Assembly: GCF_000012645.1 (NCBI RefSeq)
Contig: NC_007577.1
Location: 186,001-250,000, forward strand
From: Prochlorococcus marinus str. MIT 9312
GTDB lineage: Bacteria > Cyanobacteriota > Cyanobacteriia > PCC-6307 > Cyanobiaceae
Direction of reading: 5' to 3'
DNA length: 64,000 bases
The translations under genes and the position numbers were made by a program. The notes below the pieces were generated by a model. That model worked only from the letters and a program-made list of their open reading frames with translations. It was not told where the DNA came from and searched no databases. Position 1 is the first letter of the stretch, and each line of letters begins with the position of its first letter. This document shows, piece after piece, positions 1-64,000 of the stretch.

Positions 1-1453
1 GACCACTTTTGCAAAAACTTTAGTAAATATATTGCCTGAAAAGGCCACTTCTAAAGGGTATTTATCTATTTCTAGTGTAGATCCTAGGAAAATAAATAAT
101 AAAGATGCACAATTATTTAGAAGAAAGAATTTTGGATTTATTTATCAAGACTCTATAAAAAAACTTAATCCGTTAATGAGTGTTGGGGATCATTTATATG
201 AATTATTTAAAACGCATGATCAAACTAAATCATCTGTACTTATTAAAAAATTAGTAAAAGAAGTTTTTCAAAAAGTAGGAATTGAAGAAAGTAGACTTGA
301 TTCTTTCCCACATCAATTTAGCGGTGGAATGAGACAGAGAGTTTCTATAGCAATGGCACTTGCTTTGAAACCTAAATTATTAATAGCTGATGAACCTACA
401 ACAAGCTTAGATACCAAAACAAGTTTTGAAATTATGCAAGAAATAATTCATCTATGTAATGAATTTGATACTACTTTAATTTTAATTAGTCACGATATAA
501 ATCTTGCAGCAAAGTGGTGTAAAAAAGTTGCAATAATTGAAAAGGGATCGATTGTTGAAAAAGGGAATATATTAGATATTTTTCAATCACCAAAATCAGA
601 TATCGGGAAAAAGTTAGTAAATGCTTCAAAAATAGTATTAGAACCAAATACGAAAAATAATGCTCGAGATGAGGTCGTTCTAGAGGTGAATAACCTAAGA
701 CATTGGTATAAATTAAATTCTTCAATTTTCATTAATAAATGGAATAAGGCTTTAAATGAAGTTAGTTTCAAGTTATATGAGAATGAGACTCTTGGAATAG
801 TTGGTTCTTCAGGGAGCGGTAAAAGTACATTATGTAGGGCTTTAATTGGACTTCTTAAAGTAAGAGGTGGTGAAATCAAAATTTATGATAAAAATCATGC
901 ATCGAAAAAAAATAAATCTTTTAAAAAGAACAATAATATGCAAATCATTTTTCAAGATCCTTTTTCAAGTTTGAATCCGAAAATGAAAATTAAAAATATT
1001 TTGGAAGATATATTTTTTATGCAAAAAATTTCAGATAAAAGAAAAATCGAAAAAGAAATAAAATTAATGTTAAGAAATTTAGATCTTCCCTTAAACAATG
1101 ATTTTTTTAATTCTTATCCTAGCCAATTATCTGGTGGTCAATTGCAAAGAATTTCATTAGCCAGAGCGCTATTGTTGAAACCAAAAATTTTGATTTGTGA
1201 TGAGAGCGTAAATATGTTGGATGCTTCAGTGAAAATAGAGATTCTTGAATTACTTAGATTCTTGCAAGAAAAAATGAATTTAACGATTATCTTTATTACT
1301 CATGATTTAGGCATTGCTAAAAGATTTTGTGATAGGTTGTTAGTCATGAATCACGGCAAGATAGTTGATGAAGGACAAAGTTCTACAATATTCACTGAAA
1401 CTCAAAACATGTATACAAAATCGCTTCTAAATTCCTCTTTAAATCTTATTTAA
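1..1453 (+). CDS. ABC transporter, two fused ATP-binding domains (oligopeptide/nickel type), 5' partial
   Basis: This is the ATPase subunit of a DppD/DppF-like ABC importer, with both nucleotide-binding domains in one chain, and it would power substrate uptake at the inner membrane. The 5' end lies outside the window: the reading frame is open from base 1, and the first visible residues (K-TT-FAKTLVN) are the end of the first Walker A. The TTG at 32 is therefore not the start. Domain 1 shows the signature SGGMRQR and Walker B LLIADEP. Domain 2 shows a full Walker A (GSSGSGKST), signature SGGQLQR and a slightly unusual Walker B followed by SVNMLD. The stop overlaps the convergent rluD gene by 8 bases. 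The substrate cannot be told from the ATPase, and no permease or binding protein is visible here. Confidence 0.85.
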   Translation, partial: TTFAKTLVNILPEKATSKGYLSISSVDPRKINNKDAQLFRRKNFGFIYQDSIKKLNPLMSVGDHLYELFKTHDQTKSSVLIKKLVKEVFQKVGIEESRLDSFPHQFSGGMRQRVSIAMALALKPKLLIADEPTTSLDTKTSFEIMQEIIHLCNEFDTTLILISHDINLAAKWCKKVAIIEKGSIVEKGNILDIFQSPKSDIGKKLVNASKIVLEPNTKNNARDEVVLEVNNLRHWYKLNSSIFINKWNKALNEVSFKLYENETLGIVGSSGSGKSTLCRALIGLLKVRGGEIKIYDKNHASKKNKSFKKNNNMQIIFQDPFSSLNPKMKIKNILEDIFFMQKISDKRKIEKEIKLMLRNLDLPLNNDFFNSYPSQLSGGQLQRISLARALLLKPKILICDESVNMLDASVKIEILELLRFLQEKMNLTIIFITHDLGIAKRFCDRLLVMNHGKIVDEGQSSTIFTETQNMYTKSLLNSSLNLI

Positions 1454-2405
1454 CTTTAAGAACTCTTAGTAATTTTTGAAAATCTAATGGTAATTCTGAT
1501 TCAAATATCATTTCTTTACCATTTATTGGATGTATAAGTCCAAGCTTTATAGCGTGTAAAGCTTGGCCATCTAATTGACATGGTAGTTTTTTACATCTTC
1601 CATATAACGGATCACCTACAATTGGATGATTAATGTGAGCGCAATGAACTCTTATTTGATGCGTTCGCCCCGTATCTAGTTTGAAACTCATTAATGAGTA
1701 ATTGCCAAATCTTTCTTCTAATTTCCAATAGGTACAGGCATACCTTCCTGTAGTTTCTTCAACTACTTTATATTTCAATCTATTTAATTTATCTCTGCCA
1801 ATGTGTCCCACTATTTGGCCTTCTTCAGAATTAGGTGCTCCATGAATGACTGCAATATATTCGCGTGATGCTATTTTTTCTTTAATTTGTTTCTGGAGAT
1901 TTACTAATGCCTCTTGGCTTTTTGCAACCACCATACATCCGGAGGTATCTTTATCTAATCTGTGAACAATCCCAGGTCTTAGTTTCCCATTAATTCCAGG
2001 TAGATCTTTACAGTGAAAAAGTAATCCATTCACTAAAGTTCCAGATTTGTGTCCAGGGGCTGGATGAACAATTAGTCCTGATTGTTTATTGATTACTATA
2101 ATGTGCTTGTCTTCAAAGAGGATATTTAAATCCATTTTTTCAGGTTTCAAATAAATAAGAGGTTCTGGAGGAGGCATCCATATTTGAACATTGTCGCCAT
2201 TTTTTAATGGGGTCTTTGCTTTCGCGGTCTTATAGTTTACAAGTACTAAACCTGAATTTATAAAATGTTGAATTCTTGCTCTACTTTGTTCTGGCCTTTT
2301 ACTTACCAACCATCTGTCTAGCCTCATAGGAAGAGGTAGCTCATAAATAATTTCTATACGCTCGCCTTCTCCAATGCCGAAAGAATTTTGATTATTTAAT
2401 TCCAT
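1446..2405 (-). CDS. rluD: RluA/RluD-family rRNA pseudouridine synthase
   Basis: The protein isomerises uridine to pseudouridine in RNA, most likely in 23S rRNA. An N-terminal S4 RNA-binding domain (about residues 25-75, RLDRWLVSKRPEQSRARIQ) precedes the catalytic domain. That domain carries the family motif HRLDKDTSG at about 148-156 with the catalytic Asp, and GRTHQIRVH further on. At 319 residues it has the usual RluD length. It overlaps the upstream ylqF gene by 10 bases on the same strand, so the two ribosome-related genes are probably co-transcribed. RluD is the best match within the family, but RluA or RluC specificity cannot be excluded from sequence alone. Confidence 0.87.
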   Translation of the reverse strand: MELNNQNSFGIGEGERIEIIYELPLPMRLDRWLVSKRPEQSRARIQHFINSGLVLVNYKTAKAKTPLKNGDNVQIWMPPPEPLIYLKPEKMDLNILFEDKHIIVINKQSGLIVHPAPGHKSGTLVNGLLFHCKDLPGINGKLRPGIVHRLDKDTSGCMVVAKSQEALVNLQKQIKEKIASREYIAVIHGAPNSEEGQIVGHIGRDKLNRLKYKVVEETTGRYACTYWKLEERFGNYSLMSFKLDTGRTHQIRVHCAHINHPIVGDPLYGRCKKLPCQLDGQALHAIKLGLIHPINGKEMIFESELPLDFQKLLRVLKVK

Positions 2406-3268
2406 AGTGGGACTTCTAAAGCAATTTTACCCAGCATTTGATTTCTATAATCTTCTAATAACTTATGAGACATTCTCCTTTTATCGCCTGAGGTATGTTT
2501 TGAAGCTGCTTCGTCGATCCAAGCAGAAGGACTCTTAAAGCCTTTTGTAATATCAACTCCATATCTATTCGATATTTTTTTAACTGAAATATTCGCATTC
2601 TTATCTTTGTTGAGAGTGGATATAATTTTGATAAATTCAATTGCGACACTCTCTATTTCATAAGCAGCTTCACCAATATCGTCACATAGTGCAAGATTAA
2701 GTGCTGATTTTTGATCTTCTAAATTTGGAGGTATAACTCCAGGAGCATCTAGCAGATCTATACCACTGTCTAATTTTATCCATCTTAAATTACGAGTCAC
2801 GCCTGCTTTCCTAGCGCTATCTACAACTCTTTTTTTTGCAATTCTATTAATTAATGCTGACTTTCCTACGTTTGGAAAACCAAGTGTAAGGGCTCTAATT
2901 GGCCTAATTCGCATTCCTCTAGAGAGTCTTCTATCGTCGATTGACGACCTAGAATCTTTGGCTGACTTACAAATTTCTTTAATACCTATTCCTCTTTTAG
3001 CATCACACCAAAGAGGATATTGATCTTTAGCATTAAACCAATTATTCCAACTATTGATTGTATTATGGGAGATCATGTCTGATCTGTTAATAACAAGAAT
3101 ATGTTTTTTATTATTTATCCATTTATTTAAGTGTGGATGTCCTGTTGACAAAGGAATTCGTGCATCTCTAACTTCTATAACTAAATCTACTTTATTGATA
3201 ATTTCAGATAATTTCTTTTCTGCTTTTGCGATATGGCCTGGGTACCATTGAATTTTGGGTATGTCCAC
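2396..3268 (-). CDS. ylqF: Ribosome biogenesis GTPase YlqF/RbgA
   Basis: This is a circularly permuted GTPase of the YlqF/RbgA family, which acts in late assembly of the 50S subunit. The motif order shows the permutation: the G4 motif NRSD (about 61-64) comes before the P-loop GFPNVGKS (about 130-137), followed by the G3 motif DAPG. The N-terminal IQWYPGHIAKA is the conserved family opening. The length of 290 residues is normal. It lies upstream of, and overlaps, rluD, which makes an rRNA-maturation pair. The 213-base region behind its start holds the divergent pgk promoter. Confidence 0.92.
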   Translation of the reverse strand: MDIPKIQWYPGHIAKAEKKLSEIINKVDLVIEVRDARIPLSTGHPHLNKWINNKKHILVINRSDMISHNTINSWNNWFNAKDQYPLWCDAKRGIGIKEICKSAKDSRSSIDDRRLSRGMRIRPIRALTLGFPNVGKSALINRIAKKRVVDSARKAGVTRNLRWIKLDSGIDLLDAPGVIPPNLEDQKSALNLALCDDIGEAAYEIESVAIEFIKIISTLNKDKNANISVKKISNRYGVDITKGFKSPSAWIDEAASKHTSGDKRRMSHKLLEDYRNQMLGKIALEVPLWN

Positions 3269-3405
3269 TTCAATAAATCAAATAAAGTTTTGTATTCCTT
3301 TTAGTTTTTATAAGTTTCAAAAGTATTTACTTCTAAAGTTTAGTATAAATTTAATGACTAAAAAATTTTTATAATCGTTAATTCTTAAAATTTATTAAGG
3401 CATAG

Positions 3406-3419
3406 GTAACAGTAACTAC
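3406..3419 (+). promoter_or_regulatory. Possible NtcA site upstream of pgk (GTA-N8-TAC)
   Basis: GTAACAGTAACTAC fits the NtcA consensus GTA-N8-TAC exactly and lies 62 bases before the pgk start. A TAACGT hexamer (3443-3448), matching the TAN3T -10 form, follows 23 bases downstream, the class II activator spacing. The motif is short and expected many times by chance in such AT-rich DNA, so this is only a candidate. Confidence 0.25.
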
Positions 3420-3481
3420 TTTTTAACCCAATAAGCCCAAATTAACGTTAGGGTCTTAAGATTAAAAATTAAGCTTGTTTA

Positions 3482-4690
3482 ATGTCAAAATTATCTCTTT
3501 CCAGTCTTGATAAGACAAATTTAGAAGGAAAAAAAGTTCTTGTAAGAGTAGATTTTAATGTTCCATTAAATGAAGATGGTCAAATAACCGACGATACGCG
3601 TATTCGCGCAGCGATCCCAACTATTGAATATCTTATTAATCATTCTGCAAAAGTTATTTTAGCTGCTCATTTTGGTAGACCAAAAGGTCAGGTAAATGAA
3701 AAAATGAGATTAACTCCAGTAGCAGCAAGATTAAGTGAATTGTTGGGGCAAAATGTTGCACTTACTAACAGTTGTATTGGTGATGAAGCAGTTGCACAAT
3801 CAAATAGCTTATCTAATGGAGATGTTCTTTTACTTGAAAATGTTCGTTTTTTTGGTGAAGAGGAAAAGAACGACTTGGAGTTTGCTAAAAAATTAGCATC
3901 ACATGCAGATATGTATGTAAATGATGCTTTCGGTGCTGCTCATAGAGCTCATGCGTCAACTCAGGGAGTTACTAATTATTTAAGTCCCTCAGTAGCTGGA
4001 TTCCTTTTAGAAAAAGAATTGAAATACTTACAGGGAGCAATAGATTCCCCAAAGCGTCCATTGGCAGCAATAGTTGGAGGATCAAAGGTTAGTAGCAAAA
4101 TAGGAGTACTTGATTCTTTACTAGATAAGTGTGACAAAATCATGATTGGTGGAGGTATGATTTTCACTTTTTATAAAGCTAGAGGTTTAGATGTCGGAAA
4201 GAGCCTTGTAGAAGAAGATAAACTCGAGCTTGCTAAAGATTTAGAAGCAAAAGCAAAAGCAAAAGGAGTAGAATTATTATTACCCACTGATGTTGTTTTA
4301 GCTGATGAATTTTCTCCGGACGCCAATAGTAAAATATCCCAAATTGATTCAATTAGTGGGAATTGGATGGGTCTCGATATTGGTCCAGATTCCATTAAAG
4401 TTTTTCAGAATGCTCTTGCAGAATGTAAGACAATTATTTGGAATGGTCCAATGGGAGTTTTTGAATTTGATAAATTTGCAGACGGTACAAATGCAATAGC
4501 TACGACTCTTGCGGACTTAAGTGCTTTTTCTGAAGTTTGTACAATAATTGGTGGTGGAGATTCAGTCGCAGCAGTAGAGAAAGCAGGATTAGCTGAGAAA
4601 ATGTCTCATATATCTACTGGAGGTGGCGCAAGTTTGGAACTTTTAGAAGGTAAAACCTTACCAGGAGTAGCTGCGTTAAACGACGCTTAG
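3482..4690 (+). CDS. pgk: Phosphoglycerate kinase
   Basis: The enzyme transfers phosphate between ATP and 3-phosphoglycerate in the cytoplasm, serving both the Calvin cycle and glycolysis. The N-terminal substrate-binding motif [12 protein letters not shown], the loop AAHFGRPKG, and the C-terminal nucleotide-binding [10 protein letters not shown] and [13 protein letters not shown] are all present. The 402 residues match the usual length. The ATG start is preceded by a 213-base AT-rich region. The stop lies one base from that of the convergent downstream gene, with no visible terminator hairpin. Confidence 0.97.
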
Positions 4691-4691
4691 G

Positions 4692-5426
4692 CTATATCTC
4701 ATTAACAATATCAATGCTCTTTGTGAAAGTAATCATTCCCTCAGGGTGAGCTATTATTCCTGACCAAATTTGTATCCCTGGTTTTGAAGGGGCTCTTGTT
4801 ATTTTGAAAATCCCTCCAGACGCCAATGGCTCCAATAATATTTCTTGTTCAAAAAATGAATTAACTTGATGAGGTTTTATAGCTCCAGCAATAATAACTT
4901 CTTCAAGAGGCTTATTTAGAATTATATCGATATCATATTTTGAACCAGTAAGAACTCTATCAGGAATTTTAAAACTAATATCTATCTTTTTATTATCGTT
5001 TCTTATAGTTGTGAATAAATTTTTGATAATCCCTTCATCTATTTTCCCATTTACGATTGAAAATAAATAATCAAAATTGGATTCGAGTATATAAGTTTCT
5101 CCATTCACTATTTTTTCCCCAGAAACTTTTATTCGCAAAATATCTTCATTTGGAATATTAGATTTTAATCTTTTGATCTTCCATTTGCTGTTAGGGAAAT
5201 CATTAATAATCTTTGAAAATTGTTTTGGTATATTTTGGCTTTCTTCAGTTCTAAAATTTTTTCTAATGAATTCTAAATCTCTTGCATTTAATGAGTTTTC
5301 TAGATTTCTTATGAAATCAACTTTTAAAGTTTGCGTTATTGCTGAATAGGGAATAATAAGATAAACAAATAAGTAGAGAAGAAATCCTATATTTTTGAAT
5401 AAGTTTAAATTAAACATATTAATCAT
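4692..5426 (-). CDS. Conserved hypothetical secreted or membrane-anchored protein
   Basis: I do not recognise this 244-residue protein. It begins with a hydrophobic segment (about residues 8-30) that looks like a signal peptide or single membrane anchor, followed by a mostly hydrophilic, beta-rich body. The C-terminal part (SGGIFKITRAPSKPGIQIW) resembles an immunoglobulin-like or beta-sandwich fold. No catalytic motif is visible. It sits tail-to-tail with pgk and head-to-head with murG, 32 bases from its start, so the two may share a divergent promoter. Location in the periplasm or thylakoid lumen is an inference from the leader. Confidence 0.7.
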   Translation of the reverse strand: MINMFNLNLFKNIGFLLYLFVYLIIPYSAITQTLKVDFIRNLENSLNARDLEFIRKNFRTEESQNIPKQFSKIINDFPNSKWKIKRLKSNIPNEDILRIKVSGEKIVNGETYILESNFDYLFSIVNGKIDEGIIKNLFTTIRNDNKKIDISFKIPDRVLTGSKYDIDIILNKPLEEVIIAGAIKPHQVNSFFEQEILLEPLASGGIFKITRAPSKPGIQIWSGIIAHPEGMITFTKSIDIVNEI

Positions 5427-5458
5427 TGGTTATTTTAATTCTACTAATTTAAGTTTTT

Positions 5459-6550
5459 ATGTCTAAAAAAAATAATTTATTAGTTGCAGCTAGTGGGACA
5501 GGGGGGCATATTTTCCCAGCCTTAGCCGTTTCTAAAGAGGTGGAAGATGAATGGAATATTCATTGGTTGGGTGTTCGTCAAAGACTTGATGCAAATTTTA
5601 TTCCCAAAAAATATAATTTGAGGACTTTGAATATAAAGACACCAAGAAAAAATATTTTTTTGTTTTATCAATATATAGAAATTTTAATTTCAACTTTCCA
5701 AATAATTAGGATCTTAAAAGAAAAAAAAATTAACTTAGTTTTTACGACTGGCGGTTATATATCAGCACCTACTATTGTTGCTTCAAAACTTCTCAGGATA
5801 CCTATCATTATTCATGAATCAAATGTAATTCCAGGAATGGTCACGAAATATTTTGGTTTTTTATGTAACTATGTTCTTTTAGGATTTAAGAAAACAAATT
5901 CTTATTTAAAAAATTGTAAAACTATTTTCACTGGAACACCTTTAAGAGAGCAATTCTATAAATTTAATTTTTTGCCAGAATGGGTTCCAAAAGGAAGAGG
6001 ACCTCTTTTGATTGTTATGGGAGGTAGTCAAGGAGCAAAAGCTATAAATCAAATTCTTTATGAATCTCTAGAGTTTTTAATAAAAAAACAGTTTCGGATA
6101 GTTCATATTATTGGCGAATCTAATCAACAACCTTTTCATGTAAAAAACTCCAAAAATTATATTCAAAAGAAATTTACTAATGAAATAGCAGCTTTAATTC
6201 AAAACTGTGATCTTGTAATATCTAGATCTGGAGCAGGAACAATCAATGAACTAATAGAGGCTGAAAAACCTTCAATTTTAATTCCATATCCAGATTCTAA
6301 AAATAATCATCAGGAGAAAAATGCATTGATTCTTGCTGAAAGTGGAGGCTCAGTTTTAATCAATCAGAATAAAATTTCTAAAGAAGTTTTTGAAGAAACT
6401 CTAGAAAGAATTTTTAAAATAAAATCAAAAAAGGGAAAAAATCATTATGAAATATTAGATCTCATGAAGAAGAACATGGAAAATAATAATAAAATTAAAT
6501 CTAACAATGAGATTAAAAAATTTATTAATTATTTTTTAAAGGAATTCTGA
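5459..6550 (+). CDS. murG: UDP-N-acetylglucosamine--lipid II transferase MurG
   Basis: MurG adds GlcNAc to lipid I at the cytoplasmic face of the inner membrane, the last intracellular step in peptidoglycan precursor synthesis. The N-terminal glycine-rich loop ASGTGGHIFPALAV, the acceptor-side motif FTTGGYISAP, the second G-loop MGGSQGAKAIN and the UDP-GlcNAc site SRSGAGTINELIEAEKPSILIPYP (split over two segments) are all clear. The length of 363 residues is typical. The 3' end overlaps the convergent CobD-like gene by 22 bases. Confidence 0.96.
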   Translation: MSKKNNLLVAASGTGGHIFPALAVSKEVEDEWNIHWLGVRQRLDANFIPKKYNLRTLNIKTPRKNIFLFYQYIEILISTFQIIRILKEKKINLVFTTGGYISAPTIVASKLLRIPIIIHESNVIPGMVTKYFGFLCNYVLLGFKKTNSYLKNCKTIFTGTPLREQFYKFNFLPEWVPKGRGPLLIVMGGSQGAKAINQILYESLEFLIKKQFRIVHIIGESNQQPFHVKNSKNYIQKKFTNEIAALIQNCDLVISRSGAGTINELIEAEKPSILIPYPDSKNNHQEKNALILAESGGSVLINQNKISKEVFEETLERIFKIKSKKGKNHYEILDLMKKNMENNNKIKSNNEIKKFINYFLKEF

Positions 6551-7653
6551 ATTTCTTTACATAAAAGAGTGTTATTTTTCCTATTCTGCAAACTTATTCT
6601 TGCCCACTTTTCGTCAAGAAATCTAAATGAAGTGCATTCTCTAAGCAATATTCCCTTATTTTCTAAGTATTTAATATTCGGCGACAAAGATGTTTTACTT
6701 TCTATTAAAAAAAAGTTGGTTGAAGAGTTATGAACTTTAAGGTTTTCTATTTTTGATAGTTTGTCATAGACTATCTCTCTTTCATTCTTTATCCAGCTAT
6801 GAATCTGCCTTATCCATTCTCCATAGAATTTATTATTATTTAGTAGGTCAATTCCGGCTTTAATGGCAAAGGAATTTAATGGCCAAGGATCTCTATTCAT
6901 TTTCCATTGCTTAAGTTTTTTCGAAGAACCGATAACGTAACCTAATCTAAGACCAGGAATATTGAAGATTTTGGTCAAGCTCCGCAAGACTAATAAATTA
7001 TCATATTTTTTGGTTAATGGTATTAAAGATTCTTTGTCCCCATTAGGTGTTATTGATAAAAAAGCTTCATCACAGATAACTAATTTATATTTTTTTATAA
7101 TTGCCTCTAATGAATTCTTACACCACAATTGGCCAGTAGGGTTGTGTGGATTTGTTATCCAAATAACATCACCTTTAGGGGAAATTGGAAATGATTGAGG
7201 AAAAATATTATTCCAGTTTCTTGGTAATTCGTAATTTATGAAATTGCTATTCCAACAATTTAAAGATCTTTCATAATCAACAAAGCCTGGGGAAGGAATA
7301 CAATTGATTTTAAATTTGGATGCTTCATAACCTGCCCAGGTTATTAGCTCAGAAGCACCATTCCCAGGTAATATATTGTCTGGATTTATTCCATGAAATT
7401 CACCAATTATTTCTTTCAAATCACTCAAATTTCTCTCAGGGTAATATCTAAATCCAAGATTCTTAATTTCCGCATTTAATGAATCTATTAGTATTTTAGG
7501 GGGGTCAAAGGGTACTAATGAGGCACTTGCGTCAATGATTTCAGAGGGTAATAAATTTAATTTTTTTGCATTTGCATATACATTTCCTCCATGTTTTAAG
7601 TTTGAAATATGCATGGCTTCTTTTGTGTAATCATTAGGGTCCGATTTATTCAT
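6529..7653 (-). CDS. Class I/II PLP aminotransferase, CobD/HisC-like
   Basis: This is a fold-type I PLP enzyme resembling threonine-phosphate decarboxylase (CobD/CobC), which supplies the aminopropanol arm of cobalamin, and also histidinol-phosphate aminotransferase. Motifs include LKHGGNVYANAKKLNL near the N terminus (typical of CobD-like proteins), ITNPHNPTGQ, the PLP-binding CDEAF, and LRSLTKIFNIPGLRLGY with the Schiff-base lysine. Length is 374 residues. The gene lies 16 bases downstream of pyrD on the same strand. Since this lineage makes its own corrinoids, a cobalamin role is plausible but not proven. Confidence 0.8.
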   Translation of the reverse strand: MNKSDPNDYTKEAMHISNLKHGGNVYANAKKLNLLPSEIIDASASLVPFDPPKILIDSLNAEIKNLGFRYYPERNLSDLKEIIGEFHGINPDNILPGNGASELITWAGYEASKFKINCIPSPGFVDYERSLNCWNSNFINYELPRNWNNIFPQSFPISPKGDVIWITNPHNPTGQLWCKNSLEAIIKKYKLVICDEAFLSITPNGDKESLIPLTKKYDNLLVLRSLTKIFNIPGLRLGYVIGSSKKLKQWKMNRDPWPLNSFAIKAGIDLLNNNKFYGEWIRQIHSWIKNEREIVYDKLSKIENLKVHNSSTNFFLIESKTSLSPNIKYLENKGILLRECTSFRFLDEKWARISLQNRKNNTLLCKEIQNSFKK

Positions 7654-7669
7654 TATTCATCTTCTGATT

Positions 7670-8839
7670 TTATTCAACCCATTTTAAACCTGATCCAACG
7701 GCCTCTTTTATATTAGATAATTTATGGTTATTGAGTTGCTTTATAATCCCCTCAAGTATATTGGGGACTAATTGTGGCCCCTGATATATCCATCCTGTAT
7801 AAAGTTGAATTAATGATGCTCCAGAACAAATCCTTTCCCAAGCTGACTCAGGACTATCGATTCCACCAACGCCAATTAAAATAATCTTTTTATCAAAATT
7901 ATGAATATGTTTTATTATTTGATTTGCTTTTTTTTGTAGAGGCCTTCCACTTAATCCTCCATTCTCTTCAGAAAGTAATAATCCTGTTTGCTCGATCTTT
8001 CTATTCTCAAGACCTAATCTATCAATGCTGGTGTTCGTAGCAATTATGCCATTGATGTTTTCCTCGATTATTAATTGACAAATATCTTCAATATCTTTAA
8101 GGCTTAAATCTGGCGCAATTTTTACAAATAATGGTGGACAATTAGGTAACTTTTTGATTTCTTTAAGAAGTTCTTTTAGAAGAATTGGATCTTGCAACTT
8201 TCTGAGGCCCTCAGTATTTGGAGAACTTACGTTTATTGCTGCGTAATCACAATATGGAATTAATAATTTTAGAGAAGTTAAATAATCATCTTTTGCTTGA
8301 GATAAACCTGTAATTTTAGATTTGCCAAAATTTATTCCCAAACAAATATTTTTCCTGTTTTTTTTTAACTCAATACCTTGTTCAAGAAAGTTTTTAACTA
8401 GATTCTCAGCACCATTGTTATTGAAACCCATCCTATTTAATGCCGCCTCTTCTTTTGCTAATCTAAATAACCTCGGTTTGGGATTGCCATTTTGGGCAAA
8501 TTTAGTTACTGTACCAAGTTCAGCGAATCCAAAACCAAAATCTTTCCATATATTTGCTGCGTTTCCATTTTTGTCAAAACCTGCAGCTAAACCAATTGGA
8601 TTGCAAAAATTTATTCCACATATGTTCTGACTTAACCTTTTATCAACTATAGATAATTCATCATTTAGATTTTTTAGGATTGATGAAACTAAAGGCCAAT
8701 TATGTTTTCTTGAACTGAATGATAGAAGGCTAATAGATAAATTAGTTAAATATTCTGCATCTATTCCAGAGTCTTTTTTTAGTATAGGGGTCATCAAGCT
8801 TTTATAAAGTTTATTAAATACCCCCTTCTGTTCATTCAT
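7670..8839 (-). CDS. pyrD: Dihydroorotate dehydrogenase (quinone), class 2
   Basis: PyrD oxidises dihydroorotate to orotate in pyrimidine synthesis and passes electrons to membrane quinone. An N-terminal amphipathic segment of about 70 residues is the class 2 membrane-association domain. The FMN barrel follows, with GLAAGFDKNGNA, ELGTVT, the active-site serine loop NVSSPNT, and the C-terminal phosphate-binding GVGGIDSPESAWERICSG (18 residues). Length is 389. It sits between rnhA (6 bases upstream) and the CobD-like gene in one minus-strand run. Confidence 0.95.
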   Translation of the reverse strand: MNEQKGVFNKLYKSLMTPILKKDSGIDAEYLTNLSISLLSFSSRKHNWPLVSSILKNLNDELSIVDKRLSQNICGINFCNPIGLAAGFDKNGNAANIWKDFGFGFAELGTVTKFAQNGNPKPRLFRLAKEEAALNRMGFNNNGAENLVKNFLEQGIELKKNRKNICLGINFGKSKITGLSQAKDDYLTSLKLLIPYCDYAAINVSSPNTEGLRKLQDPILLKELLKEIKKLPNCPPLFVKIAPDLSLKDIEDICQLIIEENINGIIATNTSIDRLGLENRKIEQTGLLLSEENGGLSGRPLQKKANQIIKHIHNFDKKIILIGVGGIDSPESAWERICSGASLIQLYTGWIYQGPQLVPNILEGIIKQLNNHKLSNIKEAVGSGLKWVE

Positions 8840-8845
8840 AAAAAA

Positions 8846-9565
8846 TTAGGATTCTTTTTTTTCTATTATCCAATATTTTTTATCTTTAGGAATCAATCTC
8901 CAATTACGCCATTCAAAAAGTAAATATTGTTTTATCTTTAAGTGGTTTTCTTTGCCCAATAAGTTACTCAGTTCTAATGAACTTAACAAGTAACTTTTTT
9001 CTGCAAATTTTTGAATTAATTCATTTCTTGAAAATAATGCCTGAATTTCTGCAGGTGCATTTTTTTCAAAAAGGTCAACTGAGGATTCTGCTTCTTTTAA
9101 GTTACTTCCTATAGATATACCTTTGCTGTAATTAGTTGCTATTTTATCAACCCTATCATTTTGTTTATCCCCGCTATGACCCTTAACATATTCCATTATT
9201 AGGCCATTAATTCTTAATTGATCAATTTTTTGCCATAAATCAAGATTCTGTACTGGTTTTCCTGCGCTTGTTTTCCATCCATTTCTCTTCCAGTTTATAA
9301 TCCATTTTGTATACCCTTCTATTACATATTTACTATCGGTTCTTAATTTAAAGTTCTCTTTTAATTTATAGGTTGTTAATTTTTCAAGAGTTTTTATAGC
9401 TGCAGTTAATTCCATTCTATTATTAGTGGTATTTTGCTCGGAACCACCTATTTCTAATTCACTGTTATCGTCAAAAATTATTAAACCACCCCAACCCCCT
9501 GGACCTGGATTACCGCTGCAGGCTCCATCAGTTGCAGCTTCAATTGCAATACAATCGCTATTCAT
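8846..9565 (-). CDS. rnhA: Ribonuclease HI with C-terminal extension
   Basis: The protein cleaves RNA in RNA-DNA hybrids. The four acidic residues of the RNase H active site are visible: Asp in EAATDGACSGNPGPGGWGG, Glu in NNRMELTAAI, Asp in LRTDSKYVIEGY and the last Asp in KGHSGDKQNDRVD. Its 239 residues are well above the usual 150-160. The extra 80 or so C-terminal residues are helical and charged, contain a pattern about Leu, Trp and Arg (FEWRNWRLIPKDKKYWIIEK), and have no function I can name. A hairpin separates its start from rplL. Confidence 0.93.
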   Translation of the reverse strand: MNSDCIAIEAATDGACSGNPGPGGWGGLIIFDDNSELEIGGSEQNTTNNRMELTAAIKTLEKLTTYKLKENFKLRTDSKYVIEGYTKWIINWKRNGWKTSAGKPVQNLDLWQKIDQLRINGLIMEYVKGHSGDKQNDRVDKIATNYSKGISIGSNLKEAESSVDLFEKNAPAEIQALFSRNELIQKFAEKSYLLSSLELSNLLGKENHLKIKQYLLFEWRNWRLIPKDKKYWIIEKKES

Positions 9566-9573
9566 AATTTTTG

Positions 9574-9598
9574 AAGCCGATATAAAGGTTATCGGCTT
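9574..9598 (-). repeat. Inverted repeat between rplL and rnhA
   Basis: AAGCCGATA and TATCGGCTT form a perfect 9-base stem with a 7-base loop, placed directly after rplL and 8 bases before the rnhA start on the minus strand. A U tract follows on neither strand, so it is not a standard intrinsic terminator. An RNA processing or mRNA 3'-end stabilising role is possible. Confidence 0.6.
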
Positions 9599-9612
9599 AA
9601 AAAAATGTACTC

Positions 9613-10008
9613 TTACTTAAGTGTAACCTTACCGCCAGCTTCTTCAATCTCTTTTTTTAGAGATTCAGCATCAGCTTTAGCAATTCCTTCTTTAACTGTT
9701 TTTGGTGCTGATTCAACAAGTGCTTTTGCATCACCAAGTCCTAGACCAGTTGCATTTCTTACGACCTTAAGGACTTTGATTTTTGCAGCTGCATCAAAGC
9801 TTTCGAGAACTACATCAAACTCAGTTTTTTCTTCAGCAGCGCCACCATCTCCATCACCGCCAGTTGCTCCTGGAGCTGCCATTACTACACCTGCAGAAGC
9901 TGCAGCAGATACACCAAATGCCTCTTCAATTTGCTTCACAAGCTCAGATGCTTCTAAAAGTGAGAGAGATTTTAATGATTCAAGAATTTCTTCAGTTTTT
10001 GCGGACAT
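9613..10008 (-). CDS. rplL: 50S ribosomal protein L7/L12
   Basis: L7/L12 forms the flexible ribosomal stalk that recruits translation GTPases. The N-terminal dimerisation helix ([20 protein letters not shown]) leads into an Ala/Gly-rich hinge (about residues 38-60) and a C-terminal domain with the conserved [16 protein letters not shown]. Length is 131 residues. It follows rplJ by 28 bases, as in most bacteria. Its codon use is visibly richer in G and C than its neighbours, as expected for a very highly expressed gene. Confidence 0.97.
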
Positions 10009-10036
10009 TTTCTTAAAAGTTAATTAGGTTTTGAAT

Positions 10037-10564
10037 TTAAGATTCTGGTTTTTCAGAATGTTGTTTAAGTGATCTAGCAAGCCCAGAAGGCACTTCATTG
10101 ATAGAGATAGCAATTTTTGTTGCAACGCCATTTAGAGCGCCAGCAATTTTTGCCATCAATACTTCTTTAGATGGAAGACTTGCAATTTCTTTTATTTCAG
10201 AATTGCTAAGAAGTCTGCCTTCAAATAAAGCTCCTTTGGTTTCGGATTTTTTGGTGTCTTTTTGAAAAGATTGGATCGCTTTTACAGCGCCTCCTACATC
10301 TTCTTTAATTAAGACAAAAGCATTTGTTCCGGTCAGTAAAGATTCAAGATCATTCCAATTACTATCTCCATCAATAGCTTTACGCATTAATGAATTTTTA
10401 GTAACTTTACAAATGCCGTTAGTTGTTTGCAATCTAGATCGCAAATCTGACATCTCTTTGATAGTTAAACCTTTATAGTCAAGAACTACAGCCATTTCCG
10501 AGTCGTTTAAGAGAGATTTAATCTCAGTAACGATTTGTTGCTTATTCTCTAGTGTTCGGCCCAT
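10037..10564 (-). CDS. rplJ: 50S ribosomal protein L10
   Basis: L10 anchors L7/L12 dimers to the 23S rRNA at the GTPase centre. The N-terminal RNA-binding domain includes the conserved [18 protein letters not shown] and [13 protein letters not shown], and the C-terminal helix binds L7/L12. The length of 175 residues is standard. The 190-base untranslated stretch before the ATG folds into a long hairpin, described separately, which suggests the usual autoregulation of rplJL by the L10-L7/L12 complex. Confidence 0.97.
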
Positions 10565-10571
10565 TGTTGTT

Positions 10572-10650
10572 TTTTTGGATCGTAATTTAGGGAGAGCAGG
10601 AAATGCGGCAAAGTCCTTTTTAAAGAGGCCGCTTTTATTAGATCCAAAAA
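10572..10650 (-). promoter_or_regulatory. Structured leader of rplJ-rplL (L10-leader-like)
   Basis: On the minus strand TTTTTGGATC pairs with GATCCAAAAA to form a perfect 10-base outer stem. An inner GCGGC/GCCGC stem and a CCT...AGG hairpin sit within it, all ending 7 bases before the rplJ ATG. Ribosomal L10 leaders in many bacteria occupy this place and bind the L10-L7/L12 complex. Placement and structure are seen; identity as an L10 leader is inferred. Confidence 0.6.
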
Positions 10651-10755
10651 GAAATAATTAAGACGAATCCTCGGTAGGAATTAAAAATTTAGAATAACTA
10701 AATTAACCTACTTTCTTTGGCCGTATTATTGCACTTTAAATTATACTACAATGAG

Positions 10756-11463
10756 TTAACCTTCAGGTTGGTAATCTTGTACGGCACTTATATCTACTTG
10801 AACGGAAGGTCCCATAGTTGAAGTTACATAAAAACTTTTCCAATACTTTCCTTTAGAGCCACTTGGTTTGTTTTTATCAATTGATTCTTGTAAGGTTTTT
10901 AAATTGTCAAATAGCGCCTCTTTTGTAAAACTTGCTTTTCCAAAGCGGACATGAACGATACCTGCTTTATCTGCTCTAAATTCGAGCTTACCAGCTTTGA
11001 ATTCTTTTATTGCATTAGCAATATCATTAGTTACTGTACCAGCTTTAGGATTAGGCATTAAACCTCTAGGTCCTAAAACTCGTCCTAATTTTGCAACCTT
11101 TGGCATCATATCTGGGGTTGCAATAAGTAGATCAAAGTCCATATTTCCTTTGTTGATGCTTTCCACAAGATCTTCTTCTCCAAATAAATCGGCACCAGCA
11201 GACTTGGCTTTAGATACATTCTCTCCGCTTGTGATTACTGCGATTTTGATACTTTGGCCAGTACCATGTGGTAAAGCGACTGTGGTCCTTAATTGTTGAT
11301 CAGTATATTTTGGATCAATACCTAAACGTATATGCGCTTCAATAGTTTCATCAAATTTAGCGTTGGCATTTTCCTTGATAATACTAAGAGCTTCAAGTGG
11401 AGGGTAAATGCGATCTTCTATCTTTGTTGATAGAGCCGCCATTCTTTTTGATAGTTTTTTCAT
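10756..11463 (-). CDS. rplA: 50S ribosomal protein L1
   Basis: L1 forms the mobile stalk next to the ribosomal E site and can repress its own operon. Conserved segments are [29 protein letters not shown] (20 residues) and [15 protein letters not shown]. The 235 residues are of family length. The 66-base gap to the upstream rplK holds a strong SD-like AGGGGAGG and a small GGTTA/TAACC hairpin (11483-11497). L1 is known to bind its own mRNA in this kind of location, but binding here is not shown. Confidence 0.97.
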
Positions 11464-11529
11464 AGTAATTTTGGGTGCAAACGGTTATTAACTAACCTCC
11501 CCTAAATAGTGAGTAATTTTGTCTTGAAC

Positions 11530-11955
11530 TCAATCAGTAATTGAGACGCCCATATTACGAGCAGTACCCTCTATTACTTTCATAGCTGATTCAACACTAG
11601 AACAGTTTAGATCAGGAAGCTTAGTTTTGGCTATTTCTTCTAATTGAGCTTTACTTATATTCCCAACAGAGCCTTTTGAAGATTCACCTGATCCTTTATC
11701 TATACCAGCTGCTTTTGTTATTAATACGGCAGCAGGAGGTGTTTTTGTGATAAAAGTAAAGCTTCTATCTTCAAAAACAGAAATCTCAACTGGAATTACA
11801 AAACCTGCTTTATCTTGTGTCTTTGCATTGTATTCTTTACAAAATGCCATGATATTGACACCATGTTGTCCTAAAGCTGGCCCTACAGGCGGAGCAGGAT
11901 TTGCTTTGCCTGCTTGTAGAGCAAGCTTGATAACTGCAACAATTTTTTTTGCCAT
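11530..11955 (-). CDS. rplK: 50S ribosomal protein L11
   Basis: L11 binds the GTPase-associated region of 23S rRNA. The N-terminal [20 protein letters not shown] is the family signature, and the C-terminal RNA-binding domain carries the conserved [10 protein letters not shown]. The length of 141 residues is normal. The gene lies between nusG and rplA in the conserved secE-nusG-rplK-rplA-rplJ-rplL order on the minus strand. Confidence 0.97.
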
Positions 11956-12022
11956 TAGATTAGAGAATTTAAGCTGAGGTAGAAAATCATCATTTTACTA
12001 GATAAACAAGAACTATTTGAAT

Positions 12023-12634
12023 TTAATTTTGTTTATTGATTTGGGAGAATTCTAATTCTACAGGAGTCTCGCGCCCAAATATTGAAAGTAATGCTTTTAA
12101 TTTATTTCTTTCCCCGGAAACTTCTATAACTTCCCCCTGGAAATCCTTGAATGGGCCACTAGTTACTAAGATTCTATCTTTTTCTTCAATATCTAACTTG
12201 ATGACAGCTTTTTTCTCTGATGCGCGCTTAAAGATTCTATTAACTTCTTGTCTGGATAATGGTCGAGGTTTGATATGACCTCTAGATCTTCCACTACCTC
12301 TACCGTCTTCAGCACCAACAAAGTTAATTACATTAGGAGTACTTTTTACAGCCATCATTGTATCTTCATCCAAAATCATTCTTACTAAGACATAACCTGG
12401 GAAAACTTTTTCTTCGGTGGTTTGTCTACTTCCATCTTTTTTTAATTTAATTCCTGGAGTTTGGGGGATTTCAATTTCAATAATTCGATTATTAACTCCT
12501 AAAGTTACTGATCTTTGCTCAAGAGTTGCTTTTACTTTTTTTTCACAGCTTGATGCTACTTGAACTGCATACCATCTTGCGATGCTAGTATTTGCTTTTG
12601 AAGAAGCAAGGTTTGTAGTCAATTCATTACTCAT
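12023..12634 (-). CDS. nusG: Transcription elongation/antitermination factor NusG
   Basis: NusG binds RNA polymerase and couples it to Rho or the ribosome. The NGN domain starts at about residue 20 (ARWYAVQVASSCEKKVKATL) and includes VFPGYVLVRM. The C-terminal KOW domain has VTSGPFKDFQGEVIEV. Length is 203 residues, with about 20 extra, poorly conserved residues at the N terminus. It lies 57 bases downstream of secE. Confidence 0.96.
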   Translation of the reverse strand: MSNELTTNLASSKANTSIARWYAVQVASSCEKKVKATLEQRSVTLGVNNRIIEIEIPQTPGIKLKKDGSRQTTEEKVFPGYVLVRMILDEDTMMAVKSTPNVINFVGAEDGRGSGRSRGHIKPRPLSRQEVNRIFKRASEKKAVIKLDIEEKDRILVTSGPFKDFQGEVIEVSGERNKLKALLSIFGRETPVELEFSQINKQN

Positions 12635-12691
12635 TTTTTTTTACTGGAAGCTTAATTAAGATCTTTATAAAAATGGATATTTAGGGATAAT

Positions 12692-12934
12692 TCAACCAAA
12701 AATTTGTGAGGCTGCCCATCCATAGAATCTGCTGACAGATGCTATGGCTGCTGCAGAAAAGGATACCATAATTATAACCGCTACCGATTCGCTAAAAAGT
12801 TGTTGTTTGTTTGGCCACACGACAAGTTTAAGCTCATCGTAAGTAGATCTAAAAAAATTCTTCTTTTTTTTAGACCCTTCAATTTTAGGGGAATCCTTTT
12901 TTAGAGGCTCTTTATTAGTAGTAGGACTTGTCAC
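12692..12934 (-). CDS. secE: Preprotein translocase subunit SecE
   Basis: SecE clamps the SecY channel of the inner and thylakoid membranes. The protein has 80 residues, with a charged N terminus, the amphipathic surface helix and conserved YDELKLVVWPNKQQL, then a single membrane segment (VAVIIMVSFSAAAIASVSRF). This one-helix form is usual outside the enterobacteria. It heads the ribosomal protein run on the minus strand, 61 bases downstream of the clpB-like gene. Confidence 0.95.
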   Translation of the reverse strand: MTSPTTNKEPLKKDSPKIEGSKKKKNFFRSTYDELKLVVWPNKQQLFSESVAVIIMVSFSAAAIASVSRFYGWAASQIFG

Positions 12935-12995
12935 AAATTTTTTTTGAAATTAAGCTTTACGCTTTAATTTTTATTTTAGCTTATCAATTTACTCC

Positions 12996-15752
12996 TCAGC
13001 TAGGTCTGAAAACAATCTCATCCTTTTTAGAGGGGTTAAGTTTAATTGTGATATTTTTTTTGTTTTTAAAGTTATCCTCTAAAAGTTTTGCAGCTAAGGG
13101 ATTTTCTATTTGTCTTCTAAGTTCCCTACTAAGAGGTCTAGCGCCATATTTAGGTTCGTAAGAATCGTTTGCAATTTTATTGATAACTTTTTTGTCTATA
13201 GTGATATTTATTTTCTGTTCAAGAAGCAGATTTTTTAAATCTTCTGTTTGTAGAATAATTATTTTTTGAAGTTCATCAATAGATAATGGATCAAACTTTA
13301 CTACTTCATCAATTCTATTTAAAAATTCCGGTCTAAAAATTGAAGACAATGTATTACTAATAGAATCATCTAGAATTTGTTGATCTTTTTCTAACTTTCC
13401 CTCACTCTTAGAAATCTTTTGTGAATACTCAAGTATAAATTTCCCGGCTAGGTTACTTGTCATAATGATTACTGTATTTTTGAAGTCTACGGTCCTTCCT
13501 TGAGAATCAGTTAATCTTCCTTCATCTAAGACTTGTAAAAGGATATTAAAAACTTCTGTATGAGCTTTTTCTATCTCATCAAGAAGTATTACTGAATAGG
13601 GTTTGCGTCTGACAGCTTCAGTTAATTGTCCTCCCTCTTCATAACCAACATAACCTGGTGGAGCTCCCAAAAGTCTTGCTACTGCATTTTTCTCCATATA
13701 TTCACTCATGTCTAATCTTAAAAGTGCCTCTTCTTCATCAAATAAAGATGATGCAAGAGACTTTGCTAATTCTGTTTTACCAACACCTGTAGGACCCATA
13801 AATAAAAAAGATCCAATAGGTCTTTTAGGACTTTTCATGCCAACGCGAGCCCTTCTGATTGCAGCAGAAACAGCTTCTATAGCTTTTTCTTGTCCAATAA
13901 CTTTTTCACTTAATTCTTTCTCAAGATTGACTAATTTCTTACGTTCATTTGAAACGACTTTAGAAATTGGAATACCTGTGATTTTTGAGATAACATCAGC
14001 GATATCATCAGGTTCAACTTGATATTTAAAAGGGGAATTTCTATTTTTCTTTATTTTATTAAAATTTTCTTCAACGTTTTGTATTTCATTCTCAATTTCA
14101 CTTAAATCTTCTTCAAGTTTTTCTAAAAAATTCAGATTATTTTCAATCTTGTGATTTGATTTGTCTTTAATTTGTTTAGTTAGCTTATCTTTTTCTGTCA
14201 TCAAGATAGCTAATTGTTCCATTTTTTCCCGCAAATTATTCCAATTCTCAAAAAGAACATTCAATTTTGACTGTGCTTGTTGCTTCATATTTAATAGTTT
14301 TTCTTGCACTTCGATATTTTCACCTTGCAAATTATTCAGTTTTTCATCGATAGTATAAATTTTGTTTTCTTGTTGGAGAATTATTTGAGGCTTTTTATTA
14401 GACTCGATTTTTAACTGTGCAGCTGCTTCATCAATTAAATCTATTGCTTTATCAGGAAGACATTTATCGTTGATGTATCTGTCGGCCAGTTTTGCAGAAT
14501 AATTAACTGCGTCTTCAGAAATTCTGATGCCATGATGTAATTCATATTTCTTTTTGATACCTTGCAGTATTTTTGCGCTCAATTCTACTGAAGGTTCATT
14601 AACAGCTATCTTTTGAAAGCAATTATTCAATGCCTGATCTTTTTCAATAGTTTCACGAAATTTCTCAGGTGTGGTTGTACCAATACATCTAAGTTCTCCT
14701 TCAGCTAGTAAAGGTTTTAAGATATTACTAATATCTGTAGTAGATCTGTCAGAACTTAATATTGAGTGAATTTCATCAATAAATAAAATCATTCCTTGGC
14801 TTGGATCTTTTAATTCCTGCAGGATTAAGCTTAATCGTTCTTCTAGTTGGCCTCTGAATTTTGTCCCAGAAACTAATGCCCCCAAGTCAAGTGAAATAAT
14901 TTTAAAGTCTTTTAAAGAATCAGGAACTTTTTTGTCTACAATTAATTGTGCAAGTAATTTCGCAATTGAGGTTTTACCAACTCCTGGATTGCCGATAAGT
15001 ATGGGGTTATTTTTGTTTCTTCGGCAGAGCACCCTCATTAAATTATTGATCTCATTTTCTCTTCCTATAACAGGATCCAATAAGCCTTTTTTAGCTGATT
15101 CTGTTAAATCTTTTCCATAAATTAAAAGAACATTTTCATCTTGTTCAACTTGTTTTTTGGTTTTGATTTGAAGTTCACTTTTAGGTAATGGAACAATAGC
15201 TTTTTCTGATTTGTCCTCTTTAACTAAAGTATCTTTGCTTGATTCAAAATTAGATTGATTATTTAATTCAATTACGTTCTTATAATCAACAGAATCTTTT
15301 GATTGATTAATATTTGGGAAAAACTTTAATTCTTCCTCTAATTTTTCCATTGAAAGATTGCCTTCTTCAAAAACATAATTACCAATTCTTAAATCTCTTC
15401 CAAGAGCAATTAGTAAATGAGGGATTTCTATTAATCTCGATCCCCATTGAATTTTAATTTGATTTGCATTATCTAATAAAATTTCTAAATCTTCTCCGAT
15501 AGTAAAAATATCTGACTCATTTGTTGGTGTCTCTTCTAAAAAATCTTCTGTTATATCTAAAACTGTATCTTGGTCGATTGATAATTTCTCAATGAAAGCA
15601 AAGAATTCTCTTGATGAGAACAATGTATGAATTATGTGTTCAATATTAAATTCGCTATGATCCCATTTTTTTGCGGTTTCTTCACCTAATAGAAGAAGAT
15701 TCCAACTTATATCGCTAAAAAGTTCAGGACTGGATGTAAGGGTTTCTCTCAT
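12996..15752 (-). CDS. ClpB/Hsp100-type disaggregase, divergent paralogue
   Basis: This is an AAA+ unfoldase with two ATPase modules, related to ClpB, which remodels aggregated proteins with DnaK. The first Walker A is GNPGVGKT (about 254-261), with Walker B ILFIDEIHS. A coiled-coil middle domain full of Lys, Glu and Asn follows. The second module has GPTGVGKTELA and VILLDEIEKAH. Length is 918 residues, about 50 above normal ClpB. The surplus is a low-complexity linker (about 150-210) after a weakly conserved N domain. It probably is the second, non-heat-shock ClpB paralogue found in many cyanobacteria, and it lies upstream of secE. Confidence 0.85.
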   Translation of the reverse strand: MRETLTSSPELFSDISWNLLLLGEETAKKWDHSEFNIEHIIHTLFSSREFFAFIEKLSIDQDTVLDITEDFLEETPTNESDIFTIGEDLEILLDNANQIKIQWGSRLIEIPHLLIALGRDLRIGNYVFEEGNLSMEKLEEELKFFPNINQSKDSVDYKNVIELNNQSNFESSKDTLVKEDKSEKAIVPLPKSELQIKTKKQVEQDENVLLIYGKDLTESAKKGLLDPVIGRENEINNLMRVLCRRNKNNPILIGNPGVGKTSIAKLLAQLIVDKKVPDSLKDFKIISLDLGALVSGTKFRGQLEERLSLILQELKDPSQGMILFIDEIHSILSSDRSTTDISNILKPLLAEGELRCIGTTTPEKFRETIEKDQALNNCFQKIAVNEPSVELSAKILQGIKKKYELHHGIRISEDAVNYSAKLADRYINDKCLPDKAIDLIDEAAAQLKIESNKKPQIILQQENKIYTIDEKLNNLQGENIEVQEKLLNMKQQAQSKLNVLFENWNNLREKMEQLAILMTEKDKLTKQIKDKSNHKIENNLNFLEKLEEDLSEIENEIQNVEENFNKIKKNRNSPFKYQVEPDDIADVISKITGIPISKVVSNERKKLVNLEKELSEKVIGQEKAIEAVSAAIRRARVGMKSPKRPIGSFLFMGPTGVGKTELAKSLASSLFDEEEALLRLDMSEYMEKNAVARLLGAPPGYVGYEEGGQLTEAVRRKPYSVILLDEIEKAHTEVFNILLQVLDEGRLTDSQGRTVDFKNTVIIMTSNLAGKFILEYSQKISKSEGKLEKDQQILDDSISNTLSSIFRPEFLNRIDEVVKFDPLSIDELQKIIILQTEDLKNLLLEQKINITIDKKVINKIANDSYEPKYGARPLSRELRRQIENPLAAKLLEDNFKNKKNITIKLNPSKKDEIVFRPS

Positions 15753-16014
15753 AAACTATAAAAACTATAGTTGATTATTAATTAATATTCTAAATAGAAT
15801 CTGCATTAATAATCATCCAATAATTTTCAAATTGTAAGATGAAATTTAAAAGCATGTTTATCAAAGGGGTTGTGTAGAGTTTGGAATTAATAAAACTCTT
15901 AATTCATATCTAAGTTGTTCTGAAATCAAAAAAAATTATATTTGATTAACATATATATTTCAGATATTAGCCAAATAGTTCAGCTATTAATAGGATTTAA
16001 ATAGTAATAATTAA

Positions 16015-17310
<1,296 letters not shown>

Positions 17311-17315
17311 TTTTT

Positions 17316-18983
17316 CTAGCGCTTAAGTTTTTCTAAACGTGAGCCTTTACTCATAATTAATTGGCATTTTATCCAATCAATACTTATTGGTACTGCAAAA
17401 AATAATGGTAACAATGCAAAATTATTTTGTTTATTAGTTACAAGTAAAGCGGATGCAATTGATAAGCTTCCTATAAGAATTGAATGGCCTAAAGTTTTTT
17501 GAGCGGTAAACATTTTTTTGAATTGTCTATCAGACTCCCCCATTCTTATTTGCAATTGTAAATCTCCCTGCTCTAATCTTTCTAAACTTTCATCTATTCT
17601 TTTGGGAATTCCTACAGCTTTGGATCCTAGTTCACCTACTTGCCTTCCAAATTGGTTAATTAAATCGTTAGGAGTTTGATTATTAGAAGTCATAAGTTCT
17701 ATTAAATAAGGCTTGGTAACTGATACAAGGTTAAACCCTGGGTCAAGCATTCTACCAACTCCTTCAAAAGTTGATAAAGCTCTCATTACAAAGATTAGAT
17801 CCACAGGCAGTTGAAATGGTGTTTCATAAACAAGTTCGTATAAATCTCCAGATAATTTTTCAATAATATTTGAACTAAATGGAGGAGTTAAGGCTTCTTT
17901 AAGCATTAATCTAACTAATCTTCTTACTGGCCCGATATCAATATCTTTTGAAATTAGACCAGCTTGTTGTAATTGACTTACAAGTGATGAGGCATCTCTT
18001 AAAGCTGCAGCCTTAACCATCCCCCCTAATCTTGTTTGAAGGTTATTGGAGATATTCCCCATCATGCCAAAATCATAAAAAATCAATTTACCTGTATTTG
18101 AAACTGCTAGATTCCCTGGATGAGGGTCTGCATGAAAAAAACCGTAATTTACTAATTGTTTTAAGTAGCTGATGGCACCTATTTCTGCAATTTTTGGCAA
18201 ATCAATTTTTTGGGATTCTAATTTTTCTAAATCGCTTATTTTTGTTCCCTCTAGATAACTTAAACAAAGCACTTTTTCGCTACTCATATCCCAAATTACT
18301 TCAGGAATTTCAACATTTTCATCATCAAGAAATTGCTGTCTAAATCTTGCTGCATATTGCGCTTCACACTTAAAATCAAGCTCCTTCATAAGAACTTTCC
18401 TACACTCTTTAGCAATCTCAATCCAGTTTCTACCTCGACTCCAATTCTTATTTTTCTGCAATAATCCTGCTATTTGCTGCATTATACCTAAATCGATAAC
18501 AAACAATTCTTTTAAATTGGGTCTTTGAACTTTAAATACTACATTCTTACCATCTTTTAAAGTCGCCCTATGAACCTGAGCTAGTGATGCTGATCCAACA
18601 GGATCAGTTATTATAAAATCTATTTCATTAAATTTTGATCCTATTTCTTCTCTGATAGTTTCTTCAACTTGTTCAAATGAAAAATTAGGAACTTGATCCT
18701 GTAATTTAGCTAATTCCTGTATCCAGGTATTAGGAATTAAATCAGGTCTCGCTGATAGTAATTGTCCAATTTTAATAAATGCTGAACCAAGCTTAATTAA
18801 TTGATTAGTAAAACACTTAGCTCGTTTAATTTGGACCCTACTTTTTTTATTGCTCTTAGTTTGGAAAATTGTAAATCTAATATTATCTAGCCACAAATTT
18901 ATTAATAGCGAAATAAGGGTTATCCAAATAAGAAAGCCTCTCTTCAATTTTTTTAAACGATAATGAAGAATGTGATAACTCAT
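17316..18983 (-). CDS. ABC1/UbiB/AarF family atypical kinase
   Basis: The protein belongs to the UbiB/ABC1 family, membrane-linked atypical kinases or ATPases that support quinone or prenyl-lipid synthesis. The defining KxGQ motif is present (FIKIGQLLSARPDLIP), as are the A-rich loop GSASLAQVHRA, the ATP-binding lysine FKVQRP, and the catalytic FHADPHPGN followed by FYDFGMMG. One hydrophobic segment near residue 20 and a pair near the C terminus suggest membrane attachment. It has 555 residues. Its ATG overlaps the stop of the upstream gene (TAATG), which points to translational coupling. In this lineage a plastoquinone or tocopherol role is an inference. Confidence 0.88.
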   Translation of the reverse strand: MSYHILHYRLKKLKRGFLIWITLISLLINLWLDNIRFTIFQTKSNKKSRVQIKRAKCFTNQLIKLGSAFIKIGQLLSARPDLIPNTWIQELAKLQDQVPNFSFEQVEETIREEIGSKFNEIDFIITDPVGSASLAQVHRATLKDGKNVVFKVQRPNLKELFVIDLGIMQQIAGLLQKNKNWSRGRNWIEIAKECRKVLMKELDFKCEAQYAARFRQQFLDDENVEIPEVIWDMSSEKVLCLSYLEGTKISDLEKLESQKIDLPKIAEIGAISYLKQLVNYGFFHADPHPGNLAVSNTGKLIFYDFGMMGNISNNLQTRLGGMVKAAALRDASSLVSQLQQAGLISKDIDIGPVRRLVRLMLKEALTPPFSSNIIEKLSGDLYELVYETPFQLPVDLIFVMRALSTFEGVGRMLDPGFNLVSVTKPYLIELMTSNNQTPNDLINQFGRQVGELGSKAVGIPKRIDESLERLEQGDLQLQIRMGESDRQFKKMFTAQKTLGHSILIGSLSIASALLVTNKQNNFALLPLFFAVPISIDWIKCQLIMSKGSRLEKLKR

Positions 18984-19297
18984 TAAATTTGATTATTTAT
19001 TGTTTTATTAAATAGATCAATTTGCTTATTGATACCTTCTATTTCATTTAAAGCTTTTTTTATTTTCGAATTTTGATAAGTATTTGTGGTTTTATTTTCT
19101 TGAACATTCTCTGCTTTCTCCATTCTTGAGGCTTCTTCGATGATGGAATCCTTTAAACTATCAAATTCTTTTTTGAGGATTTCCGGAGCATCCTGAGCAA
19201 TATTTGTTGCTTCTTCAATTTTCCCAACCAATATCTCGTTGAATTTTTCGGTTACTTTTTTAATTGCAGCTTTTAGAAGGTAATCAGAGTTGGTCAT
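18983..19297 (-). CDS. Small hypothetical protein coupled to the UbiB-like gene
   Basis: I do not recognise this 104-residue protein. It is hydrophilic and helical, rich in Lys, Glu and Asn, with heptad-like spacing (VTEKFNEILVGKIEEATNIA and later ALNEIEGINKQIDLFNK) that suggests coiled coil. No membrane segment or cysteine is present. Its stop overlaps the start codon of the UbiB-like kinase by one base, so the two are almost certainly co-translated. It may be a partner or regulator of that kinase, which is inference from position only. Confidence 0.7.
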   Translation of the reverse strand: MTNSDYLLKAAIKKVTEKFNEILVGKIEEATNIAQDAPEILKKEFDSLKDSIIEEASRMEKAENVQENKTTNTYQNSKIKKALNEIEGINKQIDLFNKTINNQI

Positions 19298-19534
19298 GAA
19301 AAATATAATGTTTCTATTGCAATTAATTTACTCGACATTAACTAATAATAGATCAATAAAGAACATTTCACGTAATTGATCATTTTGATAATTAATTTTT
19401 TTTATATATCCTATGTAAGATTGTTTCTATATTATGCTTTTTTCTATTTTTTCTTTTAACTTATATCTATATAAAGGTTAGGTTTTAACATTAAAGATAT
19501 CTTCTAACCAAAAACTCATCTAATTAACTAATAA

Positions 19535-19540
19535 AAGGAG
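19535..19540 (+). promoter_or_regulatory. Shine-Dalgarno fixing a TTG start
   Basis: AAGGAG lies 10 bases before the TTG at 19551. It is one of few strong Shine-Dalgarno sequences in this window and supports TTG as the genuine start of the TrxR-like gene. Confidence 0.75.
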
Positions 19541-19550
19541 TTTTATTAAA

Positions 19551-20507
19551 TTGGAAATCATCGAGTCAGATGTAGTTATTATCGGAGGAGGTCCGGCAGG
19601 ATGTACTTGCGCACTTTATACATCTCGTTCAAACTTAAAGACGGTAATTTTAGATAAAAATCCATCTGTTGGCGCCTTAGCAATAACTCATCAGATAGCT
19701 AATTATCCAGGCGTGCCAGTTGATATAAGTGGAGAGAAATTACTTACTTTAATGAGAGAACAGGCTGTGCAATACGGTACAGACTACAGAAGAGCACAAG
19801 TGTTTGGAATAGACGCTAGTGGAGAATGGAAAACGGTTTTTACGCCTGAGGGCACCTTCAAGGCCAAAGCACTTGTTCTTGCAAGTGGAGCTATGGGTAG
19901 GCCTGCATCATTTAAGGGTGAAGCTGATTTTCTTGGCAAAGGAGTAAGTTATTGTGCTACATGTGATGGAGCTTTTTATAAAAATAGAGAAGTTGCCGTT
20001 GTTGGAGTGAACAAGGAGGCAATTGAAGAGGCAACTGTTCTTACTAAATTTGCTTCTACTGTACATTGGATTACATCAAGTGATCCTAAATCAGATAATG
20101 AAGAAGCTATGGAATTGATTGATAATTCAAATATAAAGCATTGGAGTAGAACGAGATTATTGGAAATATTGGGTGATGATATGGGGGTAAATGGGGTTAT
20201 TGTAAAAAATAAGCAAGAAGAAAATCCTATTAATTTAAATTTAGATGGAGTCTTTGTCTACATGAGTGGTTCAAAGCCAATTACTGATTTTTTAGGGGAT
20301 CAAATTGCTTTAAAAGATGACGGAGGAGTTATTGTGGATGACTTTATGTCTACAAACTCTGATGGAGTATGGGCTATTGGAGATATAAGAAATACACCAT
20401 TTAAGCAAGCCGTTGTTGCAGCTTCAGATGGATGTATTGCCGCAATGTCAATTGATAGATATTTGAATAGTAGAAAAAATATAAGAGTTGATTGGATTCA
20501 TTCTTAA
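19551..20507 (+). CDS. Thioredoxin-reductase-like flavoprotein lacking NADPH motifs
   Basis: The protein has the fold of a low-molecular-weight thioredoxin reductase: the FAD loop GGGPAGCTCALY (about 12-23), the redox centre CATC (135-138, in CATCDGAFYKN) and the C-terminal FAD motif GVWAIGD. The NADPH domain is altered. The usual GGGDSA is GVNKEA (about 152-157), and no HRRxxFRA arginine motif follows the second strand, where HWITSSDP stands instead. It probably does not use NADPH. Pyridine-nucleotide-independent relatives (ferredoxin-type or two-flavin enzymes) are known in some bacteria and cyanobacteria. Length is 318. It starts with TTG behind a good SD and appears monocistronic. Confidence 0.82.
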   Translation: MEIIESDVVIIGGGPAGCTCALYTSRSNLKTVILDKNPSVGALAITHQIANYPGVPVDISGEKLLTLMREQAVQYGTDYRRAQVFGIDASGEWKTVFTPEGTFKAKALVLASGAMGRPASFKGEADFLGKGVSYCATCDGAFYKNREVAVVGVNKEAIEEATVLTKFASTVHWITSSDPKSDNEEAMELIDNSNIKHWSRTRLLEILGDDMGVNGVIVKNKQEENPINLNLDGVFVYMSGSKPITDFLGDQIALKDDGGVIVDDFMSTNSDGVWAIGDIRNTPFKQAVVAASDGCIAAMSIDRYLNSRKNIRVDWIHS

Positions 20508-20530
20508 AAAATAAATATTACTTCTTTAAT

Positions 20531-20812
20531 TTAGAGGGGTGTTGCTTCAGAAATATAAGCGACTCCGCCGTAATAGCTTAAATCTTCCCTAATGTTATCT
20601 CTCATTTTATCTATTAATTCTTGCTCACAAAAAACAATTACATGAGCATTTGCACCTAAGCCTGTAAATTCCATATCTTCAGTGACCACTCTTTCAGGCC
20701 CCCTACCTGTGGCGTGTTTCATAACTGTATATCCAGGAACATTAGCTTTTTCTAATGTTTTAATGATTGCATCTAGTTCTCTTTCACTAAATATTAAGTC
20801 TAATCTTTTCAT
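20531..20812 (-). CDS. sbtB: PII-like carbon-sensing protein SbtB
   Basis: SbtB is a trimeric PII-like protein that binds adenyl nucleotides, including cAMP, and controls the bicarbonate carrier SbtA. The 93 residues show the ferredoxin-like PII fold pattern, with the T-loop region HATGRGPERVVTEDMEF and the strand ANAHVIVFCEQE. It ends at SEATPL and lacks the C-terminal cysteine-bearing extension (R-loop) known from other SbtB proteins, so redox control through that loop is unlikely. It lies 2 bases downstream of sbtA on the same strand, which supports the identification. Confidence 0.88.
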   Translation of the reverse strand: MKRLDLIFSERELDAIIKTLEKANVPGYTVMKHATGRGPERVVTEDMEFTGLGANAHVIVFCEQELIDKMRDNIREDLSYYGGVAYISEATPL

Positions 20813-20814
20813 CT

Positions 20815-21813
20815 TTATAAAGGAGAAAGTGGGATAATGGTATTTACTAAACTCATATATATGGGAATGCCAAGAACTATATTAAATGGGAAAGTTAAAC
20901 CTAATGTTGTTGAAATATAATAACTAGATTTAGCTTCTGGAACTGTCATCCTCATAGCTGCAGGAACTGCTAAATATGAGGCGCTTGCACATAAAACCAC
21001 AAATAAAAGTGCGTTGCCAGGTTCTAAAGATAAAAATCTTGCAACCAAAACTCCTATGAATGCATTAAATAGAGGCATGAAAATTGCAAAGCCAATCAAG
21101 AAAGAACCTGCATTTTTCAGTCTCGGTAATCTTTGAGCAGCTACTATTCCCATATCTAACAAGAAGAAGCATTCTGCACCATAGAATAATTGTCCAGTAA
21201 ATGGCTCCATTTTTGTAATCCCTGAGGGATTACTGGAAGCAGTCAGAAATCCCACAATTAAGCTTGAAAGCAATAAATACACTGATCCATTCAAAAATGA
21301 TTCATGTAATATTGCGCTTAAATGCATTTTTCTTGATTTTGGTCTATTTTTGGGAGCTGCAAATTTTACAAGTAATAATCCAACAATTATTGCCGGAGAT
21401 TCCATTAAAGCTAAGGCGCCAACCATAAACCCATCAAAAGCTATTTTTTGACTTTCTAAGAAACTTTCTGCGGAAATAAATGTAACAGCACTAATTGAAC
21501 CGTATGCTGCTGCTATTGCTGCTGAATTAAAGACATCAAACTTAAATCTTAAAATTAAAAATCCAATCAGCGGAATTATTAGCGACATTAGTATTGCAGC
21601 ACTTAGAGTCGGCAATACTTGATCAGTAAACCCACTTTTCTGAATCTCTATACCTCCTTTAAAACCAATAGCTAAGAGCAGATATAAGGAAAAGAGTTTA
21701 GGTAATGGAGCTGGAATTTCCAAATCAGATTTAAACAGTACTGATATTGCTCCAATCAAAAAGAAAAGAACTGGGGGGGCTAATACATTTTGCAGAATTG
21801 TATTTATTTCCAT
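20815..21813 (-). CDS. sbtA: Sodium-dependent bicarbonate transporter SbtA
   Basis: SbtA imports bicarbonate together with sodium across the plasma membrane for the CO2-concentrating mechanism. The 332 residues form about ten membrane segments in two inverted halves. Family segments such as LAPPVLFFLIGAISVLFKSD and LYLLLAIGFKGGIE at the N terminus and LALMESPAIIVGLLLVKFA are clear. It is shorter than the roughly 370 residues of freshwater SbtA, mainly in the central cytoplasmic loop. It sits between bicA (6 bases) and sbtB (2 bases), so expression of carriers and regulator is linked. Confidence 0.9.
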   Translation of the reverse strand: MEINTILQNVLAPPVLFFLIGAISVLFKSDLEIPAPLPKLFSLYLLLAIGFKGGIEIQKSGFTDQVLPTLSAAILMSLIIPLIGFLILRFKFDVFNSAAIAAAYGSISAVTFISAESFLESQKIAFDGFMVGALALMESPAIIVGLLLVKFAAPKNRPKSRKMHLSAILHESFLNGSVYLLLSSLIVGFLTASSNPSGITKMEPFTGQLFYGAECFFLLDMGIVAAQRLPRLKNAGSFLIGFAIFMPLFNAFIGVLVARFLSLEPGNALLFVVLCASASYLAVPAAMRMTVPEAKSSYYISTTLGLTFPFNIVLGIPIYMSLVNTIIPLSPL

Positions 21814-21819
21814 AAATTA

Positions 21820-23472
21820 CTAGCCAAGTTCATTTAGAGCGGTTTCTAATGCTTCTTTCCTTGTTTCAATGATGCCTTCAACTCCAAACTTAGCTAATCT
21901 ATCCTTTACTTTTTGATTGGCCCCAGCAACAAATGCTTTTCTGGAATTATTTTTTGCTTCTTGCATCATATCCTCTATTGCGAGAGTCGCTGTCACTCCA
22001 AGTCTTGGTACATCAGTAATATCTAATATCAAAATCTTGTAGTTTCTTACAAGCATCATTCTCTCAGATATACCTTTAGCTGCTCCAAAACTAAGTGGCC
22101 CTTTTAGTCTAAATAGCATTACTTCTCCTGAACATCTATCTAGTAGTGCTTTCTCATCAGCAGGTAATGCATTTTTAGCTTGATCATCTTTTGATAAAGG
22201 ATTATCCTCATCCATGCCTTCTAGTTGAGTTTCGGTGATTGAATCAATAGTGAGCATATTTGCTATGAATACACCGACTAAAACTGCCCAAATTAAATCC
22301 CAAAAAACAGTCATTAGAAGTACGCCGTACATTACTACTGAAGTTTTTAAAGATAATTTGTGAGCCCTCCTTAAGAATCCCCAATCAATAATATCTAGAC
22401 CTACTTTGATAAGAATTCCTGCTAGCAAAGCAGTGGGTATTTGCTCAGCTAAAGGCCCTGCACCAACTAAAACTATCAACAACACAACTGAGTGAACCAT
22501 ACCAGAAATGGGAGTTGAGCCTCCAGATTTAACATTTATAACTGTTCTCATTGTTGCTCCTGCTCCAGGTAAACCTGAAAACAGACCTGCAACAGCATTT
22601 CCTATTCCTTGACCAATCAGTTCTCTATCAGAATTATGTTTTGTTTGAGAGATATTGTCTGCTACTAGAGATGTCAGTAAAGAGTCAATTGCGCCAAGTA
22701 CTGCGAGGACTAATCCTGCCTTGAAAATAATTGGAAAATATTGATTAAAACTTGGAAAATTTAAAGATGGAACTCCTCTTGGAATTTCTCCAATTCTATC
22801 AATAGCCCCATCTCCAAAAATCAATATTGATATTGGAGTTACTATTAATAGGGCCAAGAGAGGAGAAGGAACCCATTGACTTATTTTTCTAGGAGTTAGA
22901 AATACTATACCTAGTGTCATTATCGCTACTCCAATAGCAGCCCCGTTGGGCTGGAAATTTGAAAAAACAGTAGATAAAGATTCGACTACTCCACCACGAG
23001 TGCTAATTCCTAGTAACGGCCCAATCTGAAGTGCAATGATTATTACTCCAATACCAGACATAAATCCTGAAACAACAGAATATGGAACTAAAGTAATGTA
23101 TTTACCTAGTTTTAGAATCCCAAATAATATTTGCAATAACCCACCAATTACTACCGCTGCCATCACTAAAGGTAAAATTTGTCCTGCAGATAGATCTCTT
23201 GGGACTCCTACTGCTGCTAAGCCTGCTACTACACCAGCAACAGTTACACTCATGGGACCGGTAGGCCCACTAACTTGAGCAGGTGTTCCTCCGAATAATG
23301 CTGCTAAAAACCCAACTACTACCGCCCCATATAGTCCATAAATTGCTCCCCCAGGTCCTAACGCAGCATTACCAAAGGCGAGAGCGAGAGGTAAAGCCAC
23401 CACTGCGGCTGTGATCCCTCCAAGAATATCGCCTCTTACATTCTTTAGATGAAATCCATTAATTATTTGCAA
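21820..23472 (-). CDS. bicA: SulP-family bicarbonate transporter, BicA-like
   Basis: This is a SulP/SLC26 carrier of the BicA group, likely a sodium-dependent, lower-affinity bicarbonate importer. It has 550 residues. The membrane domain begins with DILGGITAAVVALPLALAFG and includes the conserved SGPTGPMSVTVAGV and GLPGAGATMRTVINVKSGG. A C-terminal STAS domain (about 435-550) contains LILDITDVPRLGVTATLAIE. The start is TTG with AAGGAG 7 bases upstream. It is first in a three-gene operon with sbtA and sbtB, which makes bicarbonate more likely than sulfate as substrate. Confidence 0.85.
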   Translation of the reverse strand: MQIINGFHLKNVRGDILGGITAAVVALPLALAFGNAALGPGGAIYGLYGAVVVGFLAALFGGTPAQVSGPTGPMSVTVAGVVAGLAAVGVPRDLSAGQILPLVMAAVVIGGLLQILFGILKLGKYITLVPYSVVSGFMSGIGVIIIALQIGPLLGISTRGGVVESLSTVFSNFQPNGAAIGVAIMTLGIVFLTPRKISQWVPSPLLALLIVTPISILIFGDGAIDRIGEIPRGVPSLNFPSFNQYFPIIFKAGLVLAVLGAIDSLLTSLVADNISQTKHNSDRELIGQGIGNAVAGLFSGLPGAGATMRTVINVKSGGSTPISGMVHSVVLLIVLVGAGPLAEQIPTALLAGILIKVGLDIIDWGFLRRAHKLSLKTSVVMYGVLLMTVFWDLIWAVLVGVFIANMLTIDSITETQLEGMDEDNPLSKDDQAKNALPADEKALLDRCSGEVMLFRLKGPLSFGAAKGISERMMLVRNYKILILDITDVPRLGVTATLAIEDMMQEAKNNSRKAFVAGANQKVKDRLAKFGVEGIIETRKEALETALNELG

Positions 23473-23479
23473 AGGTACT

Positions 23480-23485
23480 CTCCTT
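23480..23485 (-). promoter_or_regulatory. bicA: Shine-Dalgarno fixing the TTG start of bicA
   Basis: AAGGAG on the minus strand lies 7 bases before the TTG of bicA. It supports this start in preference to an internal ATG. Confidence 0.7.
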
Positions 23486-23614
23486 AAAATAAATACTTAA
23501 CTAAAAGATATTATCTCTTTATGATGTAAATTTGTAAGAAATTAAGTTTCTGCAAAATATTTTTTAACTTTTTACTCTCTTCAATTTAGGATAATTAAGT
23601 TAATTTTCCTCAAC

Positions 23615-23665
23615 AAAAGGAGTCTCTGATTGATTTATGTGCGAGGCAAGCGACTAATGTATTAG
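23615..23665 (+). other. Strong SD plus 11-codon mini-ORF upstream of hemB
   Basis: AAAAGGAG (23615-23622) stands 7 bases before a TTG that opens an 11-codon frame (MIYVRGKRLMY) closed by TAG at 23663-23665, 31 bases before hemB. hemB itself has no clear SD. It could be a leader peptide or the remnant of a lost upstream start. Translation is not shown. Confidence 0.35.
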
Positions 23666-23696
23666 ATAAATATTTTTCAACTTAAAAAATATTCAA

Positions 23697-24698
23697 ATGA
23701 ATTCGATTATTCGCCCAAGAAGATTAAGAAGGACTGAGGCAATTAGAGAAATGGTAAGAGAAAACCATCTAAAGGCTTCGGACTTTATATATCCATTATT
23801 TATTCATGAAAAAGATTTTAAAGAGGAAATTTCGGCAATGCCGGGAACTTTTAGATGGGATATGAATGGCTTAATAAAGGAGGTTACTAGGGCATGGGAA
23901 TTAGGAATAAGGTGTGTGGTCCTTTTCCCAAAAATAAACGATAGCTTAAAGACTGAAGATGGATCAGAGTGTTTTAATGAAGACGGTTTAATACCTAAAG
24001 CTATTCGAATATTAAAAAAAGAGATTCCAGAAATGGCAATAATGACAGATGTTGCCTTGGACCCATACTCGTGTGATGGACATGATGGATTAGTTGATGA
24101 AACTGGAAAAATATTGAATGATGAAACAATCGAAGTTTTAACAAAACAAGCCTTAACACAAGCTAGAGCTGGAGCAGATTTTATTGGCCCTAGTGACATG
24201 ATGGATGGGAGAGTTGGAGCAATAAGAACTGCTCTTGATAGTCAAGGATTTAGTGATATAGGTATTATTAGTTATACAGCAAAATATTCATCTGCTTATT
24301 ATGGTCCATTTAGAACTGCTTTAGATTCGGCTCCTAGAGAAAATAGTAAAAAAATAATTCCAGATAATAAGTCTACATATCAAATGGATCCCGCCAATTC
24401 AAAAGAGGCTTTAATTGAATCTGCATTAGATCAGTATGAAGGAGCTGATATTTTAATGGTAAAACCAGGAATTGCATATTTGGATATTGTTTATAGACTA
24501 AGCACTTTTTCAAATAAACCCATAGCTGCATATAACGTTAGTGGGGAGTATTCCATGGTCAAGTCTGCTGCTATGAAGAACTGGATTAATGAAAAAGATA
24601 TTGTTTTAGAAACGTTGCTTAGTTTTAAAAGAGCAGGAGCAAAATTAATACTCACTTATCATGCTTGTGATGCATCTCAATGGTTGCAGGATACTTAA
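23697..24698 (+). CDS. hemB: Delta-aminolevulinic acid dehydratase (porphobilinogen synthase)
   Basis: HemB condenses two 5-aminolevulinates into porphobilinogen, the shared precursor of haem, chlorophyll and corrinoids. The opening RPRRLRRTEAIREMVREN, the metal-site region MTDVALDPYSCDGHDG, the lysine-containing ISYTAKYSSAYYGPFR and the catalytic MVKPGIAYLDIV are conserved. The 333 residues are of normal length. A 224-base divergent region separates it from bicA. It leads a plus-strand run hemB, glyoxalase-like gene, mutS2, obgE. Confidence 0.96.
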   Translation: MNSIIRPRRLRRTEAIREMVRENHLKASDFIYPLFIHEKDFKEEISAMPGTFRWDMNGLIKEVTRAWELGIRCVVLFPKINDSLKTEDGSECFNEDGLIPKAIRILKKEIPEMAIMTDVALDPYSCDGHDGLVDETGKILNDETIEVLTKQALTQARAGADFIGPSDMMDGRVGAIRTALDSQGFSDIGIISYTAKYSSAYYGPFRTALDSAPRENSKKIIPDNKSTYQMDPANSKEALIESALDQYEGADILMVKPGIAYLDIVYRLSTFSNKPIAAYNVSGEYSMVKSAAMKNWINEKDIVLETLLSFKRAGAKLILTYHACDASQWLQDT

Positions 24699-24761
24699 AA
24701 ACTCATTAATTAACAAAAATTTGGTTTATTCTTAGATTAATAATAAATTCACTGCTTTGTT

Positions 24762-25148
24762 TTGAAGTTTTCACAAGGAGTAAATAGGATTGGTCACATC
24801 GCACTTAGAGTAGAGAATCTCGAAAGGGCCAAATCTTTTTATATTAAATTGGGTATGAATTTGGTTTGGGATGATAAAGATTGGTCTTATTTGGAAGCCG
24901 GTAAAGGGAAAGATGGAATTGCATTGCTAGCCCCTAGCTATAAAGCTGCAGGACCGCACTTTGCTTTTCATTTTGAAAATAAAAAAGAAGTGGTAAATAT
25001 TCAAAATGATTTAAAAAATTCTGGTGTAAAAGTTGGCCCTTTACATGAACATAGAGACGGAACAGCATCTTTTTATATGAAAGATACTGAAGGGAACTGG
25101 CTCGAGATGCTTTATGTTCCTCCTGAAGGGATTCAATCGAATGTTTGA
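24762..25148 (+). CDS. Glyoxalase/VOC-family protein, probable lactoylglutathione lyase
   Basis: This is a small vicinal-oxygen-chelate protein of 128 residues. The opening RIGHIALRVENLERAKSFY has the first metal-ligand His. PHFAFHF and DTEGNWLEMLYVPP give further His and Glu ligand candidates. Such proteins detoxify methylglyoxal as a glutathione adduct, but the VOC family also includes isomerases and dioxygenases, so the substrate is open. The best start is TTG at 24762, because no ATG or GTG precedes the conserved opening. It lies between hemB and mutS2. Confidence 0.75.
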   Translation: MKFSQGVNRIGHIALRVENLERAKSFYIKLGMNLVWDDKDWSYLEAGKGKDGIALLAPSYKAAGPHFAFHFENKKEVVNIQNDLKNSGVKVGPLHEHRDGTASFYMKDTEGNWLEMLYVPPEGIQSNV

Positions 25149-25162
25149 TTCTTTTTTTTTGT

Positions 25163-27574
25163 ATGCAAGAGAAAAGTTTTTCTAAAAAATCATATTCAGA
25201 GAACACCTTAGAAGATGAATCTATAAGCCTTTTAGAGTGGGATTCAATAAAAACGCATTTATCCTCATTTGCCTCTACAGAAATGGGTAAACGAGCAATT
25301 TTAAGTTTTAAAATTCCTTCAGAATACGAAGTTGCTAAAAGACTTTTGAATGAAACAGTTGAAATAACTGAGCTAGAAAATAATTTAGAAAAATCAATTA
25401 GTTTTTCTGGTGTTTGTGACATTAGTAGAAATATTGAGATTTGCTCAAAAGGAGGTGTAATTTTATCTTCTGAATTGTTAGAAATTGCAATAACAATTTC
25501 TGCGGCAAGAAATTTAAAAAAAATCTTATTAGATTTTGAAAAAAGGCCTTTTATTTCATCATTTACAAAAAATTTAATTGACCATCATAATATCGAAACG
25601 ATTTTAAAAAATGGTATCGAATCTAATGGAAGGATTTCAGATGATGCTAGTAGTAAATTATCTATTCTCAGAAAAGAATTATTATCTAAGAAACTGGAAA
25701 GAAAAATATTAGTTGATAAATTTATTCAAAAGAATCTAGCTTATTTGCAAGATACTATTATTGGAGATAGATATGGTAGACCTGTTTTAGCAGTAAAGGT
25801 TAATTATATTGATAAATTCAAGGGCATAATTCATGACTCTTCATCTTCAGGAAATACGGTATATTTTGAACCTGATAGCGTAGTCACTAAAGGTAATAAG
25901 ATCGCGTCTTTAGAGGCAAGGATCGCAGCAGAAGAATTTAAATTACTTCAGAAATGGTCTCAAGTTATTAGTGATAATTCAGAAAATCTCATTGCAATGG
26001 CATCTATTTTATTAAGATTAGAAAATGCTTTAACCCGTTCAAGATATTCGAAATGGATTGGAGGCAAAACTCCTATTTTTGAGGAAAATCCCATTATTTC
26101 CTTAATTGGTTTTTCTCATCCGTTATTGATTTGGGAAAATAAGAAAAAAGGTTCCCCTCCCCCAGTGGCTGTTGATTTTCAAATAAATAGAAATATTAAG
26201 GTTGTGGCTATTACAGGTCCAAATACTGGGGGGAAAACGGCAGCTTTAAAAGGTTTGGGTTTGTCGTTATTAATGGCTAGAGCAGGATTATTGATACCTT
26301 CAACTAATAATCCAATTATCCCGTTTTGTCCAAATATATATGTTGATATAGGAGATAATCAATCATTAGAAGAAAATTTATCTACCTTCAGTGGGCATAT
26401 ATCCCGCATAAAAGAGATTTTAGAATCACTTGATAATAGGAGAGGATTATCAGTTGTTTTGTTAGATGAAATTGGATCTGGTACAGATCCTCTTGAAGGT
26501 AGCGCTCTTGCGATGGCTTTGTTAAAAGAATTTGCAAATAAATCTGATATCACTTTAGCAACTACACATTATGGAGATATTAAGGCATTAAAATATAATG
26601 ACTCCAGATTCGAAAACGTTTCAGTTGCTTTTGATGAAGATTCTTTGAAGCCAAAATATATACTTAACTGGGGCATTCCTGGGAGAAGTAATGCTTTGTC
26701 AATCTCGAAGAGAATTGGTCTCAATGAAAGCATACTAAATGAAGCTGCAAATTATCTAAAGCCAAAAGAAGTTGATAATATTAACAGTATTATTAAAGGA
26801 CTTGAGGAAGAGAGGATCAAGCAACAAAATTCTGCAGAAGCCGCTGCAGAACTTATTGCTAGGACTGAAATATTACATGATGAACTGAAGAGAAATTATG
26901 AATATCAAAAAATAAATGCTGAAAAAATTCAGGAAATTGAAAGGTATAAATTATCAAAAAAAATTATATCTGCTAAAAAAGAGGTAATAGATTTGATTAG
27001 AAAATTAAGAGATCAAAATGTTAACGGAGAGGACACGAGAATTATTGGAAAAAGATTAAAAGAAATTGAGACAGAACATTTAACCCAAAAAAAAGTTGAT
27101 AAGTCAATATCATGGAATCCCAAGGTAGGAGATTTTGTGAAAATTAAAAGTCTAAATAGTACTGGACAAATTGTAGATTTAGATAAAAAAGGTGGTTTTT
27201 ACGAAGTTAAATGTGGTTCATTCAGGAGCATATTATCTGTAAATGACTTTGAAGGTATTAATGGGGAAAAGCCTAATTTCAAAAGATCAAAAATTGAGAT
27301 CAAGTCTTCAAGAGAAGATTTTTCTTTTTCTAAAGTTAGAACGAGTAAAAATACAATTGACGTAAGAGGACTAAGAGTTCACGAAGCCGAAATAATTATT
27401 GAGGAGAAAATTAGAAAATTTCATGGACCGCTATGGATTGTTCATGGAATTGGAACAGGCAAATTAAAACAAGGTTTAAGAAAATGGTTATCAGGTTTAA
27501 ATTATGTTGATAAGATTGAAGATGCTGCACTCAACGAGGGTGGACCTGGTTGCAGTATTGCGTGGATAAAATAA
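25163..27574 (+). CDS. mutS2: MutS2-type endonuclease/ATPase
   Basis: MutS2 limits recombination or rescues collided ribosomes, depending on species; it lacks the mismatch-recognition domain of MutS. The ATPase core shows Walker A GPNTGGKTAALKGLG, Walker B VVLLDEIGSGTDPLEG and the H-loop TTHYGDIKALKY, then a long charged coiled coil. A C-terminal Smr nuclease domain follows (IDVRGLRVHEAE, IVHGIGTGKLKQGLRKWL). I start it at the ATG at 25163, giving 803 residues. The frame is open from a TTG at 25145 that overlaps the previous stop, but this would add only MILFFC. Confidence 0.92.
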   Translation: MQEKSFSKKSYSENTLEDESISLLEWDSIKTHLSSFASTEMGKRAILSFKIPSEYEVAKRLLNETVEITELENNLEKSISFSGVCDISRNIEICSKGGVILSSELLEIAITISAARNLKKILLDFEKRPFISSFTKNLIDHHNIETILKNGIESNGRISDDASSKLSILRKELLSKKLERKILVDKFIQKNLAYLQDTIIGDRYGRPVLAVKVNYIDKFKGIIHDSSSSGNTVYFEPDSVVTKGNKIASLEARIAAEEFKLLQKWSQVISDNSENLIAMASILLRLENALTRSRYSKWIGGKTPIFEENPIISLIGFSHPLLIWENKKKGSPPPVAVDFQINRNIKVVAITGPNTGGKTAALKGLGLSLLMARAGLLIPSTNNPIIPFCPNIYVDIGDNQSLEENLSTFSGHISRIKEILESLDNRRGLSVVLLDEIGSGTDPLEGSALAMALLKEFANKSDITLATTHYGDIKALKYNDSRFENVSVAFDEDSLKPKYILNWGIPGRSNALSISKRIGLNESILNEAANYLKPKEVDNINSIIKGLEEERIKQQNSAEAAAELIARTEILHDELKRNYEYQKINAEKIQEIERYKLSKKIISAKKEVIDLIRKLRDQNVNGEDTRIIGKRLKEIETEHLTQKKVDKSISWNPKVGDFVKIKSLNSTGQIVDLDKKGGFYEVKCGSFRSILSVNDFEGINGEKPNFKRSKIEIKSSREDFSFSKVRTSKNTIDVRGLRVHEAEIIIEEKIRKFHGPLWIVHGIGTGKLKQGLRKWLSGLNYVDKIEDAALNEGGPGCSIAWIK

Positions 27575-27613
27575 AATTTAAAATATTTAAAAACCATTGT
27601 TTAACTACATTAA

Positions 27614-28597
27614 GTGCAATTTATTGATCAAGCAAACATTATTCTTAAAGCTGGAAAAGGTGGGAATGGAATAGTTTCATTTAGAAGAGAAAAATTCGTT
27701 CCTGCTGGAGGACCATCGGGGGGGAATGGTGGCAGAGGGGGGTCAATAATATTGGTGGCTGATAATAATCTTCAAACATTATTAGATTTTAAATTCAAAA
27801 GAGAAATAATTGCTGAAGATGGATGCAAAGGAGGTCCTAATAAAAGATCTGGTGCTTCAGGTGAGGATACAATCCTTAAAGTTCCTTGCGGTACAGAAAT
27901 AAGGGATTTTAAAACCGGCATTATTTTAGGAGACTTAACTAAAAATAAAGAGAGTTTAACTATTGCCATTGGGGGAAGAGGTGGACATGGTAATGCTTAC
28001 TATTTAAGTAATCAAAATAGAGCCCCAGAATCATTTACTGAAGGACAAGATGGTGAGATATGGGAGGTTCAATTAGAACTTAAACTCCTTGCAGAGGTCG
28101 GGATTATAGGCCTACCAAATGCAGGGAAAAGTACTTTAATATCCGTCCTGTCATCTGCTCGTCCAAAAATAGCAAACTATCCTTTCACAACTTTAATACC
28201 TAACTTAGGTGTAGTTAGAAAAGTAGATGGAAATGGTTGTCTTTTTGCCGATATACCTGGATTAATATCAGGGGCAGCAGATGGAGTAGGTTTAGGTCAT
28301 GATTTTTTGAGGCACATTCAAAGAACGAAGATACTTGTGCACTTAATTGATTCAATTGCAGAAAATCCTATTCATGATTTTGAGATAATTGAGCAGGAAT
28401 TAAGAAAATATGGAAAAGGTCTTATAGACAAAGAGAGGATAATAGTATTAAATAAAATGGAACTTGTAGATGATGATTATTTGCAAATAATCACAAAAAA
28501 GTTAGAAGAATTATCTAAAAAAAAAGTTTTAGCAATTTCTTCATCTTTAAAAAAAGGTTTATCTTCACTGCTTTTTGAGGTATGGAAAAGGATCTAA
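27614..28597 (+). CDS. obgE: GTPase ObgE/CgtA
   Basis: Obg is an essential GTPase linking 50S ribosome assembly to growth. The glycine-rich Obg domain ([20 protein letters not shown], 20 residues) precedes the G domain with P-loop [13 protein letters not shown]2 [14 protein letters not shown]3 DIPGLISGA and G4 NKMEL. The start is GTG. At 327 residues it lacks the variable C-terminal Obg_C domain, as in many cyanobacteria. It follows mutS2 by 39 bases. Confidence 0.95.
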
Positions 28598-28682
28598 ATT
28601 AAATTAAATTTTTTTTGTAAATAAATATACTTGATTTAATAATGAAAATTAGCCATAAATAAGATACTTCTTTAACCTAAAC

Positions 28683-28865
28683 ATGAATTTCTACAGTTGC
28701 TTTGATCAACAAGGAAAAATAATAGCCAGATGCCAAACCATTCAAGATATTGAGGTTCTTAAAAAAATGGGAAGACCAATTGTAGAAGTTAAGGAAATGA
28801 AAAATGAGGAGTCGGTGGTATGTTCCTTGACAGGTAGCCCATCCGATTTTAATCGGGATTACTAA
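28683..28865 (+). CDS. Small conserved-type hypothetical protein, 60 residues
   Basis: The protein is unrecognised. The 60 residues contain two cysteines and a compact hydrophilic sequence (NFYSCFDQQGKIIARCQT, VLKKMGRPIVEVKEMK). There is no signal or membrane segment. Support for coding comes from its clean ATG start, position 85 bases after obgE on the same strand, and a strong terminator directly downstream. The beta-strand pattern at the start could be a small DNA- or protein-binding fold, but that is a guess. Confidence 0.65.
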   Translation: MNFYSCFDQQGKIIARCQTIQDIEVLKKMGRPIVEVKEMKNEESVVCSLTGSPSDFNRDY

Positions 28866-28880
28866 AAGAATTTAAGAAAT

Positions 28881-28912
28881 AAAAAAAGGGCTTTTTTAGA
28901 GCCCTTTTTTTA
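28881..28912. terminator. Bidirectional intrinsic terminator
   Basis: A stem AAAAAAGGGCT.../AGAGCCCTTTTTT has an A tract on one side and a T tract on the other, so it can act on both strands. It sits between the convergent 60-residue gene and the CP12 gene. Confidence 0.85.
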
Positions 28913-28937
28913 TGGATTATTCATTAATTAAGAAAAC

Positions 28938-29156
28938 TTAATCATCATAAACAAGACACTTTGGTTCATCTGGGTTGGCATCACAAAATAATTCTAAAGC
29001 ATTTGGATCATGTTTATCCTCTGGATGATGATCTTTATACTCTTCGAGTTCTTTTAGTTCTTCAGTTAGATGTCTGACCTTTGGAAGATTGCCCTCTGCT
29101 TTAGCAGATTCGATTTCCGATTGATCTTTTTCGATGTGTTCGTCAATGGATTTCAT
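28938..29156 (-). CDS. cp12: CP12-family Calvin cycle regulator, C-terminal-cysteine form
   Basis: CP12 is a small disordered protein that binds GAPDH and phosphoribulokinase and shuts down the Calvin cycle in the dark. The 72 residues end in the typical GAPDH-binding tail with a cysteine pair (FCDANPDEPKCLVYDD). The N-terminal cysteine pair that serves PRK binding in full-length CP12 is absent, and the usual AWDxVEEL core is replaced by VRHLTEELKELEEYKDH. It may therefore bind GAPDH but handle PRK differently. Identification rests on the C-terminal third. Confidence 0.85.
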   Translation of the reverse strand: MKSIDEHIEKDQSEIESAKAEGNLPKVRHLTEELKELEEYKDHHPEDKHDPNALELFCDANPDEPKCLVYDD

Positions 29157-29279
29157 TTGAAGCTTTTTCGTACTTTAGTAGACATACATAACATAGTTAA
29201 TTTCTAATGAAATTGCATTATCTATGAACAAAATAAGTGTTCATTACAACATCATTTTTTTTTAATTGTTTTTTATATT

Positions 29280-30224
29280 TTAAGACTCTGATCTAATTAT
29301 TTCCCTTAGTGATGGTAATACTGGGATTATTTGATTTGGGTTTAAAGGGAACAAAGCTTTGTAGTAATCTTTTTTCCATTCATTGTCAAAACAAGTCTTA
29401 TCTACATTTGATATTTTAAAAAATTTTAATCTCCATTCAATGATTTCTTCAAAATAAGATAGTTCTTGTTCAGTACATTTAAAAAGTTTGCTATATATCA
29501 ATTCCCATCTTATGAGTGTTGGGAAAAGGTAAATATCTGCGTAAGTTAACTCTTCTCCAAATATCCAATCTCCTTTATTCCGGCTCATTGTATCTTCGAT
29601 CTCGTTTAAGGCTGCGAAAAGATTTTTACTAGCTTTTTCATATGCTGACTGGTTCCTGGCGAATCCGCACTTATATACTCCATCATTTATGTTGTTATGA
29701 ATTAAATCTAAAATTTTTTGATTACAGTCTTTGATTGTCAATATATTGTCTTTTGACTTACTTTCTATTGAGTTAAGTAACCTTATTATTTGAGAACTTT
29801 CATTAGATATTATATTTACTTTATCTTTTACAAAACTAATTAAAAGAGGTAATGTCGCTCTGAAAATTATTTTTTTATTAGCTTTTTTGTAAAGGTCAGA
29901 AAGCCTTGTACAACCTTTAAAATTTTTATTGAAAATCCATTCGCCATGCTCAACATCTGCTTTTAAAAAAACAACTTTAACTTCTTTAGATAGTTGTTTT
30001 ATTTTATGGACGAGTAATGTTCTTTGACACCAAGGACAAGAATTACCTACCAACAAACAAATTTCTCCATTTTCATTATTAATATCGTATTCACTATTAA
30101 TTGTTATTCCTAAAGGCCTTTTATAATTACCTTGTATATCTGATGGTGCGAAACCATTCATCAATTGCATCCAAAACCAAAACCAAAATTTCTTGGAGGC
30201 CTTGATTAGGTATTTATTTTGCAT
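29280..30224 (-). CDS. Glutathione S-transferase family protein, glutathionyl-hydroquinone reductase-like
   Basis: The thioredoxin-fold N domain has NSCPWCQRTLLV, the CPWC-type active site of the ECM4/YqjG (Xi/Omega-like) glutathione transferases, which reduce glutathionylated quinones. The helical C domain includes FGEELTYADIYLFPTLIRWE, the conserved GST N-capping region. At 314 residues it fits the family, although the typical linker sequences are weakly kept. It is monocistronic, head-to-head with the aspartoacylase gene with a 23-base gap, so their promoters overlap. The substrate is not known. Confidence 0.75.
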   Translation of the reverse strand: MQNKYLIKASKKFWFWFWMQLMNGFAPSDIQGNYKRPLGITINSEYDINNENGEICLLVGNSCPWCQRTLLVHKIKQLSKEVKVVFLKADVEHGEWIFNKNFKGCTRLSDLYKKANKKIIFRATLPLLISFVKDKVNIISNESSQIIRLLNSIESKSKDNILTIKDCNQKILDLIHNNINDGVYKCGFARNQSAYEKASKNLFAALNEIEDTMSRNKGDWIFGEELTYADIYLFPTLIRWELIYSKLFKCTEQELSYFEEIIEWRLKFFKISNVDKTCFDNEWKKDYYKALFPLNPNQIIPVLPSLREIIRSES

Positions 30225-30247
30225 AAGATTTTATTTTTAAAGAAAAA

Positions 30248-31153
30248 ATGACTGTTCAAAGAATACTTATCGTTGCAGGCACTCATGGGAATGAAATTAA
30301 TCCTATTTGGGCTGTTAAGCAATTTAATAGAAATGAGAATAGTTTAAAACATGGGATTGAGTATGAGTACATCATAGGTAATCCTATTGCCTATGAAAAA
30401 GGCTGTAGATATATAGATGCAGATTTAAATAGATCTTTTAAAAAAAGTAAGAATTATGATCAAAACGAGAATAGTTTTTATGAAATTAGTAGAGCTAATT
30501 TTTTAGTAGATCAATTTGGAATTAATGGTTCTAAACCCTGTCAAATTGCTATCGATTTGCATACTACTACTGCAAATATGGGAACAAGTATTGTTATGTA
30601 TGGGAGGAGATTTAAAGATTTTTGTTTAGCTGCATTACTCCAGAATAAATTTGGATTGCCTATTTATTTACACGAAAAAGATAAATCCCAAACAGGGTTT
30701 CTTGTAGAAGCTTGGCCATGTGGCTTAGTTATTGAAATAGGAGCTGTCGCACAAAATTTTTATGATCCAAAAATCATAAATAGATTTTTAATAATAATTA
30801 GCTCTTTAAGGGACGAGATAGATAAATTGAAAAAAAACCTTATAGAACTACCAAAGGATTTGGTCGTTCACGTTCATCAAGGGAGTGTAGATTATCCAAG
30901 AGATGAAAAAGGAGATATTGATGGCTTAATTCATCCAAAGAGAATAAACAGAGATTGGAAAATGATTAAAAAAGGAGATCCATTATTTCTTAATAGCCAA
31001 GGGATTATTTATAAATATGATGGAGACCAGTTTATTTGGCCTGTTTTTATTGGCGAAGTTGCTTACAAAGAAAAACAAATTGCGATGAGCTATACAAATA
31101 AAGAAGTGATTTGTTCCAAAAATGAATGGGTTCAAGAGTTTCACAGACTTTAA
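30248..31153 (+). CDS. Aspartoacylase/succinylglutamate desuccinylase-family zinc hydrolase
   Basis: The protein resembles aspartoacylase, which releases acetate from N-acetylaspartate or related N-acyl amino acids. The zinc site is visible: GTHGNEINPIWAV supplies His and Glu, and DLHTTTANMG supplies the second His. The substrate arginine region DADLNRSF and the catalytic Glu in VIEIGAVAQN are present. The 301 residues match the family. In marine picocyanobacteria the physiological substrate is uncertain. It lies upstream of psbA on the same strand but is separated by 424 bases. Confidence 0.82.
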   Translation: MTVQRILIVAGTHGNEINPIWAVKQFNRNENSLKHGIEYEYIIGNPIAYEKGCRYIDADLNRSFKKSKNYDQNENSFYEISRANFLVDQFGINGSKPCQIAIDLHTTTANMGTSIVMYGRRFKDFCLAALLQNKFGLPIYLHEKDKSQTGFLVEAWPCGLVIEIGAVAQNFYDPKIINRFLIIISSLRDEIDKLKKNLIELPKDLVVHVHQGSVDYPRDEKGDIDGLIHPKRINRDWKMIKKGDPLFLNSQGIIYKYDGDQFIWPVFIGEVAYKEKQIAMSYTNKEVICSKNEWVQEFHRL

Positions 31154-31262
31154 ATTTAAAAACCAAAACAATAAACTGCTGATAGCTAATAAGGATTTTT
31201 TATTTAATAGATAAGTTTATTTAATATTTAATGCTCATGCTTTTTTTTGCTAACTTTTAAAC

Positions 31263-31391
31263 CTAAATCCTTTCGCTCCAGTAAACAACAGCTCCAAAAC
31301 CCTCTAATTGCAATCTTCTGTACTTAGCCTCTTTTAAGGAAACTACCTCTTTTGATCTTTTTCCGTTAAGAAGCCATTCGATTATTACCAA
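31263..31391 (-). CDS. Unannotated small ORF, 42 residues, upstream of psbA
   Basis: On the minus strand a TTG at 31391-31389, preceded by AAGGA, opens a 42-codon frame that ends in TAG at 31263. The product starts VIIEWLLNGKRSKEVVSLKE and continues with a basic segment and GFGAVVYWSERI. The region is clearly less AT-rich than the flanking spacer, and the amino acid make-up looks protein-like rather than random. It fills part of the otherwise gene-free 424-base spacer between the aspartoacylase gene and psbA. No family is recognised. Confidence 0.6.
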   Translation of the reverse strand: MVIIEWLLNGKRSKEVVSLKEAKYRRLQLEGFGAVVYWSERI

Positions 31392-31480
31392 ATTAAATCC
31401 TTAATAATAAAGAAAATATTAAGACATAAAGGTTCTTTCCTTTCTAATTCGCAAAAATAAGTTTACGTAAAGAAAAATAA

Positions 31481-31512
31481 TTTACACATTTTTAGCGATT
31501 TTGGTCTAGAAT
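31481..31512 (+). promoter_or_regulatory. psbA: Candidate psbA promoter
   Basis: TTTACA (31481-31486) and TAGAAT (31507-31512) resemble -35 and -10 elements, although the 20-base spacer is long; reading TCTAGA (31505-31510) as the -10 gives 18. The position is about 65 bases before the psbA ATG. Confidence 0.5.
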
Positions 31513-31517
31513 TTCGA

Positions 31518-31562
31518 AGCGGAATTAATTTCCGTTTTATTTACACGTCTCACTTTAGAGAC
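31518..31562 (+). promoter_or_regulatory. psbA: Two hairpins in the psbA 5' UTR
   Basis: AGCGGAA/TTCCGTT (31518-31536, allowing one G-U pair) and GTCTC/GAGAC (31547-31562) form consecutive stem-loops, the second ending 15 bases before the ATG. psbA leaders commonly control light-dependent mRNA stability and translation. Confidence 0.5.
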
Positions 31563-31577
31563 ATACTTTACGAACTC

Positions 31578-32660
31578 ATGACAACTATTCAGCAGCAGCG
31601 TTCTTCGCTGTTAAAGGGTTGGCCACAGTTTTGTGAGTGGGTAACATCAACTAACAACAGAATTTATGTTGGTTGGTTCGGCGTCTTAATGATCCCATGC
31701 CTACTTGCAGCAGCGGCTTGCTTCATCGTTGCATTCATCGCAGCACCACCAGTAGACATCGACGGAATTAGAGAGCCAGTTGCTGGTTCATTCCTATATG
31801 GAAACAACATCATCTCAGGTGCAGTTGTTCCTTCATCCAACGCTATTGGTCTACACTTCTACCCAATTTGGGAAGCAGCTACTGTAGATGAGTGGTTATA
31901 CAACGGTGGTCCTTACCAGCTTGTAATTTTCCACTTCCTAATCGGTATCTCAGCATACATGGGAAGACAGTGGGAGCTTTCATACCGTTTAGGTATGCGT
32001 CCTTGGATCTGTGTTGCATACTCTGCACCAGTTTCAGCAGCTTTCGCAGTATTTCTTGTATATCCATTCGGTCAAGGTTCATTCTCTGACGGAATGCCTT
32101 TAGGTATCTCTGGAACATTCAACTTCATGTTTGTTTTCCAGGCAGAGCACAACATTCTTATGCACCCATTCCACATGGCTGGTGTTGCTGGTATGTTCGG
32201 AGGATCTCTATTCTCAGCTATGCACGGTTCACTTGTTACTTCATCTCTAATCAGAGAAACAACTGAGACAGAGTCTCAGAACTATGGTTACAAGTTCGGA
32301 CAAGAAGAAGAAACATATAACATCGTTGCAGCTCATGGCTACTTCGGTCGTTTGATCTTCCAATATGCAAGTTTCAACAACAGCAGAAGTCTTCACTTCT
32401 TCCTAGCTGTATTCCCAGTTGTTTGTGTATGGTTAACTTCAATGGGTATCTGCACAATGGCATTCAACCTTAACGGTTTCAACTTCAACCAGTCAGTTGT
32501 TGATGCAAACGGTAAGATTGTTCCTACATGGGGTGACGTTCTTAACAGAGCAAACCTAGGTATGGAAGTAATGCACGAGCGTAACGCTCACAACTTCCCA
32601 CTTGATCTAGCAGCAGCTGAGTCTACAACAGTAGCTCTTTCAGCTCCAGCTATCGGTTAA
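31578..32660 (+). CDS. psbA: Photosystem II reaction centre protein D1
   Basis: D1 carries the charge-separation cofactors, the QB site and most manganese-cluster ligands of photosystem II. The 360 residues form five membrane helices. Tyr-Z (in [12 protein letters not shown], position 162) and the Asp-170 equivalent in the same segment are present. The residue equivalent to position 130 is Gln (in GRQWE), the form linked to standard rather than high-light D1. The C-terminal extension after Ala-345 (15 residues) is removed in maturation. Codons differ strongly from neighbours, favouring C-ending codons, which fits very high expression. Hairpins in the leader and a strong terminator frame the gene. 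Confidence 0.99.
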
Positions 32661-32681
32661 GATTAAAGTTCTTAATTTTAC

Positions 32682-32708
32682 AAGCCCCCTTTTTGGGGGC
32701 TTTTTTTT
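32682..32708 (+). terminator. psbA intrinsic terminator
   Basis: AAGCCCCC and GGGGGCTT form a perfect 8-base stem with a TTTTT loop, followed by a T tract, 22 bases after the psbA stop. Confidence 0.92.
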
Positions 32709-32768
32709 GTTTAATTTTCAATTATTTTCATATAATGTTTATATATAGATAAAACATTTGATATTTCT

Positions 32769-33866
32769 ATGAGTAGTAGTTTTGGAAAAATTTTTCGGGT
32801 TAGTACTTTTGGAGAATCACATGGCGGTGGAGTAGGAGTTATCCTTGATGGATGTCCACCTAAGTTAAAAATAGATATAAAACTGATACAAAATGAATTA
32901 GATAGGCGTAGACCTGGTCAAAGTGACATTACAACACCACGAAATGAAGACGATAAAATTGAGATATTAAGTGGGATAAAGGAAGGTTTAACACTTGGAA
33001 CTCCAATAGCGATGTTGGTAAGAAACAAGGATCAAAGACCAGGAGATTATAATAATTTGGAGCAAGTATTTAGACCATCTCATGCAGATGGTACATATCA
33101 TCTGAAATATGGAATTCAGGCTGGTTCTGGAGGTGGAAGAGCGTCTGCAAGAGAAACAATTGGGCGAGTAGCAGCTGGTGCTGTAGCAAAACAATTATTA
33201 AAAAACTTGTGTAACACTGAAATATTATCTTGGGTAAAGCGTATACATGATATTGATTCTGATGTAAATAAAGAGAAGATTTCTCTCAATAAAATAGATT
33301 CTAATATTGTCAGATGTCCTGATGAAAAGGTATCAGCAGAAATGATCGATAGAATTAAGGATTTAAAGCGTCAAGGAGACTCTTGTGGAGGTGTAATTGA
33401 ATGTCTGGTAAGGAATGTTCCGTCTGGTCTTGGGATGCCTGTTTTTGATAAATTGGAAGCTGATTTAGCGAAGGCTTTGATGTCTTTGCCAGCCACGAAA
33501 GGCTTTGAAATAGGTTCAGGTTTCTCTGGAACTTATTTAAAAGGAAGCGAACATAATGATTCATTCATTAAGTCTGATGATATTAGTAAGTTAAGAACAA
33601 CATCTAACAATTCAGGAGGTATACAGGGCGGAATAAGTAATGGAGAAAATATTGAGATGAAGATAGCTTTTAAACCCACAGCAACCATTGGGAAAGAACA
33701 GAAAACCGTAAATGCTGAAGGGAAAGAAGTATTGATGAAAGCAAAAGGGAGACATGATCCATGCGTTCTACCAAGAGCAGTTCCTATGGTTGACGCTATG
33801 GTCGCTTTAGTACTTGCTGATCATTTGCTTCTGAATAATGCTCAATGTGGATTAATGAAAAATTAG
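32769..33866 (+). CDS. aroC: Chorismate synthase
   Basis: AroC makes chorismate from EPSP with reduced FMN as cofactor, the last shared step to aromatic amino acids and quinones. The start [20 protein letters not shown], the FMN-binding [13 protein letters not shown], the block [20 protein letters not shown] (20 residues) and the C-terminal [18 protein letters not shown] are intact. The length of 365 residues is normal. It follows the psbA terminator by about 60 bases and has its own start region. Confidence 0.97.
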
Positions 33867-33900
33867 TAGTTTTGTTGAATCAATTATATTTGTCCTTAAT

Positions 33901-34527
33901 TTAACTATTTTCGAGCCATTCAAATATTTTTGGATCAAAATTTTTATTTTTTATACCTTTATCTCCAATTACGATTGCTTTATATCCTAAAGATTTATAA
34001 TTTTTTACATCATTGATTGATAGTCCTCCAGCAGCAATGAAATCAATATTTTTATATTTGATTATATCTATCGAACTATCTTTACTTTTTATTGGATAAA
34101 TTTTGATAATGTTGCAATTTAAATTTATCGCTTCCTCAAGATCTTTTAAATTTTTAATTCCGGGAATTAATAAATAATTTTTTGACTTCGCATAATTGAA
34201 AAGATCTTTATCCCAAAATTTCATCATCGAAAAATTTAATCCAATTTTTAAAGAATCTTCTATTGATTGCTTATTAACTACGGAAGCAGAGCCTAAATTA
34301 ATTCTTGGATATTTGACTTTGATATCGGATACAAAATCTAACCAATTTTCGTTGTTAGACCAACTTATTTCAATATTCTTTAATCCTACTTTTACTAAGC
34401 TTTCTAATTCGTCGAAAAATGAATTCCTTATAGAGGTATTTGAGTAAATATTATCTTCAGGTTTTATAAGTAAAAAAAAAGATTCTTTTTTCAGTAACTC
34501 CGAAAAAGAATCTTCTTTATTATTCAT
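33901..34527 (-). CDS. KDPG/KHG aldolase-like protein (Eda family), divergent
   Basis: The protein resembles Eda, which splits 2-keto-3-deoxy-6-phosphogluconate into pyruvate and glyceraldehyde 3-phosphate in the Entner-Doudoroff route. The catalytic-lysine strand is kept as NIIKIYPIK (compare EFKFFPAE), the upstream YLLIPGI matches the family PLIPGI, and a glutamate is kept in GLKNIEISWSN. The arginine that normally follows this glutamate is missing, and the rest is strongly diverged. Length is 208 residues. It may be a true but fast-evolving Eda or an aldolase with another substrate. It is convergent with aroC and upstream of ftsH by strand order only. Confidence 0.7.
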   Translation of the reverse strand: MNNKEDSFSELLKKESFFLLIKPEDNIYSNTSIRNSFFDELESLVKVGLKNIEISWSNNENWLDFVSDIKVKYPRINLGSASVVNKQSIEDSLKIGLNFSMMKFWDKDLFNYAKSKNYLLIPGIKNLKDLEEAINLNCNIIKIYPIKSKDSSIDIIKYKNIDFIAAGGLSINDVKNYKSLGYKAIVIGDKGIKNKNFDPKIFEWLENS

Positions 34528-34545
34528 TAAATTTAAATTTTTTAA

Positions 34546-36399
34546 CTAGATATAGTTTGCAACTTTAACTTCTGAGCGGTCAAGCAAATCTTGGATATCT
34601 TCAGTGTCTATTGTTTCTCTTTCGATAAGCATTTGAGCCATTTCGTCTAGTACAGTTCTATTATCTGATAAAACTTTTGTAGCTCTCTTGTAGGCAATAT
34701 CAACAAGTTCTGAAACCTCTACATCAATTGTTGCAGCAGTGTCTTCAGAAAAGTCTCTTGTAGAACTCATATCTCTTCCTAGAAACATTCCACCTTGGGA
34801 TTGCCCTAAAGCGACTGGACCTATTTTGTCGCTCATTCCAAATTTAGTGATCATTTGTCTGGCTACATTAGCAACTTGTTGTAAATCATTTGAAGCTCCA
34901 GTTGTAACTTCTTCTTCCCCATAGACTATTTCTTCAGCCACTCTTCCCCCTAAGGCTACAGCCATTTGATTTTGAAGGTAAGAACGAGAGTATAGACCTG
35001 ATTCCATTCTTTCTTCACTTGGAGTAAAGAAGGTTAAACCTCCAGCTTGACCTCTAGGAATTATAGAAACTTTTGCTACAGGATCATAGTCAGGCATTAA
35101 TGCTCCTACAAGAGCATGACCAGCCTCGTGATATGCAACTAATTCTTTTTTCTTATCACTTATAACTCTATCTTTCTTTTCTGGTCCAGCCATAACTCTT
35201 TCAATAGCATCGCCGACTTCATCATTGCTTACTTTATCTAGGTCTTTTCTAGCTGCTAGTATTGCTGCTTCATTCAATAAATTAGCTAAATCGGCACCCG
35301 TAAATCCTGGCGTTCGTCTAGCAACCTTATCTAAATCAACATCTTTCGAAAGGGTTTTATCTTTGGCATGAACATTTAATATTTGTAATCTTCCAGCGTA
35401 ATCTGGTCTATCTACGGTTACCTGTCTATCGAATCTTCCAGGACGCATTAAAGCTGAATCTAATACATCAGGTCTATTAGTAGCAGCAACTATTATTATG
35501 CCTGAATTTCCTTCGAAACCGTCCATTTCGGTAAGGAGTTGGTTTAAAGTTTGTTCCCTTTCATCGTTTCCTCCACCCATACCAGCTCCTCTTTGTCTTC
35601 CAACGGCATCAATTTCGTCAATAAATACAATGCAAGGAGCATTCTTTTTGGCTTGGTCAAAAAGATCTCTAACTCGGCTAGCACCAACACCTACAAACAT
35701 TTCTACAAATTCTGAACCTGATATAGAGAAAAAAGGAACACCCGCTTCTCCAGCAACCGCTTTGGCTAGTAAAGTTTTTCCTGTACCAGGAGGGCCAACA
35801 AGAAGAACACCTTTTGGAATTTTTGCTCCTACTGCAGTGAATCTATCTGGACTCTTAAGAAAATCTACAACTTCAGTTAATTCTAACTTGGCACCTTCAA
35901 CACCAGCAACGTCTGAAAAAGTTACCTGTGTGGATGGTTCCATTTGAAGTCTGGCCTTGCTTTTGCCAAAACTCATGGCAGGATTACCTCCACCTGCATT
36001 TCCACTTTGAGATCTTCTGAAAAGAAAAAATAATCCACCTATCAAGAGTACTGGAAAAATTAAGCTACTCAAAGCCTGTTGCCATGGATTAGCTAATTTT
36101 GTAGGGGTTACAGCTATATCAACATTATTTTCGGTTAGGATTTTTAATAAATCTTTATCAGGGGCTAAATTCACCTCAGACCTGCTCCCATCATTTTCAA
36201 CAACTTGAGCGGTTGCATTGTCTGGAGATATTAAAACTCTACTAATTTCTTTATCTTGAACTGCCTCTATAAAATCACTATATCTTAAGGTTTTTGTAGC
36301 ATTATCTGGACTAGGTTTATCAAAAACGGAAGTACCTATGAAAATGACAGTAATAACAGCTAGGACATAAAGTCCTACGTTTCTCCAACGTTTGTTCAC
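34546..36399 (-). CDS. ftsH: ATP-dependent zinc metalloprotease FtsH
   Basis: FtsH is a membrane AAA+ protease; cyanobacterial forms remove damaged D1 during photosystem II repair. Two N-terminal membrane segments flank a lumenal domain. The AAA module shows [18 protein letters not shown] and [15 protein letters not shown], the second region of homology [10 protein letters not shown], and the protease zinc site HEAGH (in [12 protein letters not shown]). The 617 residues match the FtsH2/FtsH1 size. Proximity to psbA (about 2 kb) fits a D1-repair role, although they are on opposite strands. Which FtsH paralogue it is cannot be decided here. Confidence 0.95.
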
Positions 36400-36445
36400 G
36401 ATAAATAATATTTAATAAATCTATAATACTAATAATAAAACAATA

Positions 36446-37621
36446 TTAAGACCTTCTTAGAACATCTACTACACTTTTGAATGCAAACCATTCTGGAATA
36501 GGTTCACCATTCCTTAATTTTTTTCTAAATTCTGTACCGCTAAGTTTCATAATTTGATAATTAGATTCTTTAGCTTCTTCAGCTGTAATATATCCTTTTT
36601 CTTTGGTATAGACTAGATTTTTTGAAGGAACAGTTTGCATCATCAATTCTTTTGAACATTTATTCGCAAAATTTTGAGCGTCATAGGGACCATAAAAATC
36701 TTCGCCAGTAGATGATGATTTACAACCAGCCATATCTCTTCCAATAATAAAATGTGTGCAGCCATAATTCCTTCTAATAATCATATGTTGAAGAGCTTCT
36801 CTTGGCCCTGCCATATGCATCGAATAAGGCAAAAATGCCCATCTTATTCTTTCATCAGATATTTCTTCTTCTAATTCTTTATATGTCAAATATCGAACTT
36901 TACCAGGAATATCATCTTGCTGTGTCGGCCCACAAGTTGGATGTACTAAAACAACTGAATTTGGAGATACATTATCTGAAAGTAGGGCATTAGTAAATAA
37001 TTCATAATGTGCTCTATGAATTGGATTTCTGCATTGAAATGCAACTACATCATAATTTGATGGCAGTGTAGCTCTAACTTCTTCAGGGGTTTTACATGGA
37101 AACTCTCTAATTGGCAGTTCGAAACCATAAACTCTCCCTCCTATATAAAATCTTCCTCTCTCATTAAAAATCATTTTAACAGCAGGATGATCTAAAGAAT
37201 TAGTGCCATAACACAGTTCAGCTTCTAAGGATTTATCAGGCTCCCATATAGAACTAACTTCTAAAACAGCTATGTTTTGTTTTTTATAGGTAAGCAATAT
37301 TGTTTCGCCAGCTTTTACTTCTTCATTATTTGAATCAAATACAATCGGTAAGCCAAAAAGCAAACCTGTTGTATCTCTGTTATTTTGAATTACAGATTTG
37401 TAGTTATTTTCATCCATAAAACCTTCCAATGGAGAAAAAGCACCAACCATCAACAGTTCTACATCGCATGCATTTCTCTCGCTACATTCAAACTCATAGG
37501 TAACTTTAGAGATAAGATTATTTTTGAGGTTATTATCTTTGATAATTAAATTTTTTAGTTCCCCTCCATAAGGGGGTATTAGTCCATTAGGGTATCTTGT
37601 TGTTTTTTGTTGTAATTCCAT
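36446..37621 (-). CDS. sat: Sulfate adenylyltransferase (ATP sulfurylase)
   Basis: The enzyme activates sulfate with ATP to APS, the entry step of assimilatory sulfate reduction. The ATP-binding QCRNPIHRAHYEL and the second motif IGRDMAGCKSS are both present. The 391 residues correspond to the monomeric Sat/Met3 type without a fused APS kinase. It lies downstream of psbO on the same strand but behind a strong terminator, and 46 bases upstream of ftsH. Confidence 0.95.
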   Translation of the reverse strand: MELQQKTTRYPNGLIPPYGGELKNLIIKDNNLKNNLISKVTYEFECSERNACDVELLMVGAFSPLEGFMDENNYKSVIQNNRDTTGLLFGLPIVFDSNNEEVKAGETILLTYKKQNIAVLEVSSIWEPDKSLEAELCYGTNSLDHPAVKMIFNERGRFYIGGRVYGFELPIREFPCKTPEEVRATLPSNYDVVAFQCRNPIHRAHYELFTNALLSDNVSPNSVVLVHPTCGPTQQDDIPGKVRYLTYKELEEEISDERIRWAFLPYSMHMAGPREALQHMIIRRNYGCTHFIIGRDMAGCKSSSTGEDFYGPYDAQNFANKCSKELMMQTVPSKNLVYTKEKGYITAEEAKESNYQIMKLSGTEFRKKLRNGEPIPEWFAFKSVVDVLRRS

Positions 37622-37649
37622 CTTTTGGTTTGATAAAGAAAAATTTTAA

Positions 37650-37682
37650 AAAAAAAAAAGGGGGGTTTAACCCCCTTTTTTG
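37650..37682 (-). terminator. psbO intrinsic terminator
   Basis: Five C-G pairs (GGGGG/CCCCC) extended by A-T pairs around a TTTAA-type loop, with long A and T tracts on the two sides, lie just after the psbO stop on the minus strand. The symmetry would allow it to work in both directions. Confidence 0.88.
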
Positions 37683-37695
37683 CTTAAACTAGGAT

Positions 37696-38490
37696 TTAAG
37701 CTTTTCTTCCGTAAAGTTCTCCGATTATTTTTACATCAAGTGGATCTTTTGACCCCATATCTGTATCTGAAGGTTGGATAGCTTCAAAAGTACCAGTAAA
37801 TTCGTCTGTATCAGAATCCACATTATTGATTGAAAGAGTAATAATTCCAGTGCCGTTTACATCAACTTTAATATTTTCTTTGGCAAGTTCTTCATCATCT
37901 CCTCCTAATGCAACTAAACCTTGTGCATATTCAACACCAGTATTTTTAGCTCTTGCTTTAGGATCTAAAAAATCACCAGTTCTGTAGTTAGGTGTAAATG
38001 TTGAACCACTAAACTCAGTGCCTGGCTCAATAGATGAAGGTAAATCAGCTGTAAGCTCTTTTGCTGAGAATGCAAATGGTACTTCTAAGCCTCCAGGAGT
38101 TAAGACAGTAATAAGTTGAAAGTCAATTCCACCTTTTTCGGTGAAAGTGCCTTTATCTATATCTCCATAAACTTCGGTCACTGTTGTGTTATTTCTGGGA
38201 CTAATAATTTTTGTAGAAACAAATTCTGCAGCTTTTCTTTTCGTCCCTGGCACTTTGACATAAACTTCAGTTGGATGCATGCATATTCCTTTAAGGGTAT
38301 CTCCATTCCCTATGGATATTGATCCGACAAGAGATGAGTCTAATGTAGGACAATCATTAGCTTTCCCAGTGTTAACAACATCTGTGAATTGTGCATTTCC
38401 TCTTTCAGAAAAAGCAAATGTTTCCACAGGTACGAAAGCAAAAGTTATGCAAATTGAAATAACAAAAGCTAAGAAAGAACGAATTCTCAT
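37696..38490 (-). CDS. psbO: Photosystem II manganese-stabilising protein PsbO
   Basis: PsbO shields and stabilises the oxygen-evolving cluster on the lumenal side of photosystem II. A signal peptide of about 27 residues (ending near VETFAF) directs it to the thylakoid lumen. The conserved DCPTLDSSLVGSI and the cysteine pair (Cys in NDCPTL and Cys in KGICMHPTE), which forms the known disulfide, are present, as is PSSIEPGTEFSGSTFTPNYR (20 residues). Length is 264 residues. The 218-base upstream region contains an AGGA/TCCT-bounded near-palindrome (38584-38599) in an AT-rich leader. Confidence 0.97.
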   Translation of the reverse strand: MRIRSFLAFVISICITFAFVPVETFAFSERGNAQFTDVVNTGKANDCPTLDSSLVGSISIGNGDTLKGICMHPTEVYVKVPGTKRKAAEFVSTKIISPRNNTTVTEVYGDIDKGTFTEKGGIDFQLITVLTPGGLEVPFAFSAKELTADLPSSIEPGTEFSGSTFTPNYRTGDFLDPKARAKNTGVEYAQGLVALGGDDEELAKENIKVDVNGTGIITLSINNVDSDTDEFTGTFEAIQPSDTDMGSKDPLDVKIIGELYGRKA

Positions 38491-38708
38491 AATTTAAAGT
38501 AGCAGTAAAGTTCTGTGACAAATGATTAATGGTCACCTAAATTGTTCAGTACGGATATTACTTGGGAAAGGACCATAAAAGTTAGGACTTTTAAATCCTC
38601 GAAACAACCCGTAGTTTTTTGAGATTTTTAAAAACTGGAATTATTGTAAGCTATCACATTATTTTTAATGATTAAGATTACAAAAAAATACAAATTAGAA
38701 ATTTTTTT

Positions 38709-39965
38709 TTAATTTTTTACTGAAATAATTTGAGTGATTAATTTATTTGCTAAATCAATTTTTGATGTTTTATGTATATGATGTTCCATATTTTTTGTAT
38801 CGAATAGCCAACCTTCATTTTGCGCCAAAAAGCCAAATCCTTGCCCTTCAAGATCAATTGGATTTGCGAATAGATAATCGCAACCTTTTTGAATAATCTT
38901 TTTTTTAATTATTGTTCTTGCTTCTCCAATAGATCCTGTAAAAGCGCAAAAGCCTACAAAAACTTGGTTATCTTTTTTTGATTCACTTATTGTTTTTAAA
39001 ATATCTGGCACTAGCTCAAAATTTTTATTCAAATGATCATTAATTTTATGTTTGGGAATTTTAGCAGAAGTATCAGAGGTTATCTTGAAATCAGATACTG
39101 CTGCATTCATGAAAAAATAATCACAATTTGAAATTTCATTTTGAAGTGACCTAATTAAATCAACACTTGTCTCGATTTCATATCTTTTTATTCCATCAGT
39201 AAGATCTTTATCAATTTTCAGAGGCCCATGGATATATTTTACTTGTGCTCCTCTGAACCTTGCTACTTGAGAAAGAAGTAAGCCCATAGCTCCAGAACTT
39301 TTGTTAGTAATATTTCTTGCTGCGTCAATTTTTTCTGAGGTACAACCTCCAGTTATTAAAATTTCTTTGTTTAGTAAATCTTTGCGATAAATATTTTGAT
39401 TATGTGAAGTTATAAATTCAAGAGCTAATTGAATTAGATCATTTGGAGGTATCTTACCTATGCCAATAGCATCGCATGCTAAGAGACCTTCACTTGGATG
39501 CAAAGACAAAACATTTTCGTAATTCTGTAAATTCTCATAATTTTCTTGGACAGCTTTATTTAGCCACATTTGTGTATTCATTGCTGGTGCAACAACAATT
39601 GGCTTAATATTTGCAATTAATATGCTTGGAATCAATCCTTCTGCATTTCCAGTTACCCATTTTGATAATGTTGTAGCTGTTAAAGGGGCAATGATTAAAA
39701 TATCAGCCCATTTGGTTAGTTCTATATGAAGAGGTGTTGATTGACTATTTAACCATTGATCATTTTCTAAAATGCAAGGGTTTCTACTTAAGATAGAAAG
39801 AGAAAGCGGTTTTATTAATTTTTCTGCATTTTTAGATAAAACGCACCTTATTTCATAATTTTCTTTTGCTAATTGGCTAACTAATAATGGAATTCTTACA
39901 GCTGCAATACTCCCCGTTATTAATAAAAGAACCTTTATTTTGGAGTCTGTACTTTTAGTTTTCAT
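38709..39965 (-). CDS. coaBC: Bifunctional phosphopantothenoylcysteine synthetase/decarboxylase
   Basis: CoaBC catalyses two steps of coenzyme A synthesis. The N-terminal flavin decarboxylase (about 1-185) has LLLITGSIAAVRIP, APLTATTLSKW and the PAMNTQMW motif. The C-terminal CTP-dependent synthetase (about 195-418) starts ILITGGCTSEKIDAARNITN (20 residues) and carries NAAVSDF. The 418 residues are normal. The decarboxylase His and the usual PASANT equivalents look slightly altered (PLTATT). It overlaps the DUF2555 gene by 11 bases, implying one transcript. Confidence 0.93.
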   Translation of the reverse strand: MKTKSTDSKIKVLLLITGSIAAVRIPLLVSQLAKENYEIRCVLSKNAEKLIKPLSLSILSRNPCILENDQWLNSQSTPLHIELTKWADILIIAPLTATTLSKWVTGNAEGLIPSILIANIKPIVVAPAMNTQMWLNKAVQENYENLQNYENVLSLHPSEGLLACDAIGIGKIPPNDLIQLALEFITSHNQNIYRKDLLNKEILITGGCTSEKIDAARNITNKSSGAMGLLLSQVARFRGAQVKYIHGPLKIDKDLTDGIKRYEIETSVDLIRSLQNEISNCDYFFMNAAVSDFKITSDTSAKIPKHKINDHLNKNFELVPDILKTISESKKDNQVFVGFCAFTGSIGEARTIIKKKIIQKGCDYLFANPIDLEGQGFGFLAQNEGWLFDTKNMEHHIHKTSKIDLANKLITQIISVKN

Positions 39966-40191
39966 CGAAAGGTTCCTGATCGAGTAGATGGATATAATCA
40001 GTTGTTAATTCAGGTCTATTGATTGCAAGGGCCCTCAGTAAGTGCCAGTCTTTTAAACCATCAAATGGTGTCTTATAGTTATCTTCTTCTAGCCTTGTTG
40101 CAAGCTCAAGGGTCATTTTTTCATCAAAAGAATTTACTAGTTCCTCACTTATTTTAGTTTTAGAAACAAATTCCATATTGAGTTCAGCCAA
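39955..40191 (-). CDS. Small cyanobacterial protein, DUF2555-like
   Basis: This 78-residue acidic protein has no membrane segment. The segment LATRLEEDNYKTPFDGLKDW followed by HLLRALAINRPEL is characteristic of a cyanobacteria-specific small family that I recognise as DUF2555. Function is unknown. Its 3' end overlaps the coaBC start by 11 bases, so the pair is translationally linked. Confidence 0.75.
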   Translation of the reverse strand: MAELNMEFVSKTKISEELVNSFDEKMTLELATRLEEDNYKTPFDGLKDWHLLRALAINRPELTTDYIHLLDQEPFDEN

Positions 40192-40393
40192 TATTTAATA
40201 ATAATAGAGCCTTAAGTAATTTTTTAAAATTGATGCCAGTATAAAGTTCATATGTTCAAGAATATGAAAAATTTTAAAAGGCATTATTTCTAGGTTTTGT
40301 TTACAAAATTATCTTCATTCTCAATCATAAATATGCAAACTCTCCTTATCAAAAATATTATTTCTTAAAATATTACCTTCTCAAGGTTACACC

Positions 40394-40594
40394 ATGTCAC
40401 AAACCAAGAAAGAGCAGGTCATTAGTCACTTACGTTACTTAAGGGAAGAACTAAGAGAAATGCATTTAGGCATAAAAGAAGATAGTCTCTTCCCTGATCC
40501 AAGCGAACTTAGAGGAATAATGGCTCAGTTGGAGGCTTTACTTGAATTAGTCGAGGGAAACATTAGAATTCAATCAAATTCTGAAGCAGCTTAG
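40394..40594 (+). CDS. Small conserved cyanobacterial hypothetical protein
   Basis: The protein has 66 residues, is helical and charged (VISHLRYLREELREMHLGIK, then IMAQLEALLELVEGN), and has heptad-like leucines suggesting a short coiled-coil or helix bundle. AAGG 9 bases before the ATG is a fair ribosome site. It is followed 12 bases later by the Ycf20-like gene on the same strand. No function is known. Confidence 0.75.
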   Translation: MSQTKKEQVISHLRYLREELREMHLGIKEDSLFPDPSELRGIMAQLEALLELVEGNIRIQSNSEAA

Positions 40595-40605
40595 TTAAAA
40601 TTAAA

Positions 40606-40947
40606 ATGGTTTTTAGACCTCAGAAGACAAATTTTCAACTAAAGATTGTAGAAAATATTCAAACTCTAAGTATTTGGGCTAATAATCCATGGCGAAGATA
40701 TTCAATATCTTTAATTATTCTTTTAATTGGTTATTTTTTAGGAAGTTCTCTTGGCATGGTAAGTGCAGTAGTGGAACTAATGGATCCTGTGGCTGCTTTC
40801 TTATCGGTTGTTTTTATTGAAATTTTGATAGTTCTTAGAAGAAATTTTAGATTTGAAAGGAAAAAGAAATTTTTAGTACTTTTATTAGATTCTTTAAGAT
40901 TGGGATTATTTTATGGCTTCTTTACTGAAAGTCTTAAGTTACTATAG
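40606..40947 (+). CDS. ycf20: Ycf20-like membrane protein (DUF565)
   Basis: This is a 113-residue membrane protein with about three hydrophobic segments: one around 33-53 beginning at the conserved NPWRRYSISLIILLIGYFLG, one around 60-80 (DPVAAFLSVVFIEILIVL) and a C-terminal one. The WRR-Y and the loop before the second helix match the Ycf20/DUF565 family found in cyanobacteria and plastids. In algae and plants Ycf20-like proteins are linked to non-photochemical quenching; the role in cyanobacteria is not settled. Confidence 0.78.
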   Translation: MVFRPQKTNFQLKIVENIQTLSIWANNPWRRYSISLIILLIGYFLGSSLGMVSAVVELMDPVAAFLSVVFIEILIVLRRNFRFERKKKFLVLLLDSLRLGLFYGFFTESLKLL

Positions 40948-40949
40948 AA

Positions 40950-41969
40950 TTATTTGTTGTATTTCTGTAATAGATAAAGTAAAGCCATTCTTATTGGGAT
41001 ACCATTTGCAACTTGATTATTGATTAAGCAATTAGGATATTCATCTACTACTTTACTTGTGATTTCAATACCTCTATTAATAGGTCCAGGATGAAGAATT
41101 GGAATTTCTTTACTATTTAAAGATAATTTTTCTGGAGTTAAGCCATAATCCAAACTATATGAATCAATGCTGCTTAGTAAATTCTCCATCATTCGCTCTT
41201 TCTGGAGTCTTAAAACAATAATTGCATCTGCAATTTTAATTGATTCTTCTAATGATCTAGAAATTGTTATGGAGCCTCTTGATTTAACCGGATCTTCTTT
41301 TTGCTTTGGAGCAGGGGTTTTTAAAAAATTTATAAATTCATCAGGTATTAATGTTTTAGGACCACATAAGATGATGTCTGCGCCGAATGCACTCAAAGCC
41401 CAAAGATTTGATCTTGCAACCCTTGAATGATTAACATCTCCAATTATTAAAATTTTTTTGGAATTTAAAACATCTGGACTCAGTGACTTTTTGGAAAAGA
41501 ATTTTATTAATGTATAAATGTCAAGCAACCCTTGGCTAGGATGACTATGTAATCCATCTCCCGCATTAAGAACCGAAGTCTTCGCATTTATTGCATCAAG
41601 TTTTTTAGCTATCTCAAAAGTTATGTAACTCGATGAATGTCTAATAACTAATGTATCCGCTCCCATAGCAGAATAAGTTAAGGCAGTATCAATTATTGTT
41701 TCGCCTTTAGTTAAAGAACTAGAGGATGGTGCAAACGTTTGTACATCGGCAGAGAGCCTTTTTGCTGCAAGTTCAAAGCTATTTTTTGTTCTTGTACTAG
41801 CTTCAAAAAACAAAGACGTTACCAAAGTCCCCTGTAAAGCCGGTATTTTTTTCGTTCCTGCATTCTTTAGTACATCAAATCTATGAGCCAATTCAAATAC
41901 TGATTTGTAATCTTGAATTGAAAAATTAGCGAGTGTGTGGATATGTTTATGAGGCCAAATTGTTTGCAT
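40950..41969 (-). CDS. pyrB: Aspartate carbamoyltransferase catalytic chain
   Basis: PyrB joins carbamoyl phosphate and aspartate in pyrimidine synthesis. The carbamoyl-phosphate loop [19 protein letters not shown], the region [20 protein letters not shown] (20 residues) and the aspartate-side [11 protein letters not shown] are all present. Length is 339 residues. It lies 21 bases downstream of the methylpurine-DNA glycosylase on the same strand and ends 2 bases from the stop of the convergent ycf20-like gene. Confidence 0.96.
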
Positions 41970-41990
41970 TACGCTTAAAAAGAAAAATGA

Positions 41991-42575
41991 TTATTTGAAT
42001 TTTGGTGTTCTGTCACCTTTTATTCTTTTACTTACACTTCTACTATTTTTGAGATACCAACGCCATTTTATATTTTTTGCCTTGGATATGCCAATTCTCG
42101 AAGTTTGAATAAGATCTTTTTCGCCTAGAATTGAGTCTCTTTGAGAAATCCATAAAGAATTGTTATTAAGAACTTCAAGCGAGTTAAATGATATGTCGAT
42201 ACCGAATGTCTTAGTAACTAGACCAGGTCCCGAAGCTAATCTTTCATTCTGTTTAGGGATAAATACCGCCCTGATTAATACACCACTCGCAAAAGATTCT
42301 TTATCAGTAACTATGTTTAAGCAATGATGAATGCCATAAGATTTGTAAATATAAAATGTCCCAGGTTTGCCAAATAATGATTTATTTGATTCAGTTATTT
42401 TGCGATAGCCATGACATGCTTCTTCTTCCTGTGAATAAGCTTCAGTTTCAACGATAATCCCCTTGATTTTATCTTTCTCATTAGTTTGTTTTATGAGGTG
42501 ACAACCTATTAAATCAGGGGCTACAAGTTTAGAGTGCCTATAAAAAAAATTTTTTGGAAATAAGTGTTCTTTTAT
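41991..42575 (-). CDS. mpg: Methylpurine-DNA glycosylase (AAG/MPG family), with no standard start codon
   Basis: The frame is open from just after a TGA (42581-42579) to TAA (41993-41991) and encodes an AAG-type 3-methyladenine DNA glycosylase for base-excision repair. Family landmarks are APDLIGCHLI, the catalytic-glutamate strand GIIVETEAYSQEEEACHGYR, FYIYKSYGIHHCLNIV, AVLIRA-like GVLIRAVF and the ASGPGLVTKTFGI block. The whole frame contains no ATG, GTG or TTG. The only start-like codon between the stop and the conserved LFPKNFF is ATA at 42575, giving 194 residues (ATA-AAA-GAA). A shift in the A6-T8 run (8 to 7 T) would join a TTG at 42580, but this would lose the conserved Pro of LFPKNFF. 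Confidence 0.85.
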   Translation of the reverse strand: MKEHLFPKNFFYRHSKLVAPDLIGCHLIKQTNEKDKIKGIIVETEAYSQEEEACHGYRKITESNKSLFGKPGTFYIYKSYGIHHCLNIVTDKESFASGVLIRAVFIPKQNERLASGPGLVTKTFGIDISFNSLEVLNNNSLWISQRDSILGEKDLIQTSRIGISKAKNIKWRWYLKNSRSVSKRIKGDRTPKFK

Positions 42576-42737
42576 TTTTCAATAATTATCTAATATTATT
42601 TTTAGCTTAGAAAGATAATTGAGGCTATTAATTAAATTGATTTTCAAAAAGACATGATTATTTCATTTAATTATTTGAAATTTAAAAGATATATTAATAA
42701 AATATTTTAAATAAACTATTATTGAATAAATAACAAT

Positions 42738-43040
42738 ATGAATAGAATGATAAAAGTAACTAAAGAAGAGGTAAAAAAAGTTGCCCATTTAGCAAGATTG
42801 GAACTGAACAAGGATGAAATTAATAATCACGCAGAACAATTAGAAAAAATATTGGAATATATTAAACATCTTGAAAAAATTGATACTGATGATGTGCCCT
42901 GTACAACAAGAGCTATAGAAGTTATTAATGTATTTAGAAAAGACGATAAGAAAAATTCTGATTGCACTGAAGAGATTTTAGAGTTAGGCCCATCTAGAGA
43001 AGATAAATACTTTAAAGTACCAAAAATTATGAATGAATGA
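42738..43040 (+). CDS. gatC: Aspartyl/glutamyl-tRNA amidotransferase subunit C
   Basis: GatC is the small linker subunit of GatCAB, which converts Glu-tRNA(Gln) to Gln-tRNA(Gln). The 100 residues show the family pattern VKKVAHLARLELNKDEINNH and LEKILEYIKHLEKIDTDDV, with a proline-poor C terminus (LGPSREDKYFKVPKIMNE). ATG at 42747 is an equally possible start, three codons on. It is divergent from the glycosylase gene (162 bases) and stops 1 base from crtR. Confidence 0.9.
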   Translation: MNRMIKVTKEEVKKVAHLARLELNKDEINNHAEQLEKILEYIKHLEKIDTDDVPCTTRAIEVINVFRKDDKKNSDCTEEILELGPSREDKYFKVPKIMNE

Positions 43041-43041
43041 A

Positions 43042-44073
43042 TTATTTGCTGCCTATAAAAGTTTTATTAACTATCTTTAATAAAACTTTTTTTATTTTAT
43101 AGCCTGGATACAAATTTATAATTTTCCTTATTTTACCTCTCTTTTTGCTATGACTCCTTATACCTATAAATAAATCATAAATAAAGTTAAAAATGTCTTC
43201 TTTACTTTCAAAAATTCCAACTCTTTGAGGTGAGCCTTTCGTATCCAATAATGGCTTAGTTTTTTCATATGCTACTTTGTATTCAAACCAAGGAATGGAA
43301 GGCCAAAGATGGTGAATAAGATGGTAATTTTGGCCCATTATTAATAAATTCATAAATTTGCTTGGATAAACTCGAGAATTTATCCACTTGTTTCTTGATC
43401 GAAAAGGTCTATGGGGGAGATAATCAAAAAATATTCCTAAAGTAACTCCCACCATTAATGCAGGTCCGAACCATAGATTATAGATTAGATTCATGAAGTC
43501 AAACTTTATACCTGCCAAGATTATGGATATGAAGATTGACCTTTCAATTCCCCATTGGAGTAATTCATATTTTCGCCAAAGTTTCCTTTGAAAGAAAAAA
43601 ACTTCATGATAAAAAAATCTCGGAGCAATTAGCCAAATTGGACCAAAAGTACTGACAATATGATCTGGGTCATTTTTGGGATGATTTACGTGAATATGAT
43701 GTTGTAAATGTACTCTTGTAAAAACTGGAAAACTAAATCCTAAAAGAATTGCTGAGCCATGACCCATTGCTTGATTTATCCAAGGTACCGGATGGGCCGC
43801 TTTATGACATGCATCATGAATTACAGTACCTTCAATATGCAAAGCTAAAAATGCAGTTGCTACAAGTAAGGGTAGAGGCCAAACACCTCTATACCATTGC
43901 CATATGCTAAGAAAAGCAAGAAAATAACCTCCAAAGAAAAGAGCTAATGTAGGATTCCAAAAACTTGGCGGATCTACGTAATTTTTTATCTCTTTTTGCC
44001 AATTAAATGTTTTGGAAGAATTAGTAATTTTTGTTGTATTTTTATTGTTTAAGTTTGAAATCGTTTCTTTTAT
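43042..44073 (-). CDS. crtR: Beta-carotene hydroxylase CrtR, with ATA as the apparent start codon
   Basis: CrtR is a di-iron membrane hydroxylase that makes zeaxanthin from beta-carotene. Histidine boxes are visible: HDACHKAAH, HLQHHIHVNHP and HLIHHLWP. The conserved RVHLQHH, FFYHEVFFFQRKLWRKYE and DYLPHRPF support CrtR. Counting from a TTG at 43842 would remove the first hydrophobic helix and about 77 residues. The frame is open upstream to a TAA (44079-44077), with a sensible N terminus (SKTFNWQKEIKNYVDPPSFW). No ATG, GTG or TTG occurs there; ATA at 44073 (ATA-AAA-GAA) is two codons after the stop and gives 343 residues, the usual family length. Confidence 0.9.
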   Translation of the reverse strand: MKETISNLNNKNTTKITNSSKTFNWQKEIKNYVDPPSFWNPTLALFFGGYFLAFLSIWQWYRGVWPLPLLVATAFLALHIEGTVIHDACHKAAHPVPWINQAMGHGSAILLGFSFPVFTRVHLQHHIHVNHPKNDPDHIVSTFGPIWLIAPRFFYHEVFFFQRKLWRKYELLQWGIERSIFISIILAGIKFDFMNLIYNLWFGPALMVGVTLGIFFDYLPHRPFRSRNKWINSRVYPSKFMNLLIMGQNYHLIHHLWPSIPWFEYKVAYEKTKPLLDTKGSPQRVGIFESKEDIFNFIYDLFIGIRSHSKKRGKIRKIINLYPGYKIKKVLLKIVNKTFIGSK

Positions 44074-44240
44074 TCTTTAAATAATATAACTAATATTTCC
44101 ATTATTTCCATGTGATTCCATACTCAGATCTAAAAAAAATTTTTAAAGAGATATTTAATTTAATTTTTATGTGTCAAATTAATCATCTTAAGTTAAAAAC
44201 ATTTTTCAAATAAACCTCTTTCAATTATTATTTTATGTGA

Positions 44241-44322
44241 GCGGTCGTGGCGGAATTGGTAGACGCGCGAGTTTTAGGTACTCGTATCTTCGGGTGTGGG
44301 AGTTCAAGTCTCCCCGACCGCA
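44241..44322 (+). tRNA. tRNA-Leu (anticodon UAG)
   Basis: The acceptor stem GCGGTCG/CGACCGC, anticodon arm CGAGT-TTTAGGT-ACTCG with anticodon TAG, a class II variable arm (ATCTTCGGGTGT region) and the T-arm GTTCAAGTC give a complete 82-base leucine tRNA reading CUA-type codons. The discriminator is A, and the 3' CCA is not encoded. Confidence 0.97.
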
Positions 44323-44394
44323 TTTAAGGAAATTCTAATAGTAAGTTTGTTTATAAATATCATATTCTTATAATTAAATTAATTAATTAATTTA

Positions 44395-44844
44395 ATGAAT
44401 AGTTTGATAGTTTATTTAGGATCTTTTTATATTGTTGTTGGCACTATATTTTTATTCGTACCGTTAATTTATCTTGAACTAGGAAGAGAAAAAGACTTAA
44501 TAAAATCTTTTTTGAATTTATTAATAGGTTTAATAATGATAATTAAAAATAAGACCCTAGATGAATCATTTTTTTTAATTTGTCTTTTATTTACTGTATT
44601 AGTTGTTTTATATCTAGTAGAACTTTACAGATATAGATGGAACCAATTGACAGATAAAGAAAAAGATAAGCTAACTACCTTTTTGGAATTCAAAAATAAT
44701 CTTTCAAAAATATTAGAGGCTATTAATCTTGGAGTTAAGAATTTTACAAAACTTTTAAATTTTTCTAATTTTGATAAAAATGATCAAAACTTGAGTCCAA
44801 AAAAGTGGGTAAGAAATGATAAAAATGATAATATAAAAGTCTGA
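44395..44844 (+). CDS. Ycf66-like membrane protein
   Basis: This 149-residue protein has about three hydrophobic segments in its first 85 residues, ending in LVVLYLVELYRYRW, which recalls the FFAVETIRLRG boundary of Ycf66 proteins of cyanobacteria and plastids. The C-terminal 60 residues are polar and rich in Asn, Lys and Asp. Function is unknown. It follows the tRNA-Leu gene by 72 bases. A weak AACCAA/TTGGTT hairpin (44845-44861) sits right after the stop but lacks a T tract. Confidence 0.65.
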   Translation: MNSLIVYLGSFYIVVGTIFLFVPLIYLELGREKDLIKSFLNLLIGLIMIIKNKTLDESFFLICLLFTVLVVLYLVELYRYRWNQLTDKEKDKLTTFLEFKNNLSKILEAINLGVKNFTKLLNFSNFDKNDQNLSPKKWVRNDKNDNIKV

Positions 44845-44965
44845 AACCAAATTAATTGGTTATTTGAAACATGCCAAAAAAACTACAGGTCAATTAAGAA
44901 AGAATATAATAAATTAGATTTATTTAAACAATTCTATTGATCACTAATATTTCTTATATTGTCGT

Positions 44966-47872
44966 ATGAAATCTCAAAATAACAAAGAATACAAATCAGA
45001 GTTTTCTTATAAAGAGACTTTAAATTTACTTAAAACTGATTTCTCAATGCGTGCTAATTCAGTTTTAAGAGAACCTGAGATTCAGAATTTTTGGGCTAAA
45101 AATAATATTGATTTCGAATTAGGTTCAAACAACTCAGGCAAAATATTTACATTACATGATGGCCCACCTTATGCAAATGGAGCGCTTCATATGGGTCATG
45201 CTCTGAATAAAGTCTTAAAAGACATAATTAATAAGTACAAAACCTTGAGAGGATTTAGGGTTCATTATGTGCCTGGTTGGGACTGCCATGGATTACCAAT
45301 TGAATTAAAAGTACTTCAGAATTTAAAATCTAGTGAAAGAAAGAATCTTGATACTTTAAATCTAAGGAAAAAAGCAACAGATTATGCATATGTACAAATA
45401 AACAATCAAATGGAGGGTTTTAAAAGGTGGGGCATATGGGGAAATTGGGATAACCCTTACTTAACCCTTAAGAAAAGTTATGAATCTGCTCAGATTGGAG
45501 TATTTGGGAAAATGTTTTTAAATGGCTACATATATCGAGGTCTTAAACCTGTGCATTGGAGTCCAAGCTCCAGAACTGCACTTGCAGAAGCAGAATTAGA
45601 ATATCCTGATGAACATTATTCAAAAAGTATTTATGTTTCTTTAAAAATCACTAAATTATCTGATGAAATCCTACTGAAATTCTATCAAGAAAATCCCAAT
45701 TTTAAAAAGGATTTTTTTCTAAGTAATTCTTTCATAACTATTTGGACCACCACACCTTGGACCATACCAGCAAATGAAGCAGTTGCAGTAAATCCAAAAA
45801 TAAACTATGTTTTTGCTATTGATGAAGAGAAAAGAATATACCTTTTGGCGAAAGAATTATCTTCTGAAATTAGTAACAAATTTAATAAAGATCTAACTAC
45901 TCTTTTAGAGGTTAAAGGAGTTACCTTGGAAGATATTGAATATCAACATCCTACTAAGAATAAAAATTGCAGAATTGTGATTGGAGGAGATTACATTACT
46001 ATCGAATCTGGTACTGGAATTGTTCATACTGCACCCGGTCATGGGATAGATGATTTTAATGTGGGGCGAAAATATGATCTACCTACAACATGCGTTGTTG
46101 ATGAAAAAGGGAACTTAAATGAATATTCAGGTCAATTCCAAGGATCAAATGTACTGAAAGACGCAAATGATTTAATTATTGATTATTTAGAGGAAAAAGA
46201 TTTGCTTCTATTACAAGAAAATTATAAGCATAGATATCCTTATGATTGGAGAACCAAAAAACCAACTATTTTTAGAGCCACGGAACAATGGTTTGCATCT
46301 GTAAATGGTTTTAGATCCTCTGCATTAAAGGCAATCGAAGATGTTGAATGGATCCCAGCAACTGGAAAGAAAAGGATTTATTCTATGGTAGTTGGTAGAG
46401 GGGACTGGTGTATTTCTAGGCAAAGATCGTGGGGACTCCCAATTCCAGTTTTTTATAAAAAGAATGGTAATGAGATTCTCCTAAACAGCGAGATAATTAA
46501 TCATATTCAAAAACTTTTTAGTGAACACGGAGCAGATATTTGGTGGGATTGGGATGTTAAGCATCTATTGCCAGACAATTATGTAAAAGAATCTGATTTA
46601 TGGAAAAAAGGAACAGATACAATGGATGTTTGGTTTGATTCTGGATCTAGCTGGGCCGCAGTGTGTGAACAAAGAAGTGAATTAAAGTATCCAGCTGATC
46701 TTTATTTAGAGGGCTCAGATCAACATCGAGGTTGGTTCCAGTCTTCTTTGCTGACATCTGTTGCAGTTAATAATAAACCTCCATATAAGAAAGTATTAAC
46801 TCATGGTTTTGCACTTGATGAAAATGGAAGAAAAATGAGTAAATCTCTAGGTAACGTTGTTGATCCAAATATAATTATTAATGGAGGTAATAATAAAAAA
46901 ATTGAACCTGCTTATGGCGCTGATGTTCTAAGGCTATGGGTAAGCTCTGTAGATTATTCAGTAGATGTTCCAATTGGCTCAAATATACTCAAGCAACTAT
47001 CAGACGTTTATAGGAAAGTTCGTAATACTGCAAGATATCTTCTAGGGAATATTCACGATTATGATCCTAACATTGATAGTTTTGAAATTGATCAATTACC
47101 CCTCTTAGATCAATGGATGTTAGGCAGATTAGTTGAGGTTACAGATCAAATATCAAATGCTTATGAAAATTATGAATTTTCAAAATTTTTTCAAATCTTA
47201 CAAAGTTTTTGCGTTGTAGATCTGTCAAATTTCTATTTGGATATTGCAAAAGATAGGTTATATGTAAGTTCTAAATCACAATTCAGGAGAAGATCATGTC
47301 AGTTTGTCATGTCTAAAGTTGTTGAAAATTTAGCTGTTCTTATTTCTCCAGTACTTTGTCATATGGCTGAAGATATTTGGCAAAATGTTCCATACTCAAC
47401 TAAGGAAAAATCAGTATTTCAAAGGGGATGGCCAAATTTTTCCCAGTCATGGAAAAATGAAATTCTTAATGAGCACATTGCAAATTTAAGAAATCTCAGA
47501 GTCGAAATCAATAAAGCTATAGAAGGATGTAGAAACAAACAAATAATTGGAGCAGCGTTAGAAACAGAAGTGAATTATTTACCTAAAGATAAAGTTGTAA
47601 AAGATTCTCTGACTTGGCTAAAAAAATTTGGTAATGAAGAGGTTGATTTATTTAGGGATTGGCTTATAGTTTCAAACTTTCAAGTGGTATCGGAGTTAGC
47701 CAAGAATTCTCTAATTATCGATAACAATGAAATTGGAAAAATTCAAATCCTAAAAGCTCATGGTCAAAAATGTGATAGATGTTGGCATTATCAAGAAGAA
47801 ATTTTTAGTGGAATCCAAAATACAAAATTATGCAAAAGATGTTCACATATTATTAATCTTGAATTTACTTAA
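44966..47872 (+). CDS. ileS: Isoleucyl-tRNA synthetase
   Basis: IleRS charges tRNA-Ile. The class I HIGH motif is read as HMGH in [20 protein letters not shown] (20 residues), and KMSKS appears in [15 protein letters not shown]. The editing (CP1) domain has [18 protein letters not shown] and the hydrolytic region [18 protein letters not shown]-terminal zinc-binding domain has CDRCWHYQ and CKRCSH. At 968 residues it is the standard bacterial type. The stop is 1 base from that of the convergent membrane protein gene. Confidence 0.98.
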
Positions 47873-47873
47873 A

Positions 47874-48497
47874 TCAATTTCTGCCATATTCCGAAAAGCA
47901 AGAGTTTCTTCCATTTTTAGGTAATTTAATTATTGACCATTGAATCAAACCTAAAGTATAGATTAATAATGAAAATAAACCTAAAAATTTTGCTATCGGC
48001 TGAGTAAAGTTCGCTCCAAAGAAAAAATTAAATAAATTTTTTATAATAATATATAAATTTGAAGAAGGCTGAAGCCATATTGCACATTCAGCCGAATTAA
48101 TAAAAGAAAAGCAGCTAAAGTTTTGTAAACTTAGAATTAAGAAATTAAGAGATATAAAAGTAAGTGACCATCTCCATATTTTTGTCATCGTGATAAGGTA
48201 GTAAGAAAAATCATATTCTTTAAATTCATCATTAATATCGTTCCAAAACCAAACTGAAATTGTCATTAATATTGTTGAAATATTTGTTATCACGAGTCCA
48301 TAACTATAGTTACCTATTAAGAGCAAAAGGCTTATAAAAAATAAAAGGGATATTTTCCAATAAATTGATAGAAGTTTATTAACAGCTTTATTTCTTTTTT
48401 TAATTGACCAAAAAAATAATATAACAGGAATACCAATAAGGAAAATTATTGAAAGTTGAAAAGATAGCCAAATAGAAAGTTGATTAAAAACGTTCAA
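47874..48497 (-). CDS. Membrane protein, DUF3177-like
   Basis: This 207-residue integral membrane protein has about five hydrophobic segments. SYGLVITNISTILMTISVWF followed by WNDINDEF, and the late WLQPSSNLY, resemble a cyanobacterial family I believe to be DUF3177. No catalytic residues are evident. It is convergent with ileS and divergent from trmB across a 122-base spacer. Confidence 0.6.
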   Translation of the reverse strand: MNVFNQLSIWLSFQLSIIFLIGIPVILFFWSIKKRNKAVNKLLSIYWKISLLFFISLLLLIGNYSYGLVITNISTILMTISVWFWNDINDEFKEYDFSYYLITMTKIWRWSLTFISLNFLILSLQNFSCFSFINSAECAIWLQPSSNLYIIIKNLFNFFFGANFTQPIAKFLGLFSLLIYTLGLIQWSIIKLPKNGRNSCFSEYGRN

Positions 48498-48619
48498 AAC
48501 TTTTTCTTTTTATATACATAATCATTAAACATCAAACTGTTACTTTTTATCTTACTATTGTCATAGTTGTGAATATTTTGCATCTTTATATTATTGCCGA
48601 GAAATAAATTAATAATTGT

Positions 48620-49249
48620 ATGAGACAGCATGTAAATCCACTTAGTAGAAATTTCAATGAAATTGAAAGAATACCTGCTTTGATTGAAATGTTTGGTGAT
48701 TCTAAATCTAATCTTCATTTGGATATAGGTTGTGCCGCTGGTGAGTTTCTATTCGATTTAGCCTTAATTAATACCAATTGGAATTATATAGGAATTGAAA
48801 TCCGTGAGAGATTAGTTAAAACTGCCAAATTAAAAGTGCGAGAAAGAGATATTAAAAATTTATATTTTATATTTGGTAATGCTAATAACATTTTGCATGA
48901 TGTCCAAAGTAAATTTATTTTCAAAAACGTAAAAAGTATTTCTTTTAATTTTCCTGATCCATGGTTTAAAAAAAGACATTATAAAAGACGTGTAATTCAG
49001 CCAGAGTTTCTTAATCTTCTCTCAAATTCATTGCAAAAAGGATCGCTAATTTTTATAAAAACTGATGTAAAGGATTTATTCGATTATATGGATTGCATCA
49101 TATCAAATAATTTTAATTTTAAAAAAATAGATAAAAATGATTTTAATTTTTCTGAAAGTTTTAATCCAAGTCAAGTTAAAACTAATAGGGAAAAGTATGT
49201 AATTGTTAACCAACTTGATATTTTTGAGAGGATTTATATAAAAATATGA
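48620..49249 (+). CDS. trmB: tRNA (guanine-N7-)-methyltransferase
   Basis: TrmB methylates G46 of tRNA using S-adenosylmethionine. The SAM-binding loop [17 protein letters not shown], the next acidic strand [11 protein letters not shown], and the family signature [20 protein letters not shown] (20 residues) with the catalytic Asp are present. The 209 residues are on the short side but complete. It is convergent with glmM (7-base gap). Confidence 0.95.
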
Positions 49250-49256
49250 TTCATAA

Positions 49257-50609
49257 TTAATTCATTATTTTATTAATTTCTAAAATGAGTTTGTTGGCTA
49301 TTTCGCTTGATAAAGAATCAACTTTCTTATGGCTTTTGGCCTCAACAAGCACTCGCATTAGAGGTTCAGTGCCGCTAGGCCTTATATAAATTCTACAATT
49401 ATCCGAATAAATTTTCTGAAAATTTTCTGTGGTTTGGTTAATTAAGATTCTAGTCTTTTGATTTACTTTATTAATATTAAAATTTAAATTAATGTTGGTT
49501 AGTTTTTGAGGGAAAGGTTCGAAACTAGTTTTAAGCCAATTATTTAAAGTAATATTTTTCTTTTTACAGTATTTAGAAATTTGAAGTGCAGTTAATATTC
49601 CATCTCCAGAAAAGTTGTTAATTTTTGAAAGTATATGACCTGACTGCTCACCTCCTAAAACTGCCCTTTTTTCCTTGATTGCGTCATGAACGTATTTATC
49701 TCCTACATCAGTTCTATATAAAAGTCCGCCAATTTTGTTCCATGCTTCTTCAAAACCTAAATTTGCCATTTGAGTTGATATTAGTAAATTATTTGTGAGA
49801 ATCTTTTGTTCCATAAGTTCTCTACCCCAAAGAAAAAGAATATGATCTCCATCCAATACATTCCCTTTAGAATCTAATCCAATCACTCTATCGGAATCTC
49901 CATCAAAGCTAAATCCCATATCTGCAGGACTCTGTCTTAATGCTTTTTTTAATGGTTCGAGGTTAGTAGAACCACAATTCACATTAATTTTTAATCCATT
50001 TTTAGAGTTATTTAGAACTCTTACATCAGCACCAAGACTCTGAAAAATCTTTTTTGCGCAGGTTGTCGCTGATCCATAGCATGTGTCTAATATTATTTTC
50101 ATTCCGCTTAAATTTTCTCCGCCCATTGATTGGATTAGGCTTTTCATGTAAATATCCATAAGCTCTTTATTTGCTTTTAAAGAGATCTCTTTTGTGGTAA
50201 CTGATATATTTTGATTTGACTCTTCAATGAATTTTTGAATTTTATTTTCAAAATTTTTAGTAATTTTTTGACCATTATGATCAAAGATTTTTATGCCATT
50301 ATATTCGGGAGGGTTATGACTTGCAGAAATCATTATCCCACTACTCAGCTGCTCTTGTTTGATTAAAAAAGGTATAGCTGGGGTAGGGCAGATTCCAAGA
50401 TTTATAAATTTTTTGCCACTTGCATTTATACCTTTTGTTATCGCATGAAGCAGAATATCTCCACTAATTCTTGTATCTCTTCCAATTAATATTGGATTAT
50501 TATTTTCTAAATTCGAACCTAGAGCATAACCAACTTTATAGGCTAGAGAATAAGTTATCTCTTCATTGAATCTTCCTCTTATTCCATCAGTTCCAAAGAT
50601 TGATTGCAT
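49257..50609 (-). CDS. glmM: Phosphoglucosamine mutase
   Basis: GlmM converts glucosamine 6-phosphate to the 1-phosphate on the path to UDP-GlcNAc. The phosphoserine loop is [15 protein letters not shown], the metal loop [14 protein letters not shown], the sugar loop GGEQSGHI and the phosphate-binding loop [15 protein letters not shown]. Length is 450 residues. It feeds the substrate chain used by murG elsewhere in the window. A 136-base divergent spacer leads to the thioredoxin-like gene. Confidence 0.95.
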
Positions 50610-50745
50610 AATTAGATTTCAGGAATCAAAGATATTTTAATTATTATTCTGTTCTTATCTTATCAGTTGATTAAAAGGTGACAGATTTAAATTCTCTTTA
50701 TTTGTTTAACTTATTTAAAATGTTTTTAGTTAGTAAGTATTTATA

Positions 50746-51291
50746 ATGCAATCTGATAGTAGAGAGCCACAGTTAAACGCAAATTTAAATTTAATAGTTG
50801 TTCTGCTTATTGTTTTTGTTATTGTTTCTTTGGTTTTGTTTAGAAATCTCTTTTTTCAATCAACTTACCTTCTCAAGAGTTTTGGAGAATTATCTGTTGA
50901 GCCGGAAATAGCTTTTAAAAACAAGAAACCTACTTTTCTTGAATTTTATGCAGAGTGGTGCGAAGTTTGTAAAGAAATGGCTCCAAAAGTATCTGCTTTA
51001 AAAGATGAATACGAAAAAGATATCAACTTTGTTTTTCTAAATGTTGATAATCAAAAATGGGAAAATTACATCCGAAAATTTGAAGTCAATGGAATTCCTC
51101 AAGTTAATCTTTTTGATAGAGAAGGTAATTTAAAATCTACTTTTATAGGTAAACAAGAAGAAATAACAATAAGAGAATCTTTAGCTTCTTTAAAGGGAGA
51201 GACAAAATCTCATGAAGAAATTCATAGTGCTGAATTTTCAGTAATCAAACAAAAGAAAAATTATCAGGGTAATCCTCGTAGTCATGGATAG
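50746..51291 (+). CDS. txlA: Membrane-anchored thioredoxin-like protein (TxlA/HCF164-like)
   Basis: The protein has one N-terminal membrane helix (about residues 16-36) and a thioredoxin domain with the active site EFYAEWCEVCKEMAP (CxxC: CEVC) and the cis-proline region NGIPQVNLFDREG. TxlA/HCF164-type proteins carry electrons across the thylakoid to reduce cytochrome-c and cytochrome b6f maturation factors. The 181 residues and topology fit. The C-terminal tail (about 150-181) is polar and probably disordered. Confidence 0.85.
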   Translation: MQSDSREPQLNANLNLIVVLLIVFVIVSLVLFRNLFFQSTYLLKSFGELSVEPEIAFKNKKPTFLEFYAEWCEVCKEMAPKVSALKDEYEKDINFVFLNVDNQKWENYIRKFEVNGIPQVNLFDREGNLKSTFIGKQEEITIRESLASLKGETKSHEEIHSAEFSVIKQKKNYQGNPRSHG

Positions 51292-51298
51292 ATAATTC

Positions 51299-51931
51299 TT
51301 ACCAATCTAAAGATTTTGATACAATCGGAAAACTGTCTTTAAAAATAGACTTACAATTTTGGGCAATAGACTTGTGCTCTTCTTGAGTGCCATGAGCTGA
51401 TCTTAAGTTAATGTAATGTATCCATGATCTGCATGATCCAGACATATAGATTCTTGTTGGAGTTGATAATGGTAAAACAAATCTCGCACATTCTTTGGCT
51501 ATTCCTTCAGAGAGTAAATCTTCATATAATTCTGAAGCAGCCTTAAAATGTGAAGCAATTTTTGCATTGAATCTTTTTTTTAATTCATCAGAAAGGTCAG
51601 GAATAGAATTTTGCCTATTTTTAAAATCTTGTCTTCTCAACTCTGGTAAAGGAATATTCCCTAATTGAGAACTATCTGCGTATCTCTGTGAAAATTCCTG
51701 GAAAGTAAATGATCTATGTCTTAAAATTTGAGCTGCAATTCCTCTGTTGGTTTCTATTTGTAAGGTCATAAATGACTGCTCAAAGACACTCCAATGTTCA
51801 TTTTTAATACAATAACTCAATAATTTTGAATAATCTTCGTTTTTCTGATTTTTTGGATTACTAACTCTTGCAATGTAAGCCATTGTTTTTTCTGCATCAG
51901 GAGTTAATGAAATTAGTTCAACTTTACTCAT
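51299..51931 (-). CDS. thyX: Flavin-dependent thymidylate synthase ThyX
   Basis: ThyX makes dTMP from dUMP using FAD, NADPH and methylene-tetrahydrofolate. The defining RHRxxS motif lies in LRHRSFTFQEFSQRY, and substrate-binding elements continue in ECARFVLPLSTPTRIYMSG and HINLRSAHGTQEEH-like sequence (YINLRSAHGTQEEHK). Length is 210 residues. It is last in a tight minus-strand unit after dcd (1-base gap) and the CobO-like gene, so nucleotide precursor genes are co-expressed. Confidence 0.96.
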   Translation of the reverse strand: MSKVELISLTPDAEKTMAYIARVSNPKNQKNEDYSKLLSYCIKNEHWSVFEQSFMTLQIETNRGIAAQILRHRSFTFQEFSQRYADSSQLGNIPLPELRRQDFKNRQNSIPDLSDELKKRFNAKIASHFKAASELYEDLLSEGIAKECARFVLPLSTPTRIYMSGSCRSWIHYINLRSAHGTQEEHKSIAQNCKSIFKDSFPIVSKSLDW

Positions 51932-51932
51932 T

Positions 51933-52526
51933 TTAAATCCTTGCTAGAGTCACTTTCTCTGGTTGATTTTGATATTTACCTCTTCTATCTTCATAAGTTG
52001 TAGAACAAGGATCACCTTCAAAAAAAAGTAGTTGGCAGATACCCTCGTTAGCATAAATTCTGCAATCTGCGCCTGAACTATTACTAAACTCTAAAGTTAG
52101 GTGGCCTTCCCATCCTGCTTCTGCAGGTGTTGTGTTAACTATAATTCCTAGCCGGGCGTAAGTACTTTTTCCTATGCAAATCACAGTTATATTTTCTGGT
52201 ACTTTCATTTTTTCTAAAGCCACCCCTAAACCATACGAGTGTGCAGGAAGAATAAAAAAGTCTCCATCCTCATCATGGTGAAGAACAGTTTTTTCTAAAT
52301 TATGAGGATTAAACTTTTTGGGATTCATCACAGTACCGGGGATATGTCTAAATATTAGGAATTCTTTTGATGAGAGTCTTAAATCATAGCCATAAGAGGA
52401 ACATCCGTAACTCAAAACTGGTTTTTGTTGATTGTCAGGTTCAAGATGTCTTACCAAATTTGATTGGAAGGGGTTTATCATTCCCTCAGACGCTTTTTGA
52501 TTTATCCAGAGATCATTTTTAAGCAT
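51933..52526 (-). CDS. dcd: dCTP deaminase
   Basis: Dcd deaminates dCTP to dUTP, feeding dTMP synthesis. The nucleotide-binding GKSTYARLGIIVNTTPAEAG (20 residues), with the catalytic Glu in the segment that follows (WEGHLTLEFSN), is typical of the Dcd/dUTPase trimer family. The C-terminal residues (YQNQPEKVTLARI) form the lid. The 197 residues are normal. It precedes thyX by one base, which is logical because the dUMP derived from its product is the ThyX substrate. Confidence 0.95.
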   Translation of the reverse strand: MLKNDLWINQKASEGMINPFQSNLVRHLEPDNQQKPVLSYGCSSYGYDLRLSSKEFLIFRHIPGTVMNPKKFNPHNLEKTVLHHDEDGDFFILPAHSYGLGVALEKMKVPENITVICIGKSTYARLGIIVNTTPAEAGWEGHLTLEFSNSSGADCRIYANEGICQLLFFEGDPCSTTYEDRRGKYQNQPEKVTLARI

Positions 52527-52530
52527 TGTT

Positions 52531-53112
52531 TTATGAGCGAAGTTCAGTAATTTGATTGGCCATTAATAATAAATCTTTTGGGATATCTGTACCAGTAAGG
52601 ATTACATCTCCTGATATAAATCGGTTTTCAAGTGTTGAAATCAAGTCATCCTTATGGATAATTTTCATCTCAATTGCAAGAAAAATTTCGTCAAGTATGA
52701 TTTGATCATTTTCACCAGAAAGTAATTCTTTTTTGCAAAAGTTCCATAATTCATAAGTAGATTCATGAATAGATTTTTTTAAATTTTGATTATTTTCAAT
52801 TTCTTCAGAATGATATTGATCAAAGGAATGTGCTGATCTTACCCAAGTTAAATTGCCACAAAGTTTTACTTTATTAGCAATTCCTTGTTTAACCCCTCCT
52901 TTCATAAATTGAACTAAAAGTACTTTCCTGCCTAGAGCTGCATTTCTTAGAGAGTCTCTAATTATAGAAGAATAACTTCCTCTATAGGAAGACTGATAGA
53001 TTTGGATTTGCCCGTTTTGTGTAAATGTTTTAAAGTTTATTTTGTTATCAGAACTTATATTCACTACATCAGGATTACTTTTGGAATAACTATTAGATGA
53101 ACTAATTACCAT
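52531..53112 (-). CDS. CobO/BtuR-like corrinoid adenosyltransferase homologue with eroded P-loop
   Basis: The protein has the body of a CobO/BtuR ATP:cob(I)alamin adenosyltransferase: GRKVLLVQFMKGG, the aromatic-acidic stretch around HSFDQYHSEE and the Walker-B-like QIILDEIFLAIEMKII, followed by ILTGTDIPKDLLLMANQITE (20 residues). The P-loop is missing: where CobO proteins have GNGKGKTTAA, this one reads YRGSYSSIIRD. ATP binding must therefore differ or be lost. At 193 residues it is near family length. It heads the operon with dcd (4-base gap) and thyX. Function as adenosyltransferase is uncertain. Confidence 0.75.
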   Translation of the reverse strand: MVISSSNSYSKSNPDVVNISSDNKINFKTFTQNGQIQIYQSSYRGSYSSIIRDSLRNAALGRKVLLVQFMKGGVKQGIANKVKLCGNLTWVRSAHSFDQYHSEEIENNQNLKKSIHESTYELWNFCKKELLSGENDQIILDEIFLAIEMKIIHKDDLISTLENRFISGDVILTGTDIPKDLLLMANQITELRS

Positions 53113-53154
53113 TATTTTAGATTCTTTTCTACATGCAGTATAATTTGAATATAT

Positions 53155-53174
53155 TTACACTGCATATAGTGTAA
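53155..53174. promoter_or_regulatory. NrdR-box-like palindrome before the cobO-like/dcd/thyX operon
   Basis: TTACACT-N6-AGTGTAA is a perfect 7-base inverted repeat. Its core ACACTGCATATAGTGT agrees at 14 of 16 positions with the NrdR box ACACWATATATWGTGT. It lies 43 bases before the operon start and overlaps the expected -35 of a minus-strand promoter whose -10 would be TATACT (53142-53137). NrdR represses ribonucleotide reductase genes in bacteria. Confidence 0.5.
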
Positions 53175-53252
53175 TTTTACTTAAAAAAAGTTTTAAGAAA
53201 GTTTAAATTAGCAAAGATAATTCCATAGAAAAATGAATAAGAATTGAAAATT

Positions 53253-53266
53253 GTTACAGTTGATAC
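53253..53266 (+). promoter_or_regulatory. ntcA: NtcA binding site in the ntcA promoter
   Basis: GTTACAGTTGATAC fits GTA-N8-TAC with one mismatch and the relaxed GT-N10-AC form exactly. TAAGTT (53289-53294), a TAN3T -10 element, follows 22 bases later, the spacing of NtcA-activated promoters. NtcA autoregulation is well known in cyanobacteria. Confidence 0.6.
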
Positions 53267-53314
53267 AAGATATTTCATGGTGTCTTCTTAAGTTTTTTAA
53301 TAGTTAAGATATTT

Positions 53315-54049
53315 ATGATACCTTCTTCTCGAGGATTCAGTCGCTTTAATTCGCAACAATCCGGACAAAGTAAGATTAACTCTGTTGGAGAACGTTTTCC
53401 AATTAATAGAACTTTAATGGAAGTAATTAGAGGTCTAGAGGGTGCAAGCACAGAAATGGTTGAGAGATCTAAAACAATATTTTTCCCTGGGGATCCTGCC
53501 GAGAGGGTTTATTTGATAAGGAGAGGAGCAGTAAGATTGTCAAGAGTTTATGAATCAGGTGAAGAGATAACTGTTGCTCTATTAAGAGAAAATAGTCTCT
53601 TTGGTGTTTTATCTCTTCTAACAGGCCATAGATCTGATCGTTTTTATCATTCCATAGCATTCACAAGAGTTGAAATGATAACAGCACCTGCGAATTCTGT
53701 TTTAAGAGCAATAGAGGAAGATGCATCAGTTGGACTATTATTGTTGCAGGGTCTTTCAAGTAGGATCTTACAAACAGAAACAATGATAGAAACTCTTACT
53801 CACAGAGATATGTCTTCACGTTTAGTAAGTTTTTTAATGGTTCTTTGTAGAGACTTTGGAGTCGCAAGTGAAAAAGGTATTACAATAGATTTAAGACTTT
53901 CACATCAAGCTATTGCTGAAGCTATTGGTTCAACAAGAGTAACGATTACAAGATTATTAGGCGATTTAAAGGATTCTGGGCTCCTTAATATTGAAAGAAA
54001 AAAGATTACAGTATTTGATCCAATCGCTCTTTCAAAAAGATTTAATTGA
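53315..54049 (+). CDS. ntcA: Global nitrogen regulator NtcA
   Basis: NtcA is the CRP/FNR-family activator that senses 2-oxoglutarate and switches on nitrogen assimilation genes. The cNMP-like effector domain ([20 protein letters not shown], 20 residues, and later [14 protein letters not shown]) leads to the long dimer helix. The C-terminal helix-turn-helix contains [20 protein letters not shown] (20 residues), the conserved DNA-recognition segment. Length is 244 residues, with about 20 extra at the N terminus compared with the core family. A candidate autoregulatory site lies 49 bases upstream. Confidence 0.97.
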
Positions 54050-54088
54050 TTTATCATTCATTATGATGTAATGAATGTATGAAATAGT

Positions 54089-55048
54089 GTGGCCTGGATC
54101 TTAATTGTTTTTTTAATATTACTCGGAGGATTAATTGCACCATTTGGGGACCTCCTTGGTACAAAGATTGGTAAAGCTAGATTTAGTATCTTAAAATTAA
54201 GACCAAAGAAAACAGCGACAATTGTAACGATAATAACTGGAGGTTTTATTAGTGCAATATCTATTGGGTTATTGATTTTAGTTAGTGAAGAATTTAGGCA
54301 AAGACTTTTTGTTGATATTCCTTTTTTACAAAAAACTTTGGATGAGAGTAAAAAGGCGCTTCTTCCTCTCCAGGAAGAAAGGAAGAAGCTTGAAGATAAA
54401 ATTAATAATAAAGAAAAAGAATTAAATAAATTAAAAAGTGATGTTCAAGAATTTAGAAGAGGAAATGTAGTTATTAAAAGAGGACAAACTTTATATATAG
54501 GACAAGTTGTTTCTAATCCAAATATAAAATTAGCTTTAGGAAAGATTTACAAAAGAGCAGATAGATATGTTCAGAAAATTGTAATTCCTAGTAAAAAAGA
54601 AGTAAAAAATATTCTTTTGTGGAGATCTAGTGATATAAATGAAATTGAAGAAGTAACTGCAAAAGAAGGGAATTGGATCATATTGATCAAAGCAGCAACT
54701 AATGTTTTGAAAGGAGATAATTTTGTTTTTGTATACCCAGAATTACTCGAAAATAAAACTATTGTGAGAAGAGGGGAAGTTATAACTAGCGAAATTCTTG
54801 AAAAAAAAGATCTCAGCCTTCAAAATATTAATTCAACAATTAACATTTTGTTGAAAAAAACTAGAGACAAAATCAAGTTAAGGGGATCCATCGTCAACGA
54901 AATTAATACAAAAGGGGACTTTATTAAAAAAATTAGAGACTCTATAAAGATAGGTCAAAAGAAAAAATATCTATTAGAGGTTGTATCTTTAAAAGATAGT
55001 AAAACTGCAGAGATCATAATAGTTGAATTGAAAGTTACTAAAATATAA
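54089..55048 (+). CDS. DUF3084-like protein, membrane-anchored with coiled coil
   Basis: The protein has two hydrophobic segments (about 2-22 and 45-68) separated by LGTKIGKARFSILKLRPKKT (20 residues), a pattern typical of cyanobacterial DUF3084 proteins. A coiled-coil stretch (about 80-120, rich in Lys and Glu) and a beta-rich C-terminal domain follow. The start is GTG, 39 bases after the ntcA stop. Length is 319 residues. Function is unknown. Co-directional spacing with ntcA and the YqgF-like gene suggests a common transcript. Confidence 0.8.
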   Translation: MAWILIVFLILLGGLIAPFGDLLGTKIGKARFSILKLRPKKTATIVTIITGGFISAISIGLLILVSEEFRQRLFVDIPFLQKTLDESKKALLPLQEERKKLEDKINNKEKELNKLKSDVQEFRRGNVVIKRGQTLYIGQVVSNPNIKLALGKIYKRADRYVQKIVIPSKKEVKNILLWRSSDINEIEEVTAKEGNWIILIKAATNVLKGDNFVFVYPELLENKTIVRRGEVITSEILEKKDLSLQNINSTINILLKKTRDKIKLRGSIVNEINTKGDFIKKIRDSIKIGQKKKYLLEVVSLKDSKTAEIIIVELKVTKI

Positions 55049-55054
55049 TCTTTT

Positions 55055-55492
55055 ATGTTTAAATTAATATCTATTGATCCTGGTAAATGTAAATGCGGGT
55101 TGGTAGTGGTTGATTTACATCAAAAAAAGGTTGATCAAGCAGTTGTCCTCAATACTGAATTTCTTCCAAAACATGTAAAAACTTTAATTAGTTATGAAAA
55201 TATATCAAAAGTCATAATAGGCAATGGGACAACTAGTAGACAAAACATAGAAAAACTTGAATTTATAAAGAATGATCTAATTATTGTTGAAGAGAAAAAT
55301 ACAACTTTCAGAGCTAAAAAGAGATATTTTGAACTTTTCCCAACTAGAGGTTTAAAAACTTTCCTGCCAAAAGAAATTTTTATTATGAACAAAAACTTGG
55401 ATGCCGTGTCAGCATTAATAATTTTGGAAGATTATTGTAATCATAAATTCACTTTGTCTGAACATATCGACATTAAAACTTGGCTGAAATAG
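55055..55492 (+). CDS. YqgF/RuvX-like RNase H-fold protein
   Basis: This 145-residue protein opens with LISIDPGKCKCGLVVVD, the RNase H-fold first strand of Holliday-junction-resolvase-like and YqgF proteins, with its catalytic-type Asp. Further acidic positions are Glu in LIIVEEKNTTFRAKKRYFEL and Asp in NLDAVSALIILEDYC. Relatives process pre-16S rRNA or DNA junctions. A YqgF-like partner following DUF3084 is a common cyanobacterial arrangement. It overlaps the convergent DUF3146 gene by 20 bases. Confidence 0.78.
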   Translation: MFKLISIDPGKCKCGLVVVDLHQKKVDQAVVLNTEFLPKHVKTLISYENISKVIIGNGTTSRQNIEKLEFIKNDLIIVEEKNTTFRAKKRYFELFPTRGLKTFLPKEIFIMNKNLDAVSALIILEDYCNHKFTLSEHIDIKTWLK

Positions 55493-55730
55493 TGAATTTA
55501 TATTCATTACCTGCTTCTAGTTCATAATCTTTTTTCAATAAAAATCTTAATAAGGCATCCTCAATTAATGCTCTTCCCAAAGGAGGATTCACGAATAACA
55601 AACCCTTATTAAAAGACCATGTAAAAGTCCATTTAAATTGACTAGCTTCTACAACTCCCTTAATTTGTTTTTTTGAGAAGCAATATTCTTTAACACTTAC
55701 ATTTGCTATTGTTTCTGGTTTTGAACGCAT
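55473..55730 (-). CDS. Small cyanobacterial protein, DUF3146-like
   Basis: The protein has 85 residues, is compact and beta-rich, with no signal or membrane segment. The segment FKWTFTWSFNKGLLFVNPPL (20 residues) and GRALIEDALLRFLLKKDYEL (20 residues) are the kind of blocks that mark a cyanobacteria-only family I take to be DUF3146. Function is unknown. It sits 3 bases downstream of pth on the same strand. Confidence 0.75.
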   Translation of the reverse strand: MRSKPETIANVSVKEYCFSKKQIKGVVEASQFKWTFTWSFNKGLLFVNPPLGRALIEDALLRFLLKKDYELEAGNEYKFTISAKF

Positions 55731-55733
55731 TTG

Positions 55734-56336
55734 TTATATTTGTTCTATATCAAAAGAATTTAATTTATTTATTATATATTCTTCTTTTTTAGTATTTAAC
55801 TGTTCAAGGGATTCTATTACCCTGACATATACTTTATCCAATATTGATTTTTCCTCTCTAGAAATGTTTCCTAATACATGAGAAATAGTATTGAAATTAT
55901 TGGTTTCTTTAGTTGATGGAGGAGAACCAATACCAATTCTTATTCTATTAAAGTCATGAGTTTGCAATTTTTCAATAATACTTTTAAGACCATTATGTCC
56001 TCCTGAACTCCCTTTTTTTCTGAATCTTATTTTTCCAAGGGGAAGATCTTTATCATCTACTATTACAAAAATCTGATTTAAATTAATTTTGTACCAATCT
56101 AATATCGCTAGGACAGCCTCACCACTGTTATTCATAAACGTATTGGGCAAAAACAACCTGTAAGTGGAATCATTCGCTTTGAATTCTGAGTAGAAACTTT
56201 TAAGTTTATCCTTTAATAAAAAACTTGAATTATATTTTTTCGATAAATTTTCAAGCAGCAAAAATCCTATATTATGTCTACTGTTTGAGTATTTTTTGCC
56301 AGGATTACCCAACCCAATTAAATATATTTCATTCAT
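55734..56336 (-). CDS. pth: Peptidyl-tRNA hydrolase
   Basis: Pth recycles peptidyl-tRNAs that fall off ribosomes. GLGNPGKKYSNSRHNIGF has the catalytic His; PNTFMNNSGEAV, VDDKDLPLGKIRFRKKGSSG (20 residues) and GGHNGLKSI complete the family pattern. The 200 residues are normal. It lies between psbH and the DUF3146-like gene in a minus-strand run; the 142-base spacer after psbH shows no clear terminator. Confidence 0.96.
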   Translation of the reverse strand: MNEIYLIGLGNPGKKYSNSRHNIGFLLLENLSKKYNSSFLLKDKLKSFYSEFKANDSTYRLFLPNTFMNNSGEAVLAILDWYKINLNQIFVIVDDKDLPLGKIRFRKKGSSGGHNGLKSIIEKLQTHDFNRIRIGIGSPPSTKETNNFNTISHVLGNISREEKSILDKVYVRVIESLEQLNTKKEEYIINKLNSFDIEQI

Positions 56337-56478
56337 GAGGTAACTCTAAATCTCTTTTCATTGAGAATTATTAATATATAAACAAACTATACTTAGAAAT
56401 TAAAACAAAAATTCCAATAAAAATTTATCCAGTAATTTTCGGATTAATTAGAAAACTTTTTGAAATACTTTCTGAAAG

Positions 56479-56679
56479 TTAGTTTCCGTTCCAATCTACT
56501 GAGAAACCTTGTAAAAGTAGAGATTGATTATAAATTTGTAGAAGAATAACTAAAAAAACCAGAAGTAGTAATCCTATGACTGTCATAACAGGAACTGCTC
56601 CCCAACCAGGTACAACTTTTCCTTGACCTGAATTGCCAATAGCTTTTAAAAGACTTCCTAATGCTGTTTTTTGACCCAT
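56479..56679 (-). CDS. psbH: Photosystem II protein PsbH
   Basis: PsbH is a one-helix photosystem II subunit required for QB-site function and assembly. The 66 residues begin [20 protein letters not shown], followed by [20 protein letters not shown], the conserved entry to the membrane helix, and end at SVDWNGN. The N-terminal extension is typical of cyanobacteria. It is head-to-head with psbN across 80 bases, the usual cyanobacterial layout. Confidence 0.97.
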
Positions 56680-56713
56680 GTTGAATTCACAAAATCGAAT
56701 ATTATTTCGCTAT

Positions 56714-56731
56714 TGTATAAGAACTTATACA
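56714..56731. repeat. Perfect palindrome in the psbH-psbN divergent promoter
   Basis: TGTATAAG and CTTATACA are perfect 8-base arms around AA, centred in the 80-base gap between the two divergent photosystem genes. It overlaps likely -10 elements on both strands. It may be an operator or only a symmetric pair of promoters. Confidence 0.45.
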
Positions 56732-56759
56732 TAAATTGTTTACAAACTTAGCAAAATTG

Positions 56760-56912
56760 ATGCAAACTTTATCATCTGCGCCAGATCCTGCAGTTTCCGT
56801 AGCAGTAACAATTCTGGCAATACTTCTAGCTTTAACCGGTTTTGGTCTTTGGACAGCATTTGGACCCAAAGCTGCAAAGCTTACAGATCCTTGGGATGAA
56901 CATGACGATTAA
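56760..56912 (+). CDS. psbN: PsbN, photosystem II assembly protein
   Basis: This 50-residue protein is too short for the usual ORF limit. It reads MQTLSSAPDPAVSVAVTILA at the start, one membrane helix to about residue 33, then FGPKAAKLTDPWDEHDD. The conserved FGPPSAELRDPFEEHED-type tail identifies PsbN, which aids photosystem II reaction-centre assembly and is not a structural subunit. It is divergent from psbH, as in other cyanobacteria. Confidence 0.95.
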   Translation: MQTLSSAPDPAVSVAVTILAILLALTGFGLWTAFGPKAAKLTDPWDEHDD

Positions 56913-57019
56913 TCTCTAAAAAGTATTTCAAAATTTTCCAAAAATACAAAAAGTAAACCTTTTACCATAATTTAAATATAAATTTAATAGGATATAAATC
57001 TGTCAGCACACGTAATTCC

Positions 57020-57148
57020 ATGCTTGCCTTAAAAATTTCTGTATACACCATCGTTTTTTTCTTTGTTGGAATCTTTCTCTTCGGATTCTTAGCTAGTGAT
57101 CCAACAAGAACACCAAATAGAAAAGACTTGGAGAGTCCTCAAGATTAA
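57020..57148 (+). CDS. psbI: Photosystem II protein PsbI
   Basis: This 42-residue photosystem II subunit is seen directly in the sequence. [20 protein letters not shown] (20 residues) forms the single membrane helix, and the C-terminal [20 protein letters not shown] (20 residues) is the highly conserved PsbI tail. PsbI binds next to D1 early in assembly. It follows psbN by 107 bases on the same strand. Confidence 0.96.
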
Positions 57149-57165
57149 TCTTTTAATTTAATTCA

Positions 57166-59097
57166 TTGACTTTTATTGCAGGAATATCAAAAAAGGTAAT
57201 ATCTATTTCTCTTTTGTTTATTAATCTCCTACAGCCATTAAAATCTGCTGACTTAGAGAAAATTAATAGAAGCGAAAATAATACAGAAACAAAATTAAGT
57301 AATTTAAAAAGATCAAATAAATCAGAGCTTCTATTGGTTTCTAATAGCAAACAGCTAAATGAGATAGTAATCCAATCCGATAAACAGTCTGAAATAAATG
57401 ATGTTATTTATGCAGAAGGCAATGTATCTTTGTCATATAGAGGGAAATTGCTACAAGCTGATAATTTAACCTACGACAAGTTAAATAAAAAAATTAGTGC
57501 TAAAGGAAATATTGTATTGATATTGGGGGATCAAATCTTTAAAGTTTCAAAATTAGAGTACAGCTTTATTAGTGAAAAAGGTTATTTATTAGATGTTCAG
57601 GGATCTATTAATACCAATACCTTGATGGATGACTTGTCCTCGAATTTCAGCTTTTCGGATGCAAATAAGATAGAAAGTTTACTTAAATTAGAAAAAGAAG
57701 AAGCCTTAAATACTCCAGGTCAGATTAATAATTGGATTTTTTCTACAGAAAGAATAAGTATTGATGGAAAAAAATGGAAGAGTAATAAAGCAATATTTTC
57801 CAATGATATCCTTCAATCTAAACAGGTAAAAATAGAAATTAATTCATTGGAAGCTTACTCTTCTAATGAAGAATTAAGATTTAGATCATCTTTGAATTAT
57901 TTAGTTTTAGATGAAAATGTTTCAATCCCATTTTGGTTTGGTAATAGAACTCTTCCTAAATCCGGACAAAATTTAGATTCAAAAAGTAGTTGGACGATAG
58001 GTTATGACAACCTAGATAAAGATGGTTTATTTATTGGTAAAAAATTTAATTCCTTAAATTTATCTGATGATTTTATTATTAATTTAGAACCGCAATTTTT
58101 AATTCAACGTTCATTTAATGGGATAACAAATAGTTTTGTAAAGAAAGGAGATTTAATAACTGGAGAAAAAGTAGAAAGAGATGCTAAATTTGCTGATTAT
58201 TTTGGGTTTAAATCAGAAATAAAAGGGAAAGTTAATAATTGGGATTTGGAAATAGTTAATGAAATAAACTCCTTAGACACTAATAAATTTTCTGATGCGC
58301 TTAGATCTAAATCTATTTTGAACAAACAAATTAATTTCTTGAATGCTAAATGGGATAAAAGTTTTTACGGAGTTTATAGAGATAGAGTATGGAATGGTTC
58401 ATTGGGGGAATCTGAAATTTATGCAGGTTATGGTTCAAAATTAGAAAAAAAACATACTTGGGAAGTAAATGGTACAAATAAAACTGAAGTTTTTTCTTTA
58501 GGTCTGGCACATTTAAAAGGAGAGGCGCTAGGTAGTAAAAGCTTAGTTAATAGTGTTAAAGGTAATTTGTTTTACTCCTTAGATCAAAATATTCCATTAA
58601 GTGTTGATAAACCTAAAAATAAAATTATTAATAGTTCCTATGAGTATATTTATGAGCCAATTAAAAAAGGACTAAGTCTAAATACGAGACTAGCTGGAAT
58701 GTATTCTCTATATCATGATGGAAATCATCAAGAATATATTGGTTTCGGTTTCGGACCAGAGTTGATTTTAGGTAATTTCAAAACAAAAACTTTTGATTAT
58801 ACCCGAATTAGTATTCTCCCTTTTTATAAATTTAATAACGGAGACAGTATATTTAAGTTTGACCAAATTTCTGACAAATTTACTTTAGATATTGGTTTTG
58901 ACCAACAACTGTTTGGCCCAATTTTGCTTAAAAGTAATGGAACATTAAACCTAGATAGTGATTCTAATGATTATGGGCAATTCATAAATTCAAAAATCTC
59001 TATAAATTGGAAAAAAAGATCTTATGAATTTGGTATTTTTTATCAACCTCATATTCAAGCTGGAGGAATTTCTTTTAATTTATTTGGATTTAAATAG
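57166..59097 (+). CDS. OstA/LptD-like outer membrane protein (DUF3769-like)
   Basis: The protein is probably the lipopolysaccharide-export or outer-membrane-assembly protein of LptD type. An N-terminal hydrophobic leader (about 7-24) precedes a periplasmic OstA-like repeat region (about 65-130, with VIYAEGNVSLSYRGKLLQAD, 20 residues, and ISAKGNIVLILGDQIFKVSK, 20 residues). A long aromatic-rich beta-barrel-like C domain follows and ends in Phe. The 643 residues are shorter than proteobacterial LptD. It starts with TTG 17 bases after psbI. Its stop codon directly abuts that of the convergent leuD. Confidence 0.8.
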   Translation: MTFIAGISKKVISISLLFINLLQPLKSADLEKINRSENNTETKLSNLKRSNKSELLLVSNSKQLNEIVIQSDKQSEINDVIYAEGNVSLSYRGKLLQADNLTYDKLNKKISAKGNIVLILGDQIFKVSKLEYSFISEKGYLLDVQGSINTNTLMDDLSSNFSFSDANKIESLLKLEKEEALNTPGQINNWIFSTERISIDGKKWKSNKAIFSNDILQSKQVKIEINSLEAYSSNEELRFRSSLNYLVLDENVSIPFWFGNRTLPKSGQNLDSKSSWTIGYDNLDKDGLFIGKKFNSLNLSDDFIINLEPQFLIQRSFNGITNSFVKKGDLITGEKVERDAKFADYFGFKSEIKGKVNNWDLEIVNEINSLDTNKFSDALRSKSILNKQINFLNAKWDKSFYGVYRDRVWNGSLGESEIYAGYGSKLEKKHTWEVNGTNKTEVFSLGLAHLKGEALGSKSLVNSVKGNLFYSLDQNIPLSVDKPKNKIINSSYEYIYEPIKKGLSLNTRLAGMYSLYHDGNHQEYIGFGFGPELILGNFKTKTFDYTRISILPFYKFNNGDSIFKFDQISDKFTLDIGFDQQLFGPILLKSNGTLNLDSDSNDYGQFINSKISINWKKRSYEFGIFYQPHIQAGGISFNLFGFK

Positions 59098-59721
59098 CTA
59101 CAAGAAATAAGGATTAAATTTCAAATAGGGTAAATCATTAAATTTATTTTCAATTAGATTTTCATTCTCAAGTAGTGTTGAAGTTGCATCCCATTCTCCT
59201 GATAAAAACATTTTTCTTGAACTTTCCTTAATCTCAAGATCAAAAATTAAATCTTTTGATTTCGCTAATGAATTTTTTAAATCAATTTCTAAAAATAAAC
59301 TTTTATTATCGTTATATTTTTGAATATCTTGTATTGATTTTTTAGGAAGTGTGAAACATGGAATTCCAATTGCAATACAATTGCTATAAAAAATTTCGGC
59401 AAAACTCTCACCTATTATTGCTTTTATACCCCATCTCATAAGTGCTTGGGGGGCATGTTCCCTGCTGGAACCACATCCAAAATTGCTATTAACAATTAAT
59501 ATTGAAGCATTTTTGTGCTTCTCTAAATCGAAAGGATGCTTTCCCTTTAAAGTTTCTCTATCGTCTTCAAATACAGATTTTCCTAATGAATCAAAATTAA
59601 CACACTTTAGAAAACGCGCAGGAATTATTCGATCCGTATCAATATCGTTACCAATCAATGAGATGCATTCCCCAATTATTTGTGTAATTTTTCCTAATGG
59701 TGGGGTAAATTCTGATTTCAT
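59098..59721 (-). CDS. leuD: 3-isopropylmalate dehydratase small subunit
   Basis: LeuD forms, with LeuC, the isomerase that converts 2- to 3-isopropylmalate in leucine synthesis. The swivelling domain carries [33 protein letters not shown] (20 residues) and [12 protein letters not shown]. Length is 207 residues. It overlaps leuC by 4 bases, so the two subunits are translated together in equal amounts. Confidence 0.96.
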
Positions 59722-61127
59722 TTGTTTATAAATTCTCTAACGTCACTTACTTTGCCATTAATTGCGGCGGCAGCAACCATAGCTGGACTCATAAGAAGTG
59801 TTCTTCCGCTTGGAGATCCTTGCCTACCTTTGAAATTTCTATTGCTAGAACTAGCACTAACTTGATTACCTATTAGCTTATCTGAATTCATTGCTAAACA
59901 CATTGAGCAACCTGGCTCTCTCCATTGAAATCCAGAATCCTTAAAGATCTTATCAAGACCTTCTTCTTTGGCTTCAGTGGCAACTTTCTCTGAACCTGGA
60001 ACTACAAATGCTTTTACTTTTTTAGATACTTTTTTGTCTTTCAATATTTTAGCTGCAACTCTTAAGTCACTGATTCTCCCATTTGTGCAACTCCCTATGA
60101 AACAAACATCTACTGGAGTATCTTTTATTGATTGCCCTGGCATGAAACCCATATATTCAAAAGCCTCTTCAGCAATAAATTGGTCATTTGGGGGCAAGTC
60201 ATCTAACAGAGGAATCAGTTGATTGATGCCTAAACTTTGACCGGGAGTAATTCCCCAAGTTACGGTTGGTTCTACTTTTGAAGCATCTAATTTAATTACA
60301 TCATCATAAATTGAATTTTCATCACTTTTTAATGATTTCCACCATAAGAGAGCTTTATCCCATTGTGTATGTTTTGGAGCATATAATCTATTTTTAATGT
60401 AACTAAAGGTCTTTTCATCAGGGTTTATGTAGCCACATCTCGCGCCCCCTTCAATAGACATATTGCATATTGTCATCCTTTCTTCCATTGATAATTCATC
60501 GATTGCAGGCCCCGCGAATTCATATGCAAAACCTACTCCAGCCTTTACACCAAGTTCATTAATAATGTGAAGCACTAAATCCTTAGCGTAAACGCCATTA
60601 GATAAATTATTTTCACACCAAATCTGTCTCACCTTCAATTTGTTCATGGCTATGGTTTGGGTAGCAAGAACATCCCTTACTTGGCTAGTGCCTATCCCAA
60701 AGGCAATTGACCCAAAAGCTCCATGAGTTGAAGTGTGTGAATCACCACAAGCGATTGTCATTCCTGGCTGAGTTAGCCCTAATTCTGGAGCTACTACATG
60801 TACTATTCCTTGATTGCCACTGCCAATATTAAAAAATTTTATTTTATGTTGTAAGCAGTTATTTTCAAGTGTTTCAATCATTTGTTCTGCAAGATTATCT
60901 TTGAAAGGTCTGCTTTGATTATCTGTTGGCACAATATGATCAACAGTGGCCACGGTTCTACTAGGAAATTTTACTTTTAAGTTTTTGTCTTTTAAAGCAC
61001 CAAATGCCTGAGGACTTGTTACTTCATGTATGAGATGAAGACCAATAAAAATTTGATCTGAGCCACCAGGTAGACTAGAAACTTTGTGTAAATCCCAAAC
61101 TTTATCAAATAAGGTATTTTGACTCAA
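59718..61127 (-). CDS. leuC: 3-isopropylmalate dehydratase large subunit
   Basis: LeuC holds the 4Fe-4S cluster of isopropylmalate isomerase. The three cluster cysteines lie in FIGSCTNGR and in [33 protein letters not shown] (20 residues) is the aconitase-family active-site block. The 469 residues are normal. It is expressed with leuD and lies 12 bases downstream of cinA on the same strand. Confidence 0.96.
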
Positions 61128-61139
61128 TTTGTAAAAAAG

Positions 61140-62414
61140 TTACTTTCTCTTCGATAATAGGATTAATCTGAGGCTGTTCAAACACACATTTACACTTAGT
61201 GTTTGAATTTCTATTCTATTTCGGGTTGAGTTAAATGTTTTTTTGATATTAGTAATATGATTATTCGGTCCTGAAATTGAGATATGAACTAGTCCAACAG
61301 GTTTTTCTTTACATCCTCCGTTAGGTCCAGCTATTCCACTGATCGCTATTGCCCAATCTGCTTCTAATTTTTCTTTGACATTAGTAGCCATAGCTTGACA
61401 AACTTTTTCGGAAACAGCTCCATATTTTTTAAGTTTTTCTTCGGAAATATTTAATAATGAATTTTTTAAATCATTACTATAAGTAACAATACTACCAAGA
61501 AAAACTTGTGAAGAGCCTGATATTGATGTGATTGATGAAGATAGTAGACCTCCTGTACAGGATTCAGCAAAAACAATAGTTTCGTTTCTTTTGGCTAATT
61601 CTTTTATTAAAACGCCTGGGAGAGTATCGTGATTTTCTCCAAAAATAAAGTTCGAAAATTCTTTTTTTAATTTTTCTTTTACAGGGTTAATTAAATTATT
61701 TGCTTCCACTTCACTCTTAGCTCTGGCAGTGATTCTGAGTTTAACCTCTCCCAAGTTTGCATAAGGAGCAACAGTCGGGTTCTTAAGATTTAAAAGATCG
61801 TTAATTTTTTCTGCGACGGTTGATTCTCCAATGCCTGAGAATTTAAGAGTATTTGAAAAGAAAGAATAACTATCTGAGAATTTGTTTTTAATGAAATCTA
61901 ATGCAGTTTCTTCCCACATAGTTTTCATTTCACTGGGTACACCAGGGAAAGTAAGAATAGTAAATCCTTTAATTGGTTCCCATATCATTCCTGGGGCAGT
62001 ACCCCTAGGGTTATTAATTATTTGCGCATTTTTAGGGAAGAAACATTGTTTCCTTAAGCTAGAATAATTGTCCTGGAGCTTTGAATTTGAAAGTTTTTGC
62101 TTTATTTCATCCCATAAGTACTCTTTTTCAAAAAGAGATACATTAAAAGACTTTGCTATTGCCTCAGTAGTTAAGTCATCTGGGGTAGGTCCCAAGCCAC
62201 CGGTTGTAATTAGAAGATTACTTCTTTGAGAAATTTCTTGAATTACTTTTATAATTCGATCACAATTATCACCTACAGTTGATTGTCTAAAGTGATTTAA
62301 GCCTAATTGAGACAACTGCTCAGAAATCCATTTAGCATTTGTATTTACAATATTTCCTAAAAGTAGCTCTGTTCCAATAGAAAGAATTTCAACTCCTTTG
62401 GAATTAGAAGTCAT
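61140..62414 (-). CDS. cinA: CinA-family nicotinamide-nucleotide amidohydrolase
   Basis: CinA proteins have an N-terminal molybdopterin-binding-like domain, linked to ADP-ribose hydrolysis, and a C-terminal domain that deamidates NMN for NAD recycling. The first is seen in [20 protein letters not shown] (20 residues), [13 protein letters not shown] and FPGVPSEM; the second in [19 protein letters not shown] and GIAGPNGG. Its 424 residues are full-length. It overlaps glyA by 4 bases. In other bacteria cinA links to competence, but nothing here shows that. Confidence 0.92.
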
Positions 62415-63682
62415 TTAATTGATGCTTCAAGTTTGCCTTCATAAAGAGGAAAACGATTACATAAAGCTAATACTTTGTCCTTACATTGACTTTCAATCAC
62501 TGAATCATTTGGATTAAGTAATCTATCAGCAATAATTTCTCCAACTTCAGCAAAAGCAGTTTCATTAAAGCCTCTGGTAGTTAAAGCAGCAGTACCCAGC
62601 CTTAGCCCACTGGTAACAAAAGGCGATTCAGGATCAAATGGAACAGTATTTTTATTAGCTGTGATATTCACTGCGCTTACTAGCAAATCAGCAATTTTTC
62701 CAGTCATATTTATACTTCTTAAATCTAGTAAAACAATATGATTATCAGTCCCTCCACTAACAATATCAATACCTCTACTTATTAAAGTGGAAGCCAACAC
62801 TTTCGCATTTTTTATAACTTGTTGGGAATAATTAACGAAATCTGGTTGTAAGGCTTCTCCAAATGCAACTGCTTTAGCGGCAATAATATGTTCTAGGGGG
62901 CCACCCTGAGTTCCAGGGAAAACAGATTTATCAAATTTCTTTCCAAATTCTCCATCTTTACATAAGATAAGTCCTCCTCTAGGCCCTCTCAATGTCTTAT
63001 GAGTAGTTGTAGTAACTACATCACAATAAGGTAGAGGATTTGGATGAAGTTTACTTGCTACGAGCCCCGCGATGTGTGCAATATCAGCCATTAAGAATGC
63101 ACCAACTTCATCTGCAATATTTCTAAATGATTCAAAATCAATTGTTCTTGGATAAGCAGAATATCCGCATATGATTAATTTTGGTTTTGTTTCTAGTGCG
63201 ATCTCTCTTATTTCATCAAAATTTAACTCACTAGTTTCTTTATTTACACCATAGTGAACTGCATTAAACCACTTGCCACTCATATTGACTGGAGATCCAT
63301 GAGTAAGGTGTCCACCATGAGATAAATCCATTCCCATGATTGTATCGCCAGGTTGAAGAAGGCTTAAGAAAACAGCAGCATTTGCCTGTGCTCCACTATG
63401 AGGTTGAACATTAGCCCAATTTGCATTAAATAATTTTTTTGCTCTCTGAATAGCTAATTCTTCGATTTCATCAACAAATTCGCATCCACCGTAATATCTC
63501 TTTTGAGGTAATCCTTCCGCGTATTTATTAGTAAGGACCGATCCTTGAGCCTGCATGACAGCAATCGATGCAAAATTCTCACTTGCTATTAACTCAAGGT
63601 GAGTTTCCTGTCTATTTTTTTCGGAGTTAATGAAATTGGATATTACTGGATCACTTTTTTTAAGATTTTGAAGAATATTCAT
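62411..63682 (-). CDS. glyA: Serine hydroxymethyltransferase
   Basis: GlyA interconverts serine and glycine while loading tetrahydrofolate with a one-carbon unit. The opening [20 protein letters not shown] (20 residues), [18 protein letters not shown], the PLP-lysine motif [15 protein letters not shown] and the downstream [11 protein letters not shown] are all intact. The length of 423 residues is normal. The one-carbon units it makes serve ThyX and methionine synthesis. The tRNA-Arg gene is 76 bases upstream on the same strand. Confidence 0.97.
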
Positions 63683-63758
63683 TGAACTTGATAAGTAATA
63701 CTCATAATATAAACGAAATTTTTGGAAAAATATAAAAAGGATATTTCATATTTTTAAA

Positions 63759-63832
63759 CGCGCCTGGAGAGATTCGAACTCCCGACACCCTGATCCGTAG
63801 TCAGGTGCTCTAATCCACTGAGCTACAGGCGC
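63759..63832 (-). tRNA. tRNA-Arg (anticodon ACG)
   Basis: GCGCCTG/CAGGCGC acceptor stem, anticodon arm CCTGA-CTACGGA-TCAGG with anticodon ACG, and T-arm GGGAG-TTCGAAT-CTCTC form a complete 74-base tRNA reading CGN codons after A34 is edited to inosine. The discriminator is G, and CCA is not encoded. Confidence 0.97.
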
Positions 63833-63921
63833 ATAATTTGTAATATCTCTGTTTCAGGGTATCTTAGTCAACTAGATTTCAGGTAAAATATCTATTATTA
63901 ACAATCTCATTATTATAAATA

Positions 63922-64000
63922 TGCCCATAAAGTGGTACGGAAACGGCGATTTAGAAGATCCCATCTACAAGCATTTTTCTCGAATAGTAAATTTTGTGAT
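63922..64000 (+). CDS. Hypothetical protein, 3' partial
   Basis: An ATG at 63922 opens a frame that runs to the window edge (26 codons: MPIKWYGNGDLEDPIYKHFS and on). The region is divergent from the tRNA-Arg gene. The sequence resembles a small cyanobacterial protein (DUF3188-like), but too little is visible to be sure. Confidence 0.5.

Follow-up and report, generated by a model that had tools for sequence, protein, structure and literature searches.

Isoleucine codons as proposed translation starts

In the Prochlorococcus DNA analysed here, the genes for a methylpurine-DNA glycosylase and a putative carotenoid hydroxylase (crtR) are likely to start translation at isoleucine codons, which depart from AUG in the third base alone, and the same goes for at least one gene elsewhere in this genome, comB. 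Initiation on these codons is probably of the ordinary formyl-methionine kind and probably weak. The sequence basis consists of intact and conserved frames, the lack of a standard start for the full protein, conserved isoleucine codons and, for comB, exact alignment of the codon with the ATG or GTG start of other genera; from this we infer which codon is used, that formyl-methionine comes first, that yield is low and that there may be some benefit. A tendency of the lineage to keep isoleucine codons (AUA, AUU or AUC) as starts appears supported, because the AUA state of the glycosylase is common to its relatives and more such genes were found in the genome. The preliminary description of this DNA had suggested a lineage-specific tolerance; the further isoleucine-start candidates in the genome favour it, and the recurrence of the glycosylase case in other genera speaks against so narrow a limit.

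The window, a stretch of 64,000 nucleotides (G000:C1:186001-250000), belongs to a source genome of 1,709,204 bases in a single contig. On its minus strand crtR is followed about 1.5 kb on by the glycosylase gene (Table 1). A short plus-strand frame between them, which we take to be gatC, has an ordinary ATG at 42738, and a tRNA-Leu gene (44241-44322, plus strand) lies just past the crtR start on the opposite strand. As first described, the glycosylase frame opens TGA AAA ATA AAA GAA and the crtR frame TAA (44077-44079) AGA ATA AAA GAA; both proved to be intact, conserved and free of ATG, GTG and TTG near the N-terminus. An open-reading-frame list limited to these three codons missed the glycosylase and shortened crtR, and gene callers that admit no others miss or truncate such genes.

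Good family matches, together with changes relative to the same-genus genome G015 that fall mainly at third codon positions, indicate that both are working genes under purifying selection. Residues 10-178 of the glycosylase align to positions 2-180 of the 181-position PF02245 profile (169.1 bits, cut-off 27, E 8e-50), and crtR matches the fatty-acid desaturase family PF00487 (115.3 bits, cut-off 29.7, E 5.2e-33); its product is thus predicted to belong to the fatty-acid desaturase superfamily, with CrtR activity putative. Changes at codon positions 1, 2 and 3 number 28, 24 and 91 for the glycosylase and 28, 25 and 146 for crtR.

Table 1. Coordinates of the glycosylase and crtR features, as positions in the window.
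Feature	Position	Strand	Basis
Methylpurine-DNA glycosylase (AAG/MPG) gene, proposed AUA start to stop	41991..42575	-	PF02245
Proposed AUA initiation codon of the glycosylase	42573..42575	-	Sole near-cognate in the 12 codons that follow the stop
In-frame TGA closing the glycosylase frame upstream	42579..42581	-	Sequence
crtR (carotenoid hydroxylase) gene, proposed AUU start to stop	43042..44061	-	PF00487; name from the preliminary description
Proposed AUU initiation codon of crtR	44059..44061	-	Aligned codon ATT or ATC in 37/37
ATA read earlier as the crtR start, probably a decayed ancestral ATG site	44071..44073	-	Alignment with G235 and G247

The glycosylase start

No ATG, GTG or TTG occurs anywhere along the glycosylase frame, and between the stop and the catalytic domain the ATA is the sole codon one base from AUG. 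Its nearest named relatives are Prochlorococcus sequences of 86-92% identity; the named set comprised the best 80 of 195, and the crtR counts given below for named loci come from 68 or 75 of these. The proposed start codon reads ATA in 79 and ATC in one of the best 80 of 195, and ATA in 31 and ATC in one of 32 aligned same-genus genes. The upstream TGA is not kept in all relatives, some of which have, for example, TTA or CGA instead.

To place the codon we counted positions back from the FF motif, where the catalytic domain begins. The interval from stop to FF held no ATG, GTG or TTG in 32 of 34 same-genus genomes examined, and each of these 32 genes had a single ATH codon among the ten that precede FF: 31 genes have it at -9 (30 ATA, 1 ATC) and one, which has lost a codon, at -8. 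The interval was likewise empty of standard codons in 71 of the best 80 of 195 named loci, the other nine having some such codon in the interval from the stop to the region of the proposed start. When 63 other-genus genomes were examined, 21 carried a glycosylase with no standard start, and in 12 of these an ATH stood at -9 (10 ATA, 1 ATC, 1 ATT), compared with 16 of the 168 position-cells from -1 to -8 in the same 21 genes; the remaining 42 had a standard codon before FF or an unclosed frame and count as ordinary or ambiguous. Translation of the window's glycosylase thus very probably begins at its AUA, and starts on AUA, AUC or AUU probably extend well past this genus.

A gene tree of 31 glycosylases was poorly resolved: the best tree required at least seven changes of the non-AUG state, its strong branches forced only one, and 19 of 500 shuffles were equally low, so that the state may have arisen only once. 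Selection against ATG at this codon was not significant. Eleven of 30 comparable A/G sites in the best 80 of 195 also lacked G, so the absence of ATG among these relatives does not demonstrate such selection, and 10 of 22 sites in the 32 same-genus genomes lacked G likewise.

The crtR start

Numbered from the proposed ATT start, the first ATG, GTG or TTG in crtR is residue 74. Frames of other genera begin with ATG in 20 of 20 loci, and in G235 and G247 the sequence ATG AAA GAA ACA/ACT ATA aligns with ATA AAA GAA ACG ATT of the window, so the ATA that the preliminary description read as the start probably marks a lost ATG. ATA is found in that column in 25 of 37 same-genus loci, beside TTA, ATT, GTA, TTT and ATG, and in 59 of 68 named loci; another named locus, L410, has ATG there. 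A stop separates the column from the coding frame in six of 37 same-genus loci and indels cut it off in two more, G154 and G126, giving eight of 37 in all. A stop follows the column in 13 of 68 named loci, in one of which (L412) the next codon is also a stop; a recount at fixed offset flagged 18, three of them falsely, leaving 15 of 75.

The codon four after the ATA is ATT in 34 and ATC in three of the 37 same-genus loci. An ISNL search in the named set presupposed isoleucine, and the codon was therefore read again at a fixed offset from a downstream motif, which anchored 75 of the 80 loci (best 80 of 195) and gave ATT in 71, ATC in two and ATA in two. A deletion of four codons displaces both ATA loci (L387 and L417) as well as L394; once this shift is allowed for, the two ATA loci read ATT. 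The codon just before the ATT varies (ACG, ACA, ACT, CCG, AAG or ATG, the last in L387 and L429), and a standard codon lies in frame upstream of it in nine of 68 named loci and one of the 37 same-genus loci.

With stops and indels between the ATA column and the frame, and ATT or ATC persisting, we rejected the AUA at 44071-44073 as the crtR start. Since ATT or ATC is kept while the ATA column decays, AUU is the likely start, the ancestral fifth codon (isoleucine) having apparently been promoted to first. The proposed use of AUA is therefore very probable for the glycosylase (ATA in 79 of the best 80 of 195) and not supported for crtR, where a stop or indel intervenes in eight of 37 loci. Upstream of crtR (44080-44130, minus strand), the ATT is preceded at a distance of about 40-50 bases by ATGCAATCA in many relatives (by ATACAATCA in some), where the window strain has a different sequence.

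Genome scans, comB and scpA

The preliminary description had called for a genome scan for intact conserved frames without a standard start. We compared 824 kb of the window genome (48% of it) with 800 kb of G015. Of 817 conserved frames, 16 in the rRNA operon were removed, and flagged frames that were antisense or conserved leaders ahead of an aligned ATG or TTG were dropped by eye. In four of the remaining 801, namely the glycosylase, crtR, comB and scpA, neither genome had a standard start. A second scan set 400 kb of G115, a genome of another genus, against the sample of the window genome (343 frames, rRNA frames included) and again flagged the glycosylase, along with another frame that lacks a standard start and a frame that we take to be release factor 2, a known frameshift case, which indicates that the scan is able to find genes of that type.

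Profile searches matched comB to PF04029 and scpA to PF02616. The proposed comB start codon is ATT in 22 of 22 same-genus loci and two of two further ones (24/24). The aligned codon is ATG in 26 and GTG in one of 27 loci from the 60 other-genus genomes that gave a match, and GTG or ATG in five of five loci of other families. A TTG lies two codons before the ATT in eight of the 22 same-genus loci and four codons before it in one. By this alignment comB is the clearest example of ATG giving way to ATT. The larger scpA subgroup has ATA in 11 and ATT in one of 12 loci and the other has GTA in four of four, one with an upstream TTG, making scpA a possible isoleucine-start gene only. Across the class no AUG, GUG or UUG was found for the full protein, a minority of crtR and comB relatives having one, and a conserved isoleucine codon stands at the expected start, with scpA divided between ATA/ATT (12/12) in one subgroup and GTA (4/4) in the other.

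Several other frames drew attention in these comparisons. A phosphoesterase-like frame outside the window (G000:C1:640909-641754, plus strand; L195-L196) has no ATG, GTG or TTG before codon 25, and its G015 counterpart has an ATG within the conserved N-terminal region; it is possibly a start loss of a single lineage. Conversely, a small conserved frame in the window (28938-29174, minus strand) has an ATG in this strain and a G015 counterpart without any ATG, GTG or TTG. In G115, the frame at G115:C1:1655495-1656295 (minus strand; L366-L367) has no standard codon near its N-terminus and is a homologue of G000:C1:260402-261181, which uses TTG.

Initiation machinery and a possible role

The unusual initiator tRNA that the preliminary description had raised for checking was not seen, nor was a change at the infC start. 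A 15-base pattern search of the genome returned one initiator-type tRNA of ordinary appearance, with a CAU anticodon and a GGG/CCC stem, and no anticodon change that would point to an altered genetic code or initiator. The 16S tail carries the usual anti-Shine-Dalgarno CCTCCT. We rejected an AUU start for infC of this genome, which begins with a plain ATG.

According to the available text of PMC10158994, IF3 demands pairing at the first two codon positions and is laxer at the third, and Staphylococcus reporters in the part of PMC13009471 available gave about 10% of the AUG yield from AUA and AUU starts. On the strength of these two observations, formyl-methionine at position one and a low yield would be expected. 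The CAU initiator tRNA would pair with the first two bases of AUA, AUU or AUC and be mismatched at the third, and the protein would begin with formyl-methionine at reduced efficiency. The codons proposed are AUA for the glycosylase, AUU for crtR (AUC in some relatives) and AUU for comB, and reduced efficiency would keep all three proteins scarce.

A broader and more tentative idea, which we regard as possible rather than probable, is that the glycosylase of marine picocyanobacteria carries a long-kept translational throttle: an isoleucine start at a fixed place, retained or regained across genera, that would hold a potentially harmful repair enzyme to few copies per cell. In streamlined Prochlorococcus the device might have come to include comB and crtR as well, and perhaps scpA, which could allow joint tuning of these genes by the level of IF3 or by growth state.

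Alternative explanations

The preliminary description proposed that both genes start at AUA within a shared context, ATAAAAGAA, acting as a lineage-specific signal. The nine bases do match and ATA is the commonest codon in the crtR column (25/37; 59/68), but the nine-mer occurs nine times in the window where 5.85 are expected, a count reached in 17 of 100 shuffles, and at the glycosylase only eight of the best 80 of 195 relatives read ATA AAA GAA, against 64 with ATA GAA GAA. We therefore rejected a common ATAAAAGAA motif as a start signal: its count is at chance level and it is not conserved. The wider upstream similarity, chosen by eye and tested post hoc, is mild; among 5000 pairs of upstream 60-mers drawn at random from AT-rich sequence, six reached its score. 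At crtR the column is followed by a stop (6/37 and 13/68), is disrupted by indels in G154 and G126, and also holds TTA, GTA and TTT; a common AUA start is refuted for crtR in the genomes carrying the stop and is improbable overall. It is also quite improbable that translation begins at a standard codon further upstream and reaches the frame through a frameshift, through readthrough of the stop, or by re-initiating once a short upstream frame has been translated. In many same-genus glycosylases an ATG does lie in frame, six codons ahead of the TGA, and ATGCAATCA precedes crtR in many relatives, but the window strain has neither (ATA ATA TTA stands in place of the glycosylase ATG), some relatives have no stop there, no conserved heptamer-like site was apparent by eye, and the scan does recover a known case of that kind, the putative release factor 2 of G115.

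That the two genes are untranslated or truncated pseudogenes would account for the absence of a standard start, and is very unlikely in view of genus-wide conservation, third-position-biased changes and full Pfam domains. Least credible of all is that both starts reflect errors of sequencing or assembly, for which no support was found. Rather than ordinary ATG codons, the relatives commonly have isoleucine codons, the same state recurring in 80 of 80 glycosylase codons (best 80 of 195) and as ATT or ATC in 37 of 37 crtR loci, and this shared state refutes an error. Initiation on isoleucine codons is the reading that we favour as probable.

Comparison with known isoleucine-codon starts

Starts on isoleucine codons are already known in other bacteria (PMC1780047, PMC9845219, PMC13009471), and the literature searched, with most subscription journals outside its coverage, yielded no report of non-AUG starts in Prochlorococcus. 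A reconstruction described in the accessible part of PMC5622118 found that one of 61,358 ancestral AUG starts had switched to AUU; our four of 801 frames were obtained by methods not comparable with it. The available texts of PMC1780047 and PMC9845219 describe AUU starts of E. coli infC and pcnB, thought to limit expression. The genes studied here resemble these in the proposed use of an isoleucine codon as start and differ in being other genes in another phylum, and the known autoregulatory infC case is absent here (ATG). Staphylococcus aureus infC, ccpN, citZ and cvfC1, as portrayed in the available part of PMC13009471, use AUA and AUU starts, as proposed here, some of them conserved between genera; those genes have extended Shine-Dalgarno motifs, whereas none was obvious, in an unsystematic look, upstream of the glycosylase or crtR.

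What appears notable in the present case is the conservation of the isoleucine starts and the extension of the state across genera in one DNA-repair gene, which offers natural examples in which to ask if selection acts to keep starts weak. As in a single-species case presented in the accessible portion of PMC1780047, the starts were deduced from conserved frames alone; unlike that case, the state is kept genus-wide in three genes and, for the glycosylase, in several genera.
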